Shown one piece after another: positions 1 through 30,319 of a DNA stretch of 30,319 nucleotides. The notes under the pieces are model-generated. The model saw only the letters and a list, made by a program, of their open reading frames with translations. It ran no database searches and was not told the DNA's origin. Position 1 is the first letter of the stretch; every line of letters starts with the position of its first letter. The stretch spans positions 1 to 30,319 of IMG/VR virus record IMGVR_UViG_3300020463_002949. One strand, written 5' to 3'. The translations under genes were made by a program, and so were the position numbers. Origin of the DNA: a virus.

Positions 1-507
1 CCTTAGCCTATTATGTGTTTTAATCATTTTTTCAGTTGTAACCTCACCTTGTGGTGTTGCCACTCCAACGACAGGTACCGAGTTAGAGAATTTGGGACTG
101 ATAGAAAGCAAATTGATAGGATAATCCGTAGGTAAAAAATGGCTACCCTCAGTTTCGATTGTAATAAAAATATTATTTTCATGTGCAAAATGTGTTAATT
201 CATTTACTAATGCTCCATGCATAGTAGGTGAACCCCCAGTTAACATCATTTCTGATATATGGGGATTCTTTTTATACATTGCAATAATATCATTAAAGGT
301 AAATTTACCTTTTTCTGCATGGATACTTGTATACCAACTATCACACCATCCTCCTTCACCAAAATAACATCTATGAGTACACCCTGTAGTTCTAATTACT
401 ACTGTTGGATATCCTGCTCTGCTTCCTTCTGATTGTACTGCTGTGTAAATTTCTACGATAGGTAATCTTTTATCGTAGTCTGTAACCCTTTTTAGTTGCT
501 TATGCAT
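1..507 (-). CDS. queE: 7-carboxy-7-deazaguanine synthase QueE (3' end outside window)
   Basis: Radical SAM enzyme that converts 6-carboxy-tetrahydropterin to 7-carboxy-7-deazaguanine (CDG), the ring contraction of preQ0 synthesis. The frame is open from an ATG at 507 to the window edge, giving about 169 residues. The N-terminus has the family's VEIYTAVQSEG segment (like the FQTLQGEG region), then RTTGC, with C43, C47 and C55 as candidate Fe-S ligands. Further on are MMLTGGSP, ETEGS and LSISPK, all typical of QueE. The cysteine spacing is CX3CX7C rather than CX3CX2C: the aromatic-Cys-Asp end (WCD) is kept, but five extra residues sit before it. It lies 43 bp downstream of queD, at the distal end of the modification operon. 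Identity is firm; the missing C-terminus cannot be assessed. Confidence 0.9.
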   Translation of the reverse strand, partial: MHKQLKRVTDYDKRLPIVEIYTAVQSEGSRAGYPTVVIRTTGCTHRCYFGEGGWCDSWYTSIHAEKGKFTFNDIIAMYKKNPHISEMMLTGGSPTMHGALVNELTHFAHENNIFITIETEGSHFLPTDYPINLLSISPKFSNSVPVVGVATPQGEVTTEKMIKTHNRLR

Positions 508-550
508 ATTGTTAATTTTTTAAAGTGGTTTTTCATTCACTGTTGTACTT

Positions 551-1015
551 CTACTCACTATAACATGCTGCATTTTTACCGTGTTCCATAAATTTAACTT
601 TCGTTACCCTTACTCTATTATCGGTTTCAGCTTTGACAAAACTATTTAATTTAGTATAAATATATTCTGAAAATTTTTCTGCACCAGTAGCTGGGATTAT
701 TCTTACTTGGGCTACACCTGCTGCATCCATTTGTTTGAATGCCTTTAATTCGGGATCATCTTCAGCTATAATCATAGTATGATCAAACATATAATCCATC
801 CAAGCTTTAGGTTGTTTTCCATCAATTAAAGTTTTAGCACGTTTCATTCCTCCAAAATCCCAAACCCAATTTCTTTCGTCTAGGTCACCTTCAAAATAAA
901 CTTTAAATGAAATACCATAACCATGTACAAATCTACAGTGTGTTGTTTTAGCTTTCCATTGACGAAACACTGTACTAAACCCGTCAAATACTTTGCTTGA
1001 TTGAAATTTACCCAT
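551..1015 (-). CDS. queD: 6-carboxy-5,6,7,8-tetrahydropterin synthase (QueD-like)
   Basis: Predicted to convert 7,8-dihydroneopterin triphosphate, the FolE product, to 6-carboxy-tetrahydropterin, the QueE substrate. The 154-aa length fits the 6-pyruvoyl-tetrahydropterin synthase fold. The motif THCRFVHGY gives C27 as candidate catalytic cysteine with H26 and H31 nearby. LDERNWVWDFGG (45-56), FDHT (77-80) and the C-terminal MEHGKNAACY (143-152) match the family's DFG, catalytic Asp-His and substrate Glu regions. Classical QueD has HGH for two zinc ligands; here the second His is Tyr33, so zinc binding must differ or use another residue. The start overlaps the end of the thioredoxin gene by 8 bp, so the two are probably co-translated. 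No folE is visible in the window. Confidence 0.85.
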   Translation of the reverse strand: MGKFQSSKVFDGFSTVFRQWKAKTTHCRFVHGYGISFKVYFEGDLDERNWVWDFGGMKRAKTLIDGKQPKAWMDYMFDHTMIIAEDDPELKAFKQMDAAGVAQVRIIPATGAEKFSEYIYTKLNSFVKAETDNRVRVTKVKFMEHGKNAACYSE

Positions 1016-1256
1016 TATAAAATTTTAAAATTGTTTCATCTGGTTGTACTCCTACCATTCTATTTAATTCAGTACCATTACTATCTATTAATACCAAAGA
1101 AGGTACATTTCTAACTCCATATTTCATAGATAAATCTTGATTATCATCAACATCAATTTTTTCATAATTAATTTGACTAGATAGACTTTCCATTCTAGGT
1201 GCTAATGCTTTACATGGACCACACCATGAAGCTGTAAAATAAAGTATTTTTTTCAT
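1008..1256 (-). CDS. trxA: Thioredoxin (WCGPC)
   Basis: Small 82-aa cytosolic thioredoxin or glutaredoxin-like disulfide reductase. The redox motif WCGPC is at residues 11-15 after a short beta strand, and the cis-proline motif NVPS at 50-53; both are diagnostic. It is shorter than bacterial thioredoxin (about 105 aa), like many phage thioredoxins. It has no signal peptide. The gene sits between the 53-aa membrane protein and queD, overlapping queD by 8 bp. Plausible roles are re-reducing the phage ribonucleotide reductase, whose NrdA ends in a CVSC motif, or supporting the cysteine-dependent Que enzymes. The choice between them is inference. Confidence 0.9.
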   Translation of the reverse strand: MKKILYFTASWCGPCKALAPRMESLSSQINYEKIDVDDNQDLSMKYGVRNVPSLVLIDSNGTELNRMVGVQPDETILKFYNG

Positions 1257-1257
1257 A

Positions 1258-1419
1258 TTAAACTAATTCTTCGATTATACCAATTAATTCACTAAATATA
1301 AGAACTCCTACTGCAATTGGCAAGCTATATAGTAAAAGTCCATAACCAACTATTCTTATAGCGGATTTTGTAAAACTAATTCTTTGATGCTTATAAGCAT
1401 CGGGTAATTCTTGTAACAT
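1258..1419 (-). CDS. Small membrane protein (53 aa)
   Basis: Unrecognised 53-residue protein with one hydrophobic segment (about 26-46: VGYGLLLYSLPIAVGVLIFS) after a basic amphipathic N-terminus. The open frame extends upstream to 1497, but that extension is read out of the tRNA-Gln gene, so I take the ATG at 1419 as the start, 20 bp below the tRNA 3' end. It ends 1 bp before the thioredoxin gene. No function can be assigned. Confidence 0.5.
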   Translation of the reverse strand: MLQELPDAYKHQRISFTKSAIRIVGYGLLLYSLPIAVGVLIFSELIGIIEELV

Positions 1420-1439
1420 AATTTCTATTTTTAATTTAG

Positions 1440-1512
1440 TTGTCTCGACAGGTCTCGAACCTATACTCTTCTGGACCAAAACCAGACGTGTTACCAATTA
1501 CACCACGAGACA
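1440..1512 (-). tRNA. tRNA-Gln (anticodon TTG)
   Basis: The minus strand folds into a full cloverleaf. The 7-bp acceptor stem TGTCTCG/CGAGACA is fully paired. The D arm has stem GTG/CAC and a GG-containing loop. The anticodon stem is TCTGG/CCAGA with loop TTTTGGT, placing TTG at 34-36. The variable loop has 5 nt, and the T arm is ATAGG-TTCGAGA-CCTGT. The discriminator is A. No CCA is encoded (ACTAAA follows), so the host must add it. It lies inside the deazaguanine operon between queC and the 53-aa gene and would have to be cut from that transcript. Confidence 0.95.
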
Positions 1513-1519
1513 AATGTAT

Positions 1520-2314
1520 TTATGCTGAGTATTCAGCTAATACTTTTTCAACTGATGCTCTAGCTACTTCATAATCCACTGGACCAGTTTCGTCTTCATA
1601 TTGAACAGGGTCTTTCCTACCCAAAGCAATAAATGCCTCAATTCGTTCAACAGACGAAGCAGATTTATAATCACTGTTCCCACTAGGAAAAGGCTTATAA
1701 CTAGTATTAGTTCTAGAATAGACTTCATCAAATTTAATGTTTAATTTTTCACATAAAACTTCTCCATCTTTTAAAATACCAAATTTATCAGTATCTAAAT
1801 AAGGAGTAAAGTAACCTACTCTATCAGCTTCCCAATTACCAATTCTAAAAGCTGCATCATCTGCATCTCTAAATTCTTGTCTACAATCGGGATAAACAGC
1901 ATGATCACCTGCATGAATACCTAAAGCAATATCACAAGTCTCTTCTGTTCTATTTGCAATAGATAAAGCAACTGCTTGAGTAATAGAAGCAAACATTTTA
2001 TTTCTATTAGGTACAACTGTTTCTTTCATATTATCTTGCTCATAATGACCTTCTGGTACATCATCTCCTCCTGAAACTAGTGCTGAATCAAGTAAATCTA
2101 CTAATCCATCTAATTTAATTTGGCGATAATTTACTTTATGACCTTTATCTGCTAAATAATTAATTAAAGATTGAGCTCTTTCAAGTTCAACTCTATGTTT
2201 TTGACCATAGTCAAAAGAGATACCTGTTACAGTATCATATTCATTGATAGCTCTTAATAATAGGGTGCTGCTATCCATTCCACCACTTAACGAAACTACT
2301 ACGTGTTTTGCCAT
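1520..2314 (-). CDS. queC: QueC-like 7-deazaguanine ligase lacking the zinc cysteines
   Basis: A member of the QueC family (PP-loop ATPases), which convert CDG to preQ0 with ATP and ammonia via the amide ADG. The 264 residues start with the PP-loop motif SGGMDS (10-15). FDYGQKH (34-40), VPNRNKMF (101-108), LGIHAGD (131-137) and YPDCRQEF (141-148) are all typical QueC landmarks. Canonical QueC then has a C-terminal zinc site of the form SC...CGxCxxC. In this protein the aligned block (200-227, ending SSVERIEAF) has Ser205, Asp215, Ser218 and Ser221 in those four places and no cysteine, yet the flanking ERIEAF is preserved. It may therefore stop at ADG, catalyse a different step, or fold without zinc. 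It starts 4 bp after the 61-aa gene and is followed by tRNA-Gln. Confidence 0.85.
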   Translation of the reverse strand: MAKHVVVSLSGGMDSSTLLLRAINEYDTVTGISFDYGQKHRVELERAQSLINYLADKGHKVNYRQIKLDGLVDLLDSALVSGGDDVPEGHYEQDNMKETVVPNRNKMFASITQAVALSIANRTEETCDIALGIHAGDHAVYPDCRQEFRDADDAAFRIGNWEADRVGYFTPYLDTDKFGILKDGEVLCEKLNIKFDEVYSRTNTSYKPFPSGNSDYKSASSVERIEAFIALGRKDPVQYEDETGPVDYEVARASVEKVLAEYSA

Positions 2315-2317
2315 AAT

Positions 2318-2503
2318 TTACTTATTTAAAATTTGCCAGGTATTGTACGTATAGGCTAACGCTTGTTTAATTTTACATTTTATATATAGTCGAACATATG
2401 AAAAAATCGTTGATAATCCAAATCCTCCTATAAGAAGAGTCCAAAGATTTGGATGCCAATGTTCTCCACAAAATCCTAAACTATGCTTTATTACTTCTAT
2501 CAT
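2318..2503 (-). CDS. Small membrane protein overlapping dpdA (61 aa)
   Basis: Unrecognised 61-residue protein with one hydrophobic segment (about 20-37, WTLLIGGFGLSTIFSYV) and a basic tail (KCKIKQ). The N-terminal part carries a CGEHWHPN cluster that could bind a metal, but nothing more supports this. Its ATG lies inside the 3' end of dpdA (23-bp overlap) and its stop is 4 bp before queC, so it appears translationally coupled in the modification operon. Its role is unknown. Confidence 0.5.
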   Translation of the reverse strand: MIEVIKHSLGFCGEHWHPNLWTLLIGGFGLSTIFSYVRLYIKCKIKQALAYTYNTWQILNK

Positions 2504-3308
2504 ATATTTCTAATTGTTTAAATCCATTAATTTCTCTAAATTTACCTACATTAAATATTATATCTTCATATTTAACATCTTCAAATTTAATATCAAAAAA
2601 ATCATTCATATTAGCATTTGGTTTGTAATTCATACCATAACTACTATATCTAGTTCCATCTAGAGCTGCCATTACAGGATTAGAAGTATCAATTGATTCT
2701 ATTCTTTTAACAAAGTTTTGATCATCATACCATCCAAATTCTTGAGGTATTGAACAACCTAATAAATGAAATTTAATATCTTTTAATTGATCTAATTTAA
2801 GTAAACCCTGTACAAATCGTATTCTACCTAATGCTTTTCCCATATCTCCATTAGTATGTGGGAAAAAGTCATTATACCAAGTAGCACCATAAGATACACA
2901 TAATTTTTTATAACCTAACCCAGCTAATAGGTTTGCACATAAATATGCTTGGTTTTTATTTTCTCCCTGAATTACTGCTGTTATTTTTGTTTTTTTAGGA
3001 TATTTAAATTGAAGCCAATACTTAGCTTGAGCTGCTGTTTGAGCACAATTCATCCAAACATCTGGTACTATAAATTCATTTGGTTTTAATTCTGTAACCC
3101 AATAACGTAATCTATCGTAATCATATGCTTTACCTAACTCATGAAGTGAATTATCCATAATTACATATCTACCTTTATCTCTAGCATCAATAAAATATTG
3201 TTTATATTCTTCATCTATATCTAATAAATGAGGTAAACAATAATCGTAATCATTAAATTCAGGTGATGCTGTTAAAAGGCATTTAGGTACTTCGTGACTT
3301 ACTTTCAT
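2481..3308 (-). CDS. dpdA: DpdA-like DNA guanine transglycosylase (TGT-related)
   Basis: Predicted to swap guanine in phage DNA for a 7-deazaguanine base, as DpdA proteins of other phages do; they derive from tRNA-guanine transglycosylase (TGT). The 275 residues follow the TGT order. IMDNSLHELG (50-59) corresponds to the DSGGFQ loop with its catalytic Asp (D52), FIVPDVW (79-85) comes next, and AVIQGE (111-116) matches the VQGG loop. HLLGCSIPQEF (181-191) matches the GVGTP loop, and ESIDTSNP (204-211) puts D207 where the nucleophile is expected. I see no CxCxxC zinc motif of bacterial TGT. The start overlaps the upstream stop (ATGA). The linked queC, queD and queE genes would supply its substrate, which argues for DNA rather than tRNA modification. 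The exact DpdA subfamily cannot be told by eye. Confidence 0.8.
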   Translation of the reverse strand: MKVSHEVPKCLLTASPEFNDYDYCLPHLLDIDEEYKQYFIDARDKGRYVIMDNSLHELGKAYDYDRLRYWVTELKPNEFIVPDVWMNCAQTAAQAKYWLQFKYPKKTKITAVIQGENKNQAYLCANLLAGLGYKKLCVSYGATWYNDFFPHTNGDMGKALGRIRFVQGLLKLDQLKDIKFHLLGCSIPQEFGWYDDQNFVKRIESIDTSNPVMAALDGTRYSSYGMNYKPNANMNDFFDIKFEDVKYEDIIFNVGKFREINGFKQLEIYDRSNKA

Positions 3309-3805
3309 ATTTTTCTTGGGCGTCCTCTTTTAGAGATATAATGTTTTTTTCTATATTTTTCTTCTATAATATAATAAAGATCTATTAGGTCATCACGACA
3401 TTCTATAGCTTCTTCCTCTACTTGTTTTCTAGTAATATCAAAATTCTTTTGAAATTGAGAATAAATTTCTTCTAATTTATTAAATTCATCTTTTTCATGA
3501 TCCTCAAGTAGTCTTTTTCTTCGAGCCCCTAATACCTTACTTTTTTCTAAATATTTTTGATAATCACCATTGCACTCTTCTAACATTTCATTAAGCATAT
3601 GTTCACATAATTGAGCTTGAAGGAAATAAGGAGAGATATCATAATCACCATTTAGTATTTTATCCCTAAAACTTGCTTTGTATGGTAATGATTTATTTTT
3701 TGAATCATACCAGCGCCACCATCTAAATTGATTATAATTCAATTTTTGATAATTTTGGTCTAGTCTTTTTTGAATAGAATTTTTACTTTGACTTACTTTA
3801 AACAT
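3305..3805 (-). CDS. Basic coiled-coil protein with AT-hook-like C-terminus (166 aa)
   Basis: I recognise no family. The frame is open to 3865, but the ATG at 3805 follows directly on the stop codon of the 39-aa ORF (3807), so I use it; the protein is then 166 aa. It is rich in charged residues with a long helical, probably coiled-coil second half (about 90-150). It ends in KRGRPRKI, which resembles an AT-hook (GRP core) that binds the minor groove of AT-rich DNA. An aromatic cluster, FRWWRWYDS, lies near residue 30. It overlaps dpdA by 4 bp (ATGA). A DNA-binding partner or targeting factor for DpdA is possible but is only an inference from position and tail. Confidence 0.6.
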   Translation of the reverse strand: MFKVSQSKNSIQKRLDQNYQKLNYNQFRWWRWYDSKNKSLPYKASFRDKILNGDYDISPYFLQAQLCEHMLNEMLEECNGDYQKYLEKSKVLGARRKRLLEDHEKDEFNKLEEIYSQFQKNFDITRKQVEEEAIECRDDLIDLYYIIEEKYRKKHYISKRGRPRKI

Positions 3806-3806
3806 A

Positions 3807-3926
3807 CTAACCACAAGGGCAAAATACCCATAAACTAAAATATAATGTATAAAATATAGCTGCAATAAACAAAAAACCTGATACTGTATCTATTTCTGAT
3901 TTGTACTTTTTATTAAATTTTTTCAT
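3807..3926 (-). CDS. Tiny membrane protein (39 aa)
   Basis: A 39-codon frame starts at an ATG at 3926 with KKFNKKYKSE, has one hydrophobic segment (about 17-34, GFLFIAAIFYTLYFSLWV), and ends CPCG. It fits exactly into the gap between the 55-aa ORF and the 166-aa gene, whose ATG follows its TAG by 1 bp. A basic N-terminus and one transmembrane helix are common in small phage proteins. No homology is claimed. Confidence 0.45.
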   Translation of the reverse strand: MKKFNKKYKSEIDTVSGFLFIAAIFYTLYFSLWVFCPCG

Positions 3927-3940
3927 GACTTTTATTTTAA

Positions 3941-4108
3941 TTAATAACCCATTTCACATCTTAGTTCATAAGCATCTTGTTGAGCTTGAGCAATAGCTTC
4001 TATATCCCAAGCTTCATCAGCAGTAACACAAATTTCTTCTGTGCCATTCCAAACAATTGCACATTCATCACCACTTAACTCATCTGTAAAAAATCTTAAT
4101 ACTTGCAT
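3941..4108 (-). CDS. Small acidic protein (55 aa)
   Basis: A 55-codon frame from ATG 4108: it begins MQVLRFFTDELSGDE and ends ELRCEMGY. It is acidic and probably helical in its second half. It is the first ORF after the putative promoter motif at 4149-4158, so it would head the modification operon. Small acidic leading ORFs of this kind are common in phage early operons, where some inhibit host proteins; nothing here shows which. Unrecognised. Confidence 0.5.
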   Translation of the reverse strand: MQVLRFFTDELSGDECAIVWNGTEEICVTADEAWDIEAIAQAQQDAYELRCEMGY

Positions 4109-4148
4109 AACCTTTATTTAATGCGTTGACTTAATTATCAACAGGGTA

Positions 4149-4158
4149 AATATACGAA
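4149..4158 (-). promoter_or_regulatory. Putative early/middle promoter motif TTCGTATATT
   Basis: The minus strand reads GTTCGTATATTTACCC, 41 bp upstream of ATG 4108. The same decamer TTCGTATATT occurs in two other intergenic gaps (16617-16626 and 18384-18393), each before replication genes. TATATT may serve as a -10 element. It lies just below the stop of the 65-aa membrane gene (4166) and would start the deazaguanine operon. It is recognised by repetition and position only. Confidence 0.5.
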
Positions 4159-4165
4159 CTTTTAT

Positions 4166-4363
4166 TTAGGTATCCAAATCTTTCTTGGATTGATTATAAT
4201 CAAGAAAAAAACCAACTGCTACTATTATATTCATACCTACAGAAGCTCCAATTTCTACTAAATCATGGAAATTATGAATTGATAAGTGAATGTGACCTAC
4301 AACCCAAAAGGGGATAGCTAAGTTTTGGCTGATCCAAACTATAAGGAATTTTAAAAACTTCAC
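4166..4363 (-). CDS. Small two-helix membrane protein (65 aa)
   Basis: A 65-residue protein with two hydrophobic stretches (about 4-22 and 41-54), joined by a His-rich loop (VGHIHLSIHNFHD), and a charged tail DYNQSKKDLDT. The start codon is GTG and overlaps the stop of the 357-aa gene (TAGTG), so it is probably translated by coupling. Its function is unknown. Together with the upstream gene it may form a membrane module. Confidence 0.55.
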   Translation of the reverse strand: MKFLKFLIVWISQNLAIPFWVVGHIHLSIHNFHDLVEIGASVGMNIIVAVGFFLDYNQSKKDLDT

Positions 4364-5436
4364 TATTTTTTAATTTTTTTAAGCTGTTCCCTTAGTGGTT
4401 CTTCATGTTTTGTGGTATCATAACTAGTACTACCTAATTCTCCTAATCTATCTAATATTAGTTGTTCTTCATCAGATACAATTTCATCATAGTGTTCTCC
4501 TTCATTTCCATTTTGACCTATAATTTCCATTCTTTTTTCATCATCATCCGAGTAATTATCAAATACATTAGGTTTATCCTTTACTTCTACTTTTTCTTCG
4601 TATAAGTTTTCTCTATATTTTTTTTTGGGAAATGCCTGAAGCCAAGCAAAATTAGCTGCTATTACTAAAGATACTGCTAAGGGATCAAATACAAAAATAA
4701 TAATTAGTAGTAATACATTAATAATTTTATCCATTGGATAACCGGTAAGTCCTGATAGATACTTTAATGGGCCTAATTCTCCAGCTACTTCTACATTATT
4801 TTCTAGTTCTAATATTTTACGTTGGTATTTACGTAATGAATCCACTGCTATATCTCTTTTACCTTGAACATTTTTTCTATTTTCTTCTTCAGTTTCAATA
4901 CGTTTTGCGGCAAGTCTAAGTTCGGAAGTAGAGATTGTTGTTCTAATGCCCCCAACCACCGAGGTGTCTCGTACTTGGATTGACGAAGCTTTGGCATTAG
5001 AAAGAGTACTAATATTGTCCAATATTTGTTGAAGTTCTTTATCATATCTAATTAAATCTTGATCATAAAAATTTACTTTTTGTTGTATAAATTTTTTCTC
5101 ATTATCAACATAAGTTAATTGATTAAAAGTATCTTGATAAGCAGATGATAAAAACCCATAAATCCCCATACTTGTAATAAGAATTAAAATAATAACTGCT
5201 AAACTTAAATAATATTTAAGTATTTTATTTAATGTACCCCAATATTGGTATAATAAGGATGCTGTTACTAATTTAGCTACCTCTAAAGAACCAGCCATTA
5301 TTATCACTTCTGTACTAGCCCCAGCAAATAATTTACTTAACCCAAATACTGAATAAAATGCAGCTGAACCCGATACTGATAAAGCAGAAAATCCGATAAG
5401 GAAAGGTAAAAATCCTTTTTTTAAGTTTTTTAGCAT
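4363..5436 (-). CDS. Polytopic membrane protein with internal coiled coil (357 aa)
   Basis: Predicted integral membrane protein. Hydrophobic segments lie at about 11-36, 42-64 and 75-98, followed by a charged alpha-helical domain (about 110-215, rich in Lys, Glu and Gln, likely coiled coil). Another hydrophobic segment follows at about 235-262, then an acidic cytoplasmic tail ending EQLKKIKK. The layout, with helices flanking a long coiled-coil insert, resembles the DUF4407 type, but I make no firm family call. The start is 3 bp downstream of an ATATTTATAA box, so either the leader is very short or the box serves otherwise. It belongs to the envelope gene block. A role in membrane remodelling or superinfection exclusion is speculative. 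Confidence 0.65.
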   Translation of the reverse strand: MLKNLKKGFLPFLIGFSALSVSGSAAFYSVFGLSKLFAGASTEVIIMAGSLEVAKLVTASLLYQYWGTLNKILKYYLSLAVIILILITSMGIYGFLSSAYQDTFNQLTYVDNEKKFIQQKVNFYDQDLIRYDKELQQILDNISTLSNAKASSIQVRDTSVVGGIRTTISTSELRLAAKRIETEEENRKNVQGKRDIAVDSLRKYQRKILELENNVEVAGELGPLKYLSGLTGYPMDKIINVLLLIIIFVFDPLAVSLVIAANFAWLQAFPKKKYRENLYEEKVEVKDKPNVFDNYSDDDEKRMEIIGQNGNEGEHYDEIVSDEEQLILDRLGELGSTSYDTTKHEEPLREQLKKIKK

Positions 5437-5439
5437 GGT

Positions 5440-5447
5440 TATAAATA
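5440..5447 (-). promoter_or_regulatory. Late-type box ATATTTATAA
   Basis: The minus strand reads TTATATTTATAACC ending at ATG 5436. The core ATATTTAT is shared with six other gaps before structural or envelope genes. Here the box nearly touches the start codon, so this copy is the least convincing as a promoter. Confidence 0.3.
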
Positions 5448-5476
5448 TAAGAAAAATTTAGCTATAAGCCAAAGGA

Positions 5477-5959
5477 TTATTTATGTCTAATTTCAGTATC
5501 AAAGTCAATATACTTAACTCTAACCTGCTCTCCTTTTACAAGTGCATTAGCTATGATAGGATAAACTCTTTTATATGCCGATGTTGATCCACCTATAAAA
5601 CCTTCTTTATTAATATTTTGTTGGGATGTATCACCTAAAAGAAGACATCCTGCAGTATGTTCATCTGTATTTCCAGTATGCCATAAAATATATCTAAAAT
5701 TAGGTACATTTTGTACATGGAGCATTCCTTTATGAAATTTGCTACCATATTTTTTTAAATATCTATTATGAAAACCTCCATGTGTACGTAACTTTATTTC
5801 ATAAATACCTTCTGGTATTCTTGTTTCTGACATTACTTTAGTATCTCTAGCTTCATCCTCTAAAGTAAAACAAATAAATCTTCTGCCTTCTGTTACATTA
5901 AATAACATACCTAAGGTAGAATCATTTTGTGAGCTAAATCTTAAAACTTCTAATTTCAT
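5477..5959 (-). CDS. DUF5675-like protein, possible lysis enzyme
   Basis: The 160 residues match the pattern I know for DUF5675: FTLEDEARDTK (31-41), TRIPEGIYEIKLR (46-58), then GMLHVQNVPNFRYILWHTGNT (78-98) and HTAGCLLLGD (101-110). The His94...Gly-Cys105 arrangement recalls the HTG...GC active site of L,D-transpeptidase folds, so a peptidoglycan-linked activity is plausible. Phage genes of this family often lie near lysis genes. Here it is followed upstream by a 61-aa lipoprotein and a holin-like membrane protein, at spacings of 1 bp each. It has no signal peptide. The family is fairly sure; the enzymatic role is not established. Confidence 0.65.
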   Translation of the reverse strand: MKLEVLRFSSQNDSTLGMLFNVTEGRRFICFTLEDEARDTKVMSETRIPEGIYEIKLRTHGGFHNRYLKKYGSKFHKGMLHVQNVPNFRYILWHTGNTDEHTAGCLLLGDTSQQNINKEGFIGGSTSAYKRVYPIIANALVKGEQVRVKYIDFDTEIRHK

Positions 5960-5960
5960 A

Positions 5961-6146
5961 TTATTTTGTTACAAGTATTTGAATTGCATATATGATTAAT
6001 GCAGATGCAAGTAATTTCATTAATGGATCTTTACTTACAACTTTTTCTACTGTTGGTTCTGATTTTGGTATTACTGGCTTTGAAGAAGCACAACTAGGTA
6101 CTAGAAGTATTATACAAAATAATATTGTTATGATTCTTTTTTTCAT
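5961..6146 (-). CDS. Small lipoprotein (61 aa)
   Basis: The N-terminus MKKRIITILFCIILLVPSCAS has a basic start, a hydrophobic core and a lipobox (VPSC, Cys19), so signal peptidase II processing is predicted. After a Ser/Pro/Lys-rich spacer, a second hydrophobic stretch (about 42-59) ends at the C-terminus, which is odd for a lipoprotein. It sits between the DUF5675-like gene and the holin-like gene with 1-bp gaps. It could be an outer-membrane spanin part, although o-spanins normally lack such a C-terminal helix. Unknown otherwise. Confidence 0.6.
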   Translation of the reverse strand: MKKRIITILFCIILLVPSCASSKPVIPKSEPTVEKVVSKDPLMKLLASALIIYAIQILVTK

Positions 6147-6147
6147 T

Positions 6148-6489
6148 TTACCAATCGTCTCCGTCTATGTTAATATTAATACCCGGTCTTTCTTTTGGTT
6201 CTTCTGGTTCAGGAGCAGGCTCTTCAGCTGGTGCTGATGATTTATTACCAAATATTTTACCAATTTCAGCTATACCAAAACACCCTAAGGTAATAAATAA
6301 AAATGAATCATAAATAAATTCATTTATTACTAAATCTTCACCAAAATAACCAGTTATAAGATCTGCAAATGCAAATAATGTCATTATTGCAAAAGCAGCA
6401 AATCCAACTACTGATTTTTCATTTATATCATTTTTGTCGTTAAATAGATTTTTAAATGCCATTAATTTATTCTTTAATTTATTAAACAT
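6148..6489 (-). CDS. Holin-like two-helix membrane protein (113 aa)
   Basis: A basic N-terminus (MFNKLKNKLMAFKNLF) is followed by two hydrophobic segments (about 28-48 and 59-80) and a Pro/Glu-rich acidic tail (about 84-113, EEPAPEPEEPKE). Size, two helices and charged tail fit a class II holin, and the adjacent DUF5675-like gene supports a lysis cassette. No family was recognised for certain. It is preceded by a late-type box 28 bp upstream (6517-6524). Confidence 0.5.
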   Translation of the reverse strand: MFNKLKNKLMAFKNLFNDKNDINEKSVVGFAAFAIMTLFAFADLITGYFGEDLVINEFIYDSFLFITLGCFGIAEIGKIFGNKSSAPAEEPAPEPEEPKERPGININIDGDDW

Positions 6490-6516
6490 ATAATAACTTT
6501 TTGTAAAACGTTTTAT

Positions 6517-6524
6517 TATAAATA
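6517..6524 (-). promoter_or_regulatory. Late-type box ATATTTATAATAAAACG
   Basis: The minus strand reads ATATTTATAATAAAACGTTT between the lipoprotein stop (6527) and the holin-like ATG (6489). The same string, down to the trailing CGTTT, occurs before the 60-aa gene at 25303-25310. It contains TATAAT. On the opposite strand it reads TATAAATA, the T4 late-promoter octamer. Confidence 0.5.
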
Positions 6525-6526
6525 TA

Positions 6527-7084
6527 TTAATCTATTAAGTACCCATAAGGAGTAGATGCAATATCTAAACCTATAGGCCAGTTTTCTAATCTCATTGATA
6601 CTGTCATATTAGCTTGAATATAAGGATTATAAAATTCTCCTTCAGCAGTTAGACAAATCAAACCACTATGTGCCCCTCCTAATTGACCAGCATCTTGTAC
6701 TATTACTTCATTCCAAACTACATATTCATCATTTCCTGGTATTTCTACTCCAGCATATTTATTATCTGGTGCTTCCCAAGTATAAGTTCCTACGTCTAAT
6801 AATTCACCATCATCATTAGCATCATAGTCTAAACAGTATAATGCAAAGTGTTGTCTATCTAATCTTATTTCACCATCGTCTACTTGAAGATATAAAATAA
6901 AGATTTTTCTTAAATTTTCATCTACTAATTTAGATCCACCAAAAGTTTTTATTTGAGCATACCTGTCACGAGGATCAAAAGATTCTCCATTTAAACTAAT
7001 TTCAAAAATTGGTTCTAAAACTTCTTCTTCTTTCTCACACCCTAATAATAGGAATAAAACAATAAATAATAATAATTTTTTCAT
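6527..7084 (-). CDS. Predicted surface lipoprotein (185 aa)
   Basis: The signal sequence MKKLLLFIVLFLLLGC ends in a lipobox (LLGC, Cys16), so the mature protein is lipidated. The residues after the cysteine are EKEEEV. In Bacteroidota an acidic/lysine patch just after the +1 cysteine (C-x-K-(D/E)2 type) sends lipoproteins to the outer face of the outer membrane. The remaining 160 residues look like a beta-rich secreted domain (YDANDDGELLDVGTYTWE, later MTVSMRLENWPIG) with no family I recognise. It lies 1 bp from the exported thioredoxin-like gene. Phage lipoproteins elsewhere block receptors for superinfecting phage; a similar role here is inference. Confidence 0.7.
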   Translation of the reverse strand: MKKLLLFIVLFLLLGCEKEEEVLEPIFEISLNGESFDPRDRYAQIKTFGGSKLVDENLRKIFILYLQVDDGEIRLDRQHFALYCLDYDANDDGELLDVGTYTWEAPDNKYAGVEIPGNDEYVVWNEVIVQDAGQLGGAHSGLICLTAEGEFYNPYIQANMTVSMRLENWPIGLDIASTPYGYLID

Positions 7085-7085
7085 T

Positions 7086-7502
7086 TTAAAATTGGTTGGA
7101 TAATCTAGCTTCTGCTATAGCTTCTTTAACTTCTTCTAATGTAGCAGGGAAAAGTAAATCTAATCCTGCTTTAAATTTAAATAATATTTCTCCATCTACT
7201 ATAATAAATAAAGTTGGAGCCATTCTTACTCTATATTTTTTCTTTGCTATTGGGGCTTTTGCAATATCTACACGATAATATTGAACATCCTGCAGTTTAT
7301 CCCAATCTGCAAAACAATTAGCTTCGTTAAATTTAGCCCAATATTCAACAACTTTAATTTCTATTTCATCATCTCCAAATGCTTCTTTTCCATTTATTAC
7401 ATCTTCATAGTTAGAATCATCTAGCCAATATTTGTCAGGAACTTCACTTTGTCCAAAAAGAATTGAGGGGATTACCAGTAGTACTAATAATAATTTTTTC
7501 AT
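7086..7502 (-). CDS. Exported thioredoxin-fold protein without CXXC (138 aa)
   Basis: A signal peptide, MKKLLLVLLVIPSILFGQ, of a type common in Flavobacteriia (ending FGQ) predicts a periplasmic protein. The mature part follows the thioredoxin fold order: a strand IEIKVVEYWAKFNEANCF (48-65), then YYRVDIAKAP, and the cis-proline loop MAPTLFIIVDGE (93-104) before a C-terminal helix. The usual WCxxC position reads WAKFNEANC, with a single cysteine (Cys64), so it cannot act as a classical dithiol reductase. It may be a binding or chaperone version of the fold. It is the middle gene of an exported run (440-aa barrel, 94-aa, this, 185-aa lipoprotein) with gaps of 1-2 bp. Confidence 0.7.
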   Translation of the reverse strand: MKKLLLVLLVIPSILFGQSEVPDKYWLDDSNYEDVINGKEAFGDDEIEIKVVEYWAKFNEANCFADWDKLQDVQYYRVDIAKAPIAKKKYRVRMAPTLFIIVDGEILFKFKAGLDLLFPATLEEVKEAIAEARLSNQF

Positions 7503-7504
7503 AG

Positions 7505-7789
7505 TTATCTTTCTTTGGATACTTCGTACATGCGATCTTCTAGTTTATCTAATTTATCTAGAATCATTTCAACATCTTCTTGAGTATCCATAATTGTTTG
7601 TCGAATTAACTCATCCTTTAAGTCATATTCTACTCTTTCAATAACTGGTTCAGGTTGGGTTGCTGCGTAAGCGATATCTGCTTTTAATGTAAACCACATA
7701 CCTGCTAAAGAAATAACAAATGCTACTATCATTCCTATTGTTTTTAAATCTAAGGTTACTTTAGTATCCTCACCTATTTGCTTTGCCAT
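7505..7789 (-). CDS. Membrane-anchored coiled-coil protein (94 aa)
   Basis: A short N-terminal part is followed by one transmembrane segment (about 17-35, TIGMIVAFVISLAGMWFTL). The C-terminal half (50-94) is charged and helical, with heptad-like leucines and isoleucines (IMDTQEDVEMILDKLDKLED). This single-helix plus coiled-coil form is that of an inner-membrane spanin or other phage envelope connector. The nearby lipoprotein genes could supply an outer-membrane partner, but no pairing is proven. It lies 1 bp after the barrel gene. Confidence 0.55.
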   Translation of the reverse strand: MAKQIGEDTKVTLDLKTIGMIVAFVISLAGMWFTLKADIAYAATQPEPVIERVEYDLKDELIRQTIMDTQEDVEMILDKLDKLEDRMYEVSKER

Positions 7790-7790
7790 C

Positions 7791-9113
7791 TTATCTAAAT
7801 GTATAATTTATTCCAAAGGTTGAGTTGTAAAACTTTGTGTCCCACATTTTGTTATACTCTCCTTCTACGAATACTCCTAAATTTTTTCCAATTTTCCATC
7901 CAAAGTTAACACCAAATTGATAATCTTCCCATTGTTCAAATTCAGCATCTTGCCTTAATCCACCTTTGCCCCAGTTATTTCTATTACCATAATTAAAATC
8001 TCCATCACCTGATACGTAGCTATGGTATGGAGGTAAATAATTAGCGTAAGCGTGTAACCAAAAATTATTTTGGTAATGATAAAAATCAGCTCCAATAATA
8101 GGGGATACAACACCAAAAGCACCAATTAAATCCCATTGTTCGTTATTAAATCTATTAACTAAATCTCTAAATACCGTATTACGAAAATCTAAATCAGAAT
8201 AGGCAACTATTTGGTTTTGAGGATTATACCAATACCAATCATAATTTGTTACTTCTTCTCCTGTTTCTGGATCATAACTAGTTGATTCATATCCTACATC
8301 TGTAAACCCATATTGGTATCCTAAAGAGTACCATGGGTTTGATGGAAATTCAATTGGGTTACCATTTTCATCTAAGAATGGGTTACCATTTTGATCAAAA
8401 AACTGTTCAGTTTCATTTAACCATATTTCAATTGGATTATAACCATAAGCTCGCTCATGTGTTCTATAAATTGCTCCAGCACTAATACTAAATTTCTTTC
8501 CAATAGGTAATCTAGCTCTTAATTCAGCTGATTTATAAGAAAAGTCAAATGTTCCTTGTTCTCTGGATTCTATTTTTGCAATATGGTACTTTCCTGTGTG
8601 TCTTAAAAAATATCTCCAATTAGTAAATTCTTCTCCTCTTAATCTTTCTTTTTCAAAATGAAATAAATATTCGAATCCATCTACTGCTGATGTAGGAGCT
8701 GATAATGCCTGTTGGTTTTCTCTATATGCATTACCTGTCCAAAAGTTATTAGGTTTTCTTTCATAACCAAATCTACCTAATTTTCTAATACCAACTCCAT
8801 ACCTATAGTCAAAATCAAAATAATCTGTTACTTCAACTACTCTTGGAACACCATATAAATCACCATCAGCTGGTCTTTCTATAAAATAATCTTTTCTTGA
8901 GTTTTCATACGCATTTCTAATATCTCCAGCTGCATATATAGTTCCATATTTTAAAAAATCTTTATAAACATCTTTAAAAAATGTAAATGGTTTTTTATCT
9001 TTTTTAATTTCAATTGTTTCTGATTGTGAAGATACTGGGATTAAAGGACCATCCTGACTGTATGTAGATGTTGTCAGTAACAATATAAGTACTAATAATG
9101 TTAATTTTTTCAT
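7791..9113 (-). CDS. Outer-membrane beta-barrel protein with signal peptide (440 aa)
   Basis: A typical Bacteroidota signal peptide (MKKLTLLVLILLLTTSTYSQ, cleavage likely after Gln20) precedes a long mature part dominated by alternating aromatic/polar strands. It ends in a barrel-like last strand, STFGINYTFR, with phenylalanine at the penultimate position as in many outer-membrane proteins. Examples of strands are FEYLFHFEKERL, GTFDFSYKSAELRARL, KFSISAGAIY and GVFVEGEY. A hydrophilic loop carries a doubled D-x-NGNP motif (DQNGNPF, DENGNPI; about 239-252), possibly calcium binding. This is not a virion-type protein; it should go to the host outer membrane during infection. It is preceded by a late-type box and a terminator, so it heads the envelope operon. 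Phage-encoded porins are known elsewhere (Lc of phage PA-2). Function here is unknown. Confidence 0.75.
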   Translation of the reverse strand: MKKLTLLVLILLLTTSTYSQDGPLIPVSSQSETIEIKKDKKPFTFFKDVYKDFLKYGTIYAAGDIRNAYENSRKDYFIERPADGDLYGVPRVVEVTDYFDFDYRYGVGIRKLGRFGYERKPNNFWTGNAYRENQQALSAPTSAVDGFEYLFHFEKERLRGEEFTNWRYFLRHTGKYHIAKIESREQGTFDFSYKSAELRARLPIGKKFSISAGAIYRTHERAYGYNPIEIWLNETEQFFDQNGNPFLDENGNPIEFPSNPWYSLGYQYGFTDVGYESTSYDPETGEEVTNYDWYWYNPQNQIVAYSDLDFRNTVFRDLVNRFNNEQWDLIGAFGVVSPIIGADFYHYQNNFWLHAYANYLPPYHSYVSGDGDFNYGNRNNWGKGGLRQDAEFEQWEDYQFGVNFGWKIGKNLGVFVEGEYNKMWDTKFYNSTFGINYTFR

Positions 9114-9170
9114 ATAGTTTAATTTATTTATTTATGTAGATAACTATATTTCTCGGAACTATTATTTGCC

Positions 9171-9178
9171 TATAAATA
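9171..9178 (-). promoter_or_regulatory. Late-type box CATATTTATAG
   Basis: The minus strand reads TTTTTTCATATTTATAGG directly below the terminator at 9181-9207 and 58 bp upstream of ATG 9113. The T-tract followed by CATATTTATA also occurs at 27652-27668, so terminator plus box forms a repeated module. Confidence 0.45.
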
Positions 9179-9180
9179 TG

Positions 9181-9207
9181 AAAAAAGGAGATGCTAGTGC
9201 ATCTCCT
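9181..9207 (-). terminator. Rho-independent terminator after the replication operon
   Basis: A perfect 9-bp stem (AGGAGATGC, loop ACTA on the transcribed strand, GCATCTCCT) is followed on the minus strand by a run of T. It lies 26 bp below the stop of the 76-aa gene and just above the late-type box of the barrel gene, cleanly separating the two transcription units. Confidence 0.85.
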
Positions 9208-9233
9208 CTTAATTTTCCTTGTAATCTTTTATA

Positions 9234-9464
9234 CTATTTTTTTAGTATATGAATCAGTACAAATGCACCAACTAGGCCTAATAAGCCTTTTCCATCTAGA
9301 TTACCAAGTATTCCCATAATATTATCCACTACAGATATATCTTTCCAAAAAGGGATACCAACTCCGCCAAATAATACTTCAAGTACTACTCCGAGTGCAA
9401 TAACTGAAATTCCTATTTCAGTCAGTTTGTTGGCCCAAGAGCCAATCTTAGTTAAAATTTCCAT
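9234..9464 (-). CDS. Small membrane protein (76 aa)
   Basis: The frame is open to 9503, but the ATG at 9464 gives a sensible start (MEILTKIGSWANKLTEIG); the 13 extra residues are hydrophobic and less likely. There are two hydrophobic segments: about 17-35 (IGISVIALGVVLEVLFGGV) and 57-74. It is the last gene of the nrdA operon, 67 bp below the nrdA stop, and is followed by a terminator. I do not recognise it. Confidence 0.55.
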   Translation of the reverse strand: MEILTKIGSWANKLTEIGISVIALGVVLEVLFGGVGIPFWKDISVVDNIMGILGNLDGKGLLGLVGAFVLIHILKK

Positions 9465-9531
9465 AAAATATATGATTTTAGTTAAACAAAATATAACTAA
9501 CAACTATGAAGAATAACATTAATACATATGC

Positions 9532-11247
9532 TTACCCATCACAAGACACACAATCTGCCATTCTTGAACCAAGATCACCTTTTATCACACTATCAGTTCT
9601 TAGGTAATATAATGTTTTTATTCCAAGTTTCCATGCCTCCATGTGTACTTGATTTATCCATTTTGGTGAATCATTGGGATCAAATGAAAGATTCAAAGAT
9701 TGTGTTTGGTCAATATATCTTTGTCTTATAGCAGCTTGTCGTACTAATTCTAATTGATTTATTTCAGAAAACGTAAGAAATAACTCCTTTTCACTAGGGG
9801 TTAATACATTATCAGGTAAGTTTTGGGCTGATCCCCCATCCTGTAACATTTGATCCCACCATTTATTTTTATCTTCTTTCTTTTCTTGTAATAATGTTTG
9901 TAATACTTTATTTTTTCTAATAAACGTTCCTTTAGCACCATTAAATGTATAAACATTAGCTGGTAAAGGCTCAATCCCAGCTGAAATCCCTCCAGTTATA
10001 ACTGAATTTGATACTGTTGGTGCAATAGCTAATAAATGAGTATTTCTCATTCCTGTTCCTCTACACCAAAGTGGTTCACCATATTCTTGAGCTAATGACA
10101 TAGATGCTTTTTCGGCCTGATTTCTAATATCTGAAAAAATATTATGCGTATGAGCCGTTGATGCTATTGAGTTAAATGGTAATCCTTTTTGTTGTAAAAA
10201 TGTATGCCAACCCATTACACCCAAACCTAATGCTCTACCCTTAGAAGCATGTTTATGTGTTCTTTTTAATGAATCTCTACCGCTTGATTTATCTATAAAT
10301 TCTTGCATTACTCCATCTAAAAACCAAGTAGCTAATTCAACAGCATCAGTATCTTTCCATTCATCATGTTTAGCTAAATTCATAGAAGATAAACAACAAA
10401 TAAAACTGTGTTCTTCATCTGTAAATAAAGTTATTTCAGAACAAATATTTGTCATTGTTACTTCTAAATTATTTAATCTATAGGCAATTGGATTATCTTT
10501 ATTTACATTATCTTTATACATTACGTAAGGTTCACCTGTCTCCATTCTTGCTTTTAAAATAGTTGCCCATTTATTTAAGGCATCAGGATCTCTTGCTTCT
10601 AATTTACGCATAAAAAAATCATCTACTACTACACATTGATGCAAATTTAAACATTGTCTATTTGGATCACCTTTTGGTCTACGAATTTGAAGAAATTCAT
10701 CTATATCTCCATGATTAATATCTAAATTAACTGAAGCTGCTCCTCTACGAACATTACCTTGATTAGTAGCAATAATAGCTGAATCATAAATTTTACACCA
10801 TGGTACTACACCTTCACTTTTACCATTACCTGTAATTCCTTCTCCACGTTCTCTAATGCGAGATACACTAATACCTACACCGCCACCAGATGCTGTTAAT
10901 TTCATTAGTTCCGCGTTAGTTAAACCAATTCCACGTATAGAATCGGGTGTATCAATACCAAAACAAGAAATAGGTAAACCACGATCAGTTCCCATATTTG
11001 ATAATACAGGTGAAGCTAATCCAACCCAACCATTCCAAAATAATTTAAAAAATTTATTTGCTAATTCTGGTTTTTTTAGTCTGGTTGCTGCGGCATTTGC
11101 TACTCTTCTATAAGCTGTTTTTACTGTTTCTCCAGGTAATAAATATCCCTTTGATACTGTTGCTAAAGAAATTTCATCCATCCATTCAGGGTACTGTTTT
11201 CCAGCTTCCCAATTTGTATAATCTACTTGTAGTGCGTTATTTTCCAT
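9532..11247 (-). CDS. nrdA: Ribonucleotide reductase class I, large subunit
   Basis: Reduces ribonucleoside diphosphates to deoxyribonucleotides, with NrdB. Radical-site residues are present: C95 in PISCFGID, N267/C269/E271 in TNICSEI, C284/C285 in ICCLSSMNL, and the YY pair of radical transfer in KTLYYLRTDS. The C-terminus MADCVSCDG supplies the dithiol re-reduced by thioredoxin or glutaredoxin. At 571 aa it is much shorter than the T4 or E. coli enzymes (about 750). It starts directly at the alpha10 region (WEAGKQYPEWMDE) with no ATP-cone, so dATP feedback control of the classical kind is probably absent, as would suit a phage. It starts 3 bp after nrdB, in the operon SSB-UvsX-exonuclease-helicase-NrdB-NrdA. 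Confidence 0.95.
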   Translation of the reverse strand: MENNALQVDYTNWEAGKQYPEWMDEISLATVSKGYLLPGETVKTAYRRVANAAATRLKKPELANKFFKLFWNGWVGLASPVLSNMGTDRGLPISCFGIDTPDSIRGIGLTNAELMKLTASGGGVGISVSRIRERGEGITGNGKSEGVVPWCKIYDSAIIATNQGNVRRGAASVNLDINHGDIDEFLQIRRPKGDPNRQCLNLHQCVVVDDFFMRKLEARDPDALNKWATILKARMETGEPYVMYKDNVNKDNPIAYRLNNLEVTMTNICSEITLFTDEEHSFICCLSSMNLAKHDEWKDTDAVELATWFLDGVMQEFIDKSSGRDSLKRTHKHASKGRALGLGVMGWHTFLQQKGLPFNSIASTAHTHNIFSDIRNQAEKASMSLAQEYGEPLWCRGTGMRNTHLLAIAPTVSNSVITGGISAGIEPLPANVYTFNGAKGTFIRKNKVLQTLLQEKKEDKNKWWDQMLQDGGSAQNLPDNVLTPSEKELFLTFSEINQLELVRQAAIRQRYIDQTQSLNLSFDPNDSPKWINQVHMEAWKLGIKTLYYLRTDSVIKGDLGSRMADCVSCDG

Positions 11248-11250
11248 ATT

Positions 11251-12237
11251 TTAAAATAATGAACCAGCATCCCAATTTTGAACACCTTTTGAATAATTAG
11301 TAACTCTGTTTGCAAAGAAATCTGTATGTTGTTTTCCAGCTGATAAATTATCAAACCAACTCATTCTTTGTACTGCTTCTTGATCTATACCATTTACAAT
11401 AGAACCATATCCTAAATCACCCATTTTTGTATTTAATCTATGTTTAATAAATGATACTAAATCATACTTAGTACAACCTTCTAAATCACCCATTTCATAT
11501 ACTTTATCTATAAAATCTAATTCAAGTTTAAGTGATAATAACGCTGCCTCTTCTATTTGTGCTTTTAGTTCTGGGGTGTCATATTCTGGGTGTTCCTTTA
11601 ATAATGTTCTAAATAACCAACATCCAGCATTTGAATGTAGGGATTCATCTCTAATGCTCCATTCTACAATTTGACCTACACCTTTAAGTTTATTTTGTAA
11701 TTTAAAAGATAATAAAACTGCAAATGAAGAAAATAAATTAACTCCTTCTGTAAATGCAGAAAAAATAGCTAATGATTTAGCTCTTTCATGCCAATCAGGA
11801 GTACCATCATGAGAATCTTTAACTTGCATTAATGCATCAATTTTAGCCATTGTTGTTTCATCTTCTAAAAACTCAGCAAAATTATCTAATCCTAATTCTT
11901 CATTTAATAATGAATAAGCTTCGGCATGAATAGTTTCAAAACAACCAAAAGTAACAGCCATTGCTATTACTTCAGGTTTTCTAAACCATTTAGTAACTAA
12001 AGTTGACCAATAATCATTTACTACAGTTTCAGTTTGAGCAAATCCTTTAAGTATAGAACCTATAATATTTTTTTCTGTTTCTGATAAATTTTGTTTCCAA
12101 TCATTAACATCAGCCATCATTGGTACTTCTGTCCAAAGCCAATGTGCTTGTTGTTGTTTCATATAAAAATCAAAAGCCTCCGGATATTCGAAGGGTTTGT
12201 ATACTATTCTTTCCTGTAATAATGATGTTTTTGTCAT
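11251..12237 (-). CDS. nrdB: Ribonucleotide reductase class I, small subunit
   Basis: Forms the di-iron tyrosyl radical that drives NrdA. In 328 residues the metal ligands are visible: E70 (FAQTETVV, in the place of Asp84 of E. coli NrdB), E101 and H104 (FETIHAEAY), E164 (FTEGVN), and E198 and H201 (RDESLH). Tyr108 in IHAEAY corresponds to the radical Tyr122 of E. coli, so this is a tyrosyl-radical type rather than a Tyr-less variant. W33/W35 stand near the radical-transfer tryptophan. The C-terminal KGVQNWDAGSLF would be the tail that docks on NrdA. It lies 10 bp downstream of the helicase gene. Confidence 0.95.
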   Translation of the reverse strand: MTKTSLLQERIVYKPFEYPEAFDFYMKQQQAHWLWTEVPMMADVNDWKQNLSETEKNIIGSILKGFAQTETVVNDYWSTLVTKWFRKPEVIAMAVTFGCFETIHAEAYSLLNEELGLDNFAEFLEDETTMAKIDALMQVKDSHDGTPDWHERAKSLAIFSAFTEGVNLFSSFAVLLSFKLQNKLKGVGQIVEWSIRDESLHSNAGCWLFRTLLKEHPEYDTPELKAQIEEAALLSLKLELDFIDKVYEMGDLEGCTKYDLVSFIKHRLNTKMGDLGYGSIVNGIDQEAVQRMSWFDNLSAGKQHTDFFANRVTNYSKGVQNWDAGSLF

Positions 12238-12247
12238 TTATTTTTAT

Positions 12248-13621
12248 TTATGTGTTTAGTTCAAAAAATTTCTTACGTAATAACTGTTTATCAAAAGTAT
12301 CTACATCTGTGTCAAATTTATTAGACTTTGAAGAAGGTGATAAATTATCAGATTCCTCACCTTCAACATATTCATCTTTAACAACAAAGTGACCAGTAGA
12401 AGTATCAGCTTGTATACCAAAAGTAATTCCATCCATACCATATCGGTTTTTCATTAAATGGAACCTTCCTGTATTATTAACCTTATCTTCCTTTTTACGA
12501 GATAAAGACATACAAAAATCAGTTATCATAATTTTATCGTATGACCCCGCTGCTTTATCTCCTTGGATAACTTTATCCTGTGCTCCTGCACGATTAACTT
12601 GAGAAACAGACCAAATTGGTATATTAAGTTGTCTAGCTAATCCTTTAGTACTTGTATAAATATCATCAATTTCGTCCTTACGCTCTCTATTTGTCTTTCT
12701 TGATGAAAGAAGATCTACATAATCAATTAACACTAAATCAGGTTTAACTCCCATGCTTGTGCTTTTTGCAATATGTGACTCAATTGTTGAAACTGATGCC
12801 CTACCTGTTGGATATTCTTTGATAATAAGTTGACCTGGTAATTGAGGTATTATATCCTCAATTTTATCTCTATGTGAATCTACTTTATTAACTGGTATTT
12901 TAGTAAAGAAAGCGTCATATCTTTTTCCAACATATTCTTCTCCTAATTCTAAAGTATAATGAAGTACATTATATCCTAGTCTAACTGCATGTCCTCCTAT
13001 AGCTACTAATGACCAAGATTTACCACCTCCCGGATTACCAAATATGAGACCAAAATCTCCGTTTCCAAGTCCACCCTGTAGTAATTGATCAATTTTTGGC
13101 CAAGGGGTAGGAATAGTTTCTCTTGCATTTTCTCTATAACGTTCTTCAATGTCCTTAATATATTCATGTCCTAAATTTTTATCTTGTCCTGCTTTTAAAG
13201 CGTTATCTATTAAATAACGTATACCATCAAAATCTCCACCCTTAAGTAAATCTACAGAAGACATTAATGCTTTTTTTAATTGTTGGTTTTTGCAAAAATT
13301 TGTAAATTCTTCTTGAACATACTCTAAGTCTTCATCTGAAGTTACATATGCTAATTTTAATTGTTCTTTAATAGATAATTGTAATACTTCATTATCTACT
13401 TTTAATAACTCAACTTTTAATATATCTAAAGATGGGGTTGTATGGTATTTATCATAATATTTTAATATTTCTTTAATAGCCCACTTTTGAGCTGGGTTTT
13501 CAAAATATTCATCAGAAATGATATCATGTATATTAACTAAAAATTCTTTATGAGTTAATAAAGATGATAAAACCTTTATTTGGAATTCGTGCCCGTATTG
13601 ATTTATGCTATTTAATGTCAA
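12248..13621 (-). CDS. Replicative DnaB-family helicase
   Basis: Hexameric 5'-3' DNA helicase, the counterpart of T4 gp41 or bacterial DnaB. The N-terminal part (1-150) is helical like the DnaB primase-interacting domain. The RecA-like motor has Walker A GNPGGGKS (195-202), Walker B LVLIDY (296-301) and SVSQVNR (338-344), the DnaB H3 motif with its glutamine. The tail (about 420-457) is acidic and Ser-rich. The start is TTG at 13621, overlapping the TGA stop of the exonuclease gene, which suggests coupled translation. No primase is visible in the window. Confidence 0.9.
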   Translation of the reverse strand: MTLNSINQYGHEFQIKVLSSLLTHKEFLVNIHDIISDEYFENPAQKWAIKEILKYYDKYHTTPSLDILKVELLKVDNEVLQLSIKEQLKLAYVTSDEDLEYVQEEFTNFCKNQQLKKALMSSVDLLKGGDFDGIRYLIDNALKAGQDKNLGHEYIKDIEERYRENARETIPTPWPKIDQLLQGGLGNGDFGLIFGNPGGGKSWSLVAIGGHAVRLGYNVLHYTLELGEEYVGKRYDAFFTKIPVNKVDSHRDKIEDIIPQLPGQLIIKEYPTGRASVSTIESHIAKSTSMGVKPDLVLIDYVDLLSSRKTNRERKDEIDDIYTSTKGLARQLNIPIWSVSQVNRAGAQDKVIQGDKAAGSYDKIMITDFCMSLSRKKEDKVNNTGRFHLMKNRYGMDGITFGIQADTSTGHFVVKDEYVEGEESDNLSPSSKSNKFDTDVDTFDKQLLRKKFFELNT

Positions 13622-14658
13622 TCTTTATAACCTTTAAATTGTGAAAATATATCTTTTAACCATGTATCTAAATTTCTAATCATTCCCCCTAATTTATCCT
13701 CATTATAAAATTGAATAAACATCTCAGGATTGAATTTAGGAAAATCTTCTATAATTAGATTATCTATGTATTTTTTTCCTTTATCATCAATCATAGGGAT
13801 ACTTAAATCCATAACTTTATAATTAGTTTCAATTCTAGCTTGATCCTGGATTATGCGTGAATATACAACATGTTCTTTAAATTTCCTAGCTGATATCTCA
13901 AAAATATCATCTAATGTTAAGTGTTTAGTCTTTAATTCAGGAAATTTTTTAAATATACCTTTAACACCTAACCCTTTAATTCCTTGGATATTATCTGAGT
14001 TATCCCCTAATAATGTTTTATGTAAAATAAAATTTGAAGGTAATAAACCTATTTTTTCTTCTATAACTTTAGGAGTATAATATTCTTTCTCCATTGGTCT
14101 ATATACAATAATTTTATCAGTTACTAACTGTAGAAAATCTTTATCACTAGATACTATAAAACAAGTTGAATTATGTTTTTTAACTAATTTTTTAGCTAAT
14201 ACAGCTATAATATCATCAGCTTCTACTTTATCAAGTATAGTAGTTTTTACTGGTAGTAATTTTAAATATTGAATTATTCGCACTATTTGATCGATTTTAG
14301 AATCATGCTCCTCTTCTAATGAATCAAATGCTTCCCAATTTGTAATTCGTTGTAAATTTCTTGTTTCTTTGTATTCGGAGAGCAAGTTCTTTCGGTTGGT
14401 TGTAGAACCTGCTCCATCGAATACTACATAAACAGAAGTTGGGTTTGTTTGTCTAATCATGGCACCTAAAGAACGGAAAAACCCACCTAACCCACCGATG
14501 TGAATTCCATCAGGATTAACCATATTCATCATAGCAAAATTTCGAAAAAATAGATTTAAACCATCTAAAATTAAAACTCTATCATGTTTTTTAGGTATAG
14601 TCTCCTCCTGATTCTCTTGGACACTGTCCAAAAGACTAAATAGTTCTTTGTGCTTCAT
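13618..14658 (-). CDS. 5'-3' exonuclease / RNase H (FEN family)
   Basis: Structure-specific 5' nuclease that removes RNA primers from Okazaki fragments, like T4 RNase H or the N-terminal domain of bacterial Pol I. The metal-binding acids lie in the usual motifs: LDGLNLFFR (D32), VFDGAG (D81), EADD (E146, D148, D149), SSDKDF (D172, D174) and GDNSDNIQGIKGLGVKG (D219, D222 plus the helix-hairpin-helix). Length is 346 aa with a 25-residue N-terminal extension and a C-terminal domain of about 90 residues. The polymerase encoded upstream has no such domain, so this gene supplies the activity in trans. It starts 9 bp after uvsX. Confidence 0.9.
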   Translation of the reverse strand: MKHKELFSLLDSVQENQEETIPKKHDRVLILDGLNLFFRNFAMMNMVNPDGIHIGGLGGFFRSLGAMIRQTNPTSVYVVFDGAGSTTNRKNLLSEYKETRNLQRITNWEAFDSLEEEHDSKIDQIVRIIQYLKLLPVKTTILDKVEADDIIAVLAKKLVKKHNSTCFIVSSDKDFLQLVTDKIIVYRPMEKEYYTPKVIEEKIGLLPSNFILHKTLLGDNSDNIQGIKGLGVKGIFKKFPELKTKHLTLDDIFEISARKFKEHVVYSRIIQDQARIETNYKVMDLSIPMIDDKGKKYIDNLIIEDFPKFNPEMFIQFYNEDKLGGMIRNLDTWLKDIFSQFKGYKD

Positions 14659-14666
14659 GTTTTAGT

Positions 14667-15740
14667 TTATAAGTCTTGTACGTCGTAAAGTACAGGTGTT
14701 GTATCCTCTTGATCTTCTACAATTTTAAATTGGCCTCCTCCTAAGATTTTAGACCATTCATCAGCATGCTCTTTTTTATAAGCATTTTTATCTTTATCTG
14801 TATCTTGTATAAAACCATGATTCGTCATAACAATTTTACCTCTTGATTGCATACCATTAACATGGTTTTTATCAATTTGTAAATTTGTTCTTTTACCCCA
14901 TTCTACTTGCATACCACCTTTAATTGCTTTTATTTTAGATGTACCAGCATTTGAAATATTTCCAAATGTAACTACAAATGTAGCATCATACCACATTGCC
15001 ATTCCACCTTTATTCATCATTTTTGGCTGACCCATAGGTGATTCAGCTTTTGCTGTCCAAACTTTATTAACTGCAATTAATGTATTAGTATATGGTGAAG
15101 ATTCTTTACGAGACATCACAATACTTTGGTTAACTGTATTACCAAATTGTGTTGACATTGCACCTGCATTCCATTCATTGTTATTTTTCAGTTTTTCAAC
15201 TGACATTGCACAAGGGATAGATCCAATTGAATCCCAGAAAAATGCTAAATCATAAGGTAAATTACCTTTTTTCTGCTCATTCTGTAAATCCATAATAAAA
15301 GCTGCTACGTCTTCAATTGTATGTAATGTTTCTCTATCAACGTAAATAAAATTACCTTCATAATCTATAACATCACCTTCATCATCTTTAATTAGGTTAA
15401 CTTCTAATCCCATTTGAGCTGCATGTTCCCAGTTCCATTTCATCTCAGTAATAATAAATACAGGAAGTATTCCCATATTTTGAGCTGATACTGCTGCTTC
15501 AAGTAAAGCTGTTGTTTTACCTGTGTCAGAATGTCCTCTAAGTAATGAAATGTGTCCCATTGGTATACCAGGTACTCCTGCTACTTTTTGAAAAGCAGGT
15601 GATAATGGTATCCATTGTTGATCCTTAAATTTGACATTTTTATTTAAACCTTTAGATGATTTAAATTTATTTAGATCAAATTTGCTCTTAATCTCGGCAG
15701 ACACCGCTGCCGAGAGAGACTTCGATACTTTTTTCGCCAT
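14667..15740 (-). CDS. uvsX: UvsX/RecA-type recombinase
   Basis: Strand-exchange ATPase for recombination-dependent replication and repair. Walker A is GHSDTGKT (69-76). FIITEMKWNWE follows as the catalytic glutamate region, and LAFFWDSIGS is the Walker B strand. The loop rich in Met/Gly (SPMGQPKMMNKGG) fits the DNA-binding L2 region. Length (357 aa) is close to T4 UvsX (about 390). The gene begins 2 bp after that of the gp32-like SSB, its functional partner in T4. Codons 9-17 form a strong hairpin in the mRNA (see 15692-15715). Confidence 0.9.
   Translation of the reverse strand: MAKKVSKSLSAAVSAEIKSKFDLNKFKSSKGLNKNVKFKDQQWIPLSPAFQKVAGVPGIPMGHISLLRGHSDTGKTTALLEAAVSAQNMGILPVFIITEMKWNWEHAAQMGLEVNLIKDDEGDVIDYEGNFIYVDRETLHTIEDVAAFIMDLQNEQKKGNLPYDLAFFWDSIGSIPCAMSVEKLKNNNEWNAGAMSTQFGNTVNQSIVMSRKESSPYTNTLIAVNKVWTAKAESPMGQPKMMNKGGMAMWYDATFVVTFGNISNAGTSKIKAIKGGMQVEWGKRTNLQIDKNHVNGMQSRGKIVMTNHGFIQDTDKDKNAYKKEHADEWSKILGGGQFKIVEDQEDTTPVLYDVQDL
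15692..15715 (-). other. Strong hairpin in the 5' coding part of uvsX
   Basis: TCTCGGCAG and CTGCCGAGA form a perfect 9-bp, GC-rich stem around a 6-nt loop within codons 9-17 of uvsX, in an otherwise very AT-rich genome. No T-run follows, so it is not a terminator. It could slow ribosomes or mark an mRNA processing site. Confidence 0.6.
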
Positions 15741-15742
15741 AT

Positions 15743-16570
15743 CTAGAAGGGTAAATCATCAGTTTTACCTTCTTTTGAATCAAATAAGGAATCAAATTCA
15801 TCTACTTTACTTTGTTTAGCTTTAGTAGTATCTAAACTAAAATTACTAGTAGATTTAGCTGCAACTGGGGCTGCAACTACTTCTTCTGAATCATCATCTT
15901 CTGGAGATAACCACTTTTCTAATGCTGATTTCATTTCATCAAATGAGTACTTTTTAAATAATCCTTCTTTAGGATTTGGTTGTTCATTACTCCATTTTTC
16001 TACTAATGATGCATCTTCACTAAGTGGTGAAGTTTTTAATCTTACTCTAACTGATGATTTATTATAAGGAGTTCCAGTTGCTTCTGGTCCTACTGTTTCT
16101 ACTGTAAGGTCTCTACCATTTACAATATCAGTGTAATCTCCAATTTCATCATCAACAGCAAGTGCTAATAATTCTTCATATACTAACTTTCCAAATTGCC
16201 ATAATCTAACACCTTTATCTTCTTCTCCACGTACTATAACTGGAACAAAAACACGGTTTTTAGCATCTAGCTTTTTAGCTAATACATAATTTTCTTTATT
16301 ATACTCACCTTCACGTAATTTTCCAGCAAATAGGGCAATTGGATCTTTTTCACCAAAATTTGTAGGTGAAATCATTACCTTATTAGTAATACCATAATAG
16401 AATTTAAGTTCTGTAAATGGGTTTGAAGCATCATATGCTGATGGTACAATTCTAATTTGTTGTTTACCTACTGTAGGTCTCCAAAAAATTGTGGTGTAAT
16501 CGGTCTTTTGACCACCCTGTGGTTTTGATTGGAGGGTATCCAATTTCTGTTTAAGTTTTGATAAATCCAT
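15743..16570 (-). CDS. 32: Single-stranded DNA-binding protein (gp32-like)
   Basis: Coats single-stranded DNA in replication and recombination. At the N-terminus, LSKLKQKLDTLQ resembles the cooperative-binding LAST-type region of T4 gp32. The core has WRPTVGKQQIRIVP, a pattern common in T4-like gp32 homologues, and FWRP/KFYYGI aromatic clusters for base stacking. The zinc ligands of T4 gp32 (His-Cys3) are absent; the protein has no cysteine. The last 60 residues are acidic and end TDDLPF, strikingly like the DDIPF tip by which bacterial SSB recruits partners. The position immediately before uvsX supports the call. It heads a long operon behind the motif at 16617-16626. Confidence 0.85.
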   Translation of the reverse strand: MDLSKLKQKLDTLQSKPQGGQKTDYTTIFWRPTVGKQQIRIVPSAYDASNPFTELKFYYGITNKVMISPTNFGEKDPIALFAGKLREGEYNKENYVLAKKLDAKNRVFVPVIVRGEEDKGVRLWQFGKLVYEELLALAVDDEIGDYTDIVNGRDLTVETVGPEATGTPYNKSSVRVRLKTSPLSEDASLVEKWSNEQPNPKEGLFKKYSFDEMKSALEKWLSPEDDDSEEVVAAPVAAKSTSNFSLDTTKAKQSKVDEFDSLFDSKEGKTDDLPF

Positions 16571-16616
16571 AAATGTAACTAATTTTTAATTTTATAACTT
16601 TTGTTAATGTAAACAC

Positions 16617-16626
16617 AATATACGAA
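16617..16626 (-). promoter_or_regulatory. Putative early/middle promoter motif TTCGTATATT
   Basis: The minus strand reads GGTTCGTATATTGTG, 47 bp upstream of the SSB start (16570), in a 76-bp gap. It shares the decamer with 4149-4158 and 18384-18393. The following AT-rich leader has no Shine-Dalgarno sequence. A GC-rich 5-bp hairpin (16633-16646) lies just upstream of it. Confidence 0.5.
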
Positions 16627-16646
16627 CCATAATTTGGGGGGCCAAA

Positions 16647-17114
16647 CTATAGTTCAATAATTTTGTAAATTTTTGTATTGAGTTGATTTAATTCATTGTG
16701 TTGAGTAAGTAAAACACAATTTCTATAATGCTGCCAATCTACTTTATAGCTAGTATCAACAACACCACCATTAAGCTTTTTAATAAGTTCATTTAAAGCA
16801 TTAATAGTATATAAGGTATTAGATTCCTTTTTACGATGTACTAAAATAGTATTATCTGGGATTGCACTTAAATTAGTTTGGTCAACATTATATGTAACAA
16901 CATATTCGTTTTTACCAACTATTTCTAATACAAAAAGTTTATTGTAAATGATATCATATTTAGATTTAATGTCTTCAATAAGAACATCAAGACCATTTAA
17001 ATCGGTAAATGTACAAAAAAGTTTATTATTCAAATCGCCTAATATTTTAATGTCAGATATAACATCATATTCTGTATTATACATATTGGGATTATTCTGT
17101 AAAATTGTAGTCAT
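16647..17114 (-). CDS. Unknown protein downstream of the polymerase (155 aa)
   Basis: Unrecognised. The ATG at 17114 lies inside the 3' end of the polymerase gene (23-bp overlap); a second ATG at 17081 would avoid this. The sequence looks like a globular alpha/beta protein with the distinctive stretch TILVHRKKESNTLYTINALN (about 92-111) and VDWQHYRNC (124-132). It has no signal peptide, membrane segment or clear catalytic motif. Coupling to the polymerase suggests a replication accessory role, which is inference only. Confidence 0.65.
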   Translation of the reverse strand: MTTILQNNPNMYNTEYDVISDIKILGDLNNKLFCTFTDLNGLDVLIEDIKSKYDIIYNKLFVLEIVGKNEYVVTYNVDQTNLSAIPDNTILVHRKKESNTLYTINALNELIKKLNGGVVDTSYKVDWQHYRNCVLLTQHNELNQLNTKIYKIIEL

Positions 17115-18363
17115 AACCTTCTATTTCTTTTATGTTTAATTTATATTTTTTAAATATTTTTCTAATATCTTCTAAAACTTTTGTTTCTTCATTATCTACA
17201 TCTAATAAAAACGAATCATATGTATATAATACTAGTTGCGTTTTATATTTTCTCAATATACAAAGTATATCCCATAATATCAACACATTTGTAGATGTTT
17301 CTAAATTTTGTAAAATGTAATTAAATAATTTTTGCGGATTCATGTTATCCAAGTTTTCCTTTTCATATCTATATCCAGAAATCTTACATTCTACAAACCC
17401 ATCGCTTTGAAACTTACTCCAAATATCTCCTACGTATTTCTCAATTTTTTGAAAGAATTCCAGGTGTTTGTAATTTTCAAAAACGCCTCCATAGAGCTGC
17501 TTGAAGGTAAGTTCTTTCGATTTTTTATAATCCACTCCATATAAGGACGCAAAATGAGAGTGAATATCAACACCGGCAAAATCATAACCAATAAGACGAG
17601 CAGACAAGCTAGGGTGGTAAGCACTAATGTCAATTTCCACAAACCTATTATTACGTGGTATAAAACTTTTTCTACAACCGTTTTCTTTATTAAGTGCTGC
17701 ATAATTTACATTATTAAATTTATTACTAGGTCTAGTAGTTGTTGTTTTTAAGTTGAACTGAGTGTTGACGTATTCACCGTCAACTGCGTGGAAGTATCCA
17801 CTGAAGGTTTCATTGTGTATACGTATGCCACTTCTCTCGATGGCGTTGAATACCACTGACACTCGACTGTTAAAGAACTCATCATATTTTGTTTTTTTAA
17901 TGTTAATATTCGCTTTTAGATCTTCAAAAATGTTTTCACACAATTCATAATGTTTAACAATTGGAATAATTAAATTTAACTCGGGGTTATCTTTATGTTT
18001 CCTATAATATAAATCATGTGTAGGTGTTGTAGGTCGTATATACGGATTAGGGGGTGAATTAATGTCATAAAGAGCTTTGTTTGGAAAATAGTGTAATATT
18101 TCTTTTTTGTCTCTACAATATAATATATCAAATTTATCTATTAATTCGCATATACGTGTATTTAACGCATTTAAAGATTCACTATGTCTACTACATATCA
18201 TAAAACCTTTACTCGCGTTAATTGGTCTAATATACACTAAACTTACTTGATTTTGTGCAGGGTGAATAGTGTCATTATAAGGTATAACCTCAATGAAAGC
18301 CTCTTTATAACCACTATTATTTAAAACATTTAACTGCTCCTCGTTTTCTACAAGCCAGTACAT
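17092..18363 (-). CDS. Divergent, compact family A DNA polymerase
   Basis: The C-terminal half carries the family A motifs. RPSNKFNNVNYAAL plus CRKSFIPR stands for the TGRLSS...NLQNIP...R..F region. Motif A is VEIDISAYHPSLSARL with D245. Motif B is KKSKELTFKQLYGG (280-293) with the K...F...YG pattern. Motif C is LVLYTYDSFLLDV with D383. Oddities are that motif C reads YDS instead of HDE, and motif A lacks the Glu of QIELR. Only about 28 residues separate the ERSGIRI helix (177-182) from the TGRLSS-like block, so most of the thumb is missing. Total length is 423 aa against about 600 for a Klenow-type enzyme. Residues 20-110 vaguely resemble a 3'-5' exonuclease fold without clear DEDD residues. 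Both catalytic Asp are kept, so activity is plausible. Confidence 0.75.
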   Translation of the reverse strand: MYWLVENEEQLNVLNNSGYKEAFIEVIPYNDTIHPAQNQVSLVYIRPINASKGFMICSRHSESLNALNTRICELIDKFDILYCRDKKEILHYFPNKALYDINSPPNPYIRPTTPTHDLYYRKHKDNPELNLIIPIVKHYELCENIFEDLKANINIKKTKYDEFFNSRVSVVFNAIERSGIRIHNETFSGYFHAVDGEYVNTQFNLKTTTTRPSNKFNNVNYAALNKENGCRKSFIPRNNRFVEIDISAYHPSLSARLIGYDFAGVDIHSHFASLYGVDYKKSKELTFKQLYGGVFENYKHLEFFQKIEKYVGDIWSKFQSDGFVECKISGYRYEKENLDNMNPQKLFNYILQNLETSTNVLILWDILCILRKYKTQLVLYTYDSFLLDVDNEETKVLEDIRKIFKKYKLNIKEIEGYDYNFTE

Positions 18364-18383
18364 ATAACCTTATTTTGACCCCT

Positions 18384-18393
18384 AATATACGAA
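18384..18393 (-). promoter_or_regulatory. Putative early/middle promoter motif TTCGTATATT
   Basis: The minus strand reads GTTTCGTATATTAGGGG, 21 bp upstream of the polymerase start (18363) and just after the stop of the last virion gene (18399). It is the third copy of the decamer and marks the switch from structural to replication genes. Confidence 0.5.
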
Positions 18394-18398
18394 ACTAT

Positions 18399-19262
18399 TT
18401 AATAACCTCCAAAGATTCTATTAGCATTTGGGTAATTTTCTCTTTCGGATTCTATAATTTGTGTTTCATTTTGGTAATTAGATCCACTATTACTAATTGG
18501 AATTAAATATTCATGTTTAACTTTTGTGTGTTGTCTTCCAACCATTGGTCCTTTTTCAACATGGATATGGTAGTATCCTTTGTATAATCTACCATTTGAT
18601 GCTAATTTATATTCAGTTCCTTTAGTGTATAAATTTTCTTGAGGAGTATACCTAAAATATTTATCATATTTACCTTTAAAATATGACTGAAAACCTGGGA
18701 GTTTTAGATTGGATTGAGTTCTAGTTACCGTATTTTTATTAACATTATACACTTGGTTTCTATTACCAGATATTACCCATGGTAAGGAAAATGCAGTATA
18801 TAATTCCCAATTTACATTAGGTTCTTCATTTAAATACTCACTATATTCATCTAATGGTACTTCAATATATTTGTTTTCATTTATTTTTTTTAAAAAATAT
18901 CTTTCAAATTCCCCTGTTTGATATTGATTTTTTGTTGGTAATGGAGATAATTGTACGGGTGAAGATGGTGGTGTTGCTCCATCAATAGTTGATGTATTAG
19001 TAGCCCAGTAATATTCATCATCAATTATATAATAAGTATCAGGTAATACTTCTGTTTCTGGGTCATCATCCTGTATAAAAGGATCTGATGATAGTTTTGT
19101 TAAAGCAATATTTGGTTTATCATTTGGATTTCTCCCACTGAAGTATTGATTTCCTTGAGCAATAAAGTAATAACCAGTATAAGTTGAATTATCAAGAGTT
19201 TGGATAAGTTCATCTCCATCAGTATATAAATCGGTTTGTAATTGTGATTTTGGATAATACAT
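18399..19262 (-). CDS. Putative virion/baseplate protein with an internal repeat (287 aa)
   Basis: No family recognised. Position as the last gene of the structural block, with a 1-bp overlap (TAATG) with the hub gene, suggests a baseplate or tail-fibre connector. The sequence contains two related blocks: LYTDGDELIQ...TGYYFIAQGNQYFSGR (about 12-44) and LYTKGTEYKLASNGRLYKGYYHIHVEKGPMVGR (about 214-246, interrupted here only for reading), sharing LYT.G.E, Y.GYY and GR. It is rich in Tyr, Asn, Pro and Thr, like many extended phage proteins. It has no signal peptide or membrane segment. Confidence 0.6.
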   Translation of the reverse strand: MYYPKSQLQTDLYTDGDELIQTLDNSTYTGYYFIAQGNQYFSGRNPNDKPNIALTKLSSDPFIQDDDPETEVLPDTYYIIDDEYYWATNTSTIDGATPPSSPVQLSPLPTKNQYQTGEFERYFLKKINENKYIEVPLDEYSEYLNEEPNVNWELYTAFSLPWVISGNRNQVYNVNKNTVTRTQSNLKLPGFQSYFKGKYDKYFRYTPQENLYTKGTEYKLASNGRLYKGYYHIHVEKGPMVGRQHTKVKHEYLIPISNSGSNYQNETQIIESERENYPNANRIFGGY

Positions 19263-22200
19263 TATACGTAATTTGTGTCTTTAGTGTTCCATTGTGATTG
19301 AGGTAATCCTGCATTTTCTTTTTTGGCATTTGCAATTGAAGCTTTAGTTACTCTAGTAACATCAAAATGCACACAATCAACATAATTTTTAAAAAAACCT
19401 CCCCATCTCATTCCTAATGATTTTGCTATATCCGGTATACCAGATTCTACCCATGGAGTTCTATCTGCTTTTCTATAAACTTTTCCGTTAGGATCTACTA
19501 CATTCATATCTATTCCATAAGCATAATTATGTGGTGAATATCCAGGTGATGCATTTGATGAATTTATTGCTTTTAATTCTATTGATCGTTGATAAGTACG
19601 ATAAGTAGCATTTATTACTAAAGTATAACCGGGATATTTTTCTAATAAAATATTTAAAAACTTTCTATAGGTATCTTGAGTATTAATATTCATTTCTCCA
19701 ACTAACCAATCTATAGATAATTTATCACTACCATAAGTTCTTGGGTCATAAATTTGTCCACCAACTGTTCTATTATCTTTTATTTTTAATTTTTGGTTTA
19801 CATCAGTAGTATTTGGAGGTATGGGGCCTTTATTTACTAATGGTTGTTGATAAACTGGGTTATTTACTGCATTATAATTTGCATTTGCTGTATCGCCCGC
19901 TTCTGCACCTGTAGCAGTTTTAGTTGGAGGTACTGATATTGTTGTAACACTAGTTTCCCAGTTGTTTGATTTTATTGAGTGGTTTACTTTAGTAGCTATA
20001 AATTTTAATGATCTTGGGTAAGATGCAGGGAGAATTCTAGTGTCTACTTTAATTTTATTATATATGTTTATTCCACCTATTCCATCCATAGTTAAACTTA
20101 ATTCTACTGGGATAAATCCTTGTGCTGATAATACTGGTTCTGCCTTATTATATTCTGCTTGTTCTATTTGATTTAAATATAATTTAAATGCCGATACTCC
20201 TTGTTGTATAAAATCATTATTAGTTATATCCCACCATTTAGCATTTCTTTCTAAAATAGTAATTCTTTTTCCTGTATATGATGATCTTGTTTCTGATTTA
20301 GTTTCCCATCTACCAGTTTCATTATTTTTTTGTCTAGTCCTATATGTTCTTTCAACAAATTCTCCCGCAGTATATTCGCCCGTTGCTCCTCCAAAACAAT
20401 TAGTTAAAAAATTAGAATAATTATCAGCAGCAGATGAAGCCTTACTTACAATTTTAACACCACTTTCACCATTTTCTGAGTTAAGTTTATCTTGATCCTC
20501 TTTTCTTTTTTTAACAGCTTCTTTATACATAATTAACCCATTACCTAATAAGTCTTCATCTTTAGCATCATTAGACCTACCTGAAAATAAACTTACACTT
20601 GGAGATTTGATTCCAAATTCATTTGCTCCTGCCGATCCATTTGTCCCACCTACTCTAAATCCATTATAAGAAAAAGAATAACCTTGGCCGTCACCCCATC
20701 CACTTGTATAAGAAGCTTTACCATTTAAAATTTGACTTTTAAAAGCATCTATTACATCTTGATCTTCTACATTATATTTACTTGATTCTTCTTCTGTATC
20801 TACTAATTTTACAGCACTATCAGTTAATACTTCTTGAAATCTATTTTGTAATCCTTTATTCCAAAAACTAAATGGGATAGCATTAATATCTTTTGTTGTT
20901 GAGCCTTCTGCTGCTGCTCCAATAGATATCATAGATGCTAAGTCTGGTGTTATTTTAGTTTGAAATCCAAAATCTTTTACAAAAGTTGATCTTTGTCCAT
21001 TATATCCGTAAATAATAATTTCTGTTGGGTCTTTTTGTGTAAATACACTATCAAATCCTTTTATTGGGTTTTGTTCTAAAATATATATACTCCTATCTTT
21101 TTTTACTGCTGGTTCTAAATTAGTTGTTTGCCCAGTAGATTCATTAATAGCACTACATAAAGATTCTATAAATTTAAATAAAGTAACATCTCCTTTTTCA
21201 TCCCTATTAGCTGCTAAGGTTTCAGAAACAAAGTTCATATTAAAATAACAATTTAATAATCTACCATAATGAATTTTATCTTTTTCAGTTGCAAAGGGTA
21301 ATAATTTGTCTTGAAATTTTTGAATAGCACCTTTTGTAGTTTTAGAAAGATAATTATCTTCTAATATTGGGGAAAATATTACTTTTGATGGAACTAAAGG
21401 AATCAAATTAATTTGGTAATTACAAAGAGTGTTAACACTATCTGTATCAAAATTTATTAAAGGAGCGTTTGTTGTATTTCCATTTTTTACATCTGGTATA
21501 CTTATTGCTTCTATTTTTTCTAATAAAGTTCCAAATTTTATATAATATCTAGATGTTGGGGGAATTTTTTTCCTATTTGAGTTAAGATTTGCTAGATTAG
21601 GTAAATATGCATAATTCTTATCATTAAAAGGAAAACCAATAATAGTAGCTGCTATAAATTGACTTAATTTATCTGCACCCGCATTATTTAGTATTGGATT
21701 TGTTGGTTCTGTTCCATCATCAGTATCATCTAATTCAAATTTTTCTTGTAATTTTTTCTTTTGTTCTATAAGTTTAGTTTCAGTTAATCCTTCAGTTGGT
21801 AAATTAACTTTTAAGGATTCAATAACACTTCCTATAGTTATTAAATTTAAAGTTATATCGTAAGTATTATCCTTATTTAATTTCCATGTAAAATTACTTA
21901 CTTTACCAAAAAATCCATTGTAGTTTCCTTTATATCTTTGAGTATATTTTTCTATAGAATTAAAAATAGATTCCTGAGATCTTGTATTACTAGAAAACCA
22001 TTCGTTTTCAATAACAGTACCCCCTACATCTTCTATTTCTACATTGAACTCACCTCCTTCTTTTTTAATTTCAGATACATACTTATCCCAACCAAATTCT
22101 AGCATTACCATATAACCTAATCTTAAATAAAGTAATTCTATTAAACCAAATTGAAATTTATTATATGCTTTAATATTAACTACTGCTTTACGTATAGAAC

Positions 22201-22675
22201 CTCTATTTAAACATTCTACAGATATATCAGTTATACCAGGTACTGGTTGTAATCCCCTTTCATTATTTCCTATTCCACCATATAATTTATTAATACTATC
22301 TGATAAATTATTGTTTTCTCTTACACCACTTCTACTTACATAAGATTGACTTGTTTTATCATATCTTTGTGTAGAATTAAATAATATTAAATTTTGGGCT
22401 AATCCATAACTTTTTAAATTTTGTATTTCAGTATCAGTTAAATAATCATCTTCAGAAGAAGAAAGGTCTTTTAATTTTTGTACACCAAATGAACCTGATA
22501 TTCCCACACCAGAAGCCATTTTTATCCAAGCATTTCTATTATTTAAATAATTTAATACTTTAGGACTTCTTTGAATATCTCCATCAGTTTGACCCGAACC
22601 ATGAATAAATTGACGATTAAATATTTGTTCGTCAATTATTGGGTTTATATTTCGCCCTAATATATTTCCGGCCAT
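19262..22675 (-). CDS. Baseplate hub protein with C-terminal M15 peptidase domain
   Basis: A large (1137 aa) structural protein. The C-terminal domain (about 1015-1115) is an M15-type DD- or L-Ala-D-Glu peptidase: SPHNYAYGID gives zinc ligands H1049 and D1056, and VDCVHFD gives D1100 (catalytic acid/base) and zinc ligand H1103. It would cut peptidoglycan when the tail penetrates. The central part (about 150-300 and 780-900) has mixed beta segments such as FTWKLNKDNTYDITLNL, fitting a gp27-like hub, and the genomic position next to a gp53-like gene agrees. T4 instead uses separate gp27 and lysozyme-bearing gp5. The hub assignment is inferred; the peptidase is clear. Confidence 0.75.
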   Translation of the reverse strand: MAGNILGRNINPIIDEQIFNRQFIHGSGQTDGDIQRSPKVLNYLNNRNAWIKMASGVGISGSFGVQKLKDLSSSEDDYLTDTEIQNLKSYGLAQNLILFNSTQRYDKTSQSYVSRSGVRENNNLSDSINKLYGGIGNNERGLQPVPGITDISVECLNRGSIRKAVVNIKAYNKFQFGLIELLYLRLGYMVMLEFGWDKYVSEIKKEGGEFNVEIEDVGGTVIENEWFSSNTRSQESIFNSIEKYTQRYKGNYNGFFGKVSNFTWKLNKDNTYDITLNLITIGSVIESLKVNLPTEGLTETKLIEQKKKLQEKFELDDTDDGTEPTNPILNNAGADKLSQFIAATIIGFPFNDKNYAYLPNLANLNSNRKKIPPTSRYYIKFGTLLEKIEAISIPDVKNGNTTNAPLINFDTDSVNTLCNYQINLIPLVPSKVIFSPILEDNYLSKTTKGAIQKFQDKLLPFATEKDKIHYGRLLNCYFNMNFVSETLAANRDEKGDVTLFKFIESLCSAINESTGQTTNLEPAVKKDRSIYILEQNPIKGFDSVFTQKDPTEIIIYGYNGQRSTFVKDFGFQTKITPDLASMISIGAAAEGSTTKDINAIPFSFWNKGLQNRFQEVLTDSAVKLVDTEEESSKYNVEDQDVIDAFKSQILNGKASYTSGWGDGQGYSFSYNGFRVGGTNGSAGANEFGIKSPSVSLFSGRSNDAKDEDLLGNGLIMYKEAVKKRKEDQDKLNSENGESGVKIVSKASSAADNYSNFLTNCFGGATGEYTAGEFVERTYRTRQKNNETGRWETKSETRSSYTGKRITILERNAKWWDITNNDFIQQGVSAFKLYLNQIEQAEYNKAEPVLSAQGFIPVELSLTMDGIGGINIYNKIKVDTRILPASYPRSLKFIATKVNHSIKSNNWETSVTTISVPPTKTATGAEAGDTANANYNAVNNPVYQQPLVNKGPIPPNTTDVNQKLKIKDNRTVGGQIYDPRTYGSDKLSIDWLVGEMNINTQDTYRKFLNILLEKYPGYTLVINATYRTYQRSIELKAINSSNASPGYSPHNYAYGIDMNVVDPNGKVYRKADRTPWVESGIPDIAKSLGMRWGGFFKNYVDCVHFDVTRVTKASIANAKKENAGLPQSQWNTKDTNYV

Positions 22676-22677
22676 AA

Positions 22678-22980
22678 CTATTGTTCATTTAATTGGTTGT
22701 AAGCATTTATAATGCCTGATACATCACTAGGAATTCTTATCTGAATACCTAAAGGAGGATAAAGGGAATTTTGAGGTAATTGTGGATTAGCAGTAGTAAT
22801 AATCCACCATAAAGTTGAATTTTTATAGTAAGTTTGAGCTAAAATATCAAATCTATCTCCTTCATCTGTGTAGACGTAAATATCATTATAACTAAGAGGA
22901 ATATCAGGATATTTAACTGTTGATTTATATCTTTTTCCACTTTCTGTTCTTAATTCTGATATGTTTGTATACCTACCCAT
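22678..22980 (-). CDS. 53: gp53-like baseplate wedge protein (LysM-type)
   Basis: The 100 residues include YTDEGDRFDILAQTYYKNSTLWW (about 37-59, split by DRFD), then IITTANPQ and LGIQIRIPSD. This is the LysM-like pattern (a D.L..IA..YYG....W..I..AN, then G..I.IP) used by T4 gp53 and the gpX tail proteins. In T4 gp53 joins baseplate wedges around the hub. It overlaps the 700-aa gene by 1 bp and is followed after 2 bp by the hub gene, a normal baseplate order. Confidence 0.75.
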   Translation of the reverse strand: MGRYTNISELRTESGKRYKSTVKYPDIPLSYNDIYVYTDEGDRFDILAQTYYKNSTLWWIITTANPQLPQNSLYPPLGIQIRIPSDVSGIINAYNQLNEQ

Positions 22981-25082
22981 TATGAATCGTAATTATTTTG
23001 ATTAGGAAGTTTACCATTTGCTAAGGATATATATCTTTCATCTCCAAATGTACTTACAAACCCAGTATCATTTTTACCTGCACTATCATTACCACCATAG
23101 AAATTTTGTTGTATATTAGGTACAAAATTATGTATTGGTATAAAATTAAATCCAGATACTTCTATTATCATTGGCATTTCTTTTGATGTTGGATCATCTG
23201 ATGCTATACCAAATTGATTATCTGTTGTATTTTCTGATATAGCTATATTCCATGGTGATTCTGTTGGTACAGTATATTGAATTCCTGTCATAATTCCAAC
23301 TTGTTCATAAAGATAACCACCTACAGTTAAGCTTATTAAGTTACCTCTCATATAACCACTATCAGAATAATCAGGGGCACAAATTGAAGCTAAATAATTT
23401 AGCTTATGATACATTGGCATTAATTCTTGTTTAGATTGAGCTGCTACTGTCCATGATAAACCAATTGATCTATCAAATCCCTGATAATTGTAAAAATTTT
23501 CAGCCCTACCAGCAAACTTTTGGGATGACCAATCTGCCGAGTATGAATCATCCATACTATTTAAAAATGCTCTAAAATGAATATATTGTTTAAATTCCGG
23601 GTTTGCATTATCTATTACTCCTATTCTAAATTTTACTAAATCATTTACAGGATATTCTTCAGAATTCTTTTCAGCATTTTTACTTCTATAGATAGGTAAA
23701 GCATTTATTTTATCTAAGGCACCTAATGGTTGTCCACTTGCAGGATCTGTTACTCCTTTAGAATAACTTGTTCTATTTCCTGCTCTAAAAGGATTTCCTA
23801 AATTTACCCTACCTTCTATTGTTTGATTAAAGTTTGAATAGTCTAAAGACTTAGTTGAACCTGTAAAATTTGTTTTGCTTCTAAAGTCTTGTTTAATAGT
23901 TGGAGTGGCATAAATATTATTTGTTCCACCACTATTAACTTCATTAGAAGATCCAGTAATTATTTTACTTAAGTCACCTGATGTAGAATCAAATGAATTT
24001 TGTAATTGATTATAATTTAAAGTTCGGCCTAAACCATTAATATTATTAGCATCAAATGAACCTGTTTGAAAAACACTTTTATTGATTCCATTGATTTGGG
24101 TTCCATTTACTTCATCATTAGTAATTTTTATATCACCCCCTGATAAAAGACTAACTCCCGTAAGATTTTGATAAATACCAGTTATTGATTTTCCTGACCC
24201 AGATACTATATTTCCAAAATATGTTCCACCTTTAAAACTATATGGAGATGCACCTACTTGTTTTTTACCAAATACACTATAATTAAATCCAAAATTAGTA
24301 TCTTCAGATATTCCTGTATTATAAAATCCACTTTGTGCTAAAAATATATTATTTTTTCCCGTTCTAAATTGAGGAGAGGCTAATTTTATATTAGTTTCTC
24401 CTACTCCTAAAGTAGAGCCTGGTCCACCTGAGTAAGTATATAGGTTAATATTATCTTGTGGGTTGGAATTTATTTTATCATTTAAAAATCCTATTAATCT
24501 ACTTCCTCTATTTCGTATATTTACTAATTCATTAACATTTAAAGTTGCCCAATTTTGTCTCTCATTTTGAGCATCAGTATTTAAATAAAGAGGTTGAGAT
24601 AAAGGAAGTGCACCAAAAAATCCAGTTGATAAAGTGTTACCATTTGCTACTTGATTAGTTTCTGCAAATGGGTTGATTCCTTGTTTTAGTAAATGTCCAC
24701 CTAAAGGATTAACAGCAGCCTGTGCTAAAGTAGAAGTTGGTAAATAAACACCTTCATTAAAGGGTTTTTTATTACTTGATCCTGCTAATTTAGCATCTAT
24801 ATTTACACCTGTTCTAGATAACCCCTCTTGTTTTACAGTAAATAGTAAACCATTAGGTGATTTAAAATCAAAAAACATTTTAGTTAATCTAGATACATCA
24901 TCCGCTATTCTTCCTGGGGTTAGTGATCCTCCTCTTAGTAAGAAATCTGTATCACCTAAACCAGGACCATTTCCATCGGGTATGGGTTGTTTGATATACG
25001 GTTGTCCACTATCTGCACCACCACGTCTATCATTTCCATACCTTAAAGATTTAAGATCGGTTGTTAGATTAACTAAAGCCAT
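22980..25082 (-). CDS. Large tail/baseplate protein, possibly tube-cap type (700 aa)
   Basis: Virion protein by position between the tape measure and baseplate genes. The N-terminal 450 residues are Gly/Asn/Ser-rich and low in complexity. The C-terminal 220 residues are a compact beta domain: FRIGVIDNANPEFKQYIHFR, FLNSMDDSYSADW, FAGRAENFYNYQGFDRSIGL and LISLTVGGYLYEQVG. This looks like the tail-tube fold found in tube-initiator and cap proteins (T4 gp48/gp54), but I cannot prove the family by eye. It starts 7 bp after the 60-aa gene. Confidence 0.6.
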   Translation of the reverse strand: MALVNLTTDLKSLRYGNDRRGGADSGQPYIKQPIPDGNGPGLGDTDFLLRGGSLTPGRIADDVSRLTKMFFDFKSPNGLLFTVKQEGLSRTGVNIDAKLAGSSNKKPFNEGVYLPTSTLAQAAVNPLGGHLLKQGINPFAETNQVANGNTLSTGFFGALPLSQPLYLNTDAQNERQNWATLNVNELVNIRNRGSRLIGFLNDKINSNPQDNINLYTYSGGPGSTLGVGETNIKLASPQFRTGKNNIFLAQSGFYNTGISEDTNFGFNYSVFGKKQVGASPYSFKGGTYFGNIVSGSGKSITGIYQNLTGVSLLSGGDIKITNDEVNGTQINGINKSVFQTGSFDANNINGLGRTLNYNQLQNSFDSTSGDLSKIITGSSNEVNSGGTNNIYATPTIKQDFRSKTNFTGSTKSLDYSNFNQTIEGRVNLGNPFRAGNRTSYSKGVTDPASGQPLGALDKINALPIYRSKNAEKNSEEYPVNDLVKFRIGVIDNANPEFKQYIHFRAFLNSMDDSYSADWSSQKFAGRAENFYNYQGFDRSIGLSWTVAAQSKQELMPMYHKLNYLASICAPDYSDSGYMRGNLISLTVGGYLYEQVGIMTGIQYTVPTESPWNIAISENTTDNQFGIASDDPTSKEMPMIIEVSGFNFIPIHNFVPNIQQNFYGGNDSAGKNDTGFVSTFGDERYISLANGKLPNQNNYDS

Positions 25083-25089
25083 GTTTTAT

Positions 25090-25272
25090 TTAAGATGCGT
25101 TACCTGTGGTATCTACTGCTCTTGGTGTATCTGAAATAGTATCTATATAAGTACCTGCTTCAAATGAATTATTAATTGGAATAGCACCGCTTTGTAATGG
25201 AGCAGATGGTTTATTTCCTTTTAATGGAGATAATGTAGTACCTGTAGTTTCTAATTTATTTAGTAAAGGCAT
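25090..25272 (-). CDS. Small protein in the tail operon (60 aa)
   Basis: Unrecognised, Pro/Thr/Ser-rich and without hydrophobic segments (starts MPLLNKLETTGTTLSPLKG). It lies between the tape measure and the 700-aa gene and has its own late-type box 31 bp upstream (25303-25310), supporting that it is expressed. It may be a minor virion or assembly protein. Confidence 0.5.
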   Translation of the reverse strand: MPLLNKLETTGTTLSPLKGNKPSAPLQSGAIPINNSFEAGTYIDTISDTPRAVDTTGNAS

Positions 25273-25302
25273 AATTTTAATTTTTAATTGTTAAACGTTT
25301 AT

Positions 25303-25310
25303 TATAAATA
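25303..25310 (-). promoter_or_regulatory. Late-type box ATATTTATAATAAACG
   Basis: The minus strand reads AATATTTATAATAAACGTTT, directly after the tape-measure stop (25314) and 31 bp before ATG 25272. It is almost identical to the box at 6517-6524, including the trailing CGTTT. It would drive the baseplate operon 25272-18399. Confidence 0.5.
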
Positions 25311-25313
25311 TTA

Positions 25314-27635
25314 TTATTGTATAGAAAATGCACTCATACCCGCTACTGTACCAACTTCAATCGAATCCATTTGTACTTTAGGTGCGGGTTTGTTTATTAA
25401 TGCTTCTAATAATGAATTTGTTTTTTTAGATTCTGAGTTATCTGGCATTTGGATTGCTCCTGCTGGGGCGGATACTACATCATTCCCTCTAAATAAATTT
25501 GTACCAGCTATAACTGTATCTTTATTATTTAATGCTATTGCACCCTCTGGGCCAAATAATGTTCTATTACCATATCCAGATGTATTTGATCCCGGAGACA
25601 TTATATCATTACCTTTTTTAGATTGAGATGCTAAATATGCAATACCTGTTGCTGCTGCGGCTGCTGCTATAATAGCACCAACAAAAGGGATAGGCCCAAA
25701 TGTTTGATATGCACCCTTAACAATATTAATTATAGCGTCCCCAAAAGAAATAGCTTTTCTCTTAATCATTATACCTAAACCTGCTAAACTAAGAGCATTA
25801 TCTCTTGCTTTTAAAGCTGTTATAACACCTTGAACAGCACTTATACCTTGCATTGTTGCATAAAAAGTACCTGCTGTAATTGCTATACCCCCTAAAATAG
25901 TAGACATAGTACTTAGGGATTCTATATTACCAGTTAATATACCAGATATTCCTTGAAATGCTTCTGATACCGGGACTAGTAAAAACGAAATCATTTCTAT
26001 AGCAGGAACTAATAGTTCTACAATTGGAGTTATAAGTTGCATTAAAGGAGCAGCTATACTAACAAATGCTTCTTTAGCTTTTGCAATAGATTTATTTAAA
26101 TTTTCTTGAACACTATTTTGATTTTTTAAATCTTCTATACTTTGTTTTCCTAATTTTGCTTTAATTTCATCCTGAGATAATCCTTCTGCTTGAAGTTCTT
26201 TAATTTGTTTTTCTCTTAATGCAAATTCTTCACCCGTAAGATTACCAATTTGTTCTTGTATGAACAATGAACTAGCTAATTCTTCTCTAGACATACCAAC
26301 AGCATCAGCTAATGCTTGTTGTTGTATTCTATTCATTTGGGCAAAATCAGCTGCTGAACCAGCTTGTTTAGCAATTTCTTCTGCAACTGTAGCTAAGTCA
26401 TTATTTAATGCTGCTTGTCTTGCTTTTTCTAAATTTATATTTTTACCTAATAATAATTCGGCTTCTAATTCCTTCTCAATTGATGATTCAAAATCAAGTA
26501 TACTATCAGCAATACCTTCTACATTGCTCAATTCCATACCTAAAGCCTTAGCAGTTGAAACAGCATTTGCTAATTCTTTTGTACTCATTCCTAATGATAA
26601 AGTTGTAGCTTTTGATACTTGACTAATATCTTTTAATACATCTTTTTCATTTAAAGCTACTCCAAATCTTTGACCTGTTAGTCTAGCTTGAGCTAAAAGT
26701 TCTTTAGTATTTGTTTCTAAATCTCCTCCAGTAGCATCTGTAATAGATTTAATACCACTTAATTCTTCGTAAGTTAAACCTGCTGTTTTGTGAAGTTTCT
26801 GAAATAATATTAAATTATCATCAATAGTTGTATTAAATATACCTAACTCACCATTGGCTGCCATTAAAGCTTCACCTAATCCCTGAGTGGTAATTGATAA
26901 TGCACCTGATTTATTTGCAGCTTCTGATAATTCGGTTGATAGTTCTGCTGCTTCCGATATACTTATATTAAGATTTTTAGCTAACTCACCATTTTGTTTA
27001 TCAACTTGTATCATAGCATTAAATACTCCTAATACTGCTAATTCAAGCATACGAGCTGTAGTTAAAACAGATCCTATTCCTTTATTTAGTACCATAGATA
27101 GGGTACCTGATTTATCAATTTTATCTGCTAAATCACCAGCATTTTCTTTAGCTATTTCAAAAAGACTTTTTCCTTTTTGTCTTTCTTCATTATTTTTCTT
27201 TAGAGTTTTTAATGCTGCCTCTTCTGCTTTAAAGACATCGTTTGCAGATTCAAGCATTTGTCTTTTTTGCTTATTAGATATACCCTCTAATTGTTCAATT
27301 TTTTTAAGAGTTATTTGTCTTCGGGCAGAATTAGTTGCAAGTTTATCCTCTATTTCTTTCCCAACATTTTTACCAGCATTAATTTTTACTTGTAGAGCAA
27401 CTTGATCTTCTAAAGTTTTTGTTGATTTTTTTATTGATGCTGTTATATCTTGTTGGTAAGATTTTGCAACTTTTTTAGTTATATCATCTAACCCTGACAT
27501 ACTATCAATAGCATCATCTATAGCTGATGTTATAGTGGCGGATAAAGTTTTAAAGGCATTATCTAAAAACCCAACTTCTTCAATTTGGTCTTTTAATAAT
27601 TGTTGTCCTTTTTTTAATTCTTCGTTAGTAGCCAT
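25314..27635 (-). CDS. Tail tape measure protein
   Basis: Sets tail length and is threaded through the tube. The 773-aa protein is mostly helical: long Lys/Glu/Ala-rich coiled-coil stretches at about 90-160 and 380-530, with repeated short motifs (LAQARLTGQ, SMSTKELANAVSTAKALG, AVGMSREELASSL). Hydrophobic segments follow at about 535-600 and 645-670 (IPFVGAIIAAAAAATGIAYL), as in other tape measure proteins. Position immediately after the frameshifting chaperone-like pair is the classical place for this gene. It has its own terminator-box module upstream. Confidence 0.85.
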   Translation of the reverse strand: MATNEELKKGQQLLKDQIEEVGFLDNAFKTLSATITSAIDDAIDSMSGLDDITKKVAKSYQQDITASIKKSTKTLEDQVALQVKINAGKNVGKEIEDKLATNSARRQITLKKIEQLEGISNKQKRQMLESANDVFKAEEAALKTLKKNNEERQKGKSLFEIAKENAGDLADKIDKSGTLSMVLNKGIGSVLTTARMLELAVLGVFNAMIQVDKQNGELAKNLNISISEAAELSTELSEAANKSGALSITTQGLGEALMAANGELGIFNTTIDDNLILFQKLHKTAGLTYEELSGIKSITDATGGDLETNTKELLAQARLTGQRFGVALNEKDVLKDISQVSKATTLSLGMSTKELANAVSTAKALGMELSNVEGIADSILDFESSIEKELEAELLLGKNINLEKARQAALNNDLATVAEEIAKQAGSAADFAQMNRIQQQALADAVGMSREELASSLFIQEQIGNLTGEEFALREKQIKELQAEGLSQDEIKAKLGKQSIEDLKNQNSVQENLNKSIAKAKEAFVSIAAPLMQLITPIVELLVPAIEMISFLLVPVSEAFQGISGILTGNIESLSTMSTILGGIAITAGTFYATMQGISAVQGVITALKARDNALSLAGLGIMIKRKAISFGDAIINIVKGAYQTFGPIPFVGAIIAAAAAATGIAYLASQSKKGNDIMSPGSNTSGYGNRTLFGPEGAIALNNKDTVIAGTNLFRGNDVVSAPAGAIQMPDNSESKKTNSLLEALINKPAPKVQMDSIEVGTVAGMSAFSIQ

Positions 27636-27651
27636 TTAAAGGGTATTTTAT

Positions 27652-27659
27652 TATAAATA
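27652..27659 (-). promoter_or_regulatory. Late-type box CATATTTATAATAAAA
   Basis: The minus strand reads TTTTTTTCATATTTATAATAAAATACCC, shown here as the overlap of terminator tail and box, 17 bp upstream of the tape-measure ATG (27635). It contains TATAAT. The opposite strand reads TATAAATA. Confidence 0.5.
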
Positions 27660-27661
27660 TG

Positions 27662-27687
27662 AAAAAAAGCAGCTATTTGTAGCTGCT
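27662..27687 (-). terminator. Rho-independent terminator before the tape measure gene
   Basis: A perfect 8-bp stem, AGCAGCTA/TAGCTGCT, with a 4-nt loop is followed on the minus strand by seven T. The stop codon of the 103-codon frame (27673-27675) lies inside the stem. It separates the chaperone-like pair from the tape measure gene. Confidence 0.8.
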
Positions 27688-27984
27688 CTTTCCTTCATAT
27701 GGTTTAGATGCTTGTTGAAACTGAGGGACATTTACTTTTCCCTCTGAATCTACAAGTGAAGTTTTTCCACTTGTTTGTTCATTTTTTATTGCTGCTTGTT
27801 CTGCTTCATAATAATCATTTATTTCTTTAAATGTAAATTTACGAAGCCATAATGGCATATGATATATAGTAGCGTAATCGTATCCACCTTTCCCATGAAA
27901 AACTATTTCATGGATTTGTTTAAATATACTTAACCTAATTTGAGGTGCCGTCTCCGAAGTCAGGCCAAAAAAAGCTAAGCCCAA
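27673..27984 (-). CDS. Downstream frame of a tail-assembly pair, probably made by frameshift
   Basis: This frame has no ATG near its beginning (TTG at 27984; first ATG is codon 43), and it overlaps the 3' end of the gp26-like gene by 50 bp in another frame. The likely reading is a fusion: 237 codons of the gp26-like gene, a +1 (or -2) slip on the T7 run at 27967-27973, then 97 codons ending at 27676, about 334 aa in all. The extension contains LSIFKQIHEIVFHGKGGYDY and the aromatic/basic MPLWLRKFTFKEINDYYE. A long/short chaperone pair just before the tape measure gene is the rule in tailed phages (gpG/gpGT of lambda). T4 gp51-like function is an alternative. Confidence 0.65.
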   Translation of the reverse strand: MGLAFFGLTSETAPQIRLSIFKQIHEIVFHGKGGYDYATIYHMPLWLRKFTFKEINDYYEAEQAAIKNEQTSGKTSLVDSEGKVNVPQFQQASKPYEGKSSYK

Positions 27985-28678
27985 TGGGCACGGTTACCTC
28001 CTCTCCCGAATCTAGGATTACATTAAGATCCACATCTGGTTGTGTTTGTCTTAAATGATCTCTAAATGCTCTAGCATCACGTGCTAAAAAATAATTATCA
28101 ACAAATTCTCTGATATCTTTTGCTTCAGTTTCTCCATTGACAGAAGTTAATGTATATTTTAATCTAGTAGATGCTTCAGGGGAAGCATTTTTATTTAATT
28201 TTTTAAGTCCTTTTAATTCTCTTTCAATTTTTTTCTCATCATGTCCATCTAAAATCTTATAAGTAACTTTAGTATCACTATGGGGTAAAGTAAAGGCAAA
28301 TTCATTTTTACCTTCTAACATTGTAGATTCATCAAATGGTTTATTTTCTAATTCTGATAAATCAATTTCTTGTACTTTACCATTAATTGTTACTTTATAA
28401 TCTGACCCATATCCTAGTATACGAGTAGCAATTAATATTGCATTTTTATCACCAATAATGAGATCTTTAGCATTAATTTTAGAAATAATTACAGAATCTA
28501 AAAGTTTATCTAGTACTGTACCATTTTCGATATATGCTTGATTGGATAAAATATCTTCTTCCTTGGCAGTCATATATTTAATTTCTACTTTACCGCTTGA
28601 AAGAGGGTTATCTTTTGAATATACTAAACCTTTTGAGGGAAGTTCTATTTCTTCTGTTGGGAATTTAAATTCAGCCAT
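27935..28678 (-). CDS. 26: gp26-like T4 baseplate/tail assembly protein
   Basis: The 247-aa protein starts with the conserved signature of T4-like gp26 homologues (Pfam T4_baseplate): IELPSKGLVYSKDNPLSSGK followed by IKYMTAKEEDILSNQ and NGTVLDKLLDSVI. These lie within residues 11-65. In T4, gp26 is listed as a baseplate hub component; in many marine T4-like phages this gene precedes the tape measure gene and may act as a tail assembly chaperone. The zero frame ends at TAG 27935 after SFFWPDFGDGTSN, beyond the T7 slip site. A late-type box and a terminator lie upstream. Confidence 0.75.
   Translation of the reverse strand: MAEFKFPTEEIELPSKGLVYSKDNPLSSGKVEIKYMTAKEEDILSNQAYIENGTVLDKLLDSVIISKINAKDLIIGDKNAILIATRILGYGSDYKVTINGKVQEIDLSELENKPFDESTMLEGKNEFAFTLPHSDTKVTYKILDGHDEKKIERELKGLKKLNKNASPEASTRLKYTLTSVNGETEAKDIREFVDNYFLARDARAFRDHLRQTQPDVDLNVILDSGEEVTVPIGLSFFWPDFGDGTSN
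27967..27973 (-). other. Candidate ribosomal frameshift site (T7)
   Basis: The minus strand reads AGC TTT TTT TGG CCT in the gp26-like frame. Skipping one T after the second Phe codon (or slipping back two) enters the 103-codon frame at GGC CTG ACT. A -1 slip would meet TGA after two codons, so it is not the productive event. Transcript slippage on the T-run is an alternative. Confidence 0.5.
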
Positions 28679-28710
28679 AATCTTTATTTAATTAAAACGT
28701 TTTTATCGTT

Positions 28711-28718
28711 GATAAATA
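28711..28718 (-). promoter_or_regulatory. Late-type box AATATTTATC
   Basis: The minus strand reads TTAATATTTATCAACG, below the terminator 28726-28751 and 33 bp before ATG 28678. It differs from the other copies at the last core base (C for A) but keeps ATATTTAT and is followed by AAAACGTTT, as at 6517. Confidence 0.4.
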
Positions 28719-28725
28719 TTAAGAT

Positions 28726-28751
28726 AAAAAAAAGCTTGACCGAAGCCAAGC
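28726..28751 (-). terminator. Rho-independent terminator after the tail tube gene
   Basis: In the transcript GCUUGGC-UUCG-GUCAAGC forms a 7-bp stem (one G-U pair) closed by a stable UUCG tetraloop, followed by eight U. It lies 31 bp below the tail-tube stop codon. Strong textbook form. Confidence 0.9.
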
Positions 28752-28781
28752 AATTTTTCAAATTAGGGGTGGGTAAAATTT

Positions 28782-29270
28782 TTAGAAATTTAATACACAA
28801 TAATCTGGTTGTACAGTCATTGTAATTTCTTGGGCAGCATTTTCAGTATCCCAGTTAAAGTCTCCAAAGTTAGCTTCTGTAATCATTGCTCCTTTGATGA
28901 TCCATTCTGATACAATATCACCTACAGGCCCTAGTACATTGATTGTAAGATCTTTCTTATAGAAATCACTATAACCATCTCTACCAGTTACTGATTCATG
29001 ATGTAATCTAACCCATTCCATTACCGATTGTGCACCAGATGGAGTAATAGGGTCAAATAATGTAAACTGAATTGTTCCCCAAGTAGATTTACCTTTTACA
29101 TATCTTTGAACGTTGATGTGATTTAAAGGTACTGTTCCTTGTGATAAAGTTACAGCTCCTACACCTTTCATAATGTAAGCAGGGAATCCATCTACAAAAC
29201 ATATAAATCTATTCTTTTGTTTTGGTTCAAATGCTGTGAAAAATATTTCGTTTGGGTTTAATACTGCCAT
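28782..29270 (-). CDS. 19: Tail tube protein (gp19-like)
   Basis: Forms the inner tube of the contractile tail. Its 162 residues match T4-like gp19: an N-terminal PNEIFFTAFEPKQKNRFICF, then VNRY-like VQRYVKGKSTWGTIQFTLFD (56-75), SVMEWVRLHHESVTGRDGYS and the C-terminal AMITEANFGDFNWDTENAAQ followed by EITMTVQPDYC. Position right after the sheath gene is the usual order (18-19). The gene is flanked by its own late-type box (29289-29296) and terminator (28726-28751), so it can be made as a separate abundant transcript, as expected for a major virion protein. Confidence 0.9.
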   Translation of the reverse strand: MAVLNPNEIFFTAFEPKQKNRFICFVDGFPAYIMKGVGAVTLSQGTVPLNHINVQRYVKGKSTWGTIQFTLFDPITPSGAQSVMEWVRLHHESVTGRDGYSDFYKKDLTINVLGPVGDIVSEWIIKGAMITEANFGDFNWDTENAAQEITMTVQPDYCVLNF

Positions 29271-29288
29271 TTTATTTTCTTATTTTAT

Positions 29289-29296
29289 TATAAATA
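29289..29296 (-). promoter_or_regulatory. Late-type box AAATATTTATAATAAAA
   Basis: The minus strand reads AAATATTTATAATAAAATAAG, given here as an overlapping palindromic AT box, 19 bp before the tail-tube ATG (29270) and just below the sheath stop (29313). It contains TATAAT. Confidence 0.5.
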
Positions 29297-29312
29297 TTTA
29301 TCTTTTTAGTTT

Positions 29313-30319
29313 TTATGCTGGGAATGTTGCTCCAGTTGGTAATACATTGAAATCTAGTATAATAAATTCAGCTGTTTTAGTTGGTTGTAGGAATATTTGT
29401 CCAATCAACTCATTTCTATCTATAACATCTGGTGTGTTATTACTTTCGTCCATTACTACTTTAAAAGCATATAATCCTTGTCTTTGTTGTACTGATTCTA
29501 AGTACGGGTTTACTTGTGTTAAGAAATTTTGTCTTGTTGCAATTGTATTTTGTTCAAATACTAAATTATCTGCAATTTGAGAAATATAATCTTTAAGTAC
29601 AATTAATAATCTACGTACATTTACTCTATCTAAAGCAGATGCTGCTTTTTGTAGTGTTTTTTGGCCAAATACTACTACTCCTTGTTGAGGGAATGTAGCA
29701 ATTGGGTTAATATTTGCTTCATATAATGTATCTCTATTAGCAGAAGTTAATTTTCTTTCAGCTCTAACAACTTGTCCCATTCCACCTCTAGTAATACCTG
29801 CTGGTGCGAACCATGGATCACTTGAAGCATCTGTAAACGCATATACACCTGGTATAAATGTTGATGCTGGTATGTAAACTAATTCTCCACTATTTGGATC
29901 AATTGTTTGTAACCAAGGCCAGTATGTAGCACCATAACTTGAATCAATTGAAGCTGCTTGTGTTGTTACTGTTCCAATAGCTGTATTATAAGGAACTAAA
30001 TCCATTACAAAAATACTATCACCTCTTGCGATTGTATTATTTAATAAGCTAGTACATTGTGTACCATAGTCTTTATAATATATACCAGGAGCTGATATTA
30101 CATTATATTGATATTCATCCTGGTTTGCTAATAAAGCAATTGCATTTGTATAATCTGAACCTACTAAACCTTGTGTATTAGTAGAATTTATATCTTGGTA
30201 ATAATTATTAGCTGCAGCCGAATTAAAGTTACTACCTATTGCACCACCAAAACTTCCATATAAGCTACCTGATCCTATTCCTGGTAAACTACTAGTAAAT
30301 TCGTTTTTCGGAGTACCAT
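29313..30319 (-). CDS. 18: Tail sheath protein (gp18-like; 5' end outside window)
   Basis: The contractile sheath of the myovirus tail. The frame is open from the window edge (30319) to TAA at 29313, at least 335 residues; an internal ATG at 30005 is not the start. Typical sheath motifs are ALLANQDEYQYNVISAPGI, GDSIFVMDLVPY and YGATYWPWLQTIDPN. VPASTFIPG-like IPASTFIPGVYAFTD, PWFAPAGITRGG and the C-terminal block (LRRLLIVLKD-like VRRLLIVLKDYI, FLTQVNPYLESVQQRQGL) follow. The end, AEFIILDFNVLPTGATF, is also characteristic. Gene order sheath-tube agrees. The variable outer domains would lie upstream, outside the window. Confidence 0.95.
   Translation of the reverse strand, partial: GTPKNEFTSSLPGIGSGSLYGSFGGAIGSNFNSAAANNYYQDINSTNTQGLVGSDYTNAIALLANQDEYQYNVISAPGIYYKDYGTQCTSLLNNTIARGDSIFVMDLVPYNTAIGTVTTQAASIDSSYGATYWPWLQTIDPNSGELVYIPASTFIPGVYAFTDASSDPWFAPAGITRGGMGQVVRAERKLTSANRDTLYEANINPIATFPQQGVVVFGQKTLQKAASALDRVNVRRLLIVLKDYISQIADNLVFEQNTIATRQNFLTQVNPYLESVQQRQGLYAFKVVMDESNNTPDVIDRNELIGQIFLQPTKTAEFIILDFNVLPTGATFPA

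Follow-up and report, generated by a model that had tools for sequence, protein, structure and literature searches.

An obligate, phage-specific trio of envelope genes and its possible role in the last step of lysis

Why would a tailed phage carry a compact run of genes whose products seem destined for the envelope of its host? This question was raised by a stretch of viral DNA of 30,319 nucleotides (IMG/VR record IMGVR_UViG_3300020463_002949; this whole stretch is the window referred to below). The window is a 30.3-kb fragment with 30% G+C from a marine tailed phage, in which tail sheath, tail tube and hub genes were recognised with Pfam or PHROGs, and all genes used here lie on its minus strand. 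Its recombinase shares 62% identity with the enzyme of Flavobacterium phage vB_FspM_immuto (hereafter immuto), and the order of tail sheath, replication genes, nrdB and nrdA is the same in both phages. This synteny ends downstream of nrdA, where a small gene with a transmembrane segment (TM), a strong terminator and then the envelope island follow.

The envelope island and its proteins

The genes at 5477-9113 (minus strand) form a tight run of envelope genes with successive gaps of 1, 2, 1, 37, 1 and 1 bp. A first-pass annotation had placed here a barrel, a coiled-coil anchor, a thioredoxin-fold protein, two lipoproteins and a holin-like protein, and we found each of them at its place on the minus strand; the gaps of 1-2 bp that it mentioned apply to five of the six, the remaining one being 37 bp. 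It had also treated the island as one unit. The envelope genes are indeed clustered, but the island is made of two parts and only the genes B, A and T form an obligate module. This trio occupies 7086-9113, and the second part (4363-7084) holds lp185, hol113, lp61, a DUF5675 gene and CC357. Because of the strong terminator at 9183-9210, the nrdAB/tm89 operon and the B operon are separate. The features are as follows.

9183..9210, minus: intrinsic terminator between the upstream nrdAB/tm89 operon and the B operon (81-nt fold, z = -4.7)
7791..9113, minus: B, exported outer-membrane beta-barrel, 440 aa, 12 predicted strands
7505..7789, minus: A, inner-membrane coiled-coil anchor, 94 aa, one TM (17-35)
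7086..7502, minus: T, exported thioredoxin fold without CxxC, cis-Pro (APT) present
6527..7084, minus: lp185, lipoprotein with LES motif C-EKEEE, predicted to be surface-exposed
6148..6489, minus: hol113, holin-like protein with two TMs, related to immuto gp192 by homology
5961..6146, minus: lp61, small lipoprotein with lipobox and C-terminal TM
5477..5959, minus: protein with DUF5675 (PF18925), perhaps an endolysin, to judge by its position and a weak resemblance to Tlde1
4363..5436, minus: CC357, coiled-coil membrane protein with several TMs and a separate late box; its immuto homologue is gp185

The DUF5675 gene at 5477-5959 was absent from the proteins named by the earlier annotation.

Protein B combines an export signal with a predicted closed beta-barrel fold. 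An AlphaFold2 model built with 84 sequences (mean pLDDT 79.7) has 12 long strands, and its Foldseek matches in the PDB were outer-membrane barrels and pores with low TM-scores, including NanC, other small-solute pores and autotransporter barrels. In BFVD there was one clear structural relative, A0A516LKJ4 (E 1.7e-25, 25% identity). The signal peptide is followed by a Gln at +1 in 83 of 86 unique proteins. The aromatic last residue of outer-membrane barrels is rare in B (F is last in 1 of 77), and 59 of the 77 end in F-R or F-K. Several strands have one face, assumed to point into the lumen, that consists of near-invariant polar or charged residues; the modelled lumen resembles a channel or a site for a plug more than it does a passive anchor. 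The large loops, called extracellular by the usual barrel topology, are conserved about as well as the rest of the protein and are not hypervariable; B sequences from many phage types share 55-60% identity. Neither a TonB-type plug nor a family match was detected in B.

Protein A has exactly one TM in all 88 sequences. K/R are in excess on the N-terminal side of the TM in 55 sequences and on its C-terminal side in none, so that by the positive-inside rule an N-in/C-out topology is inferred. After the TM follows a predicted C-terminal coiled coil of about 59 residues; A has no Cys, and neither a transporter nor an ATPase domain was found in it. The thioredoxin fold of T was recognised in a profile search against PDB sequences (E 3.9e-12). 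T shares this fold and the cis-Pro with the thioredoxin family (PF00085), but differs in being exported and in having a CxxC redox site in none of 84 sequences. A role of T as a working oxidoreductase was rejected for this absence, which makes it probable that T is a binding part instead. Of the unique T proteins, 81/84 carry Gln at +1 after the signal peptide, a feature known in Bacteroidetes as the Q-rule (PMC5837995). The +1 Gln in B and T and the kinship with immuto point to Bacteroidota as the hosts.

The lipoprotein lp185 starts, in its mature form, with C-E-K-E-E-E and so fits the LES pattern C-X-K-(D/E)2-X of surface lipoproteins. C-x-K-[DE][DE] was present in 25 of its 27 distinct mature N termini and in 2 of 30 other lipoprotein candidates; in Capnocytophaga, it is the optimal signal for lipoprotein surface export (PMC5080379). 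We therefore predict that lp185 is exposed on the surface. It shares the LES start with the surface lipoproteins of Bacteroidota and differs from them as a phage gene without a Pfam family. Together with the lipoboxes and the +1 Gln, this motif supports, at the level of sequence, the Sec export and envelope location proposed earlier.

An obligate module of B, A and T

The trio recurs widely in IMG/VR, the loci of which are genome fragments. From 29 loci in a first scan, the count rose to 406 related stretches with a profile, while T and A as queries returned 299 and at least 530, respectively; altogether at least 400-530 stretches match the trio. After removal of redundancy at 90% barrel identity, and with at least 1.8 kb required on either side of B, both A and T stood beside B in all 80 locus groups. 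Among loci found via T, 71 of 80 were complete trios and the other nine had almost no upstream DNA; among those found via A, 75 of 77 were complete and the other two stopped at the locus edge, so that neither search of the IMG/VR loci yielded a complete exception. The gene orders were BAT, ATB, ATBAT and BAAT, with A and T adjacent in each, and the neighbours ranged from RNR genes on the opposite strand to M15 endolysins, holins and head/tail genes, some trios sitting within the head/tail block (L020) or beside RNR genes. Since gene order and neighbours vary, the linkage of the trio is more than the shared ancestry of a genome region. The trio is spread over several types of phage, one of them tailed and equipped with a contractile sheath. 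Of note, lp185 is a frequent fourth partner that is often inserted inside the trio; it is missing from most trios, and one clade has lp185 with no trio nearby.

When 50,697 cultured-phage records were searched by tblastn (E<=1 to 10), nothing real was found for B, A, T or lp185, and no described family in Pfam, PHROGs or PADLOC corresponds to the trio. Among 84,980 genomes, B had two matches only, and a host-derived origin of this gene was rejected for that reason. The first of these, L104, is close to the viral locus L013 and clearly belongs to a phage. For L105, which has GroEL and a single weak PHROG match, the case is less clear, and it is probably a phage contig as well. B, A and T are thus an obligate, phage-specific module. 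In immuto, gp016-gp018 (an anchor, an exported protein and a possibly barrel-like protein) occupy the syntenic place and were considered as distant homologues of the trio. This was rejected by hhalign, which found no homology for gp017 and gp018 and only a weak local match between A and gp016, and gp016-gp018 are at best an analogue. In mirror-tree comparisons, the distances of B tracked those of A or T no better than those of nrdA; the A-T value was 0.76 in one set.

Late boxes and lysis genes beside the trio

The first-pass annotation had noted late-type boxes at two points of the island. These are real: the sequence TATTTATA occurs on the gene strand in 6 of 13 intergenic gaps of the window (0.32 expected, at most 3 in 2000 shuffles), namely upstream of the tail tube gene, the presumed tape measure gene, the gene at 25090-25272, B, hol113 and CC357 (4363-5436). 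The boxes in the island are the following.

9171..9178, minus: late box TATTTATA, 65 nt upstream of B
6517..6524, minus: late box TATTTATA, 35 nt upstream of hol113
5440..5447, minus: late box TATTTATA, 11 nt upstream of CC357

In gene direction, TATTTATA is the reverse of the T4 late box TATAAATA. The latter was not found on the gene strand of the window, and a T4-type late promoter was rejected because of the wrong orientation. Boxes of the same type as TATTTATA precede the sheath, tube, tape-measure, portal, terminase and holin-like gp192 genes of immuto, and the replication genes carry a different element, TTCGTATATT. In most immuto-like marine loci, a box-like sequence precedes B or, where hol113 leads into B, precedes hol113; it is absent at L053, L054, L058 and L087. 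Because the box of B and hol113 also precedes tail genes, both here and in immuto, B and hol113 are likely to be expressed late, which agrees with the timing suggested by the first-pass annotation.

The trio is also linked to lysis genes, identified as endolysins or holins by Pfam or PHROGs (M15, amidase, Phage_holin_4_1 with a match below the family cut-off, phrog_3427 and phrog_33083). Over the 1.5 kb that follow the trio downstream they numbered 5.2 per 10 kb, compared with 0.2-0.4 at 3-8 kb, an approximately 15-fold enrichment that is inflated by the choice of the lysis families from clusters in the same loci. They ran on the strand of the trio in 106 cases and on the opposite one in 4, against 18 and 49 for nrdA. 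In 47 of 67 groups a lysis gene lay within 2.5 kb, always on the same strand, and about 30% of groups had no recognised lysis gene within this distance. In the window, the holin-like call for hol113 follows from topology and position; its homologue gp192 adjoins the endolysin and holin of immuto, and gp185, the homologue of CC357, is close to the lysis genes of that phage. The DUF5675 protein has a weak match to the Tlde1 domain and may be an endolysin. With its N-terminal lipobox and C-terminal TM, lp61 has the topology of a unimolecular spanin, and a relative has weak PHROG spanin matches. lp61 resembles T1 gp11 in these two features and in a Cys-free periplasmic stretch, and differs in the span of only about 22 residues between lipobox and TM and in the Cys residues of its relatives. 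The trio itself is unrelated to T1 gp11.

What the trio may do

Of the three functions put forward by the first-pass annotation (superinfection exclusion, nutrient uptake and organised lysis), lysis is best supported by the linkage to lysis genes, their co-direction and the late box. We tentatively propose, at a little under even confidence, that B, A and T form a late trans-envelope complex that acts in lysis with the neighbouring holin and endolysin. A would sit in the inner membrane and extend its coiled coil into the periplasm, where T would be a redox-dead adaptor; B would be the outer-membrane part. Made late, the complex would act with holin and endolysin in the last step: once the peptidoglycan is cut, the bridge A-T-B would perturb or pull the outer membrane through B, which would stand in place of the lipoprotein of a classical spanin. 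The physical complex, the topology of A and the lysis role are what we infer from the obligate linkage, the export signals, the predicted barrel fold, the thioredoxin fold without CxxC, the late-type box, and the proximity and shared direction of the lysis genes.

Compared with two-component spanins (lambda Rz/Rz1, P2 LysB/LysC and T4 PseT.3/PseT.2), the trio is alike in its linkage to holin and endolysin, in having an outer-membrane partner and in the i-spanin topology of A, which from its sequence is predicted to have the N-terminal TM and periplasmic coiled coil of an i-spanin; like spanin genes, it lies in the lysis region (same groups as above). It differs in that the outer-membrane partner is a beta-barrel and not a lipoprotein, in the additional obligate periplasmic T, and in the lack of Cys in A, and we found no sequence similarity. 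The obligate partner B carries a signal-peptidase-I signal, not the lipoprotein signal of an o-spanin, and we therefore say only that the trio would work like a spanin. As to lp185, it is a lipoprotein, yet it is not obligate and carries a surface-export motif. A survey of spanins considered that an outer-membrane protein could act as o-spanin and listed spanin-less phages of marine flavobacteria, Croceibacter P2559S/Y (PMC6139136). Phage-encoded outer-membrane barrels also occur elsewhere (lambda Lom, PA-2 Lc/NmpC, phiAS5 and cyanophage S-CAM3). To our knowledge, those known act alone. B differs in being tied to A and T, and has no sequence relation to a named family.

Several observations speak against the lysis reading. 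Through lp61, outer-membrane disruption may already be covered, and according to one survey the spanins used by phages of Bacteroidetes are all unimolecular (PMC12596118). With 59 residues beyond its TM, A is short, and it is Cys-free; the lumen of B is channel-like. Added to these are the groups with no lysis gene nearby, the trios in a head/tail block or by RNR genes, and the mirror-tree result for B.

It is doubtful, though conceivable, that the trio is a three-part spanin in which a barrel reached via a redox-dead thioredoxin adaptor replaces the lipoprotein; this would be a third architecture of outer-membrane disruption and an outer-membrane lysis route in many marine Bacteroidota phages. 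The spanin literature still asks how phages without spanins, some of which infect marine flavobacteria, breach the outer membrane (PMC6139136). To this question the trio, present on hundreds of ocean virus contigs, phage-specific and undescribed in Pfam, PHROGs and PADLOC, brings a concrete candidate and an exact gene set. Should the lysis role be wrong, the trio would still be an obligate trans-envelope set kept by several phage types, and would mark an unknown infection step in major marine bacteria.

Late remodelling of the cell surface is an unlikely but serious alternative to the lysis complex: B and lp185 would mask or replace receptors, sparing progeny from re-adsorption or loss to debris or excluding superinfection, and A and T would power or place the complex. 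The prevention of progeny loss would be in the manner of T5 Llp. The surface-export motif of lp185, its frequent position inside the trio and the large loops of B that are predicted to lie outside would suit this. However, exclusion proteins usually follow receptor diversity, and the outer loops of B are about as conserved as the rest of a barrel that is 55-60% identical across phage types. Most trios are without lp185, one clade has lp185 without a nearby trio, and the late box argues against classical exclusion. Moreover, no exclusion family (Cor, Llp) was matched, the Cor hit (E 0.11) covering only the signal peptide at residues 1-21. Superinfection exclusion thus fits less well than lysis, given late expression and barrel loops that do not diversify. 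A defence or anti-defence role was rejected as well, since a PADLOC search was empty.

That the trio is a phage transport system of channel, adaptor and anchor, for nutrient import or product export, we consider improbable. The near-invariant, polar or charged lumen of B and its Foldseek matches to NanC, small-solute pores and autotransporter barrels would favour it, but A has a single TM and no transporter or ATPase domain, B has no TonB-type plug or family match, and late expression would leave little time for uptake to pay. Nutrient uptake, for which we saw no positive evidence, was rejected as the main function on these grounds (no transporter parts, late box).

Still less probable is a place of B, A and T in the virion or in genome ejection, for example as components of a trans-envelope ejection tube. 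In several phages, giant proteins that are presumed to belong to the virion precede the trio, or the trio sits among head/tail genes, as in L020, but Sec signals with the +1 Gln of Bacteroidota are present on B and T, and the trio is found in several phage types, the contractile-sheath phage among them. Least credible of all is the idea that the three genes have unrelated functions and are linked in marine phage genomes by accident; this would agree with B distances that follow A or T no better than nrdA, but not with 80/80 co-occurrence in several gene orders and among changing neighbours.

Variants of the trio and a possible spanin-like pair

The trio of outer-membrane barrel (B), one-helix coiled-coil inner-membrane anchor (A) and exported thioredoxin-fold protein (T) was also arranged as ATBAT, with one B between two A-T pairs (L056, L065, L067, L072, L100 and others). 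Both pairs in these loci were divergent from each other, as if the predicted complex had two different A-T arms. In addition, a calcium-loop-like insert (DLDGDGKAD, DIDGDGKSD) was seen N-terminal to the transmembrane segment in some A proteins:
L025:9155-9475, A protein with insert
L007:9191-9523, A protein with insert

Close to CC357, a multi-helix coiled-coil membrane protein, some trio-bearing phages carried overlapping genes for one protein with a transmembrane segment plus coiled coil and another that is exported with a C-terminal transmembrane segment, which represent a possible separate spanin-like pair:
L026:12620-13298, overlapping gene pair
L186:2826-3489, overlapping gene pair

Exported proteins of the cultured relative immuto

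Other exported proteins were encoded in Flavobacterium phage vB_FspM_immuto, at the syntenic place 3' of nrdA:
L031:9935-16409, nuclease; C-type lectin; cohesin protein with Por_Secre_tail; then gp016 (inner-membrane anchor), gp017 (exported) and gp018 (exported, possibly barrel-like)

Por_Secre_tail is a type IX secretion sorting domain, and to our knowledge phage-encoded cargo of this system is unusual. Immuto gp019 (L031:15954-16409) was homologous (E 6e-50) to an exported protein of marine phages (such as L037, L088, L091), whose gene lies immediately 5' of B, or of the gene for the holin-like hol113 followed by B.

Promoter-like elements and candidate 7-deazaguanine genes

A second promoter-like element, TTCGTATATT, which differs from the late box TATTTATA, precedes ssb, a polymerase-like gene and 3941-4108 in the window, within these stretches:
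16571-16646, TTCGTATATT element
18364-18398, TTCGTATATT element
4109-4165, TTCGTATATT element

7-Deazaguanine DNA modification is suggested by the following genes, and part of QueE may lie at the left end of the window; DpdA, FolE and QueC/D/E/F are annotated in immuto:
551-3308, QueD, QueC and DpdA-like transglycosylase candidate
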